Below, piece after piece: positions 1 through 64,000 of a stretch of DNA of 64,000 bases. Within the stretch, counting starts at the first letter, position 1. Each line of letters opens with the position of its first letter. Under the pieces are notes generated by a model. It was given only the letters and a program-made list of their open reading frames with translations, had not been told where the DNA came from and did not search any database. The position numbers were made by a program, and so were the translations under genes. The DNA comes from Bacteroidota bacterium (lineage in GTDB: Bacteria; Bacteroidota; Bacteroidia; Palsa-948): positions 62,001 through 126,000 of the forward strand of contig PLUL01000021.1 in the NCBI GenBank assembly GCA_003164895.1, read 5' to 3'.

Positions 1-1
1 G

Positions 2-364
2 GTAAAAGATATGAAGAATGGTTCCGTGATAGTTGATGTGAGCATTGATGAAGGCGGATGTTTTGAAACATCTGATGTTACCAATCATACTCAGCCGATA
101 TTCCGAAAACACGGTGTGATCCATTATTGTGTTCCGAATATTCCGTCACGCGTTTCCCGCACAGCGTCATATGCTTTCAGCACCGTCTTTGGTCCTTTGC
201 TTACGCGCATTGCAGATTACGGGAGCGTTGACAGAATGCTCAAGCAGGATTCCGGTTTCCGTAAAGGAATTTACATCTACAACGGAATGCTTACCAACAA
301 ATATCTTGGCGACCTTTTTAAGATTCCAGCTAAGGATATTAATCTTCTATTAGCAGCATTCTAA
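2..364 (+). CDS. ald: Alanine dehydrogenase, C-terminal part (gene begins before the window)
   Basis: This reading frame is already open at the left edge, so it is the last 120 or so residues of a longer protein. It carries the alanine dehydrogenase signature around GSVIVDVSIDEGGCFETS and the later PNIPSRVSRTASYAFS block, which belong to the NAD-binding and C-terminal parts of the AlaDH/PNT family. The enzyme oxidises L-alanine to pyruvate and ammonia with NAD in the cytoplasm. The family is usually about 370-410 residues, so roughly 280 residues lie outside. An internal ATG at 11 is not the true start. The stop is followed at once by an AT-rich heptamer array. Family assignment is confident; the exact activity is inferred from motifs only. 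Confidence 0.9.
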   Translation, partial: VKDMKNGSVIVDVSIDEGGCFETSDVTNHTQPIFRKHGVIHYCVPNIPSRVSRTASYAFSTVFGPLLTRIADYGSVDRMLKQDSGFRKGIYIYNGMLTNKYLGDLFKIPAKDINLLLAAF

Positions 365-366
365 AT

Positions 367-443
367 TTCAATTGACAATTGATAATGCAAAATGTAAAAT
401 GAAATACAATTATCAATTATCAATTATTCATTTTCAATTTTTC
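367..443. repeat. Array of eleven 7-bp units filling the whole intergenic gap
   Basis: Eleven consecutive 7-mers in perfect register run from TTCAATT through GACAATT, GATAATG, CAAAATG, TAAAATG, AAATACA, two copies of ATTATCA, ATTATTC, ATTTTCA and ATTTTTC. They occupy 77 bp and leave only two or three bases on each side before the neighbouring genes. The units vary in sequence but the 7-bp spacing does not slip. This resembles the heptamer short tandemly repeated repetitive (STRR) sequences of cyanobacteria; the comparison is an inference. Confidence 0.8.
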
Positions 444-445
444 AA

Positions 446-853
446 ATGAAAACCTTTCATCGCATTCGGCTTTACGCGTTTGGCTTCCTTATTGGCTGCG
501 TTCTGGTTTACTTTATTCTTCTGAGAGGAAAAAACCGCAGTTACTGGTTGCCGGGAAACAGAGTGAAGGAACAATTAATGAAAGGAAAACTTCTTTATTC
601 CGAACACGCGCTTTGCAGAATGAAATGCAGAAGTATCAGCGAAGAAGAAATAAATGAAATTCTGAAAAACGGAAATGTGAACTTCAGCGAAAGTCATCCA
701 CACGGTGCACCTTGTCCCTCCTATGCTTTTGACGGAACTACATCCGATAAAAAAAATCTGCGAATAGTTTTTGCTTCCTGCGACACGCTCAGCACAAAAG
801 TGGTAACTGCAATAAATTTAGATCTGATGAAAGATACTTGCAATTGTAAATAG
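446..853 (+). CDS. DUF4258 domain protein with N-terminal membrane anchor
   Basis: A 135-residue protein. Residues 9-26 or so form one hydrophobic segment (AFGFLIGCVLVYFILLRG), so it is probably anchored with the rest on one side of the membrane. Residues 48-130 match the DUF4258 pattern: LLYSEHALCRMKCRSISEEEINEILKNG, then a phosphate- or RNA-binding-like beta sheet ending in VVTAINL. DUF4258 proteins resemble RelE-like mRNA interferases in fold prediction, but no toxin role is established for this membrane-anchored form and no antitoxin gene lies beside it. Cysteines at CRMKCR and the CNCK end may bind metal. The start ATG follows directly on the heptamer array. Confidence 0.8.
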   Translation: MKTFHRIRLYAFGFLIGCVLVYFILLRGKNRSYWLPGNRVKEQLMKGKLLYSEHALCRMKCRSISEEEINEILKNGNVNFSESHPHGAPCPSYAFDGTTSDKKNLRIVFASCDTLSTKVVTAINLDLMKDTCNCK

Positions 854-855
854 AA

Positions 856-1290
856 TTATTTTTCCAACTGATACAATAACTCATCCTTTGGCTTTTCAAA
901 CTTGAGATGTTCGCTTAACCATTCAATGGCTCTTTCAGGATTGGTAAAAACTTTTGTCGGTCGGACAGGTTTCTTAAAACGTATAAAATAGTTAGCGAGT
1001 ATGCGTTCTGAAATTGATCTTACAACTATTGCAAAAGCTTTCCAGTTATTATTCTTGTAATTTGCCGCGTAGGTCATTCCTTCTTCATTCACATCGATCG
1101 TTCCGCCCGCATCAAACATGGCTACATAATCATCGCCATTTGTCAATTTCACTCCGGCTTCAACTTGTTTTTTCACTTCCTCAAGATCAATTTCCCGATC
1201 ACCATTTAATCTGACCAGCACAAAACCTTTATTGCAAAGAATCACTTCGCCACTCTCAAGAGAAATTGTTTTTACTTTTTGCACAATCAA
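856..1290 (-). CDS. DUF7793-like (STAS/SpoIIAA-like) protein
   Basis: A 144-residue soluble protein without signal peptide. It reads like the small Bacteroidota family with a SpoIIAA/STAS-like fold (DUF7793): an N-terminal strand pair (SLESGEVILCNKGFVLVRL), a central segment GDDYVAMFDAGGTIDVNEEGM, and a C-terminal helix with RAIEWLSEHL typical of such proteins. The role is unknown; STAS-like folds often take part in regulation by protein binding. It ends three bases from the convergent DUF4258 gene and is divergent from the DUF5916 gene. The family call rests on memory of the pattern and is moderate. Confidence 0.7.
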   Translation of the reverse strand: MIVQKVKTISLESGEVILCNKGFVLVRLNGDREIDLEEVKKQVEAGVKLTNGDDYVAMFDAGGTIDVNEEGMTYAANYKNNNWKAFAIVVRSISERILANYFIRFKKPVRPTKVFTNPERAIEWLSEHLKFEKPKDELLYQLEK

Positions 1291-1390
1291 ATATAATAAG
1301 TTTCCTATTGATTAAATGCGCTATATATTTTATTTGTTAAAATTTGTTAAGCTAGTTGTTGTCTTACTTTTCAAAGTATTTTTGATTCGT

Positions 1391-3853
1391 ATGAAAATAT
1401 TTTTGTCTTTTATTTTATTTCTATTTATTTGTTTTAATCTGCATGGACAAGATTCACTGAAAATATTTAATGCAACAAGAATAACCACCCCGCCTAAGAT
1501 TGATGGCTTGCTTGACGATGAAATATGGAAAAGTTCCGCTGTGATTTCTGATTTCATACAGAACACTCCTAACGAAGGGAAACAACCAACACAAAGAACT
1601 GAAGTCAGAATATTATATGACAATCTCGCAATTTATGTTGGAGCGATGATGTATGATTCTGCACCCGACAGCATTCTTGCTGAACTTGGCAACAGGGACG
1701 ATAATAATCTGAATGCAGAAAAATTCCGCTTTGTTCTTGATCCTTACAATAACCAGCACGATGCCTATGATTTTGGTGTTTATTCTTCGGGCGTACAAAT
1801 AGATTCGCGCTTTAGCGATTACACTTACAATGGTGTTTGGGAAAGTGCTGTAAAAATCAATCACAACGGATGGAGCTTGGAAATGAAAATCCCCTACTCT
1901 GCTATTCGTTTTCCAAATACAAAGGAACAAACATGGTCTGTGCAGTTTACCAGAGACATAAGAAGAAATCGGGAGTTCGATCAATGGGCACTTACTCCAA
2001 ACGGGCAAGCCAATCCGCAAAAGTATTGGGGGAAATTGCTGGGGATTTCAGAAATAAAACCGCCATTACGTCTTTCAATTTCTCCTTATCTTTCTTCGTA
2101 TTATACTGTTTCGCCACAATACAATGCAGACGGATCGTATGTTTATTCACGAGGTGTGTCGTATGATTACGGTGCTGATATTAAATATGGAATTGATGAA
2201 CGCTTCACGCTCGACATGACGCTTCTCCCCGACTTCGGTCAGGTGCAAAGCGATAACAAAGTAAAAAATCTTTCTTACCATGAAGTTGTTTATAATGAAT
2301 ACCGACCTTTTTTTAATGAAGGAACCGATCTGTTCAACAAAGACAAATTATTTTATTCAAGACGAATTGCAGAAGAACCTCCGCTGTATTCCAGCATTCC
2401 AGATTCTTTGAAATCAGGAGAAAAGATTTTAAAAGATCCGCCTCAATCTCAGTTATTGAATGCCACAAAGATTTCAGGAAGAACAAACGGAGGATTAGGA
2501 ATTGGTTTTCTTAATGCTGTTACAGCTAACACGTATGCTGTATTGCAAGATTCTCTTGGTAACAAACGCAAAATACAAACCGATGCACTCACCAACTACA
2601 ACGCAATTGTTCTTGACCAGCATTTGAAAAACGCTTCGGATGTTTATATTATCAATACAGATGTTATTCGTCAGGGAAAAAATTACCGCGATGCAAACGT
2701 TACTTCCTCCGGATTTTCCATTCAGAATAAAAAAAATATGTTTCAGGTTGATGGCACTTTTGCAGTAAGTCAGCTCTTTATTAAAAATGATTCCTCTGCC
2801 AGCAATACTTATGATCTTCCCGGCTTTTATTATTTAACTGCATTGCGAAAGATAAGCGGAACATGGCAGGGAAATCTTTCGTTTGAAACAATGAACGATA
2901 CCTACGACCGCAGCGATATGGGTTATCAATCCATCAATAATTATTCTGCCTTTACAGGAGATGTTAGCTATAATATTTTCAAACCCCGCAAATCCATTCT
3001 TCGTTCGTACAATGATCTCAACATACACTATTCCTATAATTACATCACGCACGAACCAACCGACCTTAGTGCTAATCTTAGTTTAGTAGTGGTGCCGAAA
3101 AGTTATAATGCTTATTTCGGTGGCGCAGGAATTACTCCTTTCTCCAATTACGATTATTACGAACCGCGTGTGGCAGGATGGTATTTCAGAACCGTTCAAA
3201 ATTATTGGACTTGGGCCGGACTCAGCAGCGATTACCGAAAAACATTTGCCATTGATCTGAATGGGAACATCTGGAGTTATCTAAAAAACAACCCATACAA
3301 TGTCTCCACAGCTACCGGAATTGGAATAGATATTAAACCCCGCGTGCGCATTAGCGATAAACTTTCTGTTACTTACGATTTTAATTATGCCTTTGATCCT
3401 AACAACCTTGGATGGGCGCAAACGGATGCCATCACCGGAAATATTATTTTTGGAACAAGGAGATTGAACACCTTCACCAACACACTCACCACGCGTTATA
3501 TTTTCAAAAACAATTTATCGCTTTCATTGAATGTGCGGCATTACTGGAGCACGGGTAATTACGCGAACTATTACACGCTGCAAACCGATGGACATCTTGC
3601 CGATAATAATTCCAATTTATACGATAGTAATTTCAGCTACAATGCTTTTAACATTGATGCCATTTTCTCCTGGCAGTTTGCTCCCGGCAGTTTGTTCACC
3701 ATTGCTTATAAAAATATTATTGAAACCGATTACACTACTATTCCCGCAAACTTCTCCGATAATTTTAACGGCACATTGCAATCTCCGCAGATAAACAGCA
3801 TCTCGGTAAAGCTGCTTTATTATTTAGATTACCAGCAATTGAAGAGGAAGTAA
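1391..3853 (+). CDS. DUF5916 outer-membrane protein with N-terminal CBM9-like domain
   Basis: I place the start at the ATG at 1391 because it opens a clean signal peptide (KIFLSFILFLFICFNLHGQ); an in-frame ATG at 1316 would add 25 hydrophobic residues ahead of it. The mature protein begins with a carbohydrate-binding family 9-like domain (about residues 22-190, motif PPKIDGLLDDEIWKSSAVISDF). The remaining 600 residues are rich in aromatic beta strands ending in a C-terminal strand, as expected for the DUF5916 domain, predicted to be an outer-membrane barrel. The motif LPDFGQVQSDNKVKNLS is typical of this family. Function is unknown; members are common in Bacteroidota and suspected to handle surface glycans or peptides. 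Confidence 0.88.
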   Translation: MKIFLSFILFLFICFNLHGQDSLKIFNATRITTPPKIDGLLDDEIWKSSAVISDFIQNTPNEGKQPTQRTEVRILYDNLAIYVGAMMYDSAPDSILAELGNRDDNNLNAEKFRFVLDPYNNQHDAYDFGVYSSGVQIDSRFSDYTYNGVWESAVKINHNGWSLEMKIPYSAIRFPNTKEQTWSVQFTRDIRRNREFDQWALTPNGQANPQKYWGKLLGISEIKPPLRLSISPYLSSYYTVSPQYNADGSYVYSRGVSYDYGADIKYGIDERFTLDMTLLPDFGQVQSDNKVKNLSYHEVVYNEYRPFFNEGTDLFNKDKLFYSRRIAEEPPLYSSIPDSLKSGEKILKDPPQSQLLNATKISGRTNGGLGIGFLNAVTANTYAVLQDSLGNKRKIQTDALTNYNAIVLDQHLKNASDVYIINTDVIRQGKNYRDANVTSSGFSIQNKKNMFQVDGTFAVSQLFIKNDSSASNTYDLPGFYYLTALRKISGTWQGNLSFETMNDTYDRSDMGYQSINNYSAFTGDVSYNIFKPRKSILRSYNDLNIHYSYNYITHEPTDLSANLSLVVVPKSYNAYFGGAGITPFSNYDYYEPRVAGWYFRTVQNYWTWAGLSSDYRKTFAIDLNGNIWSYLKNNPYNVSTATGIGIDIKPRVRISDKLSVTYDFNYAFDPNNLGWAQTDAITGNIIFGTRRLNTFTNTLTTRYIFKNNLSLSLNVRHYWSTGNYANYYTLQTDGHLADNNSNLYDSNFSYNAFNIDAIFSWQFAPGSLFTIAYKNIIETDYTTIPANFSDNFNGTLQSPQINSISVKLLYYLDYQQLKRK

Positions 3854-3855
3854 AA

Positions 3856-3955
3856 ACGTCATTGCGAGCGAGGTAAGCGTGAAGCAATTACCCAAAAATA
3901 TTTCTATTAGATTGCTTCGTTTCGCCTCCGCCCTCGCAGAGCAGGGTCGTAATGG
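3856..3955. repeat. Degenerate inverted repeat of the CATTGCGAG/GAAGCAAT type
   Basis: Right after the DUF5916 stop, the left arm runs from CGTCATTGCGAGCGAGG to GAAGCAAT, and the right arm from ATTGCTTCG to CGTAATGG. The inner eight bases pair exactly and the outer CATTGCGA/TCGTAATG pair imperfectly. This looks like a worn copy of a palindromic intergenic element common in genomes of this phylum. It may act as a transcript-end hairpin. There is no coding content. The rest of the gap to 4154 is AT-rich with no feature I can name. Confidence 0.6.
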
Positions 3956-4154
3956 TTTATCTATTATCGAAATAATCCGATTTAGTATTTACATAGCATA
4001 GATGTACCTTATCCAAATACATTCGGAAATGTGATTTATCTCATTTTTAGGTAAACTCAATAGGATTACCTCTTGTTCAAAAAAATAAATTTTATTTGCA
4101 GCACTTTATTTACAATGATTTATTTATCTGTTTCATAAAATTAAAATTTATAGA

Positions 4155-4355
4155 ATGAAAGCTGCAATCGGAAAAATGTTGAAACGAGAAAGGTGCAAAA
4201 GCTACAGTTCTCAAAAAGAAATTGGAGATAAAATTAATGCCGACAAACAATACATCTCCAATGTAGAGAACGGACACAAGAATCTTACGATTGAACAACT
4301 GGAGCAAATTGTAAATGCCATTGGATGCACTCACGAAGACATTTTTAAACTTTAA
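4155..4355 (+). CDS. Small XRE/Cro-C1 family DNA-binding protein
   Basis: A 66-residue protein that is almost entirely one helix-turn-helix domain of the Cro/C1 type: RERCKSYSSQKEIGDKINADKQYISNVENG followed by LTIEQLEQIVNAIG. The recognition helix is around QYISNVENG. It has no extra domain, which is usual for single-domain phage- or island-type regulators. It lies 26 bases upstream of the heptad-repeat ORF and on the same strand as the 210-residue protein beyond it, so all three may be transcribed together. What it regulates cannot be seen from the sequence. Confidence 0.88.
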   Translation: MKAAIGKMLKRERCKSYSSQKEIGDKINADKQYISNVENGHKNLTIEQLEQIVNAIGCTHEDIFKL

Positions 4356-4381
4356 TCAATCAGTAGGAAACTGCTTAAACG

Positions 4382-4780
4382 ATGAACGAAACATCCAACC
4401 CCACCAATTTGAACACTAACACTCGTAATGAGACATGCAACTCTGTTGGTTGCATGTGCAACTATACCGATTTGAAATCCAATTGGGTGAATTTGAAACC
4501 CAATTACGATAATTTGAAAGCCAACCGTACCGGTTTGAAATACAACACCGAGAATTTGATGTCAAACAATACAAATTGCACATCCAACCCGTTCAATGAG
4601 ATATATAACACGCGCAGTTGGGTTTCAAACACTGCCAATGAAAGACCTAACCCGCCTGATTGGATGTCAAACCCCACCGGTTTGAACTTTCCTGCAAAAA
4701 ATGAACAAAAAACAACTATAAACCAAACAACCTATGAAAGTAAAAGTAAACCTTGGCTTGCACAGCACGAGCGATGCTGA
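4382..4780 (+). CDS. Asn-rich heptad-repeat ORF built from 21-bp units
   Basis: After the initiator Met, residues 2-99 are fourteen uninterrupted heptads of the form N-L-x-x-N-x-x (for example NLKPNYD, NLKANRT, GLKYNTE, NEIYNTR, DWMSNPT). Position 5 is Asn in all fourteen. Position 1 is Asn, Gly, Asp or Ser, and position 2 mostly Leu, Glu, Cys or Trp. At DNA level this is a perfect 21-bp period from 4385 to 4678. Asn uses both AAC and AAT at position 5, which suggests selection on the residue. There is no signal peptide. The tail after residue 103 overlaps the next gene by 47 bases and looks non-conserved. I know no named family; pentapeptide repeats are the nearest analogy but have a different period. 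Translation is likely but unproven, and the array could act at DNA or RNA level. Confidence 0.55.
   Translation: MNETSNPTNLNTNTRNETCNSVGCMCNYTDLKSNWVNLKPNYDNLKANRTGLKYNTENLMSNNTNCTSNPFNEIYNTRSWVSNTANERPNPPDWMSNPTGLNFPAKNEQKTTINQTTYESKSKPWLAQHERC
4385..4678 (+). repeat. Fourteen 21-bp tandem units (locus 1)
   Basis: Fourteen units of exactly 21 bp with no indel. Bases 1-3 are usually AAY or a purine-purine-T triplet, base 7 is A in 13 of 14, and bases 13-15 are AAC or AAT in every unit. The other positions are free. The same grammar recurs in minus orientation at 41650-42090. All units are open in the coding frame. Confidence 0.9.
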
Positions 4781-5366
4781 TGCAATTATTGACGGCAGAC
4801 AAATTGTGCAGAAAATGACGGGCAACGCAAATTTTGGCTTGGCAACCAATCCAATTAATCCGCCTCTGCTCACTGTAAGCAAAGCGATTGACGATGTGGA
4901 AGCAGCATCAACTGCCGCGCAAGATGCCAGTACTGCCGCTACAAGAAACCTGTACCAGAAACGTCATGTGTATGATACGCTGGTAACCAAGTTGAGTCAT
5001 TATGTGGAGGATACGGCAAATGACCCTGCCATTACGGATGACAAACGTGAGGGAATTGTGGTGAGTGCAGGAATGACAATTAAAATAAAAACTCCTCGCC
5101 AAAAGCAGCACTTTGAAGCACGCAACACCGATCTTAGCGGCACAGTGCGATTGATTGCCGAAGGAATTGCCAGGTGTGCGCACGAATGGAATTACACACC
5201 CGATGTGGTTAATTTTACAAACCGCATAGCAATAGATTCAACCACCACCGCGCATACCGATGTGCATGGCTTGGTGAGCGGAGCCAAGTATGCTTTTTTT
5301 CATAAACAAATTATTGCAGGTGCAAAAAGCGATTGGGAAGGACCAGTAATTTTACCTGTAACGTAA
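4734..5366 (+). CDS. Conserved-looking 210-residue protein of unknown function
   Basis: A 210-residue protein without signal peptide. The N-terminal part (MKVKVNLGLHSTSDADAIID, then MTGNANF) leads into an Ala/Thr-rich helical stretch at residues 50-75. The middle contains GIVVSAGMTIKIK. The C-terminal 60 residues (IDSTTTAHTDVHGLVSGAKYAFFHK to DWEGPVILPV) look like a single fibronectin type III-like beta sandwich. I recognise the general look from Bacteroidota genomes but know no function. Its start overlaps the tail of the heptad-repeat ORF and a terminator follows, so it is probably the last gene of a transcript that begins at or before the XRE gene. A structural or surface-display role is only a guess. 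Confidence 0.78.
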   Translation: MKVKVNLGLHSTSDADAIIDGRQIVQKMTGNANFGLATNPINPPLLTVSKAIDDVEAASTAAQDASTAATRNLYQKRHVYDTLVTKLSHYVEDTANDPAITDDKREGIVVSAGMTIKIKTPRQKQHFEARNTDLSGTVRLIAEGIARCAHEWNYTPDVVNFTNRIAIDSTTTAHTDVHGLVSGAKYAFFHKQIIAGAKSDWEGPVILPVT

Positions 5367-5387
5367 AAACTTTTTTAGGCATTAAGC

Positions 5388-5424
5388 AAATCCCTTGGCA
5401 TTTATTGTCAGGGGATTTTTGTTT
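5388..5424 (+). terminator. Intrinsic terminator after the 210-residue protein gene
   Basis: Ten-base-pair stem with one G-T pair (AAATCCCTTG against CAGGGGATTT), an 11-base loop and a T-run. It lies 22 bases past the stop and closes the island transcript. Confidence 0.75.
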
Positions 5425-5432
5425 TTATGCTC

Positions 5433-5460
5433 TTTGATTTTGTGATAAGAAGTATATTTG
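5433..5460 (+). promoter_or_regulatory. Putative Bacteroidota sigma-ABfr promoter for the S9 peptidase gene
   Basis: TTTG at 5433-5436 and TATATTTG at 5453-5460 match the TTTG/TAnnTTTG consensus with a 16-base spacer, slightly short. The start codon is 35 bases further on. Confidence 0.55.
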
Positions 5461-5495
5461 TTACGCAGATAACACGTTTGATACAATTATAAAAA

Positions 5496-7583
5496 ATGAA
5501 TAGAGTTATAGTAATCGCCATCCTACTTTTTTTTCAATCATTTACATGGGCGCAAGAGTATGAGCAGATTATTGCTAAAGAGAATATTGTTAATGATACC
5601 TTCTTTAATAAATATATTATTGAAGATAAATTCCGTTGGCTGGAAGACATTAATAGTACGCAAACCAAGGAATGGATTGAATACCAAAACCAGATGTCTA
5701 AAGTGTATTTAACCAAAGCATCGAACACAACCAATTCCTATATCACCATTGATAATTATGCCGTAACTGAATTTCGTTACACAAAAAAAATGGGGAATTA
5801 TTATTTTCATTATGCTTATTACAATGCACATGCTACTCCGGCACTATTTTTTCAATCATCCCTTAATGGAGATGGAGCGGTATTAGTTGATCCCAATTTT
5901 ATATCCCTAAAAGATAATATAACACTTAATGGATATTCTGTTTCCAAAGATTCAAAACTATTGGCATATCGTTTCAGCAGAAATGGAAGCGATTGGAATG
6001 AAATCAAAGTTATTTCTCTGCAAACCGGACTTCACAAGGAAGATCACCTTACAGGAATAAAATTTTCAAACATTGAATGGATGGGAGATGGATTTTTTTA
6101 TTCAACCTTTTCTCAGGATGCACAATTTGGAGAAACTAAAGGGCAAAGAGTTTTTTATCATACAATTGGTACGGATCAACAGCAGGACAAACTTATTTTT
6201 GAAAGAAAAAATAATTTATCCCTGTTATTTTCTTACTTAACCTCATCGGACGAACAATACTTTATTTTGAATGAAAAAAATGTTCAAACAGAAATAATGA
6301 ATATTTTTTATATAGATTATAAATCGGATAATCCTTCTATTAAACCATTGATAACAAATCAGAAGAGCGATATTGATGTCCTTGATAGTCATGATGGGAA
6401 ATTTATTGCAAATACATTACATGATTCTAACAACGGTAGTATTGTGGAAATAGATCCGGCCAATCCTTATAAATGGCGGGCAATTGCACCTGGATTTTCA
6501 GAGGCACTTCTGCTAAAAGCAATACCTTTTAAAGATAGGATTGTGGCAATATATCAATCTAATCAACGACCTATTATAACTATTTATGATTATTCAGGCA
6601 CAATATTATTCACACTAACAATGCCGATGGGTTCATCGGTAAAAGGATTCAGCGGAAATAGTTCAGATGAAGAAATGCTTTATTATTATACATCTTTTAT
6701 CAGCCCACCAGTGGTTTATAAATTTAATATCAAAACATTTAAAAAGCAATTAACAACACAGACAAAAGCTTCTTTTACTATTGATGATATCGAGTACAAA
6801 GAAGTTGAATATTTATCGAAAGACAGTGTTGCTGTTCCTATGATTCTCGTATATGAAAAGGGAATTAAACTTGATGGAAAAAATCCTACAGTATTAAAAG
6901 CTTATGGTGGATTTGACATAGTAGAACCTCCTACGTTTGACCCGGGCATTGTTTACTTTATTAAAAGCGGAGGCATATTTGCATTTGCAAATATCAGAGG
7001 CGGAGGAGACAAAGGAATAAAATGGGCAAAAGCAGGAAAAGGAAAAAACAAACAAAAATCTTTTGATGATTTTATTGCAGCAGCAGAATATCTAATAAAT
7101 AATAATTACACGAGTAAGGATAAGTTGGCTGCTACAGGAGCGTCAAACGGAGGATTAGTAGTTGCGGCTGCAACTATTCAAAGACCCGATTTATTTAAGG
7201 CAGTTGTGCCTGTAGTTGCCCCATTGGATATGTTGCGTTTTGAGCAATTTACAGCTGGGCATTGGTGGATTGATGAATATGGAACTGTAAAGGATAGCGT
7301 CAGTTTTACAAGACTTAATAATTTCTCTCCGTATCATAATGTGAAAGAAGAAATTAATTATCCGTCAATGTTGGTTGTTACATCCGATAATGATGACAGA
7401 GTACCTCCTTTTCATTCCTTTAAATTTGTTGCTCGACTTCAAGGCAGAAGTGCTCAGAAAAATCCTATTCTATTAAGAATTGAAAAGAACTCAGGACATA
7501 ACGGAGCATCAACGTGGACTTCTTCGGTGAGAGAAGAGGCGGACATTTATGGATTTATCATGAATGAATTAATGAAAAAATAA
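5496..7583 (+). CDS. Prolyl oligopeptidase family serine peptidase (S9A), exported
   Basis: A 695-residue protein with an N-terminal signal peptide (residues 1-19, ending WAQ). It has the two-part S9A build: an N-terminal cap and seven-bladed propeller (about 20-430), then an alpha/beta hydrolase domain. The catalytic Ser is about residue 550 in GASNGG, the Asp about 633 in SDNDDRVPPFHS, and the His about 668 in SGHNG. The substrate-binding GGFDIVEPPTFDPG and ANIRGGG blocks are present. It cleaves short peptides after proline in the periplasm. The length matches the family (about 700). It is alone between a terminator and the TPR genes. Confidence 0.95.
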   Translation: MNRVIVIAILLFFQSFTWAQEYEQIIAKENIVNDTFFNKYIIEDKFRWLEDINSTQTKEWIEYQNQMSKVYLTKASNTTNSYITIDNYAVTEFRYTKKMGNYYFHYAYYNAHATPALFFQSSLNGDGAVLVDPNFISLKDNITLNGYSVSKDSKLLAYRFSRNGSDWNEIKVISLQTGLHKEDHLTGIKFSNIEWMGDGFFYSTFSQDAQFGETKGQRVFYHTIGTDQQQDKLIFERKNNLSLLFSYLTSSDEQYFILNEKNVQTEIMNIFYIDYKSDNPSIKPLITNQKSDIDVLDSHDGKFIANTLHDSNNGSIVEIDPANPYKWRAIAPGFSEALLLKAIPFKDRIVAIYQSNQRPIITIYDYSGTILFTLTMPMGSSVKGFSGNSSDEEMLYYYTSFISPPVVYKFNIKTFKKQLTTQTKASFTIDDIEYKEVEYLSKDSVAVPMILVYEKGIKLDGKNPTVLKAYGGFDIVEPPTFDPGIVYFIKSGGIFAFANIRGGGDKGIKWAKAGKGKNKQKSFDDFIAAAEYLINNNYTSKDKLAATGASNGGLVVAAATIQRPDLFKAVVPVVAPLDMLRFEQFTAGHWWIDEYGTVKDSVSFTRLNNFSPYHNVKEEINYPSMLVVTSDNDDRVPPFHSFKFVARLQGRSAQKNPILLRIEKNSGHNGASTWTSSVREEADIYGFIMNELMKK

Positions 7584-7649
7584 TTATTGCAATTAGAAAT
7601 AAAAGGAAACCGCAACATCATTTAAAATAACAACCCCAAGCACAGAGGA

Positions 7650-8984
7650 TTGGGCAGAATGAAAAACATTTTAAAATATATTTTATCTTTCTTCTTGATA
7701 CTTGCTTCCTGCTACTCGTTCGCCCATCAAAGCAAAATAGATTCTCTTCTTTCCCTCCTCAAAAAAGATAAAGAGGATACTAATAAGGTAAATCATTTAA
7801 ATAAATTAAGTAACCATCTCCGAATGAAAGGGAGTTATGATAGTTGCATCCTGTATTGCAATAATGCTATACAATTAGCACAACAATTAAATTTCAATAA
7901 GGGAATTGCCTATGCCTATACCAGCATTGGAATTGTTTATGATGAACAGGGAAATTACCCCAAAGCCATAGACTTTTATTTCAAGGCATTGAAAATGGAA
8001 GAAGCGCTCGGAAATAAAATAAGGGTTTCTAACGATATGGGCAATATAGGAGTTGTTTATCAGGAGCAAGGCGATTATCCCAAAGCTCTTGATTTTTATA
8101 TGAAAGCATTAAAAATTACCGAAGCATTGAACAATAAAAACTTAATTGCAATTAACCTGAGCAATATCGGAATTATATATTGGAATCAAGCCGATTATCC
8201 CAAAGCATTAGACTATGATTTTAAGGCATTGAAAATTGCAGAAGAACTTGACGACAAACATTTGCAGGCAAACACACTTTGCAACATCGGAATTGTTTAT
8301 TACAATCAGCATGATTATCCAAAAGCACTTGACTATTATTTAAAGACATTTAAAATAAATGAAAAACTGGGAGATAAATATGGATGTGCAGTCATTTCGG
8401 GTAACATCGGAGAATTATATACTAAAACAAAAAAATACTCGGAAGCAGAAAAGTATTTGTTATACGCATTAAAAATTGCTAAGGAAACAGGAGTAATGAA
8501 TAATGAGATGGAAGTAGAAAATGAATTTGCCGACCTCTACTCCAAAACCAACCGCTACCAGCTTGCACTGGAACATTACAAAAGAGCAATGATATTGAAA
8601 GACACTTTGTTCAATGCAGATAAAAACAAAGAAATTACCCGCAAAGAAATGAATTACGAATTTGAAAAAAAGGAGGCAGCAGCGGCGGCAGTTGCAGAAA
8701 AAGAAAAAGCAGTATCAGCAGCAGAAACAAAGAGACAACGTATTGTCTTGATACTTGTGTCCTGCTTCCTTATACTTGTCTTAGCATTTGCAGGTTTTAT
8801 TTACCGCGCCTTGCATATTACACGAAAACAAAAAACTTTGATTGAAAAACAAAAGAGATTTGTGGAAGAAAAACAAAAAGAAATTCTGGATTCAATTCAT
8901 TATGCAAGAAGGATTCAAAACGCACTTTTGCCTACTGAGAAATATATTACTAAATCACTGAAGCGATTGATGAAGTATAATTAA
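7650..8984 (+). CDS. TPR repeat protein with membrane segment and stub of a SpoIIE-type output domain
   Basis: The start could be the ATG at 7650 or the one at 7659 that opens the signal peptide (KNILKYILSFFLILASCYSFA). Residues 40-310 hold about six TPR repeats (consensus NIGIVYYNQGDYPKALDYYLKALK). A charged Ala-rich coiled coil (EKKEAAAAAVAEKEKAVSAAE) precedes a membrane helix near 365-388. The cytoplasmic tail KQKRFVEEKQKEILDSIHYARRIQNALLPTEKYI is the N-terminal linker of TPR-SpoIIE/PP2C phosphatases, but the protein stops just where the catalytic domain would begin. It is therefore a sensor-like protein without output enzyme. It is a tandem paralogue of the next gene, whose ATG follows its stop directly. 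Confidence 0.88.
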   Translation: MGRMKNILKYILSFFLILASCYSFAHQSKIDSLLSLLKKDKEDTNKVNHLNKLSNHLRMKGSYDSCILYCNNAIQLAQQLNFNKGIAYAYTSIGIVYDEQGNYPKAIDFYFKALKMEEALGNKIRVSNDMGNIGVVYQEQGDYPKALDFYMKALKITEALNNKNLIAINLSNIGIIYWNQADYPKALDYDFKALKIAEELDDKHLQANTLCNIGIVYYNQHDYPKALDYYLKTFKINEKLGDKYGCAVISGNIGELYTKTKKYSEAEKYLLYALKIAKETGVMNNEMEVENEFADLYSKTNRYQLALEHYKRAMILKDTLFNADKNKEITRKEMNYEFEKKEAAAAAVAEKEKAVSAAETKRQRIVLILVSCFLILVLAFAGFIYRALHITRKQKTLIEKQKRFVEEKQKEILDSIHYARRIQNALLPTEKYITKSLKRLMKYN

Positions 8985-10388
8985 ATGAGAAAACGGTTTT
9001 ACATACTTGCATATATTTCTATTTGCCTTCTGGACTCTTCCATCTGCTATGCCCAACAAAGCAAGATTGATTCCCTGCAATCCCTCCTCAAAAAAGATAA
9101 AGAAGATACCAACAAGGTTAATCATTTAGGTGCTATTGCTTGGGAATATAAATTCAAAGCACCGGATAGTTCAATAAAATACGGAACTTTATCGCTTAAA
9201 CTTTCTCAGAAGGTAAAATGGCAGGTAGGAATTGGGAATTCTTATCATTACCTTGGTGAATTTAACTGGCGACAAGGCAATAGTTCTTTATCTCTTGCAA
9301 ACTACAAGCAAGCACTTGCTATTTGGGATTCACTTGAAAAGAACATTGAACCCAATCGTAAAGCATTCATCACAAATCTTAAAGCATCTACGCTGAGTAA
9401 TATTGGAGTTGTGAATCGCAATCAAGGAGATTATCCAAAAGCATTAGATTATGATTTTAAAGCACTGAAAACTTATGAGGAACTACAAGACAAACACGGC
9501 ATTGCTGTCATCATCGGAAACATCGGGCTTATCTATTATAATCAGGGCGATTATCAAAAGGCGTTGGATTATTATTTTAAGTCATTAAAAAAAGGAGAAG
9601 AACTAGGTGATAAAACTTTAATTGCAACACCGCTCGGAAACATCGGAATTGTATATAACGATCAGGCAATAAATAGTAAATCTCAAACCGAAGGAGATTC
9701 ATTATTCAATAAAGCGCTTGAATATTATTTAAAGTCGTTGAAAATGAAAGAGGAACTTGGCAACAAAAAAGGAATTGGAAATACTCTTGGTAATATAGGA
9801 AGCATGTATGCCGATGAAGCACAAAAAATTAAAGAAGATAAGTCTGCCAAAAAAGAATTACTGGAACAAAAAGCATTGGAATATGATTTTAAAGCATTAA
9901 AGATTGGCGAAGAATTAGGAGATAAGAACAGAATAACAATTCAGTTTGGCAATATTGGTGCGGTTTATACCGATTCAAAAAAATATGCAGAAGCCGAAAA
10001 GTATTTGCTACAGGCATTGGCAATAGATACCACCATTGGTTTTCTAAATCATGCAAAAGACACGCACGAACAGCTAAGCAAACTCTACTCACAAACTAAC
10101 CGTTACCAACTTGCACTTGAACATTTCAAAAAAGCGATGACGTTAAAAGATTCGTTGTTCAATGCGGATAAGAATAAAGAAATAACCCGCAAGGAAATGA
10201 ACTACGAGTTTGAAAAAAAGGAAGCCGCCGCCGCCGCTGTGGCAGAAAAAGAAAAAGCAGTGGCATCAGCCGAAGCACAGAAGCAACGCGTTGTCCTGAT
10301 ACTTGTATCTTGCTTCCTTATACTTGTCGTAGCATTTGCCGGATTTATTCTTCGCGCATTGCGCATTACACAAAAACAAAAACATTGA
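8985..10388 (+). CDS. Tandem paralogue: TPR membrane protein, frameshifted near its end
   Basis: A 467-residue paralogue of the preceding gene, starting one base after its stop. It has a signal peptide (to about residue 24, CYA), seven or so TPR units, the same EKKEAAAAAVAEKEKAVASAE coiled coil and a membrane helix (VVLILVSCFLILVVAFAGFIL). The frame ends early at QKQKH. Compared with its neighbour, one A is missing from an A-run near 10378-10383. Restoring it would read through to 10528 and give the same C-terminal linker. The TPR and membrane parts are intact, so a slightly shortened protein may still be made. It could be a true mutation, programmed slippage on the A-run, or a sequencing error. 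Confidence 0.85.
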   Translation: MRKRFYILAYISICLLDSSICYAQQSKIDSLQSLLKKDKEDTNKVNHLGAIAWEYKFKAPDSSIKYGTLSLKLSQKVKWQVGIGNSYHYLGEFNWRQGNSSLSLANYKQALAIWDSLEKNIEPNRKAFITNLKASTLSNIGVVNRNQGDYPKALDYDFKALKTYEELQDKHGIAVIIGNIGLIYYNQGDYQKALDYYFKSLKKGEELGDKTLIATPLGNIGIVYNDQAINSKSQTEGDSLFNKALEYYLKSLKMKEELGNKKGIGNTLGNIGSMYADEAQKIKEDKSAKKELLEQKALEYDFKALKIGEELGDKNRITIQFGNIGAVYTDSKKYAEAEKYLLQALAIDTTIGFLNHAKDTHEQLSKLYSQTNRYQLALEHFKKAMTLKDSLFNADKNKEITRKEMNYEFEKKEAAAAAVAEKEKAVASAEAQKQRVVLILVSCFLILVVAFAGFILRALRITQKQKH

Positions 10389-10528
10389 TTGAAAAACAAA
10401 AAAGATTCGTGGAAGAAAAACAAAAGGAAATATTGGATTCAATTTATTATGCAAGAAGAATTCAAAACGCAATTCTTCCAACCGAAAAGTATATTGATAA
10501 AACGCTGAAAAGATTAATGAAAAAATAA
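10389..10528 (+). pseudogene. Displaced C-terminal linker of the TPR paralogue
   Basis: In the +1 frame this stretch encodes TLIEKQKRFVEEKQKEIL, then DSIYYARRIQNAILPTEKYI, nearly identical to the C-terminus of the upstream paralogue, and ends at LMKK. It is the rest of the preceding gene after the one-base shift, not a separate gene. The SpoIIE catalytic domain is absent here too. Confidence 0.85.
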
Positions 10529-10588
10529 TTAGCTGAGGGTGATCAATCCTCGAGTTTCTCCACTACCTATATCATCCGCGTTCTATTT

Positions 10589-11230
10589 TCACTTGGCAAT
10601 CTTCTCATAATATTTGCACCACAATTTTATTCCACACTCTTCGCATTTAGGATTTCTTGCTACACAAACATATCTGCCATGAAGAATGAGCCAATGATGC
10701 GCAATGGCAATTTTATTTTCGGGAATATATTTTACTAATTGCATTTCGGTCTGAAGCGGATTTTTTGCGTTCACTGTCAAGCCGATTCTTGCAGATACTC
10801 TGAACACATGCGTATCAACCGCCATGGTTGGCTTTTGATAAACTACCGAGGCAACCACGTTCGCGGTTTTTCTTCCCACGCCGGGCAGCTTTTGCAGTTC
10901 ATCCACATCCGAAGGAACTACTCCGCCAAAATCATTCACCAGCATCTTTGCCATGCCCACCAGATGTTTTGCTTTATTGTTTGGGTAAGAAATGCTTTTA
11001 ATTAAAGGAAAAACTTTTTCAGAAGAAGATTTTGCAAGCGACTGAGCAGTTGGAAATTTTTTGAATAAAGCAGGCGTGGTCATGTTCACGCGCTTGTCGG
11101 TGCATTGCGCGGAAAGAATTACCGACACAATAAGCTCGTAAGGATTGATGTAGTGCAACTCTGTTTCAGCAACAGGCATGTGCGTGCTGAAATACTCAAT
11201 AACTTTCTCGAAACGTTCTTTGCGGCTCAT
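10589..11230 (-). CDS. nth: Endonuclease III (DNA glycosylase/AP lyase)
   Basis: A 213-residue protein, the normal size. The helix-hairpin-helix LPGVGRKTANVV contains the catalytic Lys. The Asp in VDTHVFRVSARIGL is the second catalytic residue. Four cysteines with spacing C-x6-C-x2-C-x5-C near the C-terminus (CVARNPKCEECGIKLWC) bind the [4Fe-4S] cluster. It removes oxidised pyrimidines and nicks abasic sites in base excision repair. Its ATG overlaps the stop of the upstream glycosyltransferase gene in an ATGA, so the two are translationally coupled, although no functional link is evident. Confidence 0.97.
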   Translation of the reverse strand: MSRKERFEKVIEYFSTHMPVAETELHYINPYELIVSVILSAQCTDKRVNMTTPALFKKFPTAQSLAKSSSEKVFPLIKSISYPNNKAKHLVGMAKMLVNDFGGVVPSDVDELQKLPGVGRKTANVVASVVYQKPTMAVDTHVFRVSARIGLTVNAKNPLQTEMQLVKYIPENKIAIAHHWLILHGRYVCVARNPKCEECGIKLWCKYYEKIAK

Positions 11231-12936
11231 TTCTTAACGGCATCTTTCCTTTTAAATATCCAAACGCAGTTCTGGTTTTTCGGATTGCGCTGGGCATCGG
11301 CTCCCCAGTAAAAACTACTGGGTCCTTGATTGGGAATGTCCACCATGCCGACCACATTGTAATTATCCTGAGAGTATTTTCCATACCAGTCGAAAATTCT
11401 CTTCGGGGAATTTGGTTTTGAAAGCCACGAAAAAGGAATATTACAAAACACCATATACAACGGTTTACTCTTTTCTATTTCCGAAATCATTTCTTCCTGC
11501 ATCTTTAAATTATAATCATGTATCTCCATCAAACCATATGTATAAATATGTCCTGTTGCAGATTTTCTGTCGGCATAAAATGGAATCTGTGGCTCAGAGC
11601 CAAGTACCGCAATTTTATCTGTATCGGAAGAATTTGCTTTGATGTACTTTGCGATTTCCACTGATTCAGTAAACGGATTAGTTCCGTATATCGCTTTGCA
11701 CAATCCTACCGGATTATCCGTTGAATAATAAAACTTGCTTTTAGAAACAATACTGTTGAAAAGAAAAAATAAAACAATCAGGGGCAATGCCAGTCCGATA
11801 ATATTTATTTTGATCTGCTGCGCAAGGAATCTTCCGGCATAATCAAGCGTGATGGCTGCTAAAAGCGCTGTTGCCGGCAACACCACAATAAAATAATGTT
11901 GTCTGAAATAAAATCCCGGTGTAGTTGCCAATGCTGCAAATACCGCGAAACAAATTGCAAATATCTTTTGCTTCAACGAAAACTTTGTGAACAAAACTAC
12001 CACTGCTCCTGCTCCCGCTAATATCCATATCCATTTCTGTTCCTCCCAGATTGGAGAGAATGTCATGTTGAGTAAATCTTTTCCTTGTTCCCAGGGCAAA
12101 CCCGATGCATATTTGCTTGCATACTGCACCGTCCAAAACCAAAACTTGGTAAAAGTTCCTGTTGCAAACATCAGAAGCAAAACCAAAATGTAGGGAATGA
12201 AAACTCCTGCGGAAAACGATAACGTATTCAAAATAATTTTACGAATGTTGATTGGTTTGTCGAGGAATTGAAAGACGAGAAATACGATGCCTCCGAACAA
12301 AATAAAATAAACCGCCTGCTGTTTCATTAAGAATGCCATGCCCAACATTCCTCCTGTGAGAATTGCAAATAAGATTTTTTTATTCTCCTCATATTTTGAA
12401 AAGAAAAACAAACTCAACGCAACGTAAAACACGGCAAAGTGTGTTGCATGCGCGGCAAAGCCAAGGTAATTCATGCTCATTGCCATCAAACCGTAAAATC
12501 CTGCAGCAAGAATTCCTGTCATGGGATTGAAAAACTTTTTCAATGACTGAAAAAGTAAAATCATCGTTCCGGCATTCATCAATAAAAAACCAATGTGAAT
12601 TCCTTTATAGCTCTGCCCGAAAATTGCCATGATGAGAGCGTACATATAATAAATACCCGGCAACTTCATGTTGTATGCCTCTTTATATGGAGTGATTCCT
12701 TTAAGTATCAAGTGTCCGAAGTAAGCATACTCGCCTTCGTCCCTTTCCAAAGGCATTTCAATAAAACGCCAGCGAATGATACTAACTGCTCCAACAATTA
12801 TTGCAATTACTATCAGATAAAAATTATTGTTTCCGGAAAAAGCGCTGAAGGAAGATTTCGCTTCAACCTTTTTCTTGCTCTGAGGATTGCCTGAAGGATT
12901 TTTTTTCCTTTGTTCCTTTTTCATTCGTGCAAACAT
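11227..12936 (-). CDS. GT39/ArnT-like integral membrane glycosyltransferase
   Basis: A 569-residue protein with a Lys/Arg-rich N-terminus and about twelve hydrophobic helices. The first loop contains MPLERDEGEYAYFGHLI, the acidic motif of polyprenyl-phosphate-sugar-dependent (PMT/ArnT, GT39/GT83) enzymes, followed by KEAYNMKLPGIYYMYAL. The C-terminal 150 residues are a periplasmic domain. Such enzymes transfer a sugar from a lipid-phosphate donor to protein, lipid A or glycan; the acceptor here cannot be told. The ATG at 12936 or the in-frame one at 12924 could be used. It is divergent from the PagL-like gene, with which it might share a role in lipid A or surface glycan modification (inference). 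Confidence 0.85.
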   Translation of the reverse strand: MFARMKKEQRKKNPSGNPQSKKKVEAKSSFSAFSGNNNFYLIVIAIIVGAVSIIRWRFIEMPLERDEGEYAYFGHLILKGITPYKEAYNMKLPGIYYMYALIMAIFGQSYKGIHIGFLLMNAGTMILLFQSLKKFFNPMTGILAAGFYGLMAMSMNYLGFAAHATHFAVFYVALSLFFFSKYEENKKILFAILTGGMLGMAFLMKQQAVYFILFGGIVFLVFQFLDKPINIRKIILNTLSFSAGVFIPYILVLLLMFATGTFTKFWFWTVQYASKYASGLPWEQGKDLLNMTFSPIWEEQKWIWILAGAGAVVVLFTKFSLKQKIFAICFAVFAALATTPGFYFRQHYFIVVLPATALLAAITLDYAGRFLAQQIKINIIGLALPLIVLFFLFNSIVSKSKFYYSTDNPVGLCKAIYGTNPFTESVEIAKYIKANSSDTDKIAVLGSEPQIPFYADRKSATGHIYTYGLMEIHDYNLKMQEEMISEIEKSKPLYMVFCNIPFSWLSKPNSPKRIFDWYGKYSQDNYNVVGMVDIPNQGPSSFYWGADAQRNPKNQNCVWIFKRKDAVKK

Positions 12937-12946
12937 ACGGGTTTAA

Positions 12947-12988
12947 GTTTAAAGTTTAATATCTAATGCTGAAAGTTTAACGTTGAAT
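12947..12988. repeat. Six 7-bp units in the divergent intergenic region
   Basis: GTTTAAA, GTTTAAT, ATCTAAT, GCTGAAA, GTTTAAC and GTTGAAT follow each other without slippage. They lie between the two divergent starts, overlapping where promoters must be. Confidence 0.7.
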
Positions 12989-12999
12989 TGTGTTATTAT

Positions 13000-13007
13000 T
13001 AATTTTG
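13000..13007 (+). promoter_or_regulatory. Putative -7 box of the PagL-like gene
   Basis: TAATTTTG matches TAnnTTTG exactly and ends 19 bases before the ATG. The -33 region offers only TTTA with a 20-base spacer, so the full promoter is tentative. Confidence 0.45.
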
Positions 13008-13026
13008 TTCTTTTGTACCCCATTCC

Positions 13027-14154
13027 ATGAGTTTGTCTATCAGAAATAAAATTTCATTACTACTGGCTATTGGCTATTGGTTATTGGCTACTTGTTCGTT
13101 TGCTCAGGATACACTTCCGCAAAAAAAACTTTTCATCAACTTCACCGGGCATTACGGATTTATTATTGCGCATCATGCCAACATGGATTATCTCATCAAG
13201 CACCATGTTCCCGCGGGAGATATTCAATTCATTAGAGTCACCAACGGAGAAAGACCATGGGAAAAAATCTATCATAATCCTGAAATGGGTTTAGGTATTT
13301 TCTATGCCTATCTTGGAAATCCGCAAGAACTTGGAAATGCAATAGGAGTTTATCCTTTTGTAAATTTCCCCCTGAATCCCCGAAGAAAGTTCAAACTTTA
13401 TTTCAAGGTGTGCGATGGAATTGGACTTATTACAAAACCATATAACCGAGTTGATAATCACAAAAACAATATTAACGGCTCCTATATTAATTGTTATATA
13501 AGTTTCAGGCTTAGCACGGAATTCTATCCTGCAAAGAACATACGCATGGAAGCAGGAATTGCCGCTTCCCATTTATCGAACGGAGCACTGGCAATGCCTA
13601 ATCTCGGAATTAATCTTGCAACCGTAAATCTTGGAATCAGTTTTTTGAAAACGGAAAAGAAAAAAGCAACCACCGATGCAGTTCAAAAACCGAAACCTGA
13701 AATTTACAATCATAAATATTCTTTCCTAATTTTTGGTGCAGCAGGTCCAAATCAAACCACTCCTCCCGATGGAAAAGAATATGCAGGATTTACTTTATCG
13801 GCAAGCTGTTGGTTGCAGGCAACTCCCAAAAGCAAATTTGGCGCAGGTGTGGACGCCATTTATGATTTTTCAAATATAGAAGATGCAAAACGCGATACTG
13901 CTTTTGACACTAATAACTCATTGAATAATTTGCAGATTGGAGTTAAACTGGGATATGAATTGGTGATTGGAAAAATTGCTTTGCCCATTGAAATGGGATA
14001 CTACGTTGTTTCAAAAACAAAAACTGATGGTCCGTTTTATCATCGCATTGGAATACGCTACTATGTAAACAAACATCTTGTGATTATTTATTCGCTTAAA
14101 ACCCAGTGGGCGGTGGCGGAAAATCTGGAATTCGGAATTGGGTATAGATTTTAA
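13027..14154 (+). CDS. PagL-like acyloxyacyl hydrolase (lipid A 3-O-deacylase family)
   Basis: A 375-residue protein with a signal peptide to about residue 26 (LATCSFAQ). The family signature is ASHLSNGALAMPNLGIN, where His and Ser match the catalytic His/Ser of PagL. The rest is made of alternating beta strands consistent with an outer-membrane barrel and ends in an aromatic strand (FGIGYRF). PagL removes the 3-position acyl chain from lipid A in the outer membrane. This protein is about twice the length of Pseudomonas PagL, with an insertion and a second half (240-375) that may complete a larger barrel. Part of its signal peptide is encoded by a 7-bp repeat (13065-13092). Confidence 0.85.
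   Translation: MSLSIRNKISLLLAIGYWLLATCSFAQDTLPQKKLFINFTGHYGFIIAHHANMDYLIKHHVPAGDIQFIRVTNGERPWEKIYHNPEMGLGIFYAYLGNPQELGNAIGVYPFVNFPLNPRRKFKLYFKVCDGIGLITKPYNRVDNHKNNINGSYINCYISFRLSTEFYPAKNIRMEAGIAASHLSNGALAMPNLGINLATVNLGISFLKTEKKKATTDAVQKPKPEIYNHKYSFLIFGAAGPNQTTPPDGKEYAGFTLSASCWLQATPKSKFGAGVDAIYDFSNIEDAKRDTAFDTNNSLNNLQIGVKLGYELVIGKIALPIEMGYYVVSKTKTDGPFYHRIGIRYYVNKHLVIIYSLKTQWAVAENLEFGIGYRF
13065..13092 (+). repeat. Four 7-bp units inside the signal-peptide codons
   Basis: GGCTATT, GGCTATT, GGTTATT, GGCTACT. They encode most of LAIGYWLLAT in the PagL-like signal peptide. Confidence 0.85.
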
Positions 14155-14215
14155 ATTACTTATCAAAAAGTTATTTTAATAATATAGTGAATGTTTATAC
14201 CTTCGTGAATCCATA

Positions 14216-14977
14216 ATGAAAAGACAACAAAATCCGTATAAGATACAAATTGGTATAATCATTTTTCTGATTGGATTTCTTTTTTCTTGCAGCAAAGAAA
14301 ATCGTTGGGATTGCATTAAGCGTTCAGGCGAACAAACCACAGATATACGCACACTGCCTCCTTTCACAGGTATGTATGTCAATAACAACATTGATGTTTT
14401 CATCACTCAGGGTCCTACGCAAGAAGTGAAAGTAGTTGCAGGAAAAAATTTAGTATCGCTTGTAAAAACCGAAGTTACAAGCGGAGCGCTTCATATCAGC
14501 AATGAAAACAAATGCAACTGGGCGCGTAGTTATAAAAAAGGAGTTATCTCTGTATACATCACCATTCCTGTTATCAATATCGTTGAAAATGATGGAAGCG
14601 GAATTATAACAGGTCAAAACACAATTCTCACCAATACCATTACAATTTCAACTTCAGAATCGGGAGATATAAAACTTTCCTTAAATGCAAACACAACATA
14701 CATTGACTGCACAGGATCTTCAGACATCACACTTCAAGGGAGCACATCAAATTTAGGAATCTATCATACAAACGCAGGTTATATTTATTGTCAGAATTTT
14801 CCGGCAAATATAATTTGGACAGGCAATTACGCTTCAGGAAATGAGTATCTCAACGGAATAACTGCTCTTGGAGCTACCATCGGTTGGGCTGGAGATATTT
14901 ATTATACCGGAAATCCTCAAATCACTCAAGATAAAATAACTGTAAATGGAACGGGAAGTTTAATTCATCAGAACTAA
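14216..14977 (+). CDS. GIN-domain (DUF2807) lipoprotein
   Basis: A 253-residue protein with a lipoprotein signal ending LIGFLFSC (Cys near residue 24). The rest fits the putative auto-transporter adhesin head GIN domain (DUF2807): LPPFTGMYVNNNIDVFITQG at the start, VKVVAGKNLVSLVKTEV, and then repeated short beta rungs (GSGIITG, ESGDIKLSL, GSSDITLQGS, NAGYIYCQ) of a right-handed beta helix. It is probably attached to the periplasmic face of the outer membrane or to the surface. The function of GIN proteins is not settled. Its TAA overlaps the next ATG by one base (TAATG), marking an operon with the membrane protein and DUF5103 genes. Confidence 0.88.
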   Translation: MKRQQNPYKIQIGIIIFLIGFLFSCSKENRWDCIKRSGEQTTDIRTLPPFTGMYVNNNIDVFITQGPTQEVKVVAGKNLVSLVKTEVTSGALHISNENKCNWARSYKKGVISVYITIPVINIVENDGSGIITGQNTILTNTITISTSESGDIKLSLNANTTYIDCTGSSDITLQGSTSNLGIYHTNAGYIYCQNFPANIIWTGNYASGNEYLNGITALGATIGWAGDIYYTGNPQITQDKITVNGTGSLIHQN

Positions 14978-15714
14978 TGATAAGAAGTTTACTGTATCTT
15001 TTAAAACTCGCTTTGTACTGGCTGATATTCTTTACACTTTACAGGATTTGTTTTTTACTGATTTATCCCGGACGAATTCCCGATGGAAAAGTTTCAGAAG
15101 CAATGCTGGTATTTTTGTATTCTCTTCGGATTGATGCATCTACCATTGCTTTTCTAATCGGAATCCCTTTCATACTTTGGGCAATTCAGCAGTTTATTAA
15201 AAATAATTTCCTCAACCGGTTCAATCATTATTTCAATCTGGTTTTAATCTCACTTGCCACAATATTATGCATTACAAATATTGCCAAGTATGGAGACACG
15301 AATACGCTTATCAATTACAACACGATATATTATCTTGTAGCGCCCGCAAAAATATTTCCTTACCTCACCACCTTAGAATTGATTTGCGTGATTACCGGTG
15401 TGATAATAGTAATTGCAATTTTTGTTTTGCTTTTTCGTTTTATGATTTTAATGGTGATTCCGTATTCAACCAGCAAAATGATTTATAAAATAATTTTCGT
15501 ACCGATACTTTTTCCAATTATATTTTTAGTGATGCGTGGTGGCACGCATGAAAAACTCATCAACGAAAAGATCGCCTGTTTTTCGGAAACCTCATTCTTT
15601 AATCATGTAAGTGTAAATCCTGTTTGGTATCTCGGACACACGATTGTATTGGCGATAAAAGAATCGGGTGAGGTTTCCAAAACAAATCAAGAGGAATATT
15701 TCAAATGGAAATAA
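14977..15714 (+). CDS. Membrane protein resembling the N-terminal half of LTA synthase-like enzymes
   Basis: A 245-residue protein with about five hydrophobic helices. The string YSLRIDASTIAFLIGIP and the later MRGGTHEKLINEKIACFSET with VNPVWYLGHTI match the membrane part and linker of LTA synthase/phosphoglycerol-transferase proteins. A full member at 36759-38672 lets this be compared inside the window (GLRFDISALILMNS, FRGGLQLRPIMTINASEY). The alkaline-phosphatase-type catalytic domain is missing: the frame ends just after the linker. Start and stop both overlap neighbours (TAATG at the start; 10 bases shared with the DUF5103 gene). It is either a truncated remnant or a free-standing membrane subunit. 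Confidence 0.7.
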   Translation: MIRSLLYLLKLALYWLIFFTLYRICFLLIYPGRIPDGKVSEAMLVFLYSLRIDASTIAFLIGIPFILWAIQQFIKNNFLNRFNHYFNLVLISLATILCITNIAKYGDTNTLINYNTIYYLVAPAKIFPYLTTLELICVITGVIIVIAIFVLLFRFMILMVIPYSTSKMIYKIIFVPILFPIIFLVMRGGTHEKLINEKIACFSETSFFNHVSVNPVWYLGHTIVLAIKESGEVSKTNQEEYFKWK

Positions 15715-17060
15715 AAAATATTTCACTAAGAATTATTTTTGTATTCGGAATTCTTAACTCTCAATTCTTCATTCTTAATTCTTTTTGTTTTTCTCAAGAC
15801 ACAGATAACAGTTCTCTACGCTGCGAAGATTTAGTTTACAAAAAAAATATCCATACGGTTCAGTGCCAGAAAGCCGATTGGGAATTTTCTCCTCCGGTAA
15901 TGAGATTGGGAACTAGCGATCAGATAAAACTTTTATTTGACGACCTTGATGTTGAATCAAAAAATTATCGCTTCACCATTGTTCATTGCGATGCAAACTG
16001 GCAGCCAACTACTCATTTGCTGCAATCGGAATACATAAAAGGTTTTTTTGACGATAACATTACAGATTATCAGTATTCCAGAAACACCATTCAGCGATAT
16101 GTGCATTATGAATTATTATTTCCCACGGAAAACCTCAAACCCAGCAAATCAGGAAATTATATTCTGAAAGTTTTTTTAGATTACGATCTAAACGATGTTG
16201 TTCTCACTCGAAGATTCAGAGTGATGGATGAACGTGTGAAGATTATTCCTGACGTTCACCGCCCCAGCATCATTGAAGATTATAATTATAAGCAGGAAGT
16301 TAACTTCACTATTCTGACACCGAATTATCAAATCCAAAATCCATATCAGGATTTGAAAGTCATTCTCATGCAGAATGACCGTAACGACAATGCCATCACA
16401 AACCTGAAACCACTTTTTGTAAAAGATGCTGAACTCACTTACAATTACGAAAAAGAAAACGTTTTTCCTGGAGGAAATGAATTCCACGCGTTTGATATTT
16501 CAAGCATGACATGGCGCTCCGAACAAATAAGCATAGTGCTTTATCCCGGTAGAGATACTTCTCACGAAATAAACGATTCCATAAAAACATACCATGTTTA
16601 TCTTACCACCGACAAACAACGTAATTATTTAAAATATTTTTCAGAAATTGACAAGAACGGAAGATTTAAGATCAATCGTGCCGAAAGTTCTACAGGTACT
16701 GCTGTTACCGAAGCGGAATATGTGTATGTAAAATTTTCTCTTACCATGTCTGCTCCTATGACGGATGGAGGAATTTATCTTCTGGGTGAACTCACAGACT
16801 GGAAATATTCAAATGAATCGAAAATGATTTACAACTATGCAGAGAAGGAATATCAACTTACTTTATTATTGAAACAAGGATATTACAACTACCAATACAC
16901 TTTTTTGAAAGACAATGAAAAATGCGGTGATGAAACCCTAATTGAAGGTACGCATTACGAAACTGAAAACGAATATGTGATTTACGTTTACAACACTCCC
17001 ATGGGGAGCAACTACGACCAATTGATTGGAATGAAGCGGTTTAATTCTCTCAAATATTAA
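15705..17060 (+). CDS. DUF5103 protein, exported
   Basis: A 451-residue protein. Its signal region (IFVFGILNSQFFILNSFCFSQ) is partly encoded by a 7-bp repeat. The mature part has the DUF5103 order: CEDLVYKKNIHTVQC near 45, PVMRLGTSDQIKLLFDDLD, the HCDANWQPTTHLLQSEYIKGF block near 100, a central domain with HRPSIIEDYNYKQEVNF, and a C-terminal immunoglobulin/CBM48-like domain (GGIYLLGELTDWKYSNESKMIYN). Function is unknown; the family is specific to Bacteroidota. It overlaps the upstream membrane gene by 10 bases and ends one base from the convergent helicase. Confidence 0.9.
   Translation: MEIKNISLRIIFVFGILNSQFFILNSFCFSQDTDNSSLRCEDLVYKKNIHTVQCQKADWEFSPPVMRLGTSDQIKLLFDDLDVESKNYRFTIVHCDANWQPTTHLLQSEYIKGFFDDNITDYQYSRNTIQRYVHYELLFPTENLKPSKSGNYILKVFLDYDLNDVVLTRRFRVMDERVKIIPDVHRPSIIEDYNYKQEVNFTILTPNYQIQNPYQDLKVILMQNDRNDNAITNLKPLFVKDAELTYNYEKENVFPGGNEFHAFDISSMTWRSEQISIVLYPGRDTSHEINDSIKTYHVYLTTDKQRNYLKYFSEIDKNGRFKINRAESSTGTAVTEAEYVYVKFSLTMSAPMTDGGIYLLGELTDWKYSNESKMIYNYAEKEYQLTLLLKQGYYNYQYTFLKDNEKCGDETLIEGTHYETENEYVIYVYNTPMGSNYDQLIGMKRFNSLKY
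15747..15781 (+). repeat. Five 7-bp units inside the DUF5103 signal-peptide codons
   Basis: GGAATTC, TTAACTC, TCAATTC, TTCATTC, TTAATTC. The units encode GILNSQFFILNS, the hydrophobic core of the signal peptide. Confidence 0.8.
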
Positions 17061-17061
17061 A

Positions 17062-18336
17062 TTATCTATACGAACGATCGTTCGTACGCTTGCCTCTCCA
17101 ACTGCTATGTCCACCACCACCGCTATTACTACCTGAATTATTTCTTCTCGGAGTAAATCTTCGCTGTTGGTTTTGTCCGTTTTGTTTTCTTGGTTCTTCG
17201 CTGTGATGCGATGCATCATGTGGATGCGCTTTCACTTCTTCAATATTTTTTGCAAGTTTCATTATATCTCTCAACTGACTTCTTTCATCGGGCGAACAAA
17301 ATGAAATGGCAATTCCGCTTGCTCCGGCTCTGCCTGTTCTGCCGATGCGGTGAATGTAAGTTTCTCCATCTTCGGGCAAATCATAATTAATTACGTGAGA
17401 AATATCGGTAATATCCAATCCGCGCGATGCTACATCGGTTGCCACCAGCATACTGATGGTTCTGTTTTTAAATCTATCCAATGCTTTCTGTCGGGTGTTT
17501 TGAGATTTATTTCCGTGAATTGCTTCTGCTTTAATATGTTCGGCAAGAAGACTTTTTACCAATTTATCTGCACCGCGTTTTGTGCGGGTGAAAACAAGTA
17601 CGTGAGGTTTTTCTTCCTGATCCAAAATATGTTTCAGCAATGCTTTTTTATTTTCTGTCTTCACATGATAAACATATTGCTTCACCAAATCCGCCGCTGT
17701 GGATACCGGAGCTGTTTGAACAATTACAGGATTCTTCAGAAGTGAGTCAGAAAGTTTTTTGATTTCCACCGGCATTGTTGCCGAGAAAAACAAGGTTTGT
17801 TTTTTTGCCGGAAGTTTTGCAATTATCTTTTTAATGTCATTGATGAAACCCATGTCTAACATGCGATCTACTTCATCGAGAACAAAAAATTCAATGGTGT
17901 TCAGATGCACATGTCCCTGTGTCATCAAATCAAGCAAACGACCGGGTGTTGCAATCACAATATCCACGCCTGAACGCAACGCTGTTGTTTGTCCGTGCTG
18001 ACTAACTCCACCGTAAATAACTGCGTGCCTAAGGTGAAGTCCTTTTCCATATTCACGAAAGCTGTCGCTGATCTGTTGAGCAAGTTCGCGCGTAGGTGCA
18101 AGAATGAGCGCTTTTATTCCTTTGCGCTGATGAGCGTTGCTGTTAAAAAGAAGTTGAAGCATGGGCAATGCAAAGGCAGCGGTTTTCCCGGTGCCTGTTT
18201 GTGCAGAGCCACAAATATCTTTTCCTTCCAAAATATGCGGAATAGATTTTTCCTGAATGGGAGTTGGATTAATATATCCCTTCGCCGCAAGTGAGTGAAG
18301 AATCTGCGGTAATAGTTTCAAATTTTCAAAAGTCAT
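17062..18336 (-). CDS. DEAD-box ATP-dependent RNA helicase, RhlE-like
   Basis: A 424-residue protein with all core motifs: Q motif (GYINPTPIQEKSIP), Walker A AQTGTGKT, PTRELAQQI, TPGRLLDL, DEVD in place of DEAD, SATMP, the C-terminal domain motif HVLVFTRTKRG, and HRIGRTGRAG. The tail (about 375-424) is rich in Arg, Gly, Asn and Ser (RRFTPRRNNSGSNSGGGG), a typical RNA-binding extension. The Ala-to-Val change in DEAD is tolerated in this family. It unwinds RNA structure, often in ribosome assembly or cold adaptation, and a cold-shock gene lies close by on the same strand. The last codons contain an 18-bp perfect palindrome. Confidence 0.95.
   Translation of the reverse strand: MTFENLKLLPQILHSLAAKGYINPTPIQEKSIPHILEGKDICGSAQTGTGKTAAFALPMLQLLFNSNAHQRKGIKALILAPTRELAQQISDSFREYGKGLHLRHAVIYGGVSQHGQTTALRSGVDIVIATPGRLLDLMTQGHVHLNTIEFFVLDEVDRMLDMGFINDIKKIIAKLPAKKQTLFFSATMPVEIKKLSDSLLKNPVIVQTAPVSTAADLVKQYVYHVKTENKKALLKHILDQEEKPHVLVFTRTKRGADKLVKSLLAEHIKAEAIHGNKSQNTRQKALDRFKNRTISMLVATDVASRGLDITDISHVINYDLPEDGETYIHRIGRTGRAGASGIAISFCSPDERSQLRDIMKLAKNIEEVKAHPHDASHHSEEPRKQNGQNQQRRFTPRRNNSGSNSGGGGHSSWRGKRTNDRSYR
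17069..17086. repeat. 18-bp perfect palindrome at the convergent gene ends
   Basis: TACGAACGATCGTTCGTA reads the same on both strands. It sits inside the last helicase codons (encoding RTNDRSY) and just past the DUF5103 stop. It could form a short stem in either transcript or bind a dimeric protein. Confidence 0.8.
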
Positions 18337-18505
18337 AATGATTGAATTAATTTATATTGTTCCGTTTCACAATATCGTGATGTTCGGAAATTGTTGATTG
18401 CAAGAAATAAAATTTAATGCTGAGAAAGCAGAAAGGCGAGCAGGTCAGCCTAAACAATGAGTTCTTGATGAGATAAAGATACGAATATACTTCCCGCATC
18501 ATCCT

Positions 18506-18533
18506 GTTGGTCGGGATTTAAAACCCGACCAAC
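18506..18533. other. Perfect 10-bp hairpin in the helicase upstream region
   Basis: GTTGGTCGGG and CCCGACCAAC flank an 8-base loop. There is no T-run on either side. The hairpin stands between the cold-shock gene end and the helicase start, both read leftward, so it could be the transcript end of csp or a leader structure of the helicase mRNA. The rest of 18337-18613 holds no gene I can see. Confidence 0.7.
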
Positions 18534-18613
18534 TTAGGACGAATGCTTCATTCAAAAATCTTTGGAGAAAAATAAATGATTTTGTTACCTTAAAGATGGT
18601 AACACGGTGAGCT

Positions 18614-18802
18614 TTACGCCAACTTTACATTAACAGCGTTTGGACCTTTTTTCCCTTCTGTAATGTCAAAAGTTACGTTGTCGTTCTCACGGATCTTGTC
18701 AACAAGACCTGATGAGTGTACAAAAACTTCCTTTCCTGATTCTGTTTTAATGAAACCAAATCCTTTTGCGTCATTAAAAAACTTTACTGTTCCTTTTTCC
18801 AT
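18614..18802 (-). CDS. Cold-shock domain protein (CspA family)
   Basis: A 62-residue single OB-fold protein. RNP1-type KGFGFI and RNP2-type VFVHSSGL motifs are both present, with the start MEKGTVKFFNDAKG. It binds single-stranded RNA and DNA and melts secondary structure, acting as an RNA chaperone. It is slightly shorter than the usual 65-70 residues but complete. It is followed on the same strand by the DEAD-box helicase, a partner commonly linked with cold adaptation. The region upstream (18803-18905) is AT-rich and could hold a long 5' leader, common for csp genes. Confidence 0.96.
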   Translation of the reverse strand: MEKGTVKFFNDAKGFGFIKTESGKEVFVHSSGLVDKIRENDNVTFDITEGKKGPNAVNVKLA

Positions 18803-18905
18803 AAAATAAAAATTTAAAAGATTAATTATTAATTGCGCGAATATACAAGATTATTTTGATACTGCACTTTAGAAGTTTAGAGAATAATCTTTTAGGAGAA
18901 AACGA

Positions 18906-19280
18906 TTAATGAGTAGTAAATTTAAAATCCAACCTGAACAGATTTTGATATTCCTCACCGGTTTCTTTCATACTGTCATCGCCATCTTCAACATCCCAAA
19001 TAATAGTAACCGGATGTGCGCTTTTATTAATGGCTTCAAGAATTCTAAAAACCTGTATCACATTTTTTCTCGAAGCAGAATTAGCATACTCAAGCCGGAA
19101 AGTACATTCCGTCTTTGCTGCCGGATGAAGCGCATAATTTTCCAGCCAGGCAATAATCGGATTGAAAAATCCAACACTGTTTTCGGGATAAGATCTTCCG
19201 GACAAAAGAAAAATTCCTGTTTCTGCATCAAGAGAAACTTCGAGCGATTTAAGCGTGGCTGGTATTTTTAGCGCATCCAT
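18906..19280 (-). CDS. DUF1987/SiaC-like regulatory phosphoprotein
   Basis: A 124-residue protein of the DUF1987 family, to which SiaC of Pseudomonas belongs: LSGRSYPENSVGFFNPIIAWLENY near the N-terminus, then the conserved CTFRLEYANSASRKNVIQVF and VTIIWDVEDGDDSMKETGEEY. SiaC is switched by phosphorylation of a Ser/Thr in the equivalent of YANSASRKN by a kinase (SiaB) and a PP2C phosphatase (SiaA) and then acts on a diguanylate cyclase. No SiaA, B or D gene lies beside it, so partners and output here are unknown. Confidence 0.88.
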   Translation of the reverse strand: MDALKIPATLKSLEVSLDAETGIFLLSGRSYPENSVGFFNPIIAWLENYALHPAAKTECTFRLEYANSASRKNVIQVFRILEAINKSAHPVTIIWDVEDGDDSMKETGEEYQNLFRLDFKFTTH

Positions 19281-19443
19281 AAATGAAAAGCGAAGATAGT
19301 AAATTGAAGTTCAGATGCAACATCTTAAGTGCTAAATTTCATACTGCCGATTTTCAAATATGCATTATGAAATTATTCACAAAAAGGTTTCTTTAAATTT
19401 TATAAATTGCAGCACCAAAAAACAGGTTGAAAAATTTATGCAA

Positions 19444-20133
19444 ATGAAAAAAATATTTTATTTTTCTTCTCTCCTTTTATTGTTTCTGCTGAATTCACTC
19501 AAAGCGCAAACATTCCGCGCAGGATTTACTTTAGGCGCAACGGCAACTGATATTTGCGGAATGGATTCACGCGATGGCGATAATGATTTTAATAAACTGG
19601 GATACGTTTTGGGTGGAATTGTAAATACTAAACTGAATAAAAAAAACGAATTTCAGATGGAAATGAATTATATCAAGAAAGGGACTTTGCAAAGACCAAC
19701 AGCAGACTCCATGCAATCTGGTTATTATAAACTTGCTTTGGATTACATAGAAGTTCCAATTATGTTGAAGCACCACATGCATTTTAACATGGGAAAAAAA
19801 GTTGTTGACCAATTTGATTGGGAGGTTGGAGCATCAATTGGCAGAATGGTTAGACATACATGGACAGAAGGTGGATATGTGCCAATTTTTGACGAAAGTA
19901 AAATAAATAAAACTGATGCAAGTATTTTTGTGGGTTTGAATTACAATTTTTCTTCTAATATTTATCTGTCTTTCAGATATAGTAACTCGCTAATTCCTGC
20001 AGTAACACACGATAAATACCCAGGTTATTTTTTTATCTACTCTGTAAATACCGGAAACAATATGGTTTTTCAGATGTCGCTGAAATTTGTTTTTGGAGGA
20101 ACCGCTGAAAAAGAATCAACACCCGCTAATTAA
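19444..20133 (+). CDS. Outer-membrane beta-barrel protein (PorT-like)
   Basis: I choose the ATG at 19444 because it opens a signal peptide (KKIFYFSSLLLLFLLNSLKAQ); in-frame ATGs at 19438 and 19360 are less likely. The mature part (about 208 residues) has alternating aromatic beta strands, a conserved FRAGFTLGATATDI start, the LDYIEVPIMLKHHM segment typical of outer-membrane beta-barrel (OMP_b-brl_2, PorT) proteins, and the last strand MVFQMSLKFVFGG. It is likely a small barrel in the outer membrane with unknown cargo. A 21-base gap separates it from the acyl-CoA dehydrogenase. Confidence 0.85.
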   Translation: MKKIFYFSSLLLLFLLNSLKAQTFRAGFTLGATATDICGMDSRDGDNDFNKLGYVLGGIVNTKLNKKNEFQMEMNYIKKGTLQRPTADSMQSGYYKLALDYIEVPIMLKHHMHFNMGKKVVDQFDWEVGASIGRMVRHTWTEGGYVPIFDESKINKTDASIFVGLNYNFSSNIYLSFRYSNSLIPAVTHDKYPGYFFIYSVNTGNNMVFQMSLKFVFGGTAEKESTPAN

Positions 20134-20154
20134 AGCGAAAATAATTTCACTCCG

Positions 20155-21828
20155 ATGAAAAATAAAGTTCTGAATGACAATCATTCTCCAAGCAAAAACT
20201 TTTTTCAAAGTGATCTCATCCTCAGGAATTATTTGAAGAATGCTTTCTCTACCGAAGCCAAAAAATATTTCTACCCCAAACTTGATTCTCTTGGAAAAGA
20301 AGCTGCCACGGTGATGACCGACCTTTCTTTGCAGGCGGATAAAAATAGCCCTGAATTAGTGAAGCGCGATAAATGGGGCGAGACCATCAACGACATTCGT
20401 TTTCATCCTGCATATTGGGAACTAATGAAGATCGCAGTGGAATCGGAAATGTTCAGCGTGAAATGGCATCCCGATATGCGGAAAAAGTTTGCAGGCGAAA
20501 CGCAGCGACTCAGCTTCAGTGCAGGATTTATTTATGCTATGAGCGAAATGGGAGTTTATTGTCCGCTATGCATGACGGATGGCGTGGCGCGTTTGCTCGA
20601 TCTGTATTGCGATGAGGCAGATAAAAAGCGATTGATGCCGCACATCTACACCGATAAAGCAAAAGATTTTTTCACTGGCGCCATGTTCCTCACCGAGAAA
20701 TCGGGCGGCTCGGATGTGGGAGCAAATCTTGTTACTGCAAAAAATATTAAAGGTAATTCGTATCACCTCAACGGAGAGAAATGGTTTTGTAGCAATGCAA
20801 ATGCCGATTTAATTTTTGCGCTTGCACGAACCGATGCAAATATTCCGCGCACCAAAGGACTTTCTATTTTCTTAGTCGAAAAACATTTGCCCGATGAAAC
20901 TAAAAACCCAATTGACTTCTTCCGCCTGAAAGAAAAGATGGGCGTAAAATCGAACGCTTGCGCAGAAGGAATGTTAACTGATACCGTTGGCACGCTCGTG
21001 GGAAAAGAGTTTGAAGGATTCGCCATCATGACCGAGATGCTAACTCTTTCGCGGATTTATACTGCGGTGGGCGCATTATCGGGTTCGCGCAGAGCGATTA
21101 TAGAAGCATATCAGTTTTTGTGCAGCAGAAATGCTTTCGGTAAAGTTGCCATTGAACATGCGCTAATACGCACCAAGCTCACCGAACTTTCCGCACTTTA
21201 TCTTGCCAACTTTTATCTTTTGTGGCGCACCATCACGGCATTGGATAAAGCCGATGCAGGCAATGAGCGCGAAAAAGAAATTCTGCGCATTCTTACTCCG
21301 ATGATTAAAAAACGCTTGTCAGAAAATTCGGTTTACATAGCGCGCGAAAGCATGGAGCTGATGGGCGGCATAGGTTATATTGAAGACACGGTGGTGCCAA
21401 AAACTTTCCGCGACCTGATGGTGAATCCCATCTGGGAAGGAACCGGAAACATTATGATACTGGATATGCTTCGCGCTTCGAAAAAATCAAAAGGATTAAT
21501 ATTTATTTGCGAAGAAATTGCGAAGATTGCAACGGCAAAAAAAGATTCGTGGCTGATTCTCGAGCTGGAAAAGTTTCAATCTTTTTCTAAAAAACTTTTT
21601 GCCATGCAGCAAGATGAAATGGAAGCAAGCGCAAAACCTTTTTATGAAAAACTTACCGAGCTCTACCAGCTTGCGCTGCTGCTTGCAAATTTTAATGAGG
21701 GAAATAAAAAATGGACTCGCTCTGCTTTTGATTATTTAAAGAACGCATACAACAACTCTAACGAACTCTCTGCACGCCAGCCGCTCTCGGTAAACGATGT
21801 GAAAGATATGGTGGGGTGGGAAATGTAG
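20155..21828 (+). CDS. Acyl-CoA dehydrogenase, AidB-like
   Basis: A 557-residue flavoprotein. The acyl-CoA dehydrogenase motifs include FLTEKSGGSDVGANLVTA, the FAD/substrate segment YHLNGEKWFCSNANADL, and the C-terminal MELMGGIGYIEDTVVPKTFRDLMVNPIWEGTGNIMILDMLRA, closest to AidB-type and related long acyl-CoA dehydrogenases. The length (about 550) also fits AidB rather than the 380-residue short types. It oxidises an acyl-CoA with FAD; the substrate is unknown. AidB proteins also bind DNA in alkylation response, which cannot be judged here. Its base composition is visibly richer in G+C than the flanking genes, as is the MFS gene after it. Confidence 0.9.
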   Translation: MKNKVLNDNHSPSKNFFQSDLILRNYLKNAFSTEAKKYFYPKLDSLGKEAATVMTDLSLQADKNSPELVKRDKWGETINDIRFHPAYWELMKIAVESEMFSVKWHPDMRKKFAGETQRLSFSAGFIYAMSEMGVYCPLCMTDGVARLLDLYCDEADKKRLMPHIYTDKAKDFFTGAMFLTEKSGGSDVGANLVTAKNIKGNSYHLNGEKWFCSNANADLIFALARTDANIPRTKGLSIFLVEKHLPDETKNPIDFFRLKEKMGVKSNACAEGMLTDTVGTLVGKEFEGFAIMTEMLTLSRIYTAVGALSGSRRAIIEAYQFLCSRNAFGKVAIEHALIRTKLTELSALYLANFYLLWRTITALDKADAGNEREKEILRILTPMIKKRLSENSVYIARESMELMGGIGYIEDTVVPKTFRDLMVNPIWEGTGNIMILDMLRASKKSKGLIFICEEIAKIATAKKDSWLILELEKFQSFSKKLFAMQQDEMEASAKPFYEKLTELYQLALLLANFNEGNKKWTRSAFDYLKNAYNNSNELSARQPLSVNDVKDMVGWEM

Positions 21829-21871
21829 ATTTTTTAGTTCAAGTTATGAGTGTATATCGAAGCAACTCACA

Positions 21872-23116
21872 ATGACCAAAGTGCACAACTCAAAGAACAT
21901 TCTTAACATAGTTGTAATTGTTGCCGCGCTTGGTTACTTCGTTGATATTTACGATCTCATCCTCTTCAGCATCGTGCGCGTGCCCAGTTTAAAAGCCATC
22001 GGCATTGCCGATGCAGAAATAAAAAACGCAGGCATCTACCTCATCAACATGCAAATGATGGGCATGTTAATCGGCGGCATTGTGTGGGGAATCCTTGGCG
22101 ATAAACGCGGGCGGTTGGCTGCGCTTTTTCTTACCATACTCCTCTACTCGCTTGCAAACATTGCAAACGGCTTTGCACAAAATCTGCAGCAATACGCATG
22201 GCTGCGCATCATCGCGGGCTTTGGTCTGGCAGGAGAACTCGGCATCGGCATCACGCTCGTCTCCGAAGTGATGAGCAAAGAAACGCGCGGCTGGGGAACG
22301 AGCATTGTTTCGGGCGTGGGCATTGCAGGAGCGGTGCTTGCTTTCTTCATTGCCAAATGGGGATGGCGCGAAGCCTATTGGGCAGGCGGAGTTCTCGGTC
22401 TTCTTTTATTAGGTCTCCGCATTTATGTTCACGAATCTGGAATGTTTGATAAAGTGAAAGAAGCGAAAGCAAGTCGCGGAGATTTTTTCAGCTTGTTCAC
22501 CAATCGAAAAAGATTTATAAAATACATCGCCTGCATTTTTGCGGGAGCTCCCGTGTGGTTCGTCATCGGCATTCTCGTTTCCTTTTCAAAAGAACTTGGC
22601 GAATACCTCGGCATTGTTAACGATGCCGGTCAGCCCGAAGCCATCAACATCGGCAAAGCGGTGATGTATCATTACATTGGCGCATCGTTCGGAAGCATCC
22701 TCACCGGATACATCAGCCATAAACTCAGGTCAAGAAAAAAAGCGCTGCTCATTGCAATCTCATTTGTGGGACTTCTCTGCATCATTTATTTCAACGCCTT
22801 CGGAATTTCAAGCAGCATGTTCTTCTTCATCTTATTTGTTCTCGGCATTGCTCAGGGATATTGGGCGGTGATAATTGCCGTTGCTTCGGAACAGTTCGGA
22901 ACTAATATTCGCTCCACCGCAACCACCACCGTTCCAAACTTTATCCGCGGAGCAACCGTGCTGATGACCTTATGGTGGAGCAGCATGTCAGCAGGAATGG
23001 GAATTTTAAGATCGGCAATGATTGTGGGCGCAACGGTGATAATACTTGCATTGATTGCTGTCTTCTTCCTTGAAGAATCTCATGGCAAGGACTTGGATTA
23101 TATTGAAGTGGAATAA
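21872..23116 (+). CDS. MFS transporter, metabolite:H+ symporter type
   Basis: A 414-residue protein with twelve predicted membrane helices. The loop between helices 2 and 3 has GILGDKRGRLAA, the classic MFS motif, and GFGLAGELGIGITLVSE lies in helix 4, as in sugar/metabolite:H+ symporters. The last helix ends FFLEESHGKDLDYIE. It follows the acyl-CoA dehydrogenase by 43 bases and shares its high G+C (about 63% in 22201-22260 by hand count), so the pair may be one transcript that imports and oxidises an organic acid (inference). Confidence 0.9.
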   Translation: MTKVHNSKNILNIVVIVAALGYFVDIYDLILFSIVRVPSLKAIGIADAEIKNAGIYLINMQMMGMLIGGIVWGILGDKRGRLAALFLTILLYSLANIANGFAQNLQQYAWLRIIAGFGLAGELGIGITLVSEVMSKETRGWGTSIVSGVGIAGAVLAFFIAKWGWREAYWAGGVLGLLLLGLRIYVHESGMFDKVKEAKASRGDFFSLFTNRKRFIKYIACIFAGAPVWFVIGILVSFSKELGEYLGIVNDAGQPEAINIGKAVMYHYIGASFGSILTGYISHKLRSRKKALLIAISFVGLLCIIYFNAFGISSSMFFFILFVLGIAQGYWAVIIAVASEQFGTNIRSTATTTVPNFIRGATVLMTLWWSSMSAGMGILRSAMIVGATVIILALIAVFFLEESHGKDLDYIEVE

Positions 23117-23185
23117 ATAACATATATTAGATATAAAAACTACCTTAAAGACAGACAATCGTTTAACAATACACAATTTACAACA

Positions 23186-23542
23186 ATGAGTTTTTTTGCC
23201 AGTTTAAGTTTTGAGAAGGTTTTTGGTTTTATCATACTTTTAATAGTATGCGGGATTTCATTTGCAAGTTTCATTTTGTGGATTTTTTTATCCATAATTA
23301 TCATTATTAGAAATATTAAAAGGGTTAATCAAGATGAAACAAAGGAAATGGCACGTCATTTTAAATATTTTATTTTTTACTTAATTTTTCCTTTACTAGT
23401 TTTTTGTATTGGAAATGCTACCGAAAATTATTCCGATACCATCCGTGATTTAATTGGCATATTAATGTTTCTGCTTTATGTTTTTATAATCTATTTGCAT
23501 ACAAAAATACCGTGGTTGTCTAAATATAGATATCCATATTAA
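23186..23542 (+). CDS. Small membrane protein of unknown function
   Basis: A 118-residue protein with three to four hydrophobic segments (about 12-45, 63-78, 93-107). Between them a charged loop NIKRVNQDETKEMARHFK faces one side. No family recognised. It is strongly AT-rich, under 30% G+C in part, in sharp contrast to the transporter just upstream. Coding is supported by length, by the hydrophobic pattern and by the gap that fits it. Confidence 0.65.
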   Translation: MSFFASLSFEKVFGFIILLIVCGISFASFILWIFLSIIIIIRNIKRVNQDETKEMARHFKYFIFYLIFPLLVFCIGNATENYSDTIRDLIGILMFLLYVFIIYLHTKIPWLSKYRYPY

Positions 23543-23614
23543 TGTGCACAGAAACTTGACAGGCAAAAAACCAACAACCGCTAATATTTGCACAAACCAT
23601 TATAAACTTGAAAC

Positions 23615-23974
23615 ATGAAACTTACTTTAGTCATAGGCGCATCCGAAAACACCGAACGATATTCCAATCGCGCGGTAAGACAATTGATAAAACATAATAT
23701 TCCTGTTGCAGCAGTTGGATTAAAGGCAGGAGAAATTGAAGAAGTAAAAATCCAAACCGGATTTCCTAAAATAGAAAACGTAGATACCGTTACGCTTTAC
23801 GTTGGTCCGCAGCATCAGGATAAGTATTACGATTACATTTTAAGTTTAAAACCCGAGCGCGTGATATTTAACCCCGGCACCGAGAATGCTGAGTTCGAAG
23901 AAAAAATAAAAAAAGCCGGAATCGAAATCCTCGAAGCATGCACGCTGGTGATGCTCTCGACAGGGAATTTTTGA
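23615..23974 (+). CDS. CoA-binding domain protein (YccU-like)
   Basis: A 119-residue single-domain protein with the Rossmann-like CoA-binding fold: TLVIGASENTERYSNRAVRQL at the start, then IPVAAVGLKAGEIEEVKI, VDTVTLYVGPQHQDKYYDYIL and VIFNPGTENAEFEEKIKKAGIEILEACTLVML. The GASEN turn and NPG/EACT motifs are those of the YccU/CoA_binding_2 family. It probably binds CoA or an acyl-CoA as a regulator. It ends in front of a bidirectional hairpin. Confidence 0.92.
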   Translation: MKLTLVIGASENTERYSNRAVRQLIKHNIPVAAVGLKAGEIEEVKIQTGFPKIENVDTVTLYVGPQHQDKYYDYILSLKPERVIFNPGTENAEFEEKIKKAGIEILEACTLVMLSTGNF

Positions 23975-24007
23975 TTACACAGATTTTCAAACAGATTACA
24001 CTGATTA
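23973..24007. repeat. Five 7-bp units (GATTACA type)
   Basis: GATTACA, CAGATTT, TCAAACA, GATTACA, CTGATTA in perfect register immediately after the CoA-binding gene. The array supplies one arm of the hairpin that follows. Confidence 0.7.
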
Positions 24008-24045
24008 CGTTGTTGCATTGCATCGGTGTAATCTGTATTTTTTTT
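23991..24045. terminator. Hairpin between convergent genes
   Basis: ACAGATTACACTGAT (23991-24005) pairs with ATCGGTGTAATCTGT (24022-24036) with one mismatch, followed by eight T. It can end the CoA-binding transcript; the reverse transcript of the aminotransferase also ends here. Confidence 0.75.
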
Positions 24046-25234
24046 AATCGGTGTAATCATTTATACTTTTCAGAATTATTTTACACGCACTTATTATTTC
24101 CTTTTCAGTAATCACAAGCGGCGGCGCAATACGCATGGCATCGGGGCGAAATAAGAACCAATCCACCACTACTCCATTCTCAATGCATCGGGAAATTATT
24201 TTTTTATTCTCCTCTTCGCTCGCAAACTGAACTGCAAGCAGCAATCCTTCTCCTCTCACTTCTTTTATCCGCGGATGCACAAGAAGTTTTTTAAACAACT
24301 CTCCTTTCTTCTTTACATTAAGCGAAGGTTTTGCGGTAAGTATTTGTAACGCAGCCAAAGAAGCCGCACAACAAACCGGCTGTCCGCCAAACGTAGTAAT
24401 GTGCCCGAGCACCGGATTGTTCGAAAGCGTTGACATAATTTCTTTTGACGAAATAAACGCACCCAGCGGCATTCCGCCTCCAAATGCTTTTGCCAGGCAT
24501 AAAACATCAGGCACAATTCCGTAGTGTTCAAAGGCGAACAACTTTCCTGTTCTTCCCATTCCCGTTTGTATCTCATCAAAAATTAACAACGCACCAACTT
24601 CATCGCATCGTTTTCTTAACTGCTTAAGAAAATTATTCTTTGAATCAGGAAGTACAACTCCTGCTTCTCCCTGAATCGGCTCAACAATTACACATGCTGT
24701 CTTGCTTGTGATTTGTTCAAGCTGCATTTCATTATTGAATTCCAAAAACCGAACATCAGGAAGTAAAGGACGAAACGACTGCTTCATTGTTTCATCACCC
24801 ATCACACTCATTGCACCATGCGTGCTTCCATGATATGCATTTTTGAAAGCAACAATTTCTGTTCTTCCAGTAAAACGTTTCGCAAGTTTCAATGCACCTT
24901 CTACTGCTTCGCTTCCTGAATTGACAAAATAAACACTGTTTAATTTTTTCGGCAGAAGTTCCGTCAATCGTTTTGCCAATTTCACCTGAGGCGACTGGAT
25001 ATATTCTCCATAGACCATCAGGTGCATGAATTTTTCCGCCTGTTCTTTTACTGCTTTTACAATCTTCGGATGTGCATGACCAACATTGCTTACTGAAATT
25101 CCTGAAATAAGATCAATATATTTTTTTCCTGCGGGAGAAAATAAATAAACACCTTTCGCCCACGCGATTTCCAATCCCATCGGTGTCGGAGAAGTTTGAG
25201 CAAGTTGATTTAAAAACAGTTGGCGATTAGTCAT
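24044..25234 (-). CDS. Class III PLP-dependent aminotransferase (acetylornithine/ornithine type)
   Basis: A 396-residue protein, the usual length. The PLP-binding Lys is in LCLAKAFGGGMPLGAF; the YGEYIQSPQ, VNSGSEAVEGALKLAKR and LIFDEIQTGMGRTGKLFAFE blocks are those of acetylornithine/4-aminobutyrate/ornithine aminotransferases. It swaps an omega-amino group with 2-oxoglutarate. No arginine genes adjoin, so ornithine, acetylornithine or another diamine could be the substrate. The last residues (NDYTD) are encoded by the dispersed GATTACA-type repeat. Divergent from the methyltransferase gene. Confidence 0.93.
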   Translation of the reverse strand: MTNRQLFLNQLAQTSPTPMGLEIAWAKGVYLFSPAGKKYIDLISGISVSNVGHAHPKIVKAVKEQAEKFMHLMVYGEYIQSPQVKLAKRLTELLPKKLNSVYFVNSGSEAVEGALKLAKRFTGRTEIVAFKNAYHGSTHGAMSVMGDETMKQSFRPLLPDVRFLEFNNEMQLEQITSKTACVIVEPIQGEAGVVLPDSKNNFLKQLRKRCDEVGALLIFDEIQTGMGRTGKLFAFEHYGIVPDVLCLAKAFGGGMPLGAFISSKEIMSTLSNNPVLGHITTFGGQPVCCAASLAALQILTAKPSLNVKKKGELFKKLLVHPRIKEVRGEGLLLAVQFASEEENKKIISRCIENGVVVDWFLFRPDAMRIAPPLVITEKEIISACKIILKSINDYTD

Positions 25235-25291
25235 TATCGTATCTTTTTAGAACTTTGTAAAGTTAAAGTAATTATAAAACACAAATCTGCA

Positions 25292-26020
25292 ATGACGAAG
25301 TGGCTCGAAGATTGGTTCGGCTCTGAATATTACTCGCTCCTCTACAAACACAGAGATTGCGATGAAGCAAAATTATTCCTCGATAATCTTTTTGCATTTC
25401 TAAAGATTCCTTCAGGCAGTTCAGTTCTTGATTGCGGATGCGGAAAAGGAAGACATTCTATTTATCTGAATGAAAAAGGATTTGAAGTAACTGGAATTGA
25501 CATCTCCGAGAAAAGTATTTTGGAAGCGAAAAGATCGGAAAAAGAAAATCTGACCTTTTATGTTCACGATATGCGTAATCTTTTCAGAATAAATTATTAC
25601 GATTTAGCGCTGAATCTCTTTACCAGCTTTGGATATTTCGAAAAGGATCATGAAAACGATAAATCAATTAAAGCCACAGCATCGGCAATTAAAAAACATG
25701 GTTGGTTTGTGCTCGATTTCATGAATGCCGAAAAAGAAATCAGGGAACTTATTCCACAAGAAAAATGTCAGACTGGCGAAATTACTTTCGATATCAAGCG
25801 ATGCACCGACCAAAATTTTATCATTAAAGAAATAACTGTTTCGGATAAAGGAAAAACATATTCATATCGCGAACGAGTGAAAAAATATAATCGAAACGAC
25901 CTCGAAAAATTTTTTTCTCAAAATAAACTTGAGGTTGTAAATATATTTGGCGATTACAATCTCGCTCCTTTCAAGAAAGAAACTTCAGAGCGATTGATTC
26001 TGATAGGAAGAAAAATTTAA
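25292..26020 (+). CDS. Class I SAM-dependent methyltransferase
   Basis: I start at the ATG at 25292 (MTKWLEDWFGSEYYSLLYKHRD); an in-frame ATG at 25220 would overlap the divergent aminotransferase start. The 242-residue protein has motif I VLDCGCGKGRHSIYL near residue 45, motif II VTGIDISEKSI, and LALNLFTSFGYF, typical of small Bacteroidota methyltransferases. The N-terminal FGSEYYSLLYKHRD is characteristic of this subfamily. The substrate is unknown. Confidence 0.92.
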   Translation: MTKWLEDWFGSEYYSLLYKHRDCDEAKLFLDNLFAFLKIPSGSSVLDCGCGKGRHSIYLNEKGFEVTGIDISEKSILEAKRSEKENLTFYVHDMRNLFRINYYDLALNLFTSFGYFEKDHENDKSIKATASAIKKHGWFVLDFMNAEKEIRELIPQEKCQTGEITFDIKRCTDQNFIIKEITVSDKGKTYSYRERVKKYNRNDLEKFFSQNKLEVVNIFGDYNLAPFKKETSERLILIGRKI

Positions 26021-26026
26021 AACTGG

Positions 26027-27490
26027 TTATTGAATAATAATTTTACTGCAAGCCAGCAATTCAGTTCCTGAAAAGATTTGCACAAAAAACATTCCGGCTG
26101 GCAATAAGTTTCGGTGAATGGTAATTACATCGTCTCCATTCGGAATAATTTCTCTCCGCACTTCTTTGCCCAACACATCGGTTATACTTAGTTGTAAATC
26201 TTGTATGCCGAAAATTCTGTTTGAAAGAAAAATGTTTGTTTGCTCCTTGAATGGGTTGGGGCAAATTAGAAAAAGCGGACCGTAGTGATTTATTTCATTA
26301 ACCGAGGTGAGTACATTTCCTGCGCTATCGGTTTTAATCAAGAATACATCTCCATCTAAATTTCCATAACTCGATGTGAAACCACTAATAATAAATCCCC
26401 CGTCAGAAGTTACTTGAATGCAATCGCCAAGACTTGCGCCCCATGTTCCTCCAAAAGTTTTCCTCCACTCAAAATTTCCACTGCTATTGGTTTTTAGCAG
26501 ATATAAATATTCTGTTCCTGATGACCCTCCGTAACTTGTAGTAGCTCCGGTAATAATATACCCGCCGTCCGAAGTTTGCTGAACACCTTCGCCCACATCA
26601 TTTCCAGTCCCGCTGTATGTTTTTGTCCAAAGCGTATCGCCACTACTGTTTGTTTTTATCAGGTAAAGTTTTTGCTGTAAAGAGTCGGTAGTACCAACTA
26701 TAATATACCCCCCATCCGTTGTAGTTGAAACAGAGTTTGCACCGGGAGATAAGGTTGGTTTACCAATTTTTTTGGTCCAGAGCGAGTCTCCATTTTTATC
26801 TGTCCTTACTAAAAATATAAAGCTATTATTTCCACTGGTATATTGAGCTATTACTCCTGCCATGATAAATCCGCTGTCAGGAAGTTCCTGCATGGAATAA
26901 AATGCACCTCCAACAAAACCAATAAACTGTTTTGACCATATACTGTCTCCATTAGCATTTGTTTTAAGTAAGTACCCAACATCGGTTGAATCATTGTTAA
27001 ACTCACCAGCAATGGCATATCCCCCGTCAAATGTTTGGCGAACAGAATATGCATCGTCTGAGTAATTAGGTTTGTTTTCTCCTGCAAATATTTTTGTCCA
27101 AAGAGTATCTCCATTGCTGTTGGTTTTTACCAAATAAATAGAATACATTGAAATTACTCCGGGTGTGTTTCCAACCATAATGTATCCTCCATCTGTGGTT
27201 TGCTGTACAGAGTGGGCCTCACTGTCTCCGGGTCCTCCATAAAATTTATACCACTGCGTTAAACCAGTGGAATCAACTTTTTGCAGCAGCATTTGTTCGG
27301 AGCCAATCCCTATGGTGTGTCTGCCTGCAACAATATATCCCCCATCCGTGGTTTGCTGAACGCAATATCCCTCTTCTGCGTTTGTAAGCCCAAAGTCATA
27401 ATATTTTTCAAAAGTGATATGCTGTGAGAAAGAAAAATTGGAAATAAAAATGAGTAATAAGAAAACAAAATGGCTGCATATTTTCCTCAT
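26027..27490 (-). CDS. Secreted repeat protein with type IX (type A) sorting domain
   Basis: A 487-residue protein with a signal peptide (LLLIFISNFSFSQ). Residues 25-390 are about seven repeats of the form QQTTDGGYIVAGxT...LLKTNSNGDTLWTKTYG, predicted as a beta propeller. The last 80 residues are a type A sorting domain (ICPNPFKEQTNIFLSN, SITDVLGKEVRREI, LLPAGMFFVQIFSG). It would be secreted through the type IX system and attached to the surface. Enzymatic activity is not expected. It ends six bases from the convergent methyltransferase. Confidence 0.9.
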   Translation of the reverse strand: MRKICSHFVFLLLIFISNFSFSQHITFEKYYDFGLTNAEEGYCVQQTTDGGYIVAGRHTIGIGSEQMLLQKVDSTGLTQWYKFYGGPGDSEAHSVQQTTDGGYIMVGNTPGVISMYSIYLVKTNSNGDTLWTKIFAGENKPNYSDDAYSVRQTFDGGYAIAGEFNNDSTDVGYLLKTNANGDSIWSKQFIGFVGGAFYSMQELPDSGFIMAGVIAQYTSGNNSFIFLVRTDKNGDSLWTKKIGKPTLSPGANSVSTTTDGGYIIVGTTDSLQQKLYLIKTNSSGDTLWTKTYSGTGNDVGEGVQQTSDGGYIITGATTSYGGSSGTEYLYLLKTNSSGNFEWRKTFGGTWGASLGDCIQVTSDGGFIISGFTSSYGNLDGDVFLIKTDSAGNVLTSVNEINHYGPLFLICPNPFKEQTNIFLSNRIFGIQDLQLSITDVLGKEVRREIIPNGDDVITIHRNLLPAGMFFVQIFSGTELLACSKIIIQ

Positions 27491-27641
27491 AATGACAAAG
27501 GTATGAATTATAAAACAGATATGAAATATTTACTTATCTTCGCTCCCCCATAAACAGGTATTCGGGCATACCTGCAAAACAACCGGTTCCAACGCCTGAT
27601 AGGAACTAAGTCATCTCGGACACTAAACGGGAAAAAACAAT

Positions 27642-29474
27642 ATGTCAGAAGTAAAAGAAAAAAATGCGCCGGCAACCGCTGATGCAGCAGAACCAAAACA
27701 AAATTACAAAGACGTAGAACCAAACATTCAGTACGAAGCAGTTGACTGGACTACGATCGGAAAGAAGCAAGACAGTTACAACTCTTCCGAAAAATCCCGC
27801 CTCGAAACTCTTTATTCAAAAACCATTACCAACATTGCCGAACACGAAGTGGTGGAAGGCGTTGTGGTTGGCAAGAATGAAAAAGAAGTGATCGTTCGCA
27901 TCGGTTACAAATCGGATGGAGTTATTCAGCTCAATGAATTCCGCTACAATCCTAATCTCGAAATAGGAGAAAAAGTAGAAGTGTATATTGAAAAACAAGA
28001 AGACAAAGAAGGACAATTAATTCTTTCGCATAAAAAAGCTCGCATAGTTAAAGGATGGGACAGAATGAACAAAGCACTTGAGTCGCAAGAAATTGTTCAG
28101 GGCTTTATTAAATGCAGAACCAAAGGCGGACTTATTGCTGACGTGTTCGGCATCGAGTGTTTCTTGCCGGGTTCACAAATTGATATGAAACCTGTTCGCG
28201 ATTACGATCAGTATGTAAATAAAATCATGGAACTGAAGGTTGTGAAGATCAATCAGGAATTCAGAAACGTGGTTGTATCACACAAAGCATTGATAGAAGC
28301 AGAAATTGAAGAGCAAAAGAAAGTGATCATCTCCAAAATGGAGAAAGGACAAGTGCTTGAAGGAACTGTTAAGAACATTACTTCTTACGGTGTATTCATT
28401 GACCTTGGCGGTGTTGATGGACTTATTCACATCACCGATTTAACTTGGGAAAGAATCAATCATCCTGATGAAATCGTTAAACTGGATGACAAAATTAACG
28501 TCGTTATTCTTGATTTCGACAACGAAAAACGCAGAATCTCTCTCGGCTTGAAACAATTGAAAGCGCATCCTTGGGATAAATTAGATACTGAATTAAAGAT
28601 TGGCGATAAAGTAAAAGGAAAAGTTCGCGCAATTGAAGATTACGGCGCATTTGTAGAAGTGATGCCTGGCGTTGAAGGATTGATTCACGTTTCAGAAATT
28701 TCTTGGTCGCAGCATTTGCGTTCAGCAGGAGATTTTCTGAAAGCGGGAGATGAAATCGAAGCACTGATTGTAATGCTTGACAAAGAAACACGCAAGATGT
28801 CACTCAGCATTAAACAAATGAATCCGGATCCTTGGATGACTATCATGGATAAATATCCAAAAGGTTCAAAACATACCGCAGCTGCAAAGAACATTACCGG
28901 CTTCGGAATATTTGTAGAACTTGAACCGGGTATTGACGGGTTAATTCATATTTCTGATTTATCTTGGAACAAAAAGTTCAAACATCCTTCAGAGTTCATG
29001 AAACTCGGAGATAAAGTTGAATGTGTGGTAATGGAAGTGGATGCTGAAAATAAAAGAATCAGTTTAGGTGTAAAACAACTGGAAGAAAATCCATGGGATG
29101 CTTTCGAATCGGTTTTCACTCTTGATTCTGTTCACAAAGGAACTATCACCAGCGTAACCGACAAAGGAGCAATCGTTGCGCTGCCTTATGGCGTTGAAGG
29201 TTTTGCACCTAAAAAACATCTTGTAAAAGCAGATGGTTCAAATGCGGTAACCGATGAACAATTAGATTTTAAAGTTCTGGAGTTCAACAAAGAAACCCGC
29301 AAAATAATTGTTTCGCATACACGTATGCATCAGGAAGCTACCGAGGAGCAAAAGAAGATTGAAAGAAAAGAAGAAAAAGAAGCTATAAAGAAAGTTCAAG
29401 AAAGCATCAGCTCAAACACGCTGGGCGACCTTGAAGGATTAGCGAAACTGAAAAGAGAAATGGAAGGAAAATAA
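27642..29474 (+). CDS. rpsA: 30S ribosomal protein S1
   Basis: A 610-residue protein with six S1 (OB-fold) domains, from VVEGVVVGKNEKEVIVRIG through the repeated pattern GxVKxITxYGVFIDLGGVDGLIHITDLTW, GAFVEVMPGVEGLIHVSEISW and GIFVELEPGIDGLIHISDLSW to the last domain near residue 510. A Bacteroidota-type N-terminal extension (about 60 residues, rich in Ala, Lys and Glu) and a charged C-terminal tail flank them. S1 binds mRNA on the ribosome. The 151-base leader (27491-27641) may hold autoregulatory structure. A strong terminator follows. Confidence 0.97.
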   Translation: MSEVKEKNAPATADAAEPKQNYKDVEPNIQYEAVDWTTIGKKQDSYNSSEKSRLETLYSKTITNIAEHEVVEGVVVGKNEKEVIVRIGYKSDGVIQLNEFRYNPNLEIGEKVEVYIEKQEDKEGQLILSHKKARIVKGWDRMNKALESQEIVQGFIKCRTKGGLIADVFGIECFLPGSQIDMKPVRDYDQYVNKIMELKVVKINQEFRNVVVSHKALIEAEIEEQKKVIISKMEKGQVLEGTVKNITSYGVFIDLGGVDGLIHITDLTWERINHPDEIVKLDDKINVVILDFDNEKRRISLGLKQLKAHPWDKLDTELKIGDKVKGKVRAIEDYGAFVEVMPGVEGLIHVSEISWSQHLRSAGDFLKAGDEIEALIVMLDKETRKMSLSIKQMNPDPWMTIMDKYPKGSKHTAAAKNITGFGIFVELEPGIDGLIHISDLSWNKKFKHPSEFMKLGDKVECVVMEVDAENKRISLGVKQLEENPWDAFESVFTLDSVHKGTITSVTDKGAIVALPYGVEGFAPKKHLVKADGSNAVTDEQLDFKVLEFNKETRKIIVSHTRMHQEATEEQKKIERKEEKEAIKKVQESISSNTLGDLEGLAKLKREMEGK

Positions 29475-29496
29475 ATTTTTCTTCTTGAAAATAAGG

Positions 29497-29529
29497 AAAC
29501 CCTCTCCGTTCATTCGGAGGGGGTTTTTG
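29497..29529 (+). terminator. Intrinsic terminator of rpsA
   Basis: Twelve-base-pair stem with one G-T pair (AAACCCTCTCCG against CGGAGGGGGTTT), a six-base loop and a T-run. Confidence 0.9.
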
Positions 29530-29532
29530 TTT

Positions 29533-29540
29533 TATATTTG
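29533..29540 (+). promoter_or_regulatory. Putative -7 box of guaA
   Basis: TATATTTG matches TAnnTTTG and lies 21 bases before the guaA ATG, directly after the rpsA terminator. No clear -33 TTTG is visible. Confidence 0.55.
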
Positions 29541-29561
29541 CGACTTATTTTAAATTTCACA

Positions 29562-31103
29562 ATGCCCGCAGAAACTATTCTCATCCTTGATTTCGGTTCG
29601 CAATACACTCAGTTGATTGCTCGGAAGGTCCGCGAACTAAATGTTTACTGTGAAATTAATCCTTACAATTTTATTTCCAATAAAAAATTTAATGTTTCTG
29701 ATTATAAAGGAGTAATTCTTTCCGGAAGTCCATTCTCCGTTCGTCAGAAAAATTCTCCTCAACCCGATTTGAATATCATTCGAAAAAAAATTCCAGTTCT
29801 TGGAGTTTGTTACGGAGCACAATTGCTCGCGCATAAATCAGGAGGATTGGTTCAACCATCTAAGCATCGTGAATACGGCAGAGCAAATCTTTCTTTTGTA
29901 AATAATGAATCCGTTCTCTTTAAAAATATTTCTAAAAACTCTCAGGTGTGGATGAGTCATGCTGATACTATTGCATCCGCTCCATCTGATTTTGAAATCA
30001 CCGCCAGCACAAGCGATGTAAAATATGCCGGCTTTCAAATTCAAGGAGAAAAAACTTATGGAATACAATTTCATCCTGAAGTTTATCATTCCACCGAAGG
30101 AATCGTATTGCTGAAAAATTTTGTTGTTACTATTTGTAAATGCTCTCAATCGTGGACTCCCGCTTCATTTATCCAAACTACAATTAATGATTTGCGACAT
30201 AAACTTGGAAACGATAAAGTTGTGATGGCACTTTCGGGTGGAGTGGATTCAACTGTTGCAGCTACACTGCTTCATCAAGCAATCGGAAAAAATCTTTATT
30301 GCATTTTTGTTGACAATGGGTTATTACGCAAAGATGAATTCAAAAATGTGCTGCATTCCTATAAAGATATGGGGCTGAATGTAAAAGGAGTGGATGCAAA
30401 AAAAGTTTTCTACAAAGCACTGAAAGGAAAGAAAGACCCAGAACAAAAACGAAAAGCCATCGGGAAAACTTTCATATATATCTTTGACAAAGAAGCGCGT
30501 AAAATAAAAAATGTGAAATGGTTGGGGCAAGGAACAATTTATCCAGATATTATTGAAAGCGTTTCGGTGAAAGGTCCTTCGGCAACTATCAAATCACATC
30601 ACAATGTTGGTGGGCTTCCTGCTAAAATGAAATTGCAAGTTGTGGAACCACTCAATACGTTATTCAAAGATGAAGTAAGAAGAGTTGGGAAAAAATTAGA
30701 AATTACTCCTGCAATTTTAGGTCGTCATCCTTTTCCTGGACCGGGACTCGGAATAAGAATTCTGAGCGACATCACAGAAGAAAAAGTCAGAATATTACAA
30801 GAGGTTGACTACATTTATATTGAAGAGTTAAAAAATGCCGGATTGTATGATAAAGTTTGGCAGGCAGGAGCAATTCTCACTCCGATAAAAAGCGTTGGCG
30901 TGATGGGCGATGAACGCACGTATGAAAATGTGGTAGCACTTCGTGCAGTTTCAAGCACCGATGGAATGACTGCCGACTGGTGTCATTTGCCGCATGAATT
31001 TCTTGCAAAAGTTTCCAATGAAATAATTAATAGAGTAAAAGGAGTGAACCGTGTTGTATATGATATTAGTTCAAAACCGCCGGCAACAATTGAATGGGAA
31101 TGA
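29562..31103 (+). CDS. guaA: GMP synthase (glutamine-hydrolysing)
   Basis: The start is the ATG at 29562 ([26 protein letters not shown]); upstream codons overlap the -7 box. The 513-residue protein has a class I glutamine amidotransferase domain with Cys83 in GVCYGAQ and [11 protein letters not shown], then the ATP pyrophosphatase P-loop ALSGGVDST near residue 225, and the C-terminal dimerisation domain ([35 protein letters not shown]). It converts XMP to GMP. All key residues are present. A terminator follows after 20 bases. Confidence 0.98.
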
Positions 31104-31123
31104 AAACCGAAGCCCATCCTAAA

Positions 31124-31149
31124 TCCTTCCCAAAGGGAAGGACTTTTTA
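31124..31149 (+). terminator. Intrinsic terminator of guaA
   Basis: Perfect eight-base stem TCCTTCCC/GGGAAGGA with an AAA loop, followed by CTTTTT. The surrounding sequence resembles a dispersed intergenic element. Confidence 0.8.
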
Positions 31150-31159
31150 TTTCACATCT

Positions 31160-32746
31160 ATGAAATTTAGAGTTCAATTTTTATTTGTCCTACTCTTCAC
31201 CCTCCATTTAGGAGGGATTGGTTGGGCTCAGTCTCCTGTAATTAAAAAATCAGAAAAGATTGAAACCATTGACGGAAAAAAATTCTATATCCATCCGGTT
31301 GAGAAAGGACAGACACTTTACTCCATCGCCAAAACGTACAGCACAACGGTTGATATCGTTCTTGCTAATAATCAGGAAGCAATTGACGGATTAAAAGCAG
31401 GTGACAAATTAAAAATTCCTTTTAGCGGAAATACCGAAGCAATAAAAAAAGAAATTGAAAAACAGTCAACTCCAAAAGAATCGTCTCGAACTGAACCCGT
31501 TCAACCTAAAAAGGAAATCGTTTCTAAACTTCCAGCGAAAGACACTACATCCCAAAAACATATCGCTTCACCTGATTCAAAAAATACAACAAATGTTTCT
31601 TCACCTTCTCCGAAAAAAGATACAACAGGTATTGTCGTAAAATACACAATGAAAAATGAAGCTGATTTGAATGTCGCCGTTTTTCTTCCTCTCGCATTGA
31701 ACAGCATTGATGAAATTAATGTGGATAAAATATCAATGGGCGATGAAAAAATGCCTGATGATGTAAAAACAGGAATTGAATTTTACGAAGGAGTGAAACT
31801 TGCTTTTGATTCTCTGAAAAAAGATGGATTCAAAGGACATCTGCACGTTTATGATTATTTACTCGACTCAGCCGGATTCGAAAAACTTCTTCAAAAAACC
31901 GAGCTAAAAGAAATGGATTTAATTATTGGTCCTTTGCACAGTAAAAAGTTTGAAACGGTTGAAAAATTTGCAAAGGAAAATAACATCAACATCGTTGCTC
32001 CTTCGTTAACCAACAATAATATTCTTCTTGGCAATCCTAACGCGAGCAAAGTAACGCCATCGTATGCCACTCAATCAGAAGAACTCGCAAAATATGTTGC
32101 AGAAAAATTTGCCGGACAAAATATTATTTTGTTCAACAGCGCGAATCCAAAAGATAAACCATACTTGCATACTTTCAAAAGAGTAGCAAATCCAATTCTA
32201 CAAAAATTAAATGCTGACACAGTGAAGGAAATAACTTTTACTACGCTGACAAATTTTATCAGTAAAACAAAACCGAATATTGTTGTGATTCCATCTTCCA
32301 ATCAATCTTTTGTAACCGAAGCAGTGAATAAATTATTTTTAGACAAACAAGAAAATAACGACAGCATTATTGTTTTTGGAATGAGCAACTTTTTGGAAAT
32401 AGAAAGTTTGGATTTCGGTTATCTCAACGCGCTGCATGTTTTTGTTTCTTCTTGCACTTTTACAGATTACAACAACCTTCAAACAAAAAAGTTCATCCTA
32501 AAATATCGGGCAGAATACAAAACAGAACCGACTCAGCATGTTTTCAACGGATTTGATGTTACGCTATTTTATCTTAGCGCATTGCGGAAATATGACCATT
32601 ACCTGAACAAAAAACTTCCAGAATTAAAACAAAAAGGCATTCAAACCGAATTCAATTTTTATCAAACCGACAGCGGAAACGGTTATGAAAATAAAGGCGT
32701 TGGAATTATGAAGTTTGAAAACTTCAGCTACACGAGAGTAAAATAA
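31160..32746 (+). CDS. LysM protein with periplasmic-binding-protein-like domain
   Basis: I start at the ATG at 31160 (MKFRVQFLFVLLFTLHLGGIGWAQS), which opens a signal peptide; the longer frame upstream would run through the guaA terminator. After the signal there is one LysM domain (about residues 45-90: HPVEKGQTLYSIAKTYSTTVDIVLANN). A Lys/Ser/Pro linker follows, then a region of about 330 residues (from LNVAVFLPLALNSIDEI) that folds like the type I periplasmic binding proteins of branched-chain amino acid ABC systems. LysM binds peptidoglycan. Bacteroidota have many such proteins with unknown roles; ligand sensing at the cell wall is a guess. Confidence 0.9.
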   Translation: MKFRVQFLFVLLFTLHLGGIGWAQSPVIKKSEKIETIDGKKFYIHPVEKGQTLYSIAKTYSTTVDIVLANNQEAIDGLKAGDKLKIPFSGNTEAIKKEIEKQSTPKESSRTEPVQPKKEIVSKLPAKDTTSQKHIASPDSKNTTNVSSPSPKKDTTGIVVKYTMKNEADLNVAVFLPLALNSIDEINVDKISMGDEKMPDDVKTGIEFYEGVKLAFDSLKKDGFKGHLHVYDYLLDSAGFEKLLQKTELKEMDLIIGPLHSKKFETVEKFAKENNINIVAPSLTNNNILLGNPNASKVTPSYATQSEELAKYVAEKFAGQNIILFNSANPKDKPYLHTFKRVANPILQKLNADTVKEITFTTLTNFISKTKPNIVVIPSSNQSFVTEAVNKLFLDKQENNDSIIVFGMSNFLEIESLDFGYLNALHVFVSSCTFTDYNNLQTKKFILKYRAEYKTEPTQHVFNGFDVTLFYLSALRKYDHYLNKKLPELKQKGIQTEFNFYQTDSGNGYENKGVGIMKFENFSYTRVK

Positions 32747-32747
32747 A

Positions 32748-34214
32748 TTATGGATTGTACTCGTAAGCACCAATCGTTGGAGGAATAACACGAATATTTC
32801 CGCTCAAGTCATATAACAAATAAGGTCTGCCGATTAGAATCGCCGAATCTCCTTTGTGAATCACGGCAGGCAAAGCATAAGGATTCATTATTCTGTAATC
32901 ATTATTTCCAACATTATTAAAATATGGTTCTTGATTTGCAATTACATGTTCATAATGAAAAGCGGAAGTATTAAAAGTAGTTTTCAAAAGTGAATAATGG
33001 AATTTGAAACGAAACGTGGAAGTGCCGCTTGAATCAAGTTTTATTTCATCGCCCGAACTTAAATCGCCATACACAATGCAATTATAAAAATACGCGCTGT
33101 CAAGTTTTCTCGTTTGATTATGTTGATTTGCATCGGTATAATAATTATTCAGAAGCAAAGTTGGAAACTGTCGTGCAGTAGTGCCATTGTTCCAGTAATT
33201 TGCAAACGTGCAATGATAAAAATTATACTTTCCTCCTATCGTAAGCGCAGCAACATATTGTCCGCAGTTTGCAAAAACACAATTCCATCCTTTCACAAAA
33301 GAACCTTGAGCAAATAAAGCCGCCGCACTCATGTTTCTTATTATTGTGTTGCTGATTGTGAGTGTGGGATTTATTGACGCTCCCATCGTGTCTGTTTGAA
33401 TTCCAATCAATCCATTTTTGATAATTGCCCAGTCAATCGTATTGTTTATGCTTTGCGGAGAAAGCCAAATGCGATTCCATTGTCCAGCAGCTTCGGCATA
33501 ATCGGGTTCCAATCTATCACCCTGAAAAATTACCGGCTGCGAAATATTTCCAACAATTTTCACAGTAGCTCCGCTGTCAACATACAACACAGCATTCGGA
33601 TGCATATAAATTTTTGTTCCCGCCTGAATGGTAAGTGTGCATCCGGGTTGAACTCTTGCATACGCATAAATAACATGCGGCTTATCATTTGTCCAAACTG
33701 CGTTGCACGAAATATTAGAGTACCCGGGAAAACCATTTGCAGGAAAAATATTCGGAGTGTAGAAATAAGCATTCTGTCCCCAAGCTTCAAGATGCACATC
33801 TTGCATATTGCCGTTAGTTTGAAACACGATTGAATCCCGAATGACAAGCGGACTACTGGCATTATTCGGATTCACCGTAACTTCCACAAAAACAAACATA
33901 CTGTCCTTCGCTCTTATTTCAATATTACTAAACTGAACTCCTTTCAATCCATTCACATTAATTCTAAAATTGGAAGCAGTACCTCTTGCAAGTTGAATAG
34001 ATGATATTTTTATTGATTGAGGATTTCGGTTGTAAACGAGAAAAGTTTTTGTAGTTGATCCAACCGTTGTAAAAACCGTATCAAACAAAATTGACTGTGT
34101 AGAGAACGATAATTTTGCAGATGGATCGGTAGTAATGCGATCCTTTTTACATGAGTCAATAGTGAGTGCAACTATAAAAAGACAGATTATAGCTATTTTT
34201 GAAGGTAATTTCAT
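32748..34214 (-). CDS. Lipoprotein with right-handed beta-helix domain
   Basis: A 488-residue protein with a lipobox (ALTIDSCKKD). Residues 30-150 look like an immunoglobulin-like beta sandwich (LSFSTQSILFDTVFTTVGS, VFVEVTVNPNN). The rest is a parallel beta helix with repeated short rungs (GTKIYMHPNAVLYVDSGATVKIVG, TLTISNTIIRNMSAAALFAQGS) ending IGAYEYNP, the end seen in many Bacteroidota beta-helix lipoproteins. It is a cell-surface or periplasmic protein. Beta helices of this kind often act on polysaccharides, but no catalytic motif is evident. It ends two bases from the convergent LysM gene. Confidence 0.85.
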   Translation of the reverse strand: MKLPSKIAIICLFIVALTIDSCKKDRITTDPSAKLSFSTQSILFDTVFTTVGSTTKTFLVYNRNPQSIKISSIQLARGTASNFRINVNGLKGVQFSNIEIRAKDSMFVFVEVTVNPNNASSPLVIRDSIVFQTNGNMQDVHLEAWGQNAYFYTPNIFPANGFPGYSNISCNAVWTNDKPHVIYAYARVQPGCTLTIQAGTKIYMHPNAVLYVDSGATVKIVGNISQPVIFQGDRLEPDYAEAAGQWNRIWLSPQSINNTIDWAIIKNGLIGIQTDTMGASINPTLTISNTIIRNMSAAALFAQGSFVKGWNCVFANCGQYVAALTIGGKYNFYHCTFANYWNNGTTARQFPTLLLNNYYTDANQHNQTRKLDSAYFYNCIVYGDLSSGDEIKLDSSGTSTFRFKFHYSLLKTTFNTSAFHYEHVIANQEPYFNNVGNNDYRIMNPYALPAVIHKGDSAILIGRPYLLYDLSGNIRVIPPTIGAYEYNP

Positions 34215-34267
34215 TTTGGCAAATATAATAACAGTGGTGGAACGACACAGGGATAAAAATATTCTAT

Positions 34268-34275
34268 TATATTTG
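34268..34275 (+). promoter_or_regulatory. Putative -7 box of rpmE
   Basis: TATATTTG, a TAnnTTTG match 50 bases before the start, in the divergent region with the beta-helix lipoprotein. Confidence 0.5.
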
Positions 34276-34325
34276 CCGTCCGAAAACAGAAGTAACCGAA
34301 ATTAAACTGTATAATCTATTTAACA

Positions 34326-34574
34326 ATGAAAAAAGGCATTCACCCAGAAAATTATCGTTTTGTTGTATTTAAAGATGTTTCAAACGATTATGCTTTCTTA
34401 ACCCGTTCAACTGCTGAAACAAAAGACACTATTAAATGGGAAGATGGCAACGAATATCCATTGGTAAAACTTGAAATTTCAAATACCTCTCATCCTTACT
34501 TCACCGGCAAGATGAAATTGATTGATACCGCAGGTCGCGTGGATAAATTCCGCACCCGTTACAAAAAGAAATAA
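34326..34574 (+). CDS. rpmE: 50S ribosomal protein L31, type B (zinc-independent)
   Basis: An 82-residue protein with the L31 pattern [27 protein letters not shown] and [31 protein letters not shown]. The CxxC zinc ligands of type A L31 are absent, so this is the type B form, which does not need zinc. A strong terminator follows. Confidence 0.97.
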
Positions 34575-34593
34575 TTTTTATTTTTTTCTACTT

Positions 34594-34622
34594 AAAAGGG
34601 GACTTAGTCCCCTTTTTTATTT
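34594..34622 (+). terminator. Intrinsic terminator of rpmE
   Basis: AAAAGGGGAC (34594-34603), TTA loop and GTCCCCTTTT (34607-34616), a perfect ten-base stem with a T-run. Confidence 0.93.
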
Positions 34623-34666
34623 TACAAAATCTATTTTCTTATTGTTTCGATTCAATTGCAAGCAAC

Positions 34667-34698
34667 AAAAAAGGGACACAATTGCGTCCCTTTTTTTT
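34667..34698 (-). terminator. Intrinsic terminator of the Ala-rich lipoprotein gene
   Basis: AAAAAAGGGAC pairs with GTCCCTTTTTT around an eight-base loop. The symmetry with A/T runs on both sides lets it work in both directions, as a second stop for rpmE as well. Confidence 0.9.
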
Positions 34699-34716
34699 GT
34701 TTCGAAAGAAGAATTA

Positions 34717-35010
34717 TTACTTCTTGCCTTTCTTAGCTCCGCCTTTTCCTTTGCCTTTGTCTTTTGCAGCAGCTTCAGCAGCAGCAGTTGAATCAGCTTT
34801 TGCTTTTTCAGCAGCAGCAACAGCATCAGCAGCAGCTTTGTCAGCAGCAGCTTTAGCAGCAGCAGCAGCTTGTGCAGCAGCGGTTGAATCAGCCATGCGG
34901 ATAGAATCCTGAGTCATTTTTTCTTTTTTTGCTTTTTCAGCAGCGCTTGGTCCGCAAGCGAGGAATGATAACATTCCACCAGCAATAACGAGTGTGAGTA
35001 GTTTTTTCAT
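34717..35010 (-). CDS. Alanine/lysine-rich low-complexity lipoprotein
   Basis: A 97-residue protein with lipobox GGMLSFLACG. The mature part is almost all Ala with Lys, Asp and Glu (repeats of AAAxKAAAD type) and ends in a Lys/Gly tail KGKGKGGAKKGKK. It should form one long helix and bind anionic polymers. The codons are mainly GCA and GCT in runs, so the gene is repeat-rich at DNA level. It may work like Lpp or a histone-like peptidoglycan linker; that is speculation. Confidence 0.85.
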   Translation of the reverse strand: MKKLLTLVIAGGMLSFLACGPSAAEKAKKEKMTQDSIRMADSTAAAQAAAAAKAAADKAAADAVAAAEKAKADSTAAAEAAAKDKGKGKGGAKKGKK

Positions 35011-35230
35011 AGTACTATTAAATTGTTTGTGTTTTGGTTAACCGATGCAAAAGTATATTTATTTTGACATACACAAGCATTTTTGAAAAAAAAATTATCA
35101 TATATAAATGTATTGATTGGCAGCTAAAAAATATTTGCAACACAACACCGTTACAAAATATCTTCTATCAATTGGTGATATCGTAGAAAAGTTGACAGAT
35201 TTAGAATTAGCGGATATTCAGTAAAAACTC

Positions 35231-35238
35231 TATTTTTG
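35231..35238 (+). promoter_or_regulatory. Putative -7 box ahead of the DUF5011 pair
   Basis: TATTTTTG matches TAnnTTTG, 58 bases before the ATG at 35297. The 286-base gap 35011-35296 otherwise holds no gene I can see. Confidence 0.4.
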
Positions 35239-35296
35239 CCTCTGAAAATAAAAGCAACAACAAAATAAGTATAGCAGATTTTATATTTTAATACAA

Positions 35297-35965
35297 ATGA
35301 AAAAAAGATTATTGTTTCGCTATGGATTTTCTTTTCTGATTTTATTTGTATTAGGTGATTGCAAAAAAAAAGGCACTACTCCACCGGTAATTACATTACA
35401 AGGCAGCAATCCCATGATCATTTCTTTACAGGGAATAGCAACAGATCCGGGCGCCACTGCTCAGGATAATCAGGATGGCAACATAACATCAAAGATTATT
35501 TCTTCGTGGAGCAGCACACCTCCTAATGTTAATCAGAAAGGTCATTATATTATCACATATACTGTGAGTGATGCCGCAGGATATACCACTACTGCTGCAA
35601 GAGCCGTTAATGTTGTGAATGATGCGGATTTTTTAAATGGTATTTATAATTCGGATGACACGTGTGCTGTTTCAACAGTTTTTCCATATATAGATACAAT
35701 TATAACTTCTACAACAATCAATAAACAATTTGCGATTCATAATTTTCGTGGTATTGGGAAAAGCGTGACAGCTAATTTGAACGGAATAGCACTTGGCTCG
35801 TCCTTTAGCTGGCAAAACCAGCAATTGGGTTCAGATACGCTATCTGCCGCTACAAACACAGGATCAATATCAAATCTAACACCTGTTACTTTTAGTTTCA
35901 TATATTTATGGAGCAGCGGTGGATCAACAACCGAATCTTGTACCGGCATGTATATACATCAGTAA
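35297..35965 (+). CDS. Lipoprotein with DUF5011 immunoglobulin-like domain
   Basis: A 222-residue protein. The lipobox is FVLGDCKKKGTTPP. Residues 30-105 form a DUF5011 domain (PVITLQGSNPMIISLQGIATDPGATAQDNQDGNITSKI, HYIITYTVSDAAGYTTTAARAVNV), a bacterial Ig-like fold related to HYR. The C-terminal 110 residues are beta-rich with no family recognised. It is the first of two tandem paralogues. Confidence 0.88.
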   Translation: MKKRLLFRYGFSFLILFVLGDCKKKGTTPPVITLQGSNPMIISLQGIATDPGATAQDNQDGNITSKIISSWSSTPPNVNQKGHYIITYTVSDAAGYTTTAARAVNVVNDADFLNGIYNSDDTCAVSTVFPYIDTIITSTTINKQFAIHNFRGIGKSVTANLNGIALGSSFSWQNQQLGSDTLSAATNTGSISNLTPVTFSFIYLWSSGGSTTESCTGMYIHQ

Positions 35966-35975
35966 TTTTGCAAAC

Positions 35976-36698
35976 ATGAAAAATATATTCTTGATTAAAT
36001 ATGGATTTTATCTTACATTTTCAATAGTATTCTTTATGGCATTTCCGGGATGCAAAAAAGAAGATACAACTCCTCCAACAATCACTCTAAATGAAAAAGA
36101 CAGCACTACTATATATCGGATTCTGAATCATAGTACTTACACCGAACCTGGTGCAACTGCATCAGATAATGTTGATGGAAATATTACTTCCAGTATTAAA
36201 ATAACGGGAACACCCAATATGAATTTGGCAGGAACTTATACTATTACCTACACGGTTTCGGATGCAGCAGGAAATACAAATACTGCAAATCGTTTTGTAA
36301 TTGTATATAATCAGGCAAGTTTGTTATTTGCAGGTGCCGGCAACTATCTTTCAAGCGGAATACCTTATAGAGATTCTTCTGTTACTGTTGCCAGTGGCGC
36401 ATTTAAAAATTTCACTCAAACAATTTCATTTTCATCTACTATTAATAACACCATTTTGTTCAGCATGTTTGCCGGTGATACAAATAACACAATGATCACC
36501 GCGCAGATTAGGTCAGGAGATTCCATTATTATTCCTTCTCAGTTAGTCACTGGTATTGGACCTTCTCTAAATGATTTTCATACTTTTCATGGAATAGGAT
36601 TGTTTCCGGGTGCCAACGGTTCAAAATTGTCTCTTGATTTTTTTGACCTCAACACAACCAAAGGCACTAATACTGAAATTAAGGAATGGCTTAACTAA
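35976..36698 (+). CDS. Second DUF5011 lipoprotein (tandem paralogue)
   Basis: I start at the ATG at 35976 (MKNIFLIKYGFYLTFSIVFFMAFPGCKKED), which gives a lipoprotein signal with Cys at about residue 26. The DUF5011 domain follows (PTITLNEKDSTTIYRIL, TEPGATASDNVDGNITSSI, TYTITYTVSDAAGNTNTANRFVIVYNQ). The C-terminal half is beta-rich and similar in build to the first copy, though diverged. Ten bases separate the two genes, and a terminator follows. Confidence 0.88.
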   Translation: MKNIFLIKYGFYLTFSIVFFMAFPGCKKEDTTPPTITLNEKDSTTIYRILNHSTYTEPGATASDNVDGNITSSIKITGTPNMNLAGTYTITYTVSDAAGNTNTANRFVIVYNQASLLFAGAGNYLSSGIPYRDSSVTVASGAFKNFTQTISFSSTINNTILFSMFAGDTNNTMITAQIRSGDSIIIPSQLVTGIGPSLNDFHTFHGIGLFPGANGSKLSLDFFDLNTTKGTNTEIKEWLN

Positions 36699-36717
36699 AA
36701 TGTTATAATACATTTCT

Positions 36718-36750
36718 AAAACCCTCACATTATCGTTGAGGGTTTTTTAT
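36718..36750 (+). terminator. Intrinsic terminator after the DUF5011 pair
   Basis: AAAACCCTCA pairs with TGAGGGTTTT around a nine-base loop, then a T-rich tail that runs up to the next ATG at 36759. Confidence 0.9.
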
Positions 36751-36758
36751 TTTTGCTC

Positions 36759-38672
36759 ATGAAACAATCTCTCCGAGAAATACAATTATTATTGATTCGA
36801 TTATCGGTTGCACTTCTCACCTACCCGCTTTGCAAAATACTTTTCTTCGCCTTTAATCATAAATATTTTTCAGATGTTTCATTCTCGGATTTTATTGCAA
36901 TTCTTTTCTTTGGATTAAGGTTTGATATTTCAGCTTTGATACTGATGAATTCTTTATTCATTATTCTGCATATTCTGCCATTCGGATTCACAAGAAAAAA
37001 ACCATATCAGTTATTATTAAAAACTGTTTTCATCATCTCAAACTCAATTGCAATTCTTGCTAACTGCGTTGATTTCGAATATTTCAAATTCACTCTCAAA
37101 CACACCACATCAGATTTTTTCAGCTTGTTTGGTCTTGGTTCGGATATGTCCACCATGCTACCGCAATACATTAGAGATTTCTGGCACATCATTCTTATTT
37201 GGATTCTCATTTCACTCTTTATTACTTTTCTTTATAATAAAACAAATCGATTGCTAATGAAATTTCAAGAAAACAATTTTAATATCAAAATATTTCTTTC
37301 TTGGTTTCTACTAAGCATCTCTATTATCGGGCTGAGCATAATTGGTTTCCGTGGAGGATTACAGCTAAGACCCATCATGACCATCAATGCTTCTGAATAT
37401 GTTTCAGCAAAAAATATTCCACTTATTATCAATACTCCATTTTCAATTATCAAAAGTTACGGTCTGGAACAATTAGAAGAGAAAAAATATTTTTCACAGG
37501 AGGAATTAAAAAAATTATTTAACCCCACCCATTTCGAACTCCGAACTCCGAACTCCGAATTCCGAACAAATGTTTTCGTTATTATCATGGAAAGTTTTTC
37601 AAAAGAATATATTGGCGCGTTGAGCGGAAAGAAAAGCTACACGCCATTTCTTGATTCGCTTATAAAAGAAAGTTTAGTGTTTACTAATGCTTTTGCAAAC
37701 GGGAAAAGATCCATCGAAGGAATTCCTGCTGTGTTGGCAAGCATTCCTTCACTGATGAATGAATCCTATATCACATCGTCTTATTGCGGAAATAAATTTT
37801 CTTCACTTGCAAACACACTGAAGCGAAAAAGGTATTCTTCTGCATTTTTTCATGGCGGCTCAAATGGCACAATGGGTTTTGATGTATTTACAAAAGCTGC
37901 TGGTTTTGATAATTATTATGGGAGAACTGAATACAATAACGAAAAAGATTATGATGGCGATTGGGGAATTCCTGACGATAAGTTTTTGATTTATTCAGGA
38001 AAAGAAGTTAGCAAAATGAAAAAACCATTTTTAGCTGCTTTATTTTCTCTTTCATCGCATCACCCTTTTCAAGTCCCTGTCGAATACAAAAAATATTTTC
38101 TCGAAGAAGGTCAGCCAATTTTAAAAAGCGTGAGGTATGCAGATTTTTCTTTAAAGAAATTTTTTGAGTCCATTTCAAAAGAAAATTGGTTTGACAGTAC
38201 GCTCTTTGTCATCACTGCCGATCATACTGGACCCTCCACCGATAATTTTTACGGGAACAGTGTCGGTAGCTTTGAAGTTCCGATTTTATTTTATAAGCAT
38301 AACAGTTCGCTGAAAGGAATTAATTCCAAAACGACTCAACAAATTGACATCATGCCAAGCGTTCTCGGCTACTTGAACTATGGAGAAGAATATTTTTCTC
38401 TTGGTGAAAATAGTTTAGACACAACAACAGGAGGATTTGCGGTCAATTTCATTAATGATGTTTATCAGATTTTTCAGGATGATTATTTGCTTCAGTTTGA
38501 CGGACTGAAAACAATTTCATTTTATAATTACAAAAAGGATTCCCTTCTTACAGACAACCTCATTGGAAAGCTTCCTCAAAAAGAAAAAGCAATGGGAACA
38601 AAGTTAAAAGCTATCATTCAAACTTTTAACTACGGAATGATTCACAATAAAATGGTTTCAAAATCAGAATGA
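36759..38672 (+). CDS. LTA synthase/phosphoglycerol transferase-like membrane sulfatase-fold enzyme
   Basis: A 637-residue protein starting at ATG 36759. About five membrane helices cover residues 1-200 (GLRFDISALILMNSLF); the linker FRGGLQLRPIMTINASEY follows. The catalytic alkaline-phosphatase-superfamily domain (270-560) has VFVIIMESFSKEY with the metal-binding Glu, NGKRSIEGIPAVLASIP with Ser where LTA synthase uses Thr as nucleophile, FHGGSNGTMGFD, SSHHPFQVP and FVITADHTGP. Family members transfer glycerol-phosphate or phosphoethanolamine headgroups from phospholipids to a periplasmic acceptor. Its ATGA overlap with a diacylglycerol kinase suggests the leftover diacylglycerol is recycled. 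Residues 240-255 are encoded by a 7-bp repeat. Confidence 0.9.
   Translation: MKQSLREIQLLLIRLSVALLTYPLCKILFFAFNHKYFSDVSFSDFIAILFFGLRFDISALILMNSLFIILHILPFGFTRKKPYQLLLKTVFIISNSIAILANCVDFEYFKFTLKHTTSDFFSLFGLGSDMSTMLPQYIRDFWHIILIWILISLFITFLYNKTNRLLMKFQENNFNIKIFLSWFLLSISIIGLSIIGFRGGLQLRPIMTINASEYVSAKNIPLIINTPFSIIKSYGLEQLEEKKYFSQEELKKLFNPTHFELRTPNSEFRTNVFVIIMESFSKEYIGALSGKKSYTPFLDSLIKESLVFTNAFANGKRSIEGIPAVLASIPSLMNESYITSSYCGNKFSSLANTLKRKRYSSAFFHGGSNGTMGFDVFTKAAGFDNYYGRTEYNNEKDYDGDWGIPDDKFLIYSGKEVSKMKKPFLAALFSLSSHHPFQVPVEYKKYFLEEGQPILKSVRYADFSLKKFFESISKENWFDSTLFVITADHTGPSTDNFYGNSVGSFEVPILFYKHNSSLKGINSKTTQQIDIMPSVLGYLNYGEEYFSLGENSLDTTTGGFAVNFINDVYQIFQDDYLLQFDGLKTISFYNYKKDSLLTDNLIGKLPQKEKAMGTKLKAIIQTFNYGMIHNKMVSKSE
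37533..37567 (+). repeat. Five 7-bp units inside the LTA synthase-like gene
   Basis: TTCGAAC, TCCGAAC, TCCGAAC, TCCGAAT, TCCGAAC. They encode FELRTPNSEFRT, the linker between membrane and catalytic parts, and keep the frame open. Confidence 0.88.
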
Positions 38673-39541
38673 AGAAGAAAATCCTATTCATCATCAATCC
38701 AATTTCGGGAGTTGGCAGACACAAAACAGTTGAGAAACTCATTGACGAAAAACTCGACAGATCTATTTTTGATTACGAACTTTCTTACACAAATGCATCG
38801 AAACACGCCATCGAATTAAGTAAAAAAGCAGTTGAAGAAAATTTCAATATAGTGGTTGCTGTAGGAGGAGATGGTTCTGTAAATGAAATTGGAAAAAGTT
38901 TAGTTGGCACCAATACAGCACTTGCAATTCTTCCTTGTGGTTCTGGCAATGGAACTGCCAGACATTTGAAGATTCCTATGAACTTAGAAAAGGCGATGCA
39001 TGTAATCAATCAAGGAAATATTTCTTCGATTGACACCTTTACTATAAATGATGAAACAGTAATTAACACCGCAGGCATCGGATATGCGGCACGCATTGCT
39101 CATGAATTTTCCAAAATAAAAAAGCGAGGGTTCAGCAATTACATCAAGATTGCCGTGCGTGATTCTATGAAATATAAATCGCAGAATTGCGAGGTAGAAA
39201 TTAATGGAGAAATAAAAAAGCTAAACGCTTTCATTATTGATATTGCAAACGGAACTCAGTGGGGAAATAATGCGGTGATTGCACCTCATGCAAAGAATGA
39301 TGACGGGCTTTTGGATCTTTGCATCGTAAATGATTTTCCATTTATAAATTTTTCATTAATGGCAGCTCGATTGTTCACCCGTTCAATTCATCGCTCAAAG
39401 TTTGTAGAAATAATAAAAGTGAAAGAATTAATCATCCGTCAGGAAAGAGATTACGCGCACATTGATGGTGAACCGGTTTTTATTGGAAAAGAATTGAAAA
39501 TAAAAATAAATCCGCTTTCGCTTAAAGTTCTTGTACCTTAA
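38669..39541 (+). CDS. Diacylglycerol/lipid kinase (DagK/YegS family)
   Basis: A 290-residue protein: ILFIINPISGVGRHKTVEKL at the start, the nucleotide-binding VVAVGGDGSVNEIGKSL, LPCGSGNGTARHL, then YAHIDGEPVFIGKELKI near the end, all hallmarks of the DAGK-catalytic family. It phosphorylates diacylglycerol or a similar lipid with ATP at the inner membrane to give phosphatidic acid. The ATG overlaps the stop of the LTA synthase-like gene by four bases (ATGA), so both are co-translated. LTA synthase leaves diacylglycerol behind, which fits. A bidirectional hairpin follows. Confidence 0.94.
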   Translation: MKKKILFIINPISGVGRHKTVEKLIDEKLDRSIFDYELSYTNASKHAIELSKKAVEENFNIVVAVGGDGSVNEIGKSLVGTNTALAILPCGSGNGTARHLKIPMNLEKAMHVINQGNISSIDTFTINDETVINTAGIGYAARIAHEFSKIKKRGFSNYIKIAVRDSMKYKSQNCEVEINGEIKKLNAFIIDIANGTQWGNNAVIAPHAKNDDGLLDLCIVNDFPFINFSLMAARLFTRSIHRSKFVEIIKVKELIIRQERDYAHIDGEPVFIGKELKIKINPLSLKVLVP

Positions 39542-39576
39542 AAACTTTTCCAAAGTTTAATTCTTTGGAAAAGTTT
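39542..39576. terminator. Bidirectional terminator between convergent genes
   Basis: Perfect 14-base stem AAACTTTTCCAAAG/CTTTGGAAAAGTTT with a seven-base loop and A/T runs at both sides. It serves the lipid kinase and the Cys/Met-rich gene. Confidence 0.92.
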
Positions 39577-39582
39577 GATTTT

Positions 39583-40092
39583 CTATTTTTTCTTAACAAC
39601 CGAATCTTTTTTCATTCCCATATTCTTCATATCGCATTTCTTTTCTCCCATTTTGCATTTGCCTTCTTTTCCCATGTCAGCACATTTTCCTTCTTTCATT
39701 TCATCGCATTCTTCTTTTCCTTCTTTGCATTCCATTTTTTCTTTGCAGCAACCTTTGCCCATCATCTCACATTCGCCTTCCTCGTCTCCTCGCATAATGA
39801 TTACTCGCTCGCTCATTCCTCTGTGTCCCATTCTGCAATGGTCGTATCCTCTTTCTTCTCCTCTCATTCCACATTCCTGTTCTCTGTTGCATTCTCCTTT
39901 TGATTTACAGCAATGCATCATGCAGTGCATTCCGCAGCAGATCATTGAACAAAATGAAACAACAATAACAAACCAAGCAATCACTTTAAAAAAAGTGTTG
40001 AGGTTTTCTTTTTGAGTTTTGTAAAGCAGCCAAGTTCCTGCAGTAAGTGAAAGTAGCAAGAGGGCAATTGCGATAGTTGGTGAACAATTCAT
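39583..40092 (-). CDS. Cys/Met/His-rich membrane protein, putative metal binder
   Basis: I start at 40092 (MNCSPTIAIALLLLSLTAG); a start at 40131 would only add a polar stretch. The 169-residue protein has two membrane helices (about 4-20 and 33-50). The remaining 120 residues are hydrophilic and packed with Cys, Met and His in the forms CCGMHCMMHCC, GCCKEKMEC, ECGMRGEE, MGKEGKC, MGEKKCDMKNMGMKK. Such spacing favours soft-metal binding (Cu, Ag, Hg) or a redox buffer. I recognise no named family. It is alone between a terminator and the 147-residue gene. Confidence 0.75.
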   Translation of the reverse strand: MNCSPTIAIALLLLSLTAGTWLLYKTQKENLNTFFKVIAWFVIVVSFCSMICCGMHCMMHCCKSKGECNREQECGMRGEERGYDHCRMGHRGMSERVIIMRGDEEGECEMMGKGCCKEKMECKEGKEECDEMKEGKCADMGKEGKCKMGEKKCDMKNMGMKKDSVVKKK

Positions 40093-40161
40093 GGTATTTG
40101 GTTTTAGATTTTCATCAAAGATAAAAAACAATTCTATACTTTAGGCGCGAATTACGAACCG

Positions 40162-40605
40162 ATGCCAAACGATCTACTTCAACCTTTCAAAATTATTCCA
40201 CCTGCAATTCCTTCCGCAGGGATTTATTTTTTTACTACCACTCACGGAATTGAATACGAAGTTCGCTTTGGAAGAAGAAAGGACAACATCCTTCATGCAA
40301 CTATTGTATTTGGAGTTATCAACGATGAATTTGAAGGCGAAGAATATGTTGAAACCAACAAAGGAGAAGTTTACCGCGTTATGGCAACGCTGGTGAAAAT
40401 CATTCGAATGTTTATGGATGAACATCAAAAAGTTATGATCTACGAGTTCACCGGCATAGCACGCGAAGGCGAACCGGATGAAGGTGTTACCACTCGAACA
40501 GCACTTTACAAAAGATACTTACCAGTGATTTTTCCTGAAACAGAAGGATGGAAATTTCAATTTCACGGAAGCAATGCCGTTGTTACAAAGAAAGATAAAT
40601 TCTAA
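40162..40605 (+). CDS. Conserved-looking cytoplasmic protein of unknown function
   Basis: A 147-residue soluble protein. The centre (ATIVFGVINDEFEGEEYVETNKGEVYRVMATLVKIIRMFMDEHQKVMIYEFTG) has a beta-beta-alpha pattern and the C-terminus TALYKRYLPVIFPETEGWKFQF is well formed. No family name known to me. It overlaps xerD tail to tail by four bases. Coding is convincing. Confidence 0.78.
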   Translation: MPNDLLQPFKIIPPAIPSAGIYFFTTTHGIEYEVRFGRRKDNILHATIVFGVINDEFEGEEYVETNKGEVYRVMATLVKIIRMFMDEHQKVMIYEFTGIAREGEPDEGVTTRTALYKRYLPVIFPETEGWKFQFHGSNAVVTKKDKF

Positions 40606-41525
40606 TTTCCCCTTTTTATTTTATTGACAGAACGTGGATGAAACTTCTCAATCGTATCGCGCAAATATTTTCTATCCATGTGAGTATAAATTTCTGTTGT
40701 AGTGATGCTTTCATGCCCAAGCATTTCCTGAACCGCACGGAGGTCTGCTCCGTTTTCAACCAAATGGGTAGCGAATGAATGACGAAACGTGTGCGGACTA
40801 ACATGTTTCTTCAATCCTATTTGAGCAGCAATTTTCTTAATGATTAGAAATACCATAACAGTTGTAAGTTTCTTTCCTCTATTATTCAGAAAAAGAAAAT
40901 CCTCAAATCCTTTTTGCACTTCCTGATGAACACGAATATCATTCTTATAAATATTTATAAACTTCATCGCTTCTCTTCCAATCGGAATAAGCCGCTGCTT
41001 GTTGCCTTTACCAATCACACGAATAAATTCAGTATCAAAAAACAAATCTGAAATTTTCAGGTTCACTAATTCGCTCACGCGTAAACCACAGCTGTACATA
41101 GTTTCAAGCATGGTTCTGTCTCGGTTTCCTTTTGGCGTTGAAAGATCAATTGCGTTAAGCATATTATTTATATCATCTACATTCAAAACATCCGGAAGTT
41201 TTCTTCCCAATTTTGGAGTTTCCAAAAGTTCAGTCGGATCTTTTGAAACAAGATTTTCCAGCAAAAGATATTTATAAAATGCCCGCATACCGGAAATAAC
41301 CCTTGACTGTGTGGTTGCCATTCTGTCTTTCTCATTCAGCCATTTTAAAAAATCAGTTAAATGTGTGTGTTCAATTTTTTCCGGAGAAATATCTAATTTC
41401 TTATCCGAAAGAAACTGAACAAACAAATGCACATCTTCGGTATAAGCCACAATAGAATTTTTCGATAGCGATTTTTCCAGACGAAGAAACGATTGAAAAC
41501 CTTTTATTGAAATTTCCCACTGCAT
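40602..41525 (-). CDS. xerD: Site-specific tyrosine recombinase XerD/XerC
   Basis: A 307-residue protein of normal length. The N-terminal core-binding domain (FLRLEKSLSKNSIVAYTEDVHLFVQFL) and the catalytic domain are complete: Arg in CGLRVSELVNL, Lys in VIGKGNKQRLIP, His and Arg in SPHTFRHSFATHL, His in MLGHESITTTEIYTH and the nucleophile Tyr in EIYTH. It resolves chromosome dimers at dif. A plain Xer fits better than a mobile integrase, since it is isolated, in housekeeping context and of standard length. The 21-bp repeat array starts 125 bases upstream of its start codon. Confidence 0.92.
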   Translation of the reverse strand: MQWEISIKGFQSFLRLEKSLSKNSIVAYTEDVHLFVQFLSDKKLDISPEKIEHTHLTDFLKWLNEKDRMATTQSRVISGMRAFYKYLLLENLVSKDPTELLETPKLGRKLPDVLNVDDINNMLNAIDLSTPKGNRDRTMLETMYSCGLRVSELVNLKISDLFFDTEFIRVIGKGNKQRLIPIGREAMKFINIYKNDIRVHQEVQKGFEDFLFLNNRGKKLTTVMVFLIIKKIAAQIGLKKHVSPHTFRHSFATHLVENGADLRAVQEMLGHESITTTEIYTHMDRKYLRDTIEKFHPRSVNKIKRGN

Positions 41526-41649
41526 AAATCTGCGAAATACGAATTTGTACGAAAGTACGAAAACAAATATCTAAAAGTTGTTTGTTTTTGCTATTACTCA
41601 AAGTGTTTCTGCGCTTTATTTGCACTTTTTCATCGTTTAACATGAAAAT

Positions 41650-42090
41650 ATCTCGATTAATTTTGCTGTTTTTACTGTTAATTGCTCTGTTTTAGATGTT
41701 AGACCCTGTGTTTTTACTTCTCATTTTTAATTTATACTCATTAAATCTTAATTTTTAACTATTAATTGCTCTGTTTCTGCTGTTGACTTTGGTGTTTTAT
41801 AATCTCATTTTAAAATTATCCTTATTAAAAGTAAAATTATCGGTGTTGATGTTGATGTTAACGCTGTTAACTATGGCGTTTTCAAATCTCAATTTTAAAT
41901 TATCCTTAATAAAAGTAAAGTTATCTGCGTTAACGGTGATGTTGACGCTGTTAATGAGGATGTTTTCAAATCTCAATTAAAAAACAGCATTATTCAAAAT
42001 AAAATTAACTCAGTTAACTGCTGTGTTGACATTGTGAATGCTAGTGTTTTTACTGTGAGCTTTGGTGTTGGAGCAATTAACTTCAATGTT
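41650..42090 (-). repeat. Twenty-one 21-bp units (locus 2), with an 84-bp higher-order period
   Basis: Read on the minus strand, 21 units of exactly 21 bp follow without indel. Bases 1-3 are AAY in 18 of 21 and bases 13-15 AAY in 14 of 21, the same grammar as 4385-4678. Every fourth unit (41713, 41797, 41881, 41965) has AGA at bases 13-15, so four units form an 84-bp super-repeat. Five units contain an in-frame stop, so this array is not a plain ORF on either strand. It fills most of the 632-base gap between xerD and the next sorted protein. The remaining bases 41526-41649 and 42106-42157 hold xerD upstream sequence and a C/G-rich hairpin (near 42125-42150). Confidence 0.85.
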
Positions 42091-42157
42091 AACGCTCACA
42101 ATTTCCTAAAGGGCTTTGTATTTCTCCCCCTCTCTGAGGGGGTTTGGGGGAGGCAGG

Positions 42158-43645
42158 TTATTTATTAATCACCAACTTCTTCGTTGCAACGCCCTGCTCG
42201 GTTTTTAATTGAAGAAAGTAAATTCCGGCTGCTTGCGCAGAAAGGTTAATGGTTAACTGTGTTGATTGATGTAATTGGGAACTACTGTAAACTTTTTCTC
42301 CCATAATATTATAAATTTCTATTTGGCTATTAGCTAATAGCTGTTGGCTATTGGTTTGTATTTGAAACATTCCTTTGCTTGGATTGGGATAAATACGGAA
42401 CCCACCACCAGAAAAAATATTTTCCACACCTGCGCAAACAGAATACGTTACATTTATTGTATCGCTTTTCACACCGCATTGGTTGGAAACATCTACCCAA
42501 TATGTTCCGGCTTGAGTGACGGAAATTGCCGAATTAGAATTTCCGTCCTGCCAATGATAAGCGTAGCCGGATGGCGCTGTAAGCGTTAGGTTATCGCCTG
42601 CACACAGCAAAGTATCTTTGCCTAAAGAAAAAACAGCGGGCGTATCAACTACCTGCACATTTACCGTATAGGGCAAGCCACAGCAGGTGTGCAATATGTA
42701 TGCAGTGTTTTTTGTTGGCGACACAGTTAGTGTACTCAAGGTGCCAAGCGTATCAAGCATATTGGAACTGCTGAACCAATAATACACACTGCTTCCTGCG
42801 GCTTGAAGTGTAACGCTACTTCCTATGCAAATGGCGGTATCATTGCTGATAGTGATTTGGGGAGTAGTTGGAATTACATAAACGGAATCAATAAAATAAT
42901 AAGCGCCATTACCGGAAAGCGCCATAGAATCCTTTATCGTGGTATTGCTGTCTGTGGCAAAATTACCTATGGCAATATATTTTTCATTTCCCTGTGCGAG
43001 AAAAGTACCCGATATTTCTATCCAGTTTACTGTATCCTTTAAAAAAACACCTGTAGGATTTTTTATTTGAGGCGTATAAGCATTAAGTACATGAGAAATT
43101 CCATTGCCATGAATGGTATCGCCTATATACATCCCCATCTGGTCTATTGCATATCGGGCGTAATTCGATTTATTAAGAAAAAAACCCGCCTTGTATATTT
43201 TTCCGTTTTGCAGAGGGCAAAGCAGTTTGGTGTAAATATATTCTCTGTCATTTGCTTGACCTTGAACATAACAAATTATTCCCATGTACGCATTGCCTCC
43301 GTTCAAAGGATACTGAAAACCTAGACCATTCTTAGGAATTCCCTGTCCATTCGGATTAGCATTGGTTGGGCTGCATGAATTAAAATAATCAGGAGAAGAA
43401 TAAATAGGCCATTGGTTAGGAACTGTATCCCAGGGAACAGCATCATACCATTGTCCTTGATAGTTCGGACATGCTGTATGAAACTCAAAACTTGGGTTCG
43501 GGACAAAGTTTTGTGAAAAAGCAGGGCTTATTATTCCTTGGCTCAAGATAAAGCAAAAGAATAATAAGCCATACCGTTGTTTCAGGGAAAACAAACCGCT
43601 GTTATTTGACGAGCGATATTTTTCTGTAAACCACATTTGCGCCAC
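42158..43645 (-). CDS. Secreted protein with type IX (type A) sorting domain
   Basis: A 495-residue protein. The hydrophobic part of the signal lies at residues 26-45 (LLFFCFILSQGIISPAFSQ) after a polar start, so a later start is possible but no better Met follows. Residues 48-250 match a Bacteroidota surface domain (VPNPSFEFHTACPNYQGQWYDAVPWDTVPNQ, SPDYFNSC). Two Ig-like/PKD-type stretches (CIGSSVTLQAAG, CAGDNLTLTAPSGYAYHWQDG) follow. The last 80 residues are the sorting domain (IYPNPSKGMFQIQ, IEIYNIMGEKVYSS, LSAQAAGIYFLQLKTEQGVATKKLVINK). A 7-bp repeat encodes part of it. Confidence 0.88.
   Translation of the reverse strand: MAQMWFTEKYRSSNNSGLFSLKQRYGLLFFCFILSQGIISPAFSQNFVPNPSFEFHTACPNYQGQWYDAVPWDTVPNQWPIYSSPDYFNSCSPTNANPNGQGIPKNGLGFQYPLNGGNAYMGIICYVQGQANDREYIYTKLLCPLQNGKIYKAGFFLNKSNYARYAIDQMGMYIGDTIHGNGISHVLNAYTPQIKNPTGVFLKDTVNWIEISGTFLAQGNEKYIAIGNFATDSNTTIKDSMALSGNGAYYFIDSVYVIPTTPQITISNDTAICIGSSVTLQAAGSSVYYWFSSSNMLDTLGTLSTLTVSPTKNTAYILHTCCGLPYTVNVQVVDTPAVFSLGKDTLLCAGDNLTLTAPSGYAYHWQDGNSNSAISVTQAGTYWVDVSNQCGVKSDTINVTYSVCAGVENIFSGGGFRIYPNPSKGMFQIQTNSQQLLANSQIEIYNIMGEKVYSSSQLHQSTQLTINLSAQAAGIYFLQLKTEQGVATKKLVINK
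42324..42358. repeat. Five 7-bp units inside the sorting-domain codons
   Basis: On the plus strand TGGCTAT, TAGCTAA, TAGCTGT, TGGCTAT, TGGTTTG. On the minus strand they encode QTNSQQLLANSQ within the C-terminal domain of the secreted protein. Confidence 0.75.
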
Positions 43646-43650
43646 TGTAA

Positions 43651-43683
43651 AGTTTTTTCATCGCAGTTTATTTATTGATGATG
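43651..43683. repeat. 33-bp direct repeat, left copy, flanking the toxin-antitoxin cassette
   Basis: Identical over 33 bases to 44327-44359. It starts AGTTTTTTCATCGC and ends TTGATGATG. The toxin stop codon and last residues fall inside it. Confidence 0.95.
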
Positions 43684-43991
43684 AGTTTTTTGGGATTTTG
43701 GCTTGTATGAAAAATATCGGTTATGATTATAACCTGCTCATTGGAATAATACTCATAAATGATTTTGTAATTTAGGGCAACGAGGTAACGGCTGTTTTGC
43801 CCGATTGCCCGTAACAAAGATTCTTTTTGCCCCGATTCGGGAAATCTGCTCAGTTTGTCTGTATGCTTAATAATTTTCTCAACTATTTTTCTTGCAGGAA
43901 TATACGATTTTGCTTCCTCCGATATAGAATCATAAATACCATCCAGACAAGCAAGCGCAAAAGGTGTCCAATGGATTTTTATTCCCCTCAT
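43668..43991 (-). CDS. RelE/ParE family toxin
   Basis: A 107-residue protein of the ParE/RelE fold: IHWTPFALACLDGIYDSISE at the start, ARKIVEKIIKHTDKLSRFPESGQ in the middle and LVALNYKIIYEYYSNEQVIIITDIFHTSQNP at the end. FPESGQ and the final YxI...V.I..IFH.SQNP pattern are the ParE hallmarks. ParE poisons gyrase, RelE cleaves mRNA; which applies is open. The start overlaps the antitoxin stop (ATGA). The last residues (LIINK) come from the 33-bp direct repeat. Confidence 0.93.
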   Translation of the reverse strand: MRGIKIHWTPFALACLDGIYDSISEEAKSYIPARKIVEKIIKHTDKLSRFPESGQKESLLRAIGQNSRYLVALNYKIIYEYYSNEQVIIITDIFHTSQNPKKLIINK

Positions 43992-44233
43992 TTCTTTTTC
44001 CTCTCAAAATGTTTTTTCACATCTTGCTGAGAAACTAATTTTCCTTCGGCAATTTCTTTTTGCGATTTACTATTGCGGCTATAGAATTCATCTAAACTCA
44101 TAGGCATTAATTCAGATGCAATATGCTTGTTCTTAAATGAGTTCAGAAGATTCTCGATTTCTTGCAATGCTTTTTCATTCTGAAGAAGAAGGAGGTTTTC
44201 AATCAAATTAAGTTTTCGTGTTTGCAGGTTCAT
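43988..44233 (-). CDS. Antitoxin of the ParE/RelE-type pair
   Basis: An 81-residue protein with N-terminal helices (TRKLNLIENLLLLQNEKALQEIENLLNSF) as seen in Bacteroidota partners of ParE-like toxins, and a charged, probably disordered C-terminus (MSLDEFYSRNSKSQKEIAEGKLVSQQDVKKHFERKKK), the usual toxin-neutralising part. It precedes the toxin with a four-base overlap, the normal order for type II pairs. Antitoxin and complex usually bind their own promoter. Confidence 0.88.
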   Translation of the reverse strand: MNLQTRKLNLIENLLLLQNEKALQEIENLLNSFKNKHIASELMPMSLDEFYSRNSKSQKEIAEGKLVSQQDVKKHFERKKK

Positions 44234-44326
44234 TGTATGAATTTTATTGTTTGCTCAAAGATAAATAAATTTCAGATTGCTTTTGTTTCCATCCTGATTG
44301 TGCATTTGTTATTGTGCAAGCAAGAT

Positions 44327-44359
44327 AGTTTTTTCATCGCAGTTTATTTATTGATGATG
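44327..44359. repeat. 33-bp direct repeat, right copy
   Basis: Exact copy of 43651-43683 in the same orientation. The two bracket the toxin-antitoxin genes with a 676-base offset; the sequences outside differ at once. Confidence 0.95.
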
Positions 44360-44375
44360 GCAAAAGTATTTGTTG

Positions 44376-47300
44376 TTATCTCAGCAACTCTACATAGCCC
44401 TTCAATACCATTTCTCTAAACTTTACAATATAATAGTAAGTGCCTTCCTTTTCCGGGCTGCCATTCATATTATTGCCGTCCCAACATTTTTTGGTGTCGG
44501 TACTTGAAAAAACTTTCGTTCCCCACCTATCATAAACTTCCAAATCCACACATGTCTTAAAATTTTCAACCAAAGTATCCTGCACGCAAGGGCTTCCGTT
44601 GGAAATTGTATTATCACACATCACAGCATGAAAACATTCGTTTTCCGGCGGTCCTGATCCATTTGGCGTAAACACATTTGCAGGAAGCATCTTAATAAAT
44701 TTAGAAACATCAGGAATTTGAAGATTAGTATCAAGTACAATTTGACAAGGTGAGTTTACTATTTTAATAGAGATATTATATGTGTTGTTATATTGATATA
44801 TATGAGTGCCTCCATTGGTGTTAGGAGGATAAGTGGTGGCACCGGTTCCATCGCCAAAATTCCAAATAACCGTTTGCCCGTTGCTGCTCACATTCGCCTT
44901 TAAGGGAATAACATATCCATCACAAGAAAGTGTAGGTGTCCATGTTCCCCAAGTTGCATATGGCATTGATTGTACAAACACAGTCTCGCTTGTATCTGCA
45001 GTACATCCATAGGCATCGGTAACGGTAACTGTATAATTAGTAGGAAAAGTTGGAGCGGCATGAGGGTTTTGCAAACTTGGATTATTCAAATTAACAGAAG
45101 GCTTCCATGAATAACTGTATGGACTCATACCACCATTTGGAGACGAAAGGAGTTGCACTGAATCGCCGATGCATACAGTAGTGCTGCTTGCAGTTGCTAT
45201 TACCACCGGAATAGGTCCTACAGTAACTGATACACCATTTGAAGTTCCGGTACAACCTAAAGCCGATGTTACAATCACAGAATAAATTGTAGAAGAAGTA
45301 GGATTGGCAATCGGATTTTGGCAGGTAGCACAATTTAGTCCTGTTGCAGGAGACCATAAGTAAGCAGTAGCCGTAGGATTAGAAGTAGAAGATAAAGTTA
45401 CGCTAGTTTTATTTAAACAAATCGTTGAAGGCTGTCCCGCAGAAACTACAGGAATAGAACCTACTCTAACTCGAACCGAAGCAGAAGAAGAACATCCAAA
45501 TGCATCAGTAACAGTTACAAAATAGGTAGTAGAATTAGTAGGATCTGCAGTCGGGTTTTGACAAGTAGTGCAGCTTAATCCTGTTGCAGGAGACCACGAA
45601 TAAGAAATACCGGATGGAGAAGACGCACTTATAACAGTTGTTGTCTGTCCACTACAAATAGTTGCTGCCGGACTTATTGAAATAACCGGAGCAGGATTTA
45701 CCGTGATTGGAATTACATAAGGCGGAGTACAAGTATTATTTCGAACCGACACTGTGTAAGTGGAAGTTGAAGTAGGCGAAACAACAATAGAAGTAGCATT
45801 AGCTCCACTAGGACTCCAGACATAATTATTTCCACCGGAAGCGGTAAGTGTTGTTCTTTGTCCTTCGCAAATTGTTGATACACTGCTGCTGGCATTAAGC
45901 GTGTAAGTAGGTATAACAGTCAACGTAAGCACACCTGTATTAAAACATCCAATACTATTTGTAACAGTAGCAGTATAGGTAGTGGTAGCTGTTGGAGTAG
46001 CCATTGGATTTGAAATATTTGGGTGATTCAATCCACTTGATGGACTCCAAGAATAAGTAATACCGCCAGTAGCATTTAGCTGCACGCTATCGCCGGAACA
46101 CATACTTGAATTAGGTAAAGCCGTAACAGAAACCGGAGGTCCTGCTGCAACAACAATTGTATCTTTTGAATTACAAGAACCATTAGAAACAGTAAGAACA
46201 TAAGTTGTTGTAGAAGCCGGATTAGCAACTGGGTTGGAAATATTAGGATTACTTAATCCGGTTGATGGACTCCATGAATAAATAGTTCCTCCGGTAGCAT
46301 TTAACTGAACCGGACCATAACAAGCAGATGTATCACGACCTGCATTTGCAACAGGTGGATTTAAAACATCCACGACTAAAAGAATAGTAGCGTTTTGTGG
46401 AGGTACTCCATTATCTGTGGCTGTTAAAGTAATTGTATTATATCCCAGATTAGATGCCTGAGCAATAAGCTGCGCATTAAACTGAACTGTATTGCCGGGA
46501 GTATTGCTTGTAATTGTAAATCCGCTCGCGCTATATGTTGCAGCAACCGTAGTTATCTGACCTGGTTCAGGAGACAACCATAAAATATTATATTTTACTG
46601 TATCCCCAACACAAACACGTATCGTATCACAAAATGTACCTGTAGGAATGGGTGGAACATTATTACTTCCTGCACACGCATTAAATGCTAAGGACTGATT
46701 GCTAAGCCAATTTACACCACTGTTGGCTCCATTAGGTCCATTATAAGTACTGCCCGGTTGATTGAATTTCCCGAATTGAAGATAGTTTATACCATCACCG
46801 GCATTGGCACCAACGGTTGCATCCGTTCCTCCAAATCCATTGTTTCCTCCGGAAGCATCTCCTGTGGTCCATTGCATATCTTTGTAGCAGAATGAAACAT
46901 TATTTAAAGGAACAAGCGGATCTGATCCATTAGTAATTATTAGTTGAAATGTGTTGCGCTTATTGGCATGTCGATCCCAATATCCTACACTATCCCATTG
47001 AACAATGAGATGAGTGGCAGTTACTTTGTAATAAACTATTCCACTTGCTAAATTACGCGTATCCACATCTGCCCAAAACGGAGCAACCATTATAGTATCT
47101 GGATTAGATACTGAACCGGCAGGGAACCCACTTGCTGAAAATCCAGAAACTCCATTATTAAAAGTTACATTTCCATTATTATTGATGTAAACATGATTGT
47201 AACTGGTTCCATACAAACAAAATTGAAAAGGGAGATTTATTTGTGGCGATGATCCGTCATCATTTCTGTAATCAGGAGGAGTTGGCGATGGAAATTCAGT

Positions 47301-47567
47301 AAACGGCACCACATGCCAAGAAGTATCGCGCTGCTGCCAGCAAGCGCAGGAAGTAACAGGTGCTGTATTGATTACAGGATTTGATGTTATTCTTGGAGTG
47401 ATTGGAGGAACATTATTATTGATCATCCTCTCATGTCCGGTTAACTTGCCATGCTTTTTCAACCAATCATAACTTGTCTCTTTGGACACTAAACTATCAG
47501 ATTGAGAATATAACACAAAGGAACTGAAGAGAACAACGGGGACAGTTAAAATAATTTTTATTTTCAT
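44376..47567 (-). CDS. Large secreted adhesin-like protein with nidogen-like, Ig-like repeats and gliding-motility C-terminal domain
   Basis: I start at the ATG at 47567, which opens a signal peptide (KIKIILTVPVVLFSSFVLYSQ). The 1063-residue protein has: a nidogen-like (NIDO) domain (about 85-310; NVTFNNGVSGFSASGFP, MVAPFWADVDTRN, LIVQWDSVGYWD, INYLQFGKFNQPGS), about seven Ig/PKD-like repeats (CSGDSVQLNATGGITYSWSPSSGL, TYTVTVTD), a PKD domain (VIWNFGDGTGATTYPP), and a C-terminal gliding-motility (CHU_C, type B) domain (LPANVFTPNGSGPPENECF, LEVYDRWGTKVFSS, CWDGNNMNGSPEKEGTYYYIVKF). It should be exported by type IX secretion and may act in adhesion. Confidence 0.92.
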   Translation of the reverse strand: MKIKIILTVPVVLFSSFVLYSQSDSLVSKETSYDWLKKHGKLTGHERMINNNVPPITPRITSNPVINTAPVTSCACWQQRDTSWHVVPFTEFPSPTPPDYRNDDGSSPQINLPFQFCLYGTSYNHVYINNNGNVTFNNGVSGFSASGFPAGSVSNPDTIMVAPFWADVDTRNLASGIVYYKVTATHLIVQWDSVGYWDRHANKRNTFQLIITNGSDPLVPLNNVSFCYKDMQWTTGDASGGNNGFGGTDATVGANAGDGINYLQFGKFNQPGSTYNGPNGANSGVNWLSNQSLAFNACAGSNNVPPIPTGTFCDTIRVCVGDTVKYNILWLSPEPGQITTVAATYSASGFTITSNTPGNTVQFNAQLIAQASNLGYNTITLTATDNGVPPQNATILLVVDVLNPPVANAGRDTSACYGPVQLNATGGTIYSWSPSTGLSNPNISNPVANPASTTTYVLTVSNGSCNSKDTIVVAAGPPVSVTALPNSSMCSGDSVQLNATGGITYSWSPSSGLNHPNISNPMATPTATTTYTATVTNSIGCFNTGVLTLTVIPTYTLNASSSVSTICEGQRTTLTASGGNNYVWSPSGANATSIVVSPTSTSTYTVSVRNNTCTPPYVIPITVNPAPVISISPAATICSGQTTTVISASSPSGISYSWSPATGLSCTTCQNPTADPTNSTTYFVTVTDAFGCSSSASVRVRVGSIPVVSAGQPSTICLNKTSVTLSSTSNPTATAYLWSPATGLNCATCQNPIANPTSSTIYSVIVTSALGCTGTSNGVSVTVGPIPVVIATASSTTVCIGDSVQLLSSPNGGMSPYSYSWKPSVNLNNPSLQNPHAAPTFPTNYTVTVTDAYGCTADTSETVFVQSMPYATWGTWTPTLSCDGYVIPLKANVSSNGQTVIWNFGDGTGATTYPPNTNGGTHIYQYNNTYNISIKIVNSPCQIVLDTNLQIPDVSKFIKMLPANVFTPNGSGPPENECFHAVMCDNTISNGSPCVQDTLVENFKTCVDLEVYDRWGTKVFSSTDTKKCWDGNNMNGSPEKEGTYYYIVKFREMVLKGYVELLR

Positions 47568-47705
47568 TGTAAGAAAGATGTTCAATAATGTAATTAGGTT
47601 GCACGAAAATAAATAATAATTCGACATTGAACATATCTAATAGCTTATCTGCTGGTGATTACTTTTTATGCATAATAATAGAAGAAAAGGATTATTAGCA
47701 ATTCA

Positions 47706-47713
47706 TATCTTTG
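47706..47713 (+). promoter_or_regulatory. -7 box touching the aroQ start
   Basis: TATCTTTG matches TAnnTTTG and ends six bases before the ATG at 47720, so the transcript would begin at or next to the start codon. Confidence 0.45.
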
Positions 47714-47719
47714 CATTTC

Positions 47720-48136
47720 ATGAAACTAATTATCATAAACGGTCCCAACCTAAACTTGCTTGGAGTTAGAGAACCATCGGTTTACGGAAATCAGTCGTTT
47801 GAAGAATATCTGAAAGAACTCAGAAAACAATTTTCTTCTTTTCAATTAGACTATTTTCAAAGTAATGTAGAAGGAGAAATTATTAATAAACTTCAAGAAG
47901 TTGGATTTTCATATGATGGAATTATTTTAAACGCCGGAGGATATACGCATACTTCTGTAGCAATAGCGGATGCCATCTCCGCAATTAAAACTCCCGTAAT
48001 AGAAGTTCACATTTCAAATATTTATGCGCGCGAAGAATTTCGACACCATTCTCTTTTCGCAGGGAAATGCCAGGGAAGTATTTCCGGTTTCGGATTAAAC
48101 TCCTATCGGCTTGCTGTGGAAAGTTTTATAAAATAA
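47720..48136 (+). CDS. aroQ: 3-dehydroquinate dehydratase, type II
   Basis: A 138-residue protein from ATG 47720. Signatures: IIINGPNLNLLGVREPSVYG at the N-terminus with the catalytic Tyr, ILNAGGYTHTSVAIADAI, and EVHISNIYAREEFRHHS with the catalytic His. It removes water from 3-dehydroquinate in the shikimate pathway and forms a dodecamer. The predicted -7 box is six bases ahead of the start, so the message may be leaderless. Confidence 0.97.
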   Translation: MKLIIINGPNLNLLGVREPSVYGNQSFEEYLKELRKQFSSFQLDYFQSNVEGEIINKLQEVGFSYDGIILNAGGYTHTSVAIADAISAIKTPVIEVHISNIYAREEFRHHSLFAGKCQGSISGFGLNSYRLAVESFIK

Positions 48137-48165
48137 TTTTCCGGAGAATAAATTCGCACACTTAC

Positions 48166-48774
48166 TTATTTACACATCTCTTTGATGTCATCATAAGATT
48201 TAAAATAACCGAACTCTCCTGACTTACTAAAATCAAGACAAGCACCGTTTTTATCTCCGGTTAAAAATTTTGCATGTCCGCGGTTATGGTATGCTTCAGC
48301 ATAATTTGATTTTATGCTGATTGCTTTCGTGTAATCTTGGATTTCGCCAATATGATCTCCTAATCTGCCGCGCATCAATCCTCTAAAATTATACGATTGA
48401 AAAGAATTTGGATCTAATTCAATGGCTTTATCCAAATCTTGCATTGCGCCTCGTGAATCATCGAGTTCATTTTTCAGGATTGCACGATTAAAATATGCTT
48501 CAACGAAATTGGGTTTGAGTGCAATTGCATAAGTAATGTCTTTCATAGCGTGTTCGTGATCTTGTTTTTTGAGCCACACCATTCCTCTGGCGTTGTATGC
48601 TTCGGCATAATCAGGTTTAAGTTGAATTGCCTTATCAAATTTTTTCAACGCCTTATCAAAATTACCAAGACTATCTAATAGATGTCCTGCTTTAAAAAGT
48701 GCTTCGGGAGTTTCAGCATATATGGTTGCAGAAAATAAAAACAGGAGGGCGATTAATAAGGTTTGCTTTTTCAT
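48166..48774 (-). CDS. TPR repeat protein, exported
   Basis: A 202-residue protein with a signal peptide (LLIALLFLFSATIYAE). Four or five TPR units follow (LDSLGNFDKALKKFDKAIQLKPDYAEAYNARGMVWLKK, EHAMKDITYAIALKPNFVEAYFNRAILK, GAMQDLDKAIELDPNSFQSYNFRG). It ends GEFGYFKSYDDIKEMCK, a capping helix. It is probably a periplasmic scaffold whose partner is unknown. Confidence 0.9.
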   Translation of the reverse strand: MKKQTLLIALLFLFSATIYAETPEALFKAGHLLDSLGNFDKALKKFDKAIQLKPDYAEAYNARGMVWLKKQDHEHAMKDITYAIALKPNFVEAYFNRAILKNELDDSRGAMQDLDKAIELDPNSFQSYNFRGLMRGRLGDHIGEIQDYTKAISIKSNYAEAYHNRGHAKFLTGDKNGACLDFSKSGEFGYFKSYDDIKEMCK

Positions 48775-48893
48775 AGTGTAAAGAATTAGGTTAATACCTG
48801 TTTCTTCTTATTAACAATATTGATGCCATTAAAATCGCAATCACCTTATTAAAGTCACAAAAAAACATCACAATAAAAGCGAGATTTCTCCTT

Positions 48894-49118
48894 TTACGCC
48901 TGTTGCTTTGTCTCTTCAAGTCGCTCAAGAAACTTCTCAACGTCAATCTTAACTTCTTCCGGCAATCCTTTTTCATCAATCCACTCGTAGCGCTTGTAGC
49001 CGGTGTGGAGGTTGAATACGATCAAAATATAATCGTGTATTTTTTTTCCTGCGGTAAAAAATTCAGGATGATTTGCTTCGATTGTTTTTTCTTCTGCTAC
49101 AAACTCTTCATAATTCAT
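48894..49118 (-). CDS. Small conserved-looking protein of unknown function
   Basis: A 74-residue acidic protein. A helix at the start (YEEFVAEEKTIEANHP) and end (EEVKIDVEKFLERLEETKQ) surround a beta pair YILIVFNLHTGYKRYEWI. No family recognised. The length, composition and codons fit a real gene. It lies 69 bases past the lpdA stop. Confidence 0.65.
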   Translation of the reverse strand: MNYEEFVAEEKTIEANHPEFFTAGKKIHDYILIVFNLHTGYKRYEWIDEKGLPEEVKIDVEKFLERLEETKQQA

Positions 49119-49187
49119 ACACTTTGTGTTTTTCTGTTTTTGGTTTATTTTTATTCGTCAAATTTATTCTATTTCAAGTTGAGAAAA

Positions 49188-50573
49188 TTATAAATGAATA
49201 ACTTCTCCGTATGCCTGTGCTGCCGCTTCCATTATTGCTTCGCTCATTGTAGGATGCGGGTGAACACTCTTAATTATTTCGTGTCCGGTTGTTTCTAATT
49301 TACGCGCTACCACAAGTTCTGCAATCATTTCAGTTACATTATATCCAATCATATGAGCACCAAGTAATTCTCCATATTTAGCATCAAAAATTAATTTCAC
49401 AAAACCATCTTTGTGTCCGACAGCACTCGCTTTGCCCGATGCAGAATACGGAAATTTGCCGACTTTAATTTCAAAACCTTTTTCCTTAGCTTGCTTTTCG
49501 GTATAACCAACCGATGCAATTTCGGGTGAAGTATAAGTACATCCTGGAATATTGTTATAATTGAGCGGCTCAGGATTTTGTCCAGCAATTTTTTCCACGC
49601 AAATAATTCCCTCAGCCGATGCCACGTGCGCGAGAGCTTGCCCTGGAACACAATCACCAATTGCATAATAACCTGGAATGTTTGTCTGGTAATATGGATT
49701 GACAATGATTTTTCCTTTGTCGGTTGCAATGCCCACTTCTTCCAATCCAATATTTTCAAGATTAGTTTGGATTCCCACTGCGGAAAGAACAACATCGCAT
49801 TCCACAATTTGTTCTCCTACTTTTGATTTTATTTTCACTTTACATCCTTCGCCTTTTGTATCAACTGATAAAACCTCGGATGACGTCATCACCGTCATTC
49901 CCATTTTTTTAAACGAACGTTCCAATTGTTTTGAAACTTCTTCGTCTTCTACCGGAACCACAGCAGGCAGAAATTCCACCAGCGTAACTTTTGTTCCCAT
50001 CGTTGCATAGAAATATGCAAACTCACTTCCGATAGCTCCGGAACCAACTACCACCATTGACTTTGGAAGTTTAGGCAGAACCATTGCATCGCGATAACCA
50101 ATTATTTTTCCCTCAGTAAATGGCAAATTAGGAAGCTGTCGAGAGCGTGCGCCAACTGCTATAATTATATTTTTAGAATCGTAAATTGTTTTCTTGCCGA
50201 CATCATCCACTTCAACTTTTTTTCCTGCCTGAACTTTTCCAAATCCTTTTATAACATCAATTTTATTTTTCTTTAATAAAAACTGAACTCCTTTACTCAT
50301 TCCGTCTGCCACATCACGCGAGCGTTTTACCACAGCAGGAAAATCGGCTTCGCCTCCACTCACTTTAATTCCATAATCAGCAGCGTGTTTTAGGTATTCA
50401 AAAACCTGCGCTGATTTTAAAAGCGCTTTAGTAGGAATGCATCCCCAGTTCAGACAGATTCCGCCAAGTTCGGAACGCTCAATAATTGCAACTTTCATTC
50501 CCAATTGCGATGCACGAATGGCAGCAACATAACCGCCCGGACCACTTCCTATGACAATTAAATCATACGACAT
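49188..50573 (-). CDS. lpdA: Dihydrolipoyl dehydrogenase
   Basis: A 461-residue flavoprotein. FAD site GSGPGGYVAAIRA at residues 9-21, redox disulphide Cys40/Cys45 in GGICLNWGCIP, NAD site VVVGSGAIGSEFAYF, YAIGDCVPGQALAHVASAEG and the C-terminal dimer motif with His-Pro (SVHPHPTMSEAIMEA) containing the catalytic His. It reoxidises lipoamide in 2-oxo acid dehydrogenases and the glycine system. It stands alone; partners E1/E2 are not in the window. Confidence 0.97.
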   Translation of the reverse strand: MSYDLIVIGSGPGGYVAAIRASQLGMKVAIIERSELGGICLNWGCIPTKALLKSAQVFEYLKHAADYGIKVSGGEADFPAVVKRSRDVADGMSKGVQFLLKKNKIDVIKGFGKVQAGKKVEVDDVGKKTIYDSKNIIIAVGARSRQLPNLPFTEGKIIGYRDAMVLPKLPKSMVVVGSGAIGSEFAYFYATMGTKVTLVEFLPAVVPVEDEEVSKQLERSFKKMGMTVMTSSEVLSVDTKGEGCKVKIKSKVGEQIVECDVVLSAVGIQTNLENIGLEEVGIATDKGKIIVNPYYQTNIPGYYAIGDCVPGQALAHVASAEGIICVEKIAGQNPEPLNYNNIPGCTYTSPEIASVGYTEKQAKEKGFEIKVGKFPYSASGKASAVGHKDGFVKLIFDAKYGELLGAHMIGYNVTEMIAELVVARKLETTGHEIIKSVHPHPTMSEAIMEAAAQAYGEVIHL

Positions 50574-50663
50574 ATTTGCATAATTTATGAATAAAGATTT
50601 TTTGCGTTGCTAAAGTAGAAAAAAAGCTCATTAGGAAACATCAAAAGAAAATCCTTTACACGA

Positions 50664-50692
50664 TTGTTAGAAACTATTTTTTTCTACATTTG
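50664..50692 (+). promoter_or_regulatory. Promoter of the M61 peptidase gene, next to its GTG start
   Basis: TTG at 50664-50666, an 18-base spacer and TACATTTG at 50685-50692. This is the best two-box match in the window. The GTG start lies six bases downstream, so the message is probably leaderless. Confidence 0.6.
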
Positions 50693-50697
50693 AATCC

Positions 50698-52443
50698 GTG
50701 AAATACATCTTTTCATATTCTGAAGCTCACAAACATTTAATAGACATTGAATTCATCGCAGATAATATTAAAAGCGATGAAACTACCATTCAACTTCCAG
50801 CATGGAGGCCGGGAAGATATGAATTGGGAAACTTTGCCAAAAACATTAAAGAATTCTTTTCTCAAGACGAAAAAGGAAATCCCCTGCCTTTTCATAAAGC
50901 AACAAAAGATTGCTGGAAGATTCAAACCAAAGGAATAAAAGAACTGCACATCAAATACAGTTATTATGCTGTTGATTTGAATGCGGGTTCTACCTTTCTT
51001 GATGAAAAACAATTGTATGTAAATCCTGTTAACTGTTGCGTTTACATTCCTGAAAGAATAAACGAAGCATGTGAAGTTGAATTGAAAATACCGGATAATT
51101 ATATTGTAGCGACTTCAATGTTAGCTGCAACACCAAAAGAAAAAAAGAGCAAACGTAATTTGTCCGCAAAAAATTATCACGATCTGGCGGATTCACCTTT
51201 CATTGCAAGCGCAACACTTCAGCATAATATGTTTGTGATGGATGGCGTTGAATTCAATCTTTGGTTTCAGGGCGAATGCAAACCGAATTGGACAAAAGTT
51301 ATTAATGACTTTTTTATTTTCATCAACGAGCAGTTTGTAACGATGAAGGGAGAGATTCCTTCGGATGAATATCATTTCCTTTTTCATATTCTTCCTTATA
51401 AATTTCATCACGGGGTGGAGCATTTATCCTCCACGGTGATTGCAATCGGTCCATCTTATGAAGTGATGCGCGGGGATAGTTTTCTGGAGCTTTTGAGTGT
51501 GAGTTCTCACGAACTGTTTCATTCATGGAATATAAAAGCAATTCGTCCGGCAGAAATGTATCCATATGATTACACCAAAGAAAATTATTCCAAACTTGGT
51601 TTTGTTTGTGAAGGCGTTACAACTTATTATGGAGATTTTTTTCTCTACCGCTCAGGCATTTATTCCGATTTTGAAGTGAACCGCGCTTTATCAAAACATT
51701 TGCAAAATCATTTTGACAATTTCGGCAGATATAATTTGAGTGTTGCCGATTCTTCGTTTGATTCGTGGCTGGATGGTTACACCGAAATTGTTCCAAACCG
51801 CAAAACTTCCATTTACAGCGAAGGATGTCTCATTGCATTGATGACCGATTTAATGATTCGAAAATATTCAAACAACGAGCATTCTTTGGATGATGTGATG
51901 CGCCATCTTTATAATGAATTCGCGAAGAAAGAAAAAGGTTATACCGAAGCTGATTATAAGTCCACCGTTGAGCAAATGGCAGGACATTCTTTTGATGAGT
52001 TTTTCAGCAATTATGTTTACACAGCTAACTCTTATGAAAACGCTTTAAGAGAATGTATTGATTATGTTGGTCTTGAATTACTTACTGGAACTTCAAAGAA
52101 GTATCATGAAAAGCATTATGGCATCAAAACGACCGACGCACATCCTATCACAAAAGTTACTGCAATTTATCCAAACTCAGTTATCGAAAAAGCAGGCATA
52201 CAATTGCACGATGAACTAATTTCTATCAACGGATATCCGGTAAAAAATAATTTTGCTGAATGGTCAAAATATTTCGGGCAATCTGAAATAACGTTAATCG
52301 TAAGCAATATTGGAAAAGTCAGAACTGTTATTTTCATGCCATCTGTCGAAGAATACTACAAATTATATTTCGTACAAAAGACCACCACTCCCACCGAAGC
52401 TCAGAAGATGAATTTCAATTCTTGGAGCAAAAGGAAGTTTTGA
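50698..52443 (+). CDS. M61 family metallopeptidase with PDZ domain
   Basis: A 581-residue protein starting with GTG. No signal peptide. An N-terminal beta domain (about 1-160, LPAWRPGRYELGNFAKNI) precedes the thermolysin-like catalytic domain with HELFH near 271-275 and the third zinc ligand Glu in FVCEGVTTYYGDFF. A PDZ domain lies at about 480-550 (ITKVTAIYPNSVIEKAGIQLHDELISINGYPVKN). M61 (glycyl aminopeptidase-like) enzymes are common in Bacteroidota. The lack of an export signal suggests the cytoplasm. A promoter lies right at the start. Confidence 0.93.
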   Translation: MKYIFSYSEAHKHLIDIEFIADNIKSDETTIQLPAWRPGRYELGNFAKNIKEFFSQDEKGNPLPFHKATKDCWKIQTKGIKELHIKYSYYAVDLNAGSTFLDEKQLYVNPVNCCVYIPERINEACEVELKIPDNYIVATSMLAATPKEKKSKRNLSAKNYHDLADSPFIASATLQHNMFVMDGVEFNLWFQGECKPNWTKVINDFFIFINEQFVTMKGEIPSDEYHFLFHILPYKFHHGVEHLSSTVIAIGPSYEVMRGDSFLELLSVSSHELFHSWNIKAIRPAEMYPYDYTKENYSKLGFVCEGVTTYYGDFFLYRSGIYSDFEVNRALSKHLQNHFDNFGRYNLSVADSSFDSWLDGYTEIVPNRKTSIYSEGCLIALMTDLMIRKYSNNEHSLDDVMRHLYNEFAKKEKGYTEADYKSTVEQMAGHSFDEFFSNYVYTANSYENALRECIDYVGLELLTGTSKKYHEKHYGIKTTDAHPITKVTAIYPNSVIEKAGIQLHDELISINGYPVKNNFAEWSKYFGQSEITLIVSNIGKVRTVIFMPSVEEYYKLYFVQKTTTPTEAQKMNFNSWSKRKF

Positions 52444-52555
52444 TTTTCATTAACATTTTTCCTATTTTCTGTTAATAAGTTTATTGCTTGTACGTTCTAA
52501 AAAAAATCGTGCTTTGCAAAGTAAAATTAACACAAACCAAAAACAATTTATTAAA

Positions 52556-52984
52556 ATGGAACAGACACAACAAACAACACCAACACCACAAGGTAAAGGA
52601 ATGGGCGTAGCAGGATTTGTAATATCCTTAGTAGCATTAGTAATTTATTGGATCGTTGCTCCAATCGTAGCTATTTCAGCTTTAGCAGGCGGAGGATATG
52701 GTCTTGGTATTTTCTGGCTCGTATTATCTTTAATAGGAACATTACTCAGTGTAATGGGTATGATGAAATTAGGAAAAACAGGTGGCAAAAAAGGATTGGC
52801 TATGACAGGCATGATCTTAGGTATTGTTGCAACCATCCTTTCGGTAATGATGATTATGGGAATTAGCAAAGCTCAAAAAGCAGGTAATATACTTGGCGAT
52901 TCATTTAAAAATGCAATGGAAAACGTTTCTGATTCTTTGAAAAAGAATATGGATGCAGTTGCAGATTCTTTGCAAAAAAAATAA
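52556..52984 (+). CDS. Small membrane protein (DUF4190-like)
   Basis: I start at the ATG at 52556 (MEQTQQTTPTPQGKGMGVAGFVISL); the frame extends upstream without support. The 142-residue protein has three to four helices with Gly-rich motifs (GLGIFWLVLSLIGTLLSVMGMMKLGKTGGKKGLAMTGMILGIVATILSV), reminiscent of DUF4190, and an amphipathic C-terminal tail with repeated SDSLKKN. Function is unknown. It is followed after 27 bases by a protein with a similar MEQTT start. Confidence 0.75.
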   Translation: MEQTQQTTPTPQGKGMGVAGFVISLVALVIYWIVAPIVAISALAGGGYGLGIFWLVLSLIGTLLSVMGMMKLGKTGGKKGLAMTGMILGIVATILSVMMIMGISKAQKAGNILGDSFKNAMENVSDSLKKNMDAVADSLQKK

Positions 52985-53011
52985 ACAGCTAAACCAATAC
53001 TATTAATCAAA

Positions 53012-53503
53012 ATGGAACAAACAACTGTTGGAACTGAAAACACGGCACCTGTTCGCCCTGCGTTTATAAAGGTGTTATGTATTTTATCTTTCATTGGAAC
53101 AGGAATTGGACTTCTCTCCGGCTTGTTTAATTATTGGAGCAACCATCAAATGGCTGAAGGTGGCGGCGCTGTGATGAACGCATTAGGTGCAATGCAGGGA
53201 GGTGATCAGGCAACTGATGCAATGAATAAAATGGCAAGTGCATTAGGTATTGATTATGCCAAACAAGCCATGAGCAGTTTAATTGTTGGTCTACTTAACA
53301 TAGTTGTTTTTTTAGGTGCAATTATGATGTGGAACCTCAAGAAGATAGGATTCTATATTTACACACTTGGACAAGTTGTGTCAATTACAGTTCCCTTTGT
53401 GATTGTAGGTGGTTTACTTGGCGGAATAAGCGGAATGATGATGGCACTTTTCGCAATTGCATTCATCATCATGTATGCTGTAAATCTAAAGCACATGCAC
53501 TAA
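53012..53503 (+). CDS. Membrane protein of unknown function
   Basis: A 163-residue protein with four hydrophobic segments (about 20-40, 88-105, 110-128, 132-155). The loop between the first two is rich in Ala, Gly and Met. The start METQ-like MEQTTVGTENTAPVRPAF resembles the upstream neighbour's, so the two are probably co-expressed. No named family known to me. A terminator follows. Confidence 0.75.
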   Translation: MEQTTVGTENTAPVRPAFIKVLCILSFIGTGIGLLSGLFNYWSNHQMAEGGGAVMNALGAMQGGDQATDAMNKMASALGIDYAKQAMSSLIVGLLNIVVFLGAIMMWNLKKIGFYIYTLGQVVSITVPFVIVGGLLGGISGMMMALFAIAFIIMYAVNLKHMH

Positions 53504-53524
53504 GTTCTAATTTCAGCGATTGTG

Positions 53525-53557
53525 AAAAAGTCCTGCTTGATGCAGGGCTTTTTTTAT
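53525..53557 (+). terminator. Intrinsic terminator after the small membrane protein pair
   Basis: Twelve-base stem with one G-T pair (AAAAAGTCCTGC/GCAGGGCTTTTT), five-base loop and a T-run. Confidence 0.92.
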
Positions 53558-53695
53558 TTAATGAAATAAATTCAAATATCCTTTCCTTTTACTCTAATAA
53601 GTTATAGCAAAAAAATGCCTCAAACGATCAGAAATTAAACTTAACTAATCTTTTTTTTTCTGTATGTTTGTAGTATTCATTCCATCCTGGCAGAA

Positions 53696-55504
53696 ATGAA
53701 AAAACATTTATTGTTTCTTACTGATCAACGAATCGTAAATAGGAATACGCCAAATGCGATAAACCTTAATAGATTTTCCCCTTATTGCTATTCGCTTACA
53801 ACTTATTTCTTTTGCTTTATTATTTTTTATCTATTCCTTATTCTTCCTTGCACTGCACAAAACTGGCTTTGGTCAAAAAGTGCCATCGGCTCACGAACAG
53901 ATGAAGGAATTTCGGTAAGTGCAGATGCAAGCGGAAATGTTTTTTTTACCGGATATTTTTACAGCCCCACCATCACTTTCGGTTCAATCACTCTCATCAA
54001 TGCAGATACATCCACCACCGATGATGGTTTTGATGATGTATTTGTTGCCAAATACGATGCCAACGGAAATGTACTTTGGGCAAAATGTGCAGGTGGAATT
54101 AATTATGATGAAGGTTATTCCGTTAGCGCAGACGCAAACGGAAATGCATTCGTTGCAGGATACTTTTACAGCACAGCCATTACGTTTGGAACAACTACAT
54201 TGATAAATGCAGATACCGCAGGTATTACTCAGGATGTTTTCATAGCAAAATACGATGCTAACGGAAATGTGCTTTGGGCAAAACGTGCCGGTGGAATTAA
54301 TTATGATGAAGGTTATTCCGTTAGCGCAGATGCAAATGGCAATGTTTATCTGACAGGATATTTTTATAGTCCAACTATTACTTTCGGCAACACTACTCTC
54401 ACCAATGCAGATACGTCGGGAAATTCTGATGATTTATTTATTGTTAAATATGATCTCAATGGAAATATTCTTTGGGCAAAACGCGCAGGAGGTTTAAAGA
54501 ATGATGAAGGATATTCCCTAAGTGCCGATGCAAATGGCAATGTACTTCTTACCGGATATTTTTCCAGCCCCACCATTTCTTTCGGGAACACAACTCTCAC
54601 AAATGCTGATCCATCTGGAATCACCGATGATATTTTTATTGCTAAATATGATTCAAGCGGAAATGTACTTTGGGCGAAATCTGTTGGTGGAACAAATTAT
54701 GATTACGGTTATTCAGTTAGCGCAGATGCAAGCGGTAATGCATTTATTACAGGAGCATTTGAAAGTTCAAGTATTACTTTTGGCTCCACAACACTTACCA
54801 ACGCGGCAAGTGAGTTTACCAATGTCTTCATTGCGAAATATGATTCCAATGGAAATTTTCTTTGGGCAAAAAGTGCCGGAGGCACGCAACAAGATGCAGG
54901 ATATTCAATAAGTGCCGACGCAAATGGCAATGCATTTGTTACCGGATCGTTTTATAGTTCGCAAATTATTTTCGGTTCCGATACGCTCACACCTCCTGCG
55001 GGTTCTGCTGACCCAATGTTTATTGTAAAGTACGATGCAAATGGAAATGTTCTTTGTGCCTCAGCTCTTTCGAGCGGTGGTGATGATCAAAACGGTGTTT
55101 CCGCCGATGCTTTCGGCAACGCATATATTGGCGGCGATTTCGAAGCGAATCCTTTCATTGTAGGAACAGATACTTTATCTCTTATCGGCGGAGAAAATGT
55201 TTTTGTTGCAAAATATAAATGCAATAACACAAACACAGTGAATGAATTAATTGGCAGGGAAAATGTGGAGGTCTATCCTAATCCAACTAATGGAGTATTT
55301 CGAATACAAATGGATAATGGAAAATTGTCAATTGAAAATTATCAATTATCAATTTATAATGTGCTTGGAGAATGTATTAATCAGCAAATAATTAAATCTC
55401 CAAATCAACAAATTGATTTAAGCTTTGTGCCAAACGGTATTTATTTCCTTCAACTGCTGAACAGTGACGGAATTATTTCAAAAAAAATAATGGTAGAGAA
55501 GTAA
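53696..55504 (+). CDS. Secreted SBBP-like repeat protein with type IX sorting domain
   Basis: A 602-residue protein. Its hydrophobic signal (YFFCFIIFYLFLILPCTAQ) starts only at about residue 36, an unusually long N-region; a shorter start is not evident. Residues 56-480 contain about seven near-identical repeats (YSVSADANGNVYLTGYFYSPTITFGNTTLTNAD, IFIAKYDANGNVLWAKRAGG), like SBBP/beta-propeller repeats. The C-terminal 80 residues are a type A sorting domain (VEVYPNPTNGVFRIQM, LSIYNVLGECINQQ, FVPNGIYFLQLLNSDGIISKKIMVEK). A 7-bp repeat encodes part of it (55328-55355). Confidence 0.9.
   Translation: MKKHLLFLTDQRIVNRNTPNAINLNRFSPYCYSLTTYFFCFIIFYLFLILPCTAQNWLWSKSAIGSRTDEGISVSADASGNVFFTGYFYSPTITFGSITLINADTSTTDDGFDDVFVAKYDANGNVLWAKCAGGINYDEGYSVSADANGNAFVAGYFYSTAITFGTTTLINADTAGITQDVFIAKYDANGNVLWAKRAGGINYDEGYSVSADANGNVYLTGYFYSPTITFGNTTLTNADTSGNSDDLFIVKYDLNGNILWAKRAGGLKNDEGYSLSADANGNVLLTGYFSSPTISFGNTTLTNADPSGITDDIFIAKYDSSGNVLWAKSVGGTNYDYGYSVSADASGNAFITGAFESSSITFGSTTLTNAASEFTNVFIAKYDSNGNFLWAKSAGGTQQDAGYSISADANGNAFVTGSFYSSQIIFGSDTLTPPAGSADPMFIVKYDANGNVLCASALSSGGDDQNGVSADAFGNAYIGGDFEANPFIVGTDTLSLIGGENVFVAKYKCNNTNTVNELIGRENVEVYPNPTNGVFRIQMDNGKLSIENYQLSIYNVLGECINQQIIKSPNQQIDLSFVPNGIYFLQLLNSDGIISKKIMVEK
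55328..55355. repeat. Four 7-bp units inside the sorting-domain codons
   Basis: TCAATTG, AAAATTA, TCAATTA, TCAATTT, which encode LSIENYQLSI. The unit type matches the intergenic array at 367-443. Confidence 0.75.
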
Positions 55505-55518
55505 GTAATGCGTATTAA

Positions 55519-56901
55519 TTACAATCCATACTCGCTCACAAAATATACCATCATCGTCATTACAATAGCACCCATTTCAAGTTCGCGTTCGTTCACTTGC
55601 TCAAAAGTATCTCTGCCGGTATGATGGATAATAAAGTAACGCTGGTTATCGGGAGATAATTCCATGACAGGCACTCCTTGTTTTTCCAGCGGACTTATAT
55701 CCGCTCCTCCACCCTTCCGCGTAAAATCATACGCGCCGTAGGGATAAAAATAATCTTTCCACTTTTTTATTTTATCTTTTTTGTCTTCGGACATGGTCAT
55801 TGAAAATCCGCGCGGAGTAAATCCTCCAGCATCCGATTCCAGCGCAAGAATATGTTTTTCATTTTGCTTCTTCGCTTGTTCTGCATATTCTTTTCCGCCT
55901 TTCAAACCATTTTCTTCATTCATAAACATCACAGCTCTTATAGTACATTTTGGCTTCACGCCAATTTTTTTCAGCGTGCGCAATACTTCAATGCTTTGCA
56001 TCGCTCCTGTTCCGTCATCGCTTGCTCCTTCGGCAAGATCCCACGAATCCAGATGACCTCCAACAACAATAATTTCTTCGGGATGTTCACTTCCTCTTAT
56101 TTCACCAATCACATTGTATGATTTTACATCCGGCAATGTTTCGCAATTCATCTTCAGATAAAAATTTGCTTTACCAACTTTCTTCAGCACCGAAGAAAGA
56201 TATTCTGCATCTTTCGTGCTGATGGCACATGCAGGAATTTTCGGAAGTGAATCGTTATAGCCCATTGCTCCCGTGTGCGGATATTCGTCCACATAATTTG
56301 TCATGGAACGAACGATGGAAGCAACTGCACCATAACGTGCAGCTTCTGAGGCACCAGCATAACGATATTTTACCGCTTCACCATACATCTGAAATGGCAG
56401 AATCATTTTTACATCGAAGGGATGATTGTAAAAAACAATTTTTCCTTTCACTCCTTTCACTCCAAGTTTTTTTAATTCATCAAAATCTTTCACCTCAACT
56501 ACTTCGGCAGTAATTCCATCTTTCGAAGTTGCGATGCTACCACCAAGAGCAGTGATTGCAACCGATGTTGATTCAATGGTACTGGCAACTCTGCCAATTT
56601 CTTTTTCTCCTCTCACCCAATGCGGCACCATCACTTCCTGCAAATAAACTGTATCGAAGTTATAGCTCTTCATCAGATTATATGTCCACTGAACTGCTTT
56701 TTCAGCACCTGCTGAGCTGGTGAGACGCGCGCCAATTTTTTTGCAGAGATATTCTTCGTTCTTGTAAATCTGCCCGCTTACAAAAATTTCATCAGAGATT
56801 TTTTTAATCACAATTGAATCCTGAGAGAAAATGAAGGATGAAAAGTTAAAAGTGAAAAGCGCAAGAAGAAACGATGCTTTAGTTGTAAAAATATTTTTCA
56901 T
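55519..56901 (-). CDS. M28 family zinc peptidase (carboxypeptidase Q-like)
   Basis: I prefer the ATG at 56901 (MKNIFTTKASFLLALFTFNFSSFIFSQ), which opens a signal peptide; one at 56925 is possible. The 460-residue protein has a PA-domain-like insert (about 120-250) and the M28 core: zinc ligands His and Asp in GGHLDSWDLAEGASDDGTG, the catalytic Glu in NEENGLKGG, and LALESDAGGF and IHHTGRDTF. It is an exported aminopeptidase or carboxypeptidase. It lies six bases from lptD on the same strand and may share its transcript. Confidence 0.93.
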   Translation of the reverse strand: MKNIFTTKASFLLALFTFNFSSFIFSQDSIVIKKISDEIFVSGQIYKNEEYLCKKIGARLTSSAGAEKAVQWTYNLMKSYNFDTVYLQEVMVPHWVRGEKEIGRVASTIESTSVAITALGGSIATSKDGITAEVVEVKDFDELKKLGVKGVKGKIVFYNHPFDVKMILPFQMYGEAVKYRYAGASEAARYGAVASIVRSMTNYVDEYPHTGAMGYNDSLPKIPACAISTKDAEYLSSVLKKVGKANFYLKMNCETLPDVKSYNVIGEIRGSEHPEEIIVVGGHLDSWDLAEGASDDGTGAMQSIEVLRTLKKIGVKPKCTIRAVMFMNEENGLKGGKEYAEQAKKQNEKHILALESDAGGFTPRGFSMTMSEDKKDKIKKWKDYFYPYGAYDFTRKGGGADISPLEKQGVPVMELSPDNQRYFIIHHTGRDTFEQVNERELEMGAIVMTMMVYFVSEYGL

Positions 56902-56931
56902 AAATTTTAATTTATATTTATTCATCTTACA

Positions 56932-59568
56932 TCAATTTGTATCATACCAGTCGCGCTTCCTCATTAGTTTTAAATCCTGAAGCGTGCTTGCTTTCACAGC
57001 AAGAGTTATCATATACATTTTGTGAGGACCAAACGGAACCCAGTTCAAACGCATTTCCCAGCAATGAAGATCGCGGTAAATATCAAATGTTGTATATGTA
57101 AAGTTTTTTGCCACAAAATCAAATCCTGAATGGAAACCTACTTTCCATTTTTTTGTAACATTCACATCTCCGCTGAAAGTAAGAGCTTGAATGATGCTGT
57201 CCTTCAATATTTGCTTGGAGGGAATATACATCTTTGTGGAAATGACATTGTAGTAAACAGAAAGATTCCACGGCACTTTGAAATCAACATAGTAATCAGG
57301 ATGCAAAAGAATATAATTGAGCTGATCATAATTTGTAGTTTGCGCAGGGGTAATAGCTGTTTGCGTTGGCTTTACCGGATCTTTACTCATCAGACTCCTC
57401 AAACTTGTGCTAACAGAAAGTGATGCTGTGGTGATACGACCGATGCGATATGTTTCATCAAAAAGAAGTCTATTAATATCTTTTCCTGTTCCATAATCCA
57501 TTTTATAAGGATCAATAATTGCGTTCAAATTCAAATCAACTTTTTTGAAAAGTTTTGTTACTCCGTTCACTGTAATATTTGACCAATTAAACGTAGTAAC
57601 TGCCACATTATAAGATGTTGCGATAGTAAAATTATCTATCAGCATAATTTTTTTATCCTTGGTAGATGTATCTTTTTTTGAAGGGCGCAGCTTCATTTCA
57701 AGATTATTTGCAAGAGACAAATTAAGCAAACCGGAGTTTCCCGCAGGAGGTGTTCCATAAATTCCGTTTTGAAAATAGGAATAGGTTTGTGTTGTTGCAA
57801 CACCTTCGGGATGAGTTGTAACAGTTTGATAAAATCCGTAATGCGGCTCACTGAAATCGGGTCGGTAAGTAAGAGAAATACTCGGAGTAAGAACGTGGCG
57901 GATAGCTTTCAATCTTCCGTGTTTAAATAAATACATTCCGTAAAGTTTTGTAGTAGCAGAGAGTGCTACGTTATAATCATACGCTGTTGCAAATTTGCGA
58001 AATGTAGAATCCACTACTGCAGAATCTTTTTTATCAGGAAATTTATGTGTGGTCTGAAAATATCCTTCACTATTGAAATTTGCAGAAGGAGTAAAAATAA
58101 TGGGACCTACATTAAAAGAAGTGCTGATTGGTACGGATGTTTTTAAACCATTCTGAAACATTTTGTATGCGTTTGGCTGAACGGCGATTGAGTTGGGAGT
58201 TGTTTTGAATAAAAGAGAATCATACGTGCTGACTTTGTTTTCGGCATTTACCGTTGCGCTGATTCCAATTTTTTCATACCATTTTGGCGCACCAATTGCT
58301 TCTGCTCTTTTGAAAGGATAAATTCTGTTTACCGAAAATGTTGCTTCGGGTAAAGTTAAATCCATAGTTTTTGTGATCGTATTTTGTGTCTGCGCTGCAT
58401 TCAAAGAAAGATTGAACGGTGTGCCAGCCCATGATTTGCTTAGAGAAATATTCGATGCCATTGTGTTCTGCAAATATTTACTTGGGTCGTATGAATTATA
58501 GGTATTGTACTTGGCACTTCCAGCATTCACATTGGCAGAAAATCTAAAATCTGGATTTGCTTTCACATCTTGTGTATGTTGCCAGTTGATGAGAAATGTT
58601 TTCGTATCACTATAATCAGGGAATTCCTTCTCGCTGATTTTCATGTCGGAAAAATTCAAAGAGATAAAACCATTGTACTTGTAACGTTTATTGTAATTAG
58701 AATTTGCTTTCACACCAAAACTTCCCTGCGAATAAATATCGCCGCGTAAAGCCAAGTCAAAAAAATCACTTAGTCCAAAGTAGTAACCTCCGCCAGTAAG
58801 AAAATATCCTAAACTTTGCGATTCTCCGTAAGCGGGCAAAATAATCCCTGATTTTCTTCCTTTTGTGTTTGGGAAAAATCCAAATGGAAGAACAAGCGGC
58901 GTAGGAACATCGCCAATAAAAAGACAAGCCGGACCGCAAATAATTTTATTATCAGGAATCACTTTAAGTTTTGATGCCAGAATATAAAAATGCGGTTCAT
59001 CCAGATTACAGGTGCTGTACTTTCCGTTTTTTACATAGTATAAATCCACAGAATCTTTCTTTGCATCTTTCGCATGAATTACTCCTTCACCTTCTTTAGT
59101 TGTAATGTTTTTTATTTTTCCTTTTTTAGTTTGAAAATTATAAGTCATTTGTGTCGCATCAAAACTTTCTGCGCCTTGCTTAAACACCGGATTTCCTACA
59201 GCTCTTCCGGCAGTATCAATAATGGGTTTATCTAAACTGTCGCGCGCACCATGTGCAAAAACAATATTATGTTCCATATCAAATTCAATGTAGCCGGCTT
59301 TTATTTCCATGTCTTCATAAATAACTTTGGCATCTCCGTAAAGGAATACTTTTTGATTACTCATATCGAAGCGAATGGAATCTCTTGAATTATAAGTAAC
59401 TTTTGATTTGATGGCAGAGTTTTCGGAATCACCATTAGAATCCTTTTTCAGAGTATCTTTTTTAACAGATTTAGGAATGGTATCCTGCGAAAATAGAGTG
59501 CCGCTTAACAAAACGGCAATTAACACCTGTATGGTGAAAAAAACAAATATGCGGGTTCTAATTATCAC
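56932..59568 (-). CDS. lptD: LPS-assembly protein LptD, Bacteroidota type
   Basis: An 878-residue protein with signal peptide (VLIAVLLSGTLFSQ). An N-terminal OstA/LptA-like domain (about 55-230: SIRFDMSNQKVFLYGDAKVIYEDMEIKAGYIEFDMEHN, GAESFDATQMTYNFQTKKGKIKNI) leads into a barrel of many beta strands starting near VPTPLVLPFGFFPNTKGRKSGIILPAYGES. It inserts lipopolysaccharide into the outer membrane. The N-terminal Lys/Asp/Ser-rich linker after the signal is typical. It lies divergent from the amidase gene. Confidence 0.92.
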   Translation of the reverse strand: MIIRTRIFVFFTIQVLIAVLLSGTLFSQDTIPKSVKKDTLKKDSNGDSENSAIKSKVTYNSRDSIRFDMSNQKVFLYGDAKVIYEDMEIKAGYIEFDMEHNIVFAHGARDSLDKPIIDTAGRAVGNPVFKQGAESFDATQMTYNFQTKKGKIKNITTKEGEGVIHAKDAKKDSVDLYYVKNGKYSTCNLDEPHFYILASKLKVIPDNKIICGPACLFIGDVPTPLVLPFGFFPNTKGRKSGIILPAYGESQSLGYFLTGGGYYFGLSDFFDLALRGDIYSQGSFGVKANSNYNKRYKYNGFISLNFSDMKISEKEFPDYSDTKTFLINWQHTQDVKANPDFRFSANVNAGSAKYNTYNSYDPSKYLQNTMASNISLSKSWAGTPFNLSLNAAQTQNTITKTMDLTLPEATFSVNRIYPFKRAEAIGAPKWYEKIGISATVNAENKVSTYDSLLFKTTPNSIAVQPNAYKMFQNGLKTSVPISTSFNVGPIIFTPSANFNSEGYFQTTHKFPDKKDSAVVDSTFRKFATAYDYNVALSATTKLYGMYLFKHGRLKAIRHVLTPSISLTYRPDFSEPHYGFYQTVTTHPEGVATTQTYSYFQNGIYGTPPAGNSGLLNLSLANNLEMKLRPSKKDTSTKDKKIMLIDNFTIATSYNVAVTTFNWSNITVNGVTKLFKKVDLNLNAIIDPYKMDYGTGKDINRLLFDETYRIGRITTASLSVSTSLRSLMSKDPVKPTQTAITPAQTTNYDQLNYILLHPDYYVDFKVPWNLSVYYNVISTKMYIPSKQILKDSIIQALTFSGDVNVTKKWKVGFHSGFDFVAKNFTYTTFDIYRDLHCWEMRLNWVPFGPHKMYMITLAVKASTLQDLKLMRKRDWYDTN

Positions 59569-59660
59569 TATGCAAAGTTAATTTTGCTAAAAGAAGTAAA
59601 ACTAAACAAAAAACTTCCACCCGAATTTTACTTCGTGTGGAGAAAGAATAACAATCGTTT

Positions 59661-61088
59661 GTGAAAAAATACGTTTCAATATCTTTCGTTATTCTACTTT
59701 CATTTTTCGGCTCATCCTATATAGCAAAATTTGAGCCAAAAAATATTGCTCTCTTCGGAATAAAAACGGTGGTGATTGATGCAGGTCATGGTGGCAAAGA
59801 TCCGGGTTGTCTTGGACCAAACTTAAAAGAAAAAGATGTCGCGCTTGCCATTGCTCTCAAACTCGGAAAATATATTGAAGAAAAATGTCCTGACGTAAAA
59901 GTTATTTACACGCGCGACAAGGATGAGTTTGTGGAGCTTGACGAACGCGCTGCTATCGCCAACAGAAACAAAGCTGATTTATTTATTTGCATTCATTGCA
60001 ACACCGCCTGTTCCATAGATAAAAAGACAAGAAAAATAAATTGCAACGAAGATATATTCGGAACAGAAACTTATGTGATGGGTTTGCACAAAACAAACGC
60101 CAACTTGAATGTTGCCAGGCGCGAGAACGCTGCCATTCTTATGGAGAAAAATTATTCCAAAAGATATGACGGATTTGATCCGAACAGCGAAACAGGATAT
60201 ATTCTTCTCACCATGCAGCAGAATGCTTACTTGAAACAAAGTATGAGTTTTGCAGCAAAAGTTCAAAAACAGGTAAAAGAAAAAGCCGGTCGTGTTGACA
60301 AAGGAGTTCAGCAAGCGGGGTTTCTTGTTTTGTGGAGAACAGCAATGCCAAGCGTTTTAATTGAAACGGAATTTCTTTCAAATACATCTTCCGAAAAATT
60401 TGTTGGCTCCGCAAAAGGGCAAGATTACATGGCGCGTTCCATCTTCAGCGCATTCAGACAATACAAAGATGAAGTTGAAGGCAAACTTGCCAAATACGAT
60501 GACGATATTGAAACTACTGCTCCGTTTGTTCCTGAAAAAGATACAACTTTTATAAAAGATAAGAAAGATGAAGGAAGAAAAACAAAGGAAGAAAAACGAA
60601 AAAAATCTTCCCGAAAAGATTCAACAACAGAAGTAAAAACCGAAAAGTCGGAAATGACAGTAAAAAAAGATTCGATTCCGGTTAAAAAAGAACCTGTAAT
60701 TGAAAATGAAAACAAAATCGAAATTACTTCAAAAGATTCTTCATTAATAAAAAATACAATGCTTCCTCCTGTAAAAGAGAAATCAGAAATTAAAGGTCAA
60801 AAGTTAGAAGTAAAAGACTCAACAAACGACATACAACATACAACAAACAGCGAAAAAATTATTTACAAAGTTCAATTCATGTCTACTTCGCAACGCGTTC
60901 CCCTTCTCTCCGATAAATTTAAAGGACTAAAAGATGTCAGCGAATATGAAGATAACGGCTTATTCAAATATACTGCCGGAGAATTCAAAACAATGGAAGA
61001 AGCATTAAAGTACCGCGCTGAAATGCAAAAGAACGGAAATAAAGATTGCTTCATTGTGAAATTTAAGGATGGAAAGAGAATCAAATAA
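59661..61088 (+). CDS. N-acetylmuramoyl-L-alanine amidase with SPOR-like C-terminus
   Basis: A 475-residue protein beginning with GTG. The N-terminal hydrophobic segment (ISFVILLSFFGSSYIAK) is a signal or anchor. The Amidase_3 domain (about 30-285) has VVIDAGHGGKDPGC with the zinc-binding His, ERAAIANRNKADLFICIHCNT with the second His, and VLIETEFLSN with the catalytic Glu. A long Lys/Ser/Glu-rich linker (285-400) contains 7-bp repeats. The last 75 residues (IYKVQFMSTSQRVPL, FKYTAGEFKTMEEALKYRAEMQKNGNKDCFIVKFK) form a SPOR-type domain that binds denuded glycan at the septum. It cleaves the amide between N-acetylmuramic acid and the peptide, probably in cell separation. Confidence 0.95.
   Translation: MKKYVSISFVILLSFFGSSYIAKFEPKNIALFGIKTVVIDAGHGGKDPGCLGPNLKEKDVALAIALKLGKYIEEKCPDVKVIYTRDKDEFVELDERAAIANRNKADLFICIHCNTACSIDKKTRKINCNEDIFGTETYVMGLHKTNANLNVARRENAAILMEKNYSKRYDGFDPNSETGYILLTMQQNAYLKQSMSFAAKVQKQVKEKAGRVDKGVQQAGFLVLWRTAMPSVLIETEFLSNTSSEKFVGSAKGQDYMARSIFSAFRQYKDEVEGKLAKYDDDIETTAPFVPEKDTTFIKDKKDEGRKTKEEKRKKSSRKDSTTEVKTEKSEMTVKKDSIPVKKEPVIENENKIEITSKDSSLIKNTMLPPVKEKSEIKGQKLEVKDSTNDIQHTTNSEKIIYKVQFMSTSQRVPLLSDKFKGLKDVSEYEDNGLFKYTAGEFKTMEEALKYRAEMQKNGNKDCFIVKFKDGKRIK
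60784..60854 (+). repeat. Two 7-bp unit arrays in the amidase linker
   Basis: CAGAAAT, TAAAGGT, CAAAAGT, TAGAAGT, AAAAGAC at 60784-60818 and CGACATA, CAACATA, CAACAAA, CAGCGAA at 60827-60854. A GAAGGAA/GAAAAAC/AAAGGAA/GAAAAAC stretch near 60571-60598 has the same 7-bp period. All stay in frame and encode the hydrophilic linker. Confidence 0.6.
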
Positions 61089-61137
61089 CAACAGGAGTAA
61101 TTAGTATATTCGTTTCAAATAAACAGGATAGTAAACA

Positions 61138-61749
61138 ATGTCTGCTCCATTCACTGCTGCCGAAATTAAAATTCTTCATAATAAAAATTTCTTTCTTGCC
61201 AAGGCAACGGCAACACAAAAGATTCATCAATTATTTTCTCAAGTTAGAGACGAAATAGAAAATGTAATTGAGAAGGAAAAAATAATTTTCCCGAAAGAAG
61301 TAGATTCACAAAAAGGAAAAATATTCAGAGGAGAAAACTATTTAAATCTTCCCTATCTCGTTCTTGATTATCCAAAATTCTTTTCCAAAGAATCAGTATT
61401 TTCATTCAGAACCATGTTCTGGTGGGGAAATTTTTTCAGCTTCACCCTGCACTTGCAAGGAAAAGCACTGGATGACAGAAGAAAATCTCTATTGAAAAAT
61501 ATATCATCCCTTAAAAAGAAAAGTATTTATATCTGCGTAAATAATAATCCTTGGCAGTATCATTATCAAAAAGATAATTACCTTGCCATAGATAAATTAT
61601 CGAATTCGGAATTAAAAAAACTTATTTTGGAAAAAGAATTTTTAAAGCTCTCAAGAAAAATTTCGCTGAAAGATTATAAAAAAGTTAATGCTTTTTTAAA
61701 AGAAAGTTTCTTACTGCTTCTTCCCCACTCGATCTTCAAGAGCATCTAA
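61138..61749 (+). CDS. Conserved-looking cytoplasmic protein of unknown function
   Basis: A 203-residue soluble protein with SAPFTAAEIKILHNKNFFLAKATATQKIHQLFSQ at the start, a centre NYLNLPYLVLDYPKFFSKESVFSFRTMFWWGNFFSFTLHLQG, and a C-terminal helical part. The well-formed central motif suggests a conserved Bacteroidota family, but I know no function. Its 3' end overlaps the opposite TPR lipoprotein gene by 39 bases. Confidence 0.8.
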   Translation: MSAPFTAAEIKILHNKNFFLAKATATQKIHQLFSQVRDEIENVIEKEKIIFPKEVDSQKGKIFRGENYLNLPYLVLDYPKFFSKESVFSFRTMFWWGNFFSFTLHLQGKALDDRRKSLLKNISSLKKKSIYICVNNNPWQYHYQKDNYLAIDKLSNSELKKLILEKEFLKLSRKISLKDYKKVNAFLKESFLLLLPHSIFKSI

Positions 61750-62772
61750 CTGAAGTACGGCAAGGCGGTAATCAGGTTTTATCGAAAGGCATTTTTTATA
61801 ATCATCCATTGCTTTTTGTTTTTGTCCTAACGCTTCGTAACATCTTCCTCTGCCATAATATCCGCGAAAAAAATTCTCATTACGACTAATAGCGAGATCA
61901 AATTTCTGCAAAGCATCGTTGTACTTTTTTTGTTCAAACAAAATTGCTCCTGTGTTATAAGATACATCTTGATTATCGGGAAAAATTACAGCCAGCGAAT
62001 CATATTCCTGAAGCGCTTTATCATATTTTCCAATGTCCTGCCAAAATTTTGCTCTTGCATATTCAGCTTCAAAACTTTTCGGCTGAAGATTAAGTGCATT
62101 GTCAAAATATCCAAGCGCTATCGGATTCTTCTTAGCGGCTGATAAAACTCCCAACTGCATATACGCTTCAAAATAATTTTGATTGAATTCTACTGCCGAT
62201 TGAAAACATGAAATTGCACTTGCCGTATCAACCTTTCCTCTTGCGTTTGGTGCTTCTTTCAAAATCATTCCCTTCTGAAAATACGCAAGGGCTTTTGTTT
62301 TGTCAAAGTGAATACTTCTGTTTACATAATAGATTGCCGTATCATAGGTTCGCGCCAAATAAAACAATTGACTGTACTTCAACAACGCTTCTACATTTGC
62401 AGAATCGAGTTTGATAGCTTTTCTTAAAGCATCTCTTGTATCGCGTGTTTTGTTTTGAGTAAAATAAAGATCAGAAATGAAAGTGTAATAATTGGATTTT
62501 GTGCTGTCAATCTTCAACGCTATTTTCATATCCGCAATTGCGCTTGCAAAACTTTTATGAGAAAAATATGCCTGCGCTCTTTGATAATATAAATCTGCGC
62601 TATTGCGTTCATTATTTATCTTTTCATTCAATTCACGAACGTCTGCCGGAGTAGGATCGTTAACAACTGCCGAATGTTTTTCCTGTTTTCCATTTCCGCA
62701 GGAGGAAAAAATCAATGTAATGATGAGCAAATTAGCCAATTTGAAAATTAAAACACAAACTCTTCTTTTCAT
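61711..62772 (-). CDS. TPR lipoprotein
   Basis: A 353-residue protein with lipobox (LLIITLIFSSCGNGK). About eight TPR units cover residues 50-345 (NSADLYYQRAQAYFSHKSFASAIADMKIALKIDSTKSNYYTFISDLYFTQ, YDKALQEYDSLAVIFPDNQDVSYNTGAILFEQKKYNDALQKFDLAIS). It is a periplasm-facing outer-membrane lipoprotein and probably a scaffold. The 3' end overlaps the convergent gene by 39 bases; both ends look genuine. Confidence 0.92.
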   Translation of the reverse strand: MKRRVCVLIFKLANLLIITLIFSSCGNGKQEKHSAVVNDPTPADVRELNEKINNERNSADLYYQRAQAYFSHKSFASAIADMKIALKIDSTKSNYYTFISDLYFTQNKTRDTRDALRKAIKLDSANVEALLKYSQLFYLARTYDTAIYYVNRSIHFDKTKALAYFQKGMILKEAPNARGKVDTASAISCFQSAVEFNQNYFEAYMQLGVLSAAKKNPIALGYFDNALNLQPKSFEAEYARAKFWQDIGKYDKALQEYDSLAVIFPDNQDVSYNTGAILFEQKKYNDALQKFDLAISRNENFFRGYYGRGRCYEALGQKQKAMDDYKKCLSIKPDYRLAVLQLDALEDRVGKKQ

Positions 62773-62841
62773 CCTAAAATCAGTTTGTTACAGATGTCTT
62801 TAAATTAATTAATCAGCAAATCTGCCAATCGGAAATTTGTT

Positions 62842-63897
62842 TTACGATTCTTTAATCAACGCTTCTTTAATTTTGGTTTCGATCTCCAACGCAAGTTCCG
62901 GGTTATCATCGAACACTTGCTTCACGGCATCTCTACCCTGACCAAGTTTTGTTCCGTCATAGCTGAACCACGAACCGCTTTTTTGAATCACGTTGTGGAG
63001 AACTCCAATGTCTATTATTTCTCCCACTTTAGAAATTCCTTTGCCGAAAAGAATATCAAATTCAGCAAGACGGAAAGGCGGTGCTACTTTATTCTTTGCC
63101 ACTTTCACCTTCGCGCGATTTCCAATTACAACATCACCTTCTTTTATCTGACCGATTCTGCGGATGTCAATTCGAACGGATGCATAAAACTTAAGCGCGT
63201 TTCCTCCGGTAGTTGTTTCAGGGTTTCCAAACATCACTCCGATTTTTTCGCGGAGCTGGTTGATAAAAATAACACAGCATTTTGTTTTGCTTATTGTTCC
63301 TGTGAGTTTACGCATTGCCTGCGACATCAATCGCGCATGCAAACCCATTTTTGAATCTCCCATCTCGCCTTCAATTTCGGCTTTTGGTGTAAGTGCGGCA
63401 ACCGAATCAATAACAATAATATCAAGCGCACCTGAACGAATAAGGTTCTCTGTAATTTCCATTGCCTGCTCGCCGTTATCCGGTTGAGAAATTAAAAGCG
63501 CTTCGAGATCAACGCCAAGATTCTTTGCGTATAATCTGTCGAATGCATGTTCCGCATCCACAAACGCAGCAATGCCTCCAAGTTTTTGCGCTTCTACAAT
63601 TGCGTGAAGAGCAAGTGTAGTTTTTCCTGAAGATTCAGGTCCATAAATTTCTATGATTCTTCCGCGGGGAAATCCGCCCACACCCAGCGCAACATCCACG
63701 CCAAGCGAACCCGTAGGAATTGCATCAATTTTTTCAATTGCACCGGTTTGCATTTTCATGATGGTGCCTTTGCCGTAGGTTTTTTCTAATTTATCAATCG
63801 TGAGTTGAAGTGCTTTTAGTTTTTCTTTGTTCACTTCAACGTTTGCCGCTAATGCGTGTTTTTCTTTCGGCGCTTCTTTAACTGCTTCTTTTGCCAT
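62842..63897 (-). CDS. recA: Recombinase RecA
   Basis: A 351-residue protein. The Walker A motif GPESSGKTT is at residues 86-94, about twenty residues later than in E. coli because of a Lys/Ala/Glu-rich N-terminal extension common in Bacteroidota. Walker B ([12 protein letters not shown]), loop L1 and L2 ([52 protein letters not shown]) are intact. It forms filaments on single-stranded DNA, drives recombination and triggers LexA cleavage. The upstream region holds a 7-bp repeat array; no SOS-type box was identified. Confidence 0.98.
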
Positions 63898-63906
63898 GGT
63901 AATTAA

Positions 63907-63934
63907 TTGATTATTTATTAATGATTATTGATTA
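63907..63934. repeat. Four 7-bp units upstream of recA
   Basis: TTGATTA, TTTATTA, ATGATTA, TTGATTA in register. The last unit contains the stop codon of the preceding minus-strand gene. Confidence 0.75.
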
Positions 63935-64000
63935 TTTTTCTATTGCTAAAGACTCCAATATTTGTTCTGTATGATCTTTTGTATCCACCTTGCGGATTAT
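63932..64000 (-). CDS. C-terminal end of a minus-strand gene running in from the right
   Basis: On the minus strand a frame is open from the window edge for 22 residues (IIRKVDTKDHTEQILESLAI, then EK) and stops at 63932-63934, 35 bases before recA starts. The fragment is too short to name. Its charged helical end and proximity suggest a gene co-directional with recA, perhaps in one transcript. Confidence 0.4.
   Translation of the reverse strand: MIRKVDTKDHTEQILESLAIEK

Follow-up and report, generated by a model that had tools for sequence, protein, structure and literature searches.

The question raised by this locus is whether a 21-bp tandem repeat encodes a heptad repeat protein or serves as DNA. 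In the 64-kb stretch that was analysed (the window), an array of 14 × 21-bp units (about 4392–4687, no strand) is spanned in full by a 132-residue open reading frame (4382–4780, plus strand). A gene for a small XRE/HTH_3 regulator (4155–4355, plus strand) lies directly before the array. The frame overlaps by 47 bp the start of a gene for a 210-residue protein (4734–5366, plus strand), and 3′ of that gene a pattern match marks a terminator-like hairpin with a T run (5388–5418, plus strand). The initial annotation read the frame as a translated Asn-ladder heptad protein and placed it with the regulator and the 210-residue protein in one module.

The array and the reading frame through it

The fourteen units are contiguous and free of indels (4394–4687), as had been described. 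AAY and RRT occupy fixed positions, 9 and 12 bp apart. The AAY codon is present in 14/14 units (AAC 12, AAT 2), which bears out the reported invariant Asn with two codons in use. The RRT position encodes Asn in 8/14 units (Gly 3, Asp 2, Ser 1) and is followed by Leu in 7/14 (Glu 3, Cys 2, Trp 2), in agreement with the two restricted heptad residues noted before. The description of a ‘perfect’ N-L-x-x-N-x-x heptad was nevertheless overstated, because the second Asn alone is invariant. The third base of RRT is T in 14/14 units and the second Asn codon is mostly AAC, a hint that the constraint acts on DNA and not on codons. Rotated to its dyad axis, the unit consensus is nccAATTtGAnATCcAACnct, with a dyad symmetry of p = 0.002. 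Column-order permutations of the array left a gene-strand frame open in 18% of cases and at least one of the six frames open in 35%; an open frame is by itself weak evidence for coding.

A sliding scan placed the peak lag-21 self-match of the window at this array, and the only other strong site was at 41.6–42.1 kb. This second array (41642–42104, no strand) has 22 degenerate units with stops in every frame and the same AAY spacing as the first (AAY-6-AAY-9; 9 and 12 bp). It lies between a secreted-protein gene and an XerC/D-type recombinase gene, upstream of the latter, and has no relative of the 210-residue gene adjoining it. Two tandem repeats of other kinds were also seen in the window: a 7-bp repeat, CGAACTC, in 4.7 copies (37535–37567), and 198/396-bp repeats (53900–54954) that are probably protein-level repeats in a coding region.

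Arrays recur beside two unrelated protein families

The 210-residue protein defines what we call family 1. Its AlphaFold model (pLDDT 95.1) consists of an N-terminal four-helix domain and a C-terminal fibronectin type III (FN3) domain. The earlier description of the protein as FN3-like holds for the C-terminal half, by profile as well as by fold, and this is the sole part with PDB relatives by sequence or structure (Foldseek). The four-helix domain had no match in Pfam, NCBIfam or the PDB, and neither Pfam nor NCBIfam assigns the whole protein to a family. No DNA-binding fold was found in the model or by fold search. The gene is under ordinary purifying selection over its whole length and the protein has no hypervariable patch.

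Fetched family-1 loci were searched with a period-21 self-match detector that is blind to genes. An array (z ≥ 0.15) was found within 900 bp of the family-1 gene at 96/133 loci, 81 upstream and 15 downstream, with a median of 13 units (range 8–27). About a third of the loci had no array above threshold; since arrays were delimited without indels, irregular ones are missed in this figure, and many loci lie at contig ends. At a stricter cut (z ≥ 0.2), arrays occupied 74/235 flank bins at 0–900 bp vs 4/999 bins further out. Further family-1 loci carried an array in 40/59 cases, every one upstream. All eight family-1 genes (8/8) in 803 kb of the window's genome have an array; these 803 kb are about a quarter of that genome and their contigs were picked partly for carrying family genes. 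Other periods not divisible by 3 were almost absent. Array and 210-residue gene form one recurrent module; this supports the co-occurrence that had been proposed for them. The regulator that had been included in the same module does not recur: the window XRE used as query gave no relative beside other loci, and a distant HTH-like ORF was present on the XRE side at L056 and L075 only. We therefore rejected the XRE regulator as a constant partner.

The linkage is one-directional, because in the same 803 kb six arrays lack a family-1 gene; of these, one lies beside the gene of a second family. Two unlinked arrays that lack a family-1 gene (G000:C12:147128-147358 and G000:C35:18325-18555) have a common consensus, AAAAGGAGTTCCTTTT; AAAAGGATATCCTTTT, the consensus of an array at an Ignavibacteria family-1 gene (L169), may be compared with it. 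Family 2 is a 163-residue helical protein, unrelated to family 1, with no Pfam or PDB match (L234:2301-2789, i.e. G000:C7:41301-41789; relatives at loci L251–L268). Relatives were found in 15/198 Bacteroidota genomes. A 21-bp array is present at 14 of roughly 18 distinct family-2 loci, always downstream and usually 40–115 bp past the stop codon, and these arrays show dyad symmetry as in family 1. The single non-coding array in 400 kb of genome G130 adjoins a family-2 gene. At most one weak array candidate came from 400 kb of genome G045, in which neither family was detected. Arrays occur at two unrelated families, and the array is therefore a general element that accompanies at least two protein families. 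Both families were found with profiles seeded in one genus.

The arrays do not behave as coding sequence

The heptad protein is favoured by the window frame, which is open over all 14 units, by a period divisible by three (21 bp would be seven codons) and by ORFs that, in an alignment, begin in the same frame ahead of the L137 and L151 arrays. Both strands also show slightly more open frames than expected (60 vs 49 and 64 vs 55), with no codon signature seen. Against this, not one frame is open in 18 of 100 arrays, and the gene strand lacks an open frame in 37; in the L056 array each unit carries stops in all three frames of the gene strand. The initial annotation named stops in close relatives as evidence against translation, and homologous arrays contain them: orthologous arrays of Sphingobacterium are interrupted in all frames, with two in-frame stops conserved in 3/5. 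Column entropy at codon positions 1, 2 and 3 is 0.815, 0.774 and 0.763, so that third positions are not more variable and there is no synonymous freedom. The Asn pattern is confined to the window array. Nearly all other arrays have a different consensus, and no heptad residue pattern is common to them.

We rejected a pentapeptide-type or heptad repeat protein because the open frame is not conserved in homologues and synonymous positions are not freer. It is very unlikely that the window array encodes the heptad protein first proposed, and translation into an Asn-ladder solenoid is highly improbable for the arrays as such. The ORF at 4382–4780 is most likely not a gene. We are instead confident that the array is the non-coding DNA partner in a two-part module.

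Unit symmetry points to a constraint on duplex DNA

The spacing is exactly 21 bp, two turns of B-DNA, and symmetric sites are present at this helical multiple. Whole units are palindromic (reverse-complement) at p < 0.05 in 60/108 arrays, with a median p of 0.035. In a comparison with three control pairings, symmetry was found in 40/96 arrays vs 1, 4 and 6, and mirror and scrambled-complement controls of the dyad test were at chance level; the shuffle controls do not fully remove the relatedness of units. In 60/108 arrays units resemble the next but one more closely than the next, which indicates two alternating unit types. The idea that these are each other's reverse complements was tested and rejected. 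The end units of Sphingobacterium orthologues (L358, L359, L363, L365) keep palindromes like TGTACATGTACA while their inner units vary. The Bacteroidota promoter motif TAnnTTTG occurs between array and gene at 5/75 loci, equal to control.

Palindromic units could equally be read as hairpins, and a transcribed tandem-repeat RNA that binds the adjoining protein, comparable to type III toxin-antitoxin RNAs or to sponge RNAs, would suit a small-protein gene with 8–27 repeats mostly upstream of it. Pair counts are at odds with such an RNA. Watson-Crick pairs at symmetric positions number 3475, vs 3485 predicted from column make-up, which fits half-sites selected independently in the duplex and not an RNA stem. 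In-register covariation did not exceed the control pairings. Paired positions hold 617 G-T and 645 A-C combinations, i.e. there is no G-U bias. The lack of covariation and of G-U bias makes the constraint look like one on double-stranded DNA and not on an RNA hairpin or a protein. A hairpin in RNA or single-stranded DNA, judged by covariation, was thus not above control in register. A shift-tolerant folding test was weakly positive (mean z −0.53 vs −0.06 in a linkage-preserving control, p = 0.002). This compensatory signal, which is not predicted by a pure duplex-site model, is concentrated in a minority of arrays, so that some may form hairpins; among degenerate arrays, that of L080 and the family-2 array o41 fold strikingly. 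Rfam gave no match for the arrays, the family-1 protein is not ToxN-like and the arrays of family 2 lie downstream of the gene. Taking both sides together, we regard an RNA element as unlikely.

Array turnover and dispersal of the module

The array consensus is private to almost every array. Gene and flanks can be 70–85% identical with unrelated arrays between them (e.g. L137/L151 and L129/L134). Proteins that are 79–86% identical have mostly dissimilar arrays with slight residual similarity (mean z of array similarity 1.55, vs 0.17 for pairs at ≥ 50% identity). Because of these dissimilar arrays, and with no hypervariable patch in the protein, we rejected co-evolution of protein and array.

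Bacteroidota carry family 1, as do scattered members of Verrucomicrobiota, Acidobacteriota, Ignavibacteria and Methylococcales (collection-wide scan); it is present in 28/61 Sphingobacterium genomes. Profile search gave maxima of 24, 17 and 15 copies per genome, and up to 18 within the window's genus. At four Verrucomicrobiota loci an ORF starting with MP[YF]DPT.P or similar follows 106–163 bp after the family-1 gene, on the same strand (L167:6784-7236, L168:1332-1985, L172:4226-4453, L177:6703-6972); one of the four has collagen-like repeats.

The high and variable copy number, unit alternation and fast turnover could mean that the array is a by-product, left behind as the gene is spread by copy-and-move or by template switching (slippage combined with quasi-palindrome correction); nothing would then bind the array as its partner. 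What dispersed paralogues have in common is chiefly the gene block, and their homology often stops at the edge of the array; in 2 to 3 of 5 orthologous pairs the array has diverged more than the adjoining leader, as such a process would lead one to expect. Other features look selected: no indel disturbs the exact 21-bp phasing through as many as 27 units, in which some columns are fixed and others free; unrelated arrays have the same geometry across phyla; and the side of the gene on which the array lies is constrained. No transposase is linked to the module. Y1 transposases (IS200-like, REP-associated type) lie within about 4 kb of L145, L155, L183, L196 and L206, and none was found in the window's genome. 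Direct search of phage, plasmid and viral collections gave no match to family 1. We consider a by-product or mobility signal rather unlikely, if a stronger contender than an RNA element.

Comparison with known systems

Plasmid iterons and centromere-like arrays (parS, parC) are helix-phased direct repeats of ~20 bp near a gene that bind multiple dimers. The 21-bp arrays resemble them as tandem direct repeats in step with the helix beside a gene, with symmetric sites. Unlike them, the 21-bp arrays are chromosomal and multi-copy and each has its own sequence, and the partner is an FN3-bearing protein, not one like Rep, ParB or ParR. Neither partner family had a match to a replication initiator or partition protein in Pfam, NCBIfam, PADLOC or by fold, and PADLOC and PHROGs gave nothing relevant to the module.

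In type III toxin-antitoxin systems (ToxIN, CptIN) a tandem repeat array lies by a small-protein gene and its repeats bind copies of the protein (PMC8860590, PMC4627078). A tandem array adjoining a protein gene is thus a layout common to both. The type III repeats are about 34–48 nt long, whereas those described here are 21 bp with duplex symmetry and no G-U bias. The ToxN-family endoribonuclease fold is absent from the family-1 model, for which Foldseek returned FN3 only. REP/BIME palindromes with their RAYT transposases are likewise short intergenic palindromic units (PMC3733652). REP sequences are genome-wide, whereas the 21-bp units are private to each array. We rejected REP/BIME since the window motif is not dispersed (it matches its own array and a single other place only) and the genome has no Y1 transposase. 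Intergenic TAACTGA heptamers are repeated in tandem near gene starts in Beggiatoaceae, Cyanobacteria and Bacteroidetes; they are one fixed 7-bp sequence with period 7 and no partner gene family described (PMC4679880), and the 21-bp arrays differ in this. A CRISPR array was rejected because the 21-bp units are contiguous, with no spacers.

A proposed nucleoprotein platform

Where dimers line up along one face of DNA, their sites usually have two-fold symmetry and are spaced by two helical turns. We suggest that the array is the cis half of the module, a binding platform, and the family-1 gene (elsewhere the family-2 gene) the other half; we put the probability of this overall explanation at about 0.5. 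Each unit would be a site with two-fold symmetry in the duplex, and 8–27 such units, in phase with the helix, may serve as a platform that aligns the dimers of a DNA-binding protein on a single face. This dimer-bound form of the platform is put forward tentatively. A binding protein for the array was not identified, AlphaFold and Foldseek giving the FN3 half only. The binder may read the repeated geometry, may co-evolve very fast or may be a third protein. The slow evolution of the 210-residue protein, against total change in the array, and its lack of a DNA-binding fold point to a binder that reads geometry or to a third protein; the 210-residue protein is unlikely to be a sequence-specific reader. 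The small protein may be under the control of the nucleoprotein patch, be tethered to it or travel with it.

No description of such arrays was found in the literature, in a search of open-licence papers that may miss prior work. With no matching system or description, we file this as a new kind of module. It is likely that private-sequence, quasi-palindromic 21-bp arrays with the same geometry across phyla, associated with at least two small-protein families and present up to 24-fold per genome, are a class of bacterial module that has gone undescribed. The case illustrates how a 21-bp DNA period can mimic a heptad repeat protein. It also connects two widespread families of proteins with a DNA element that went unrecognized by every annotation library we used. 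The module is chromosomal and multi-copy and is present in genera that are easily handled in the laboratory, Sphingobacterium among them. Its conserved spacing and symmetry, combined with free sequence, are unusual and imply that geometry is recognized, that co-evolution is very fast or that some process builds the arrays.
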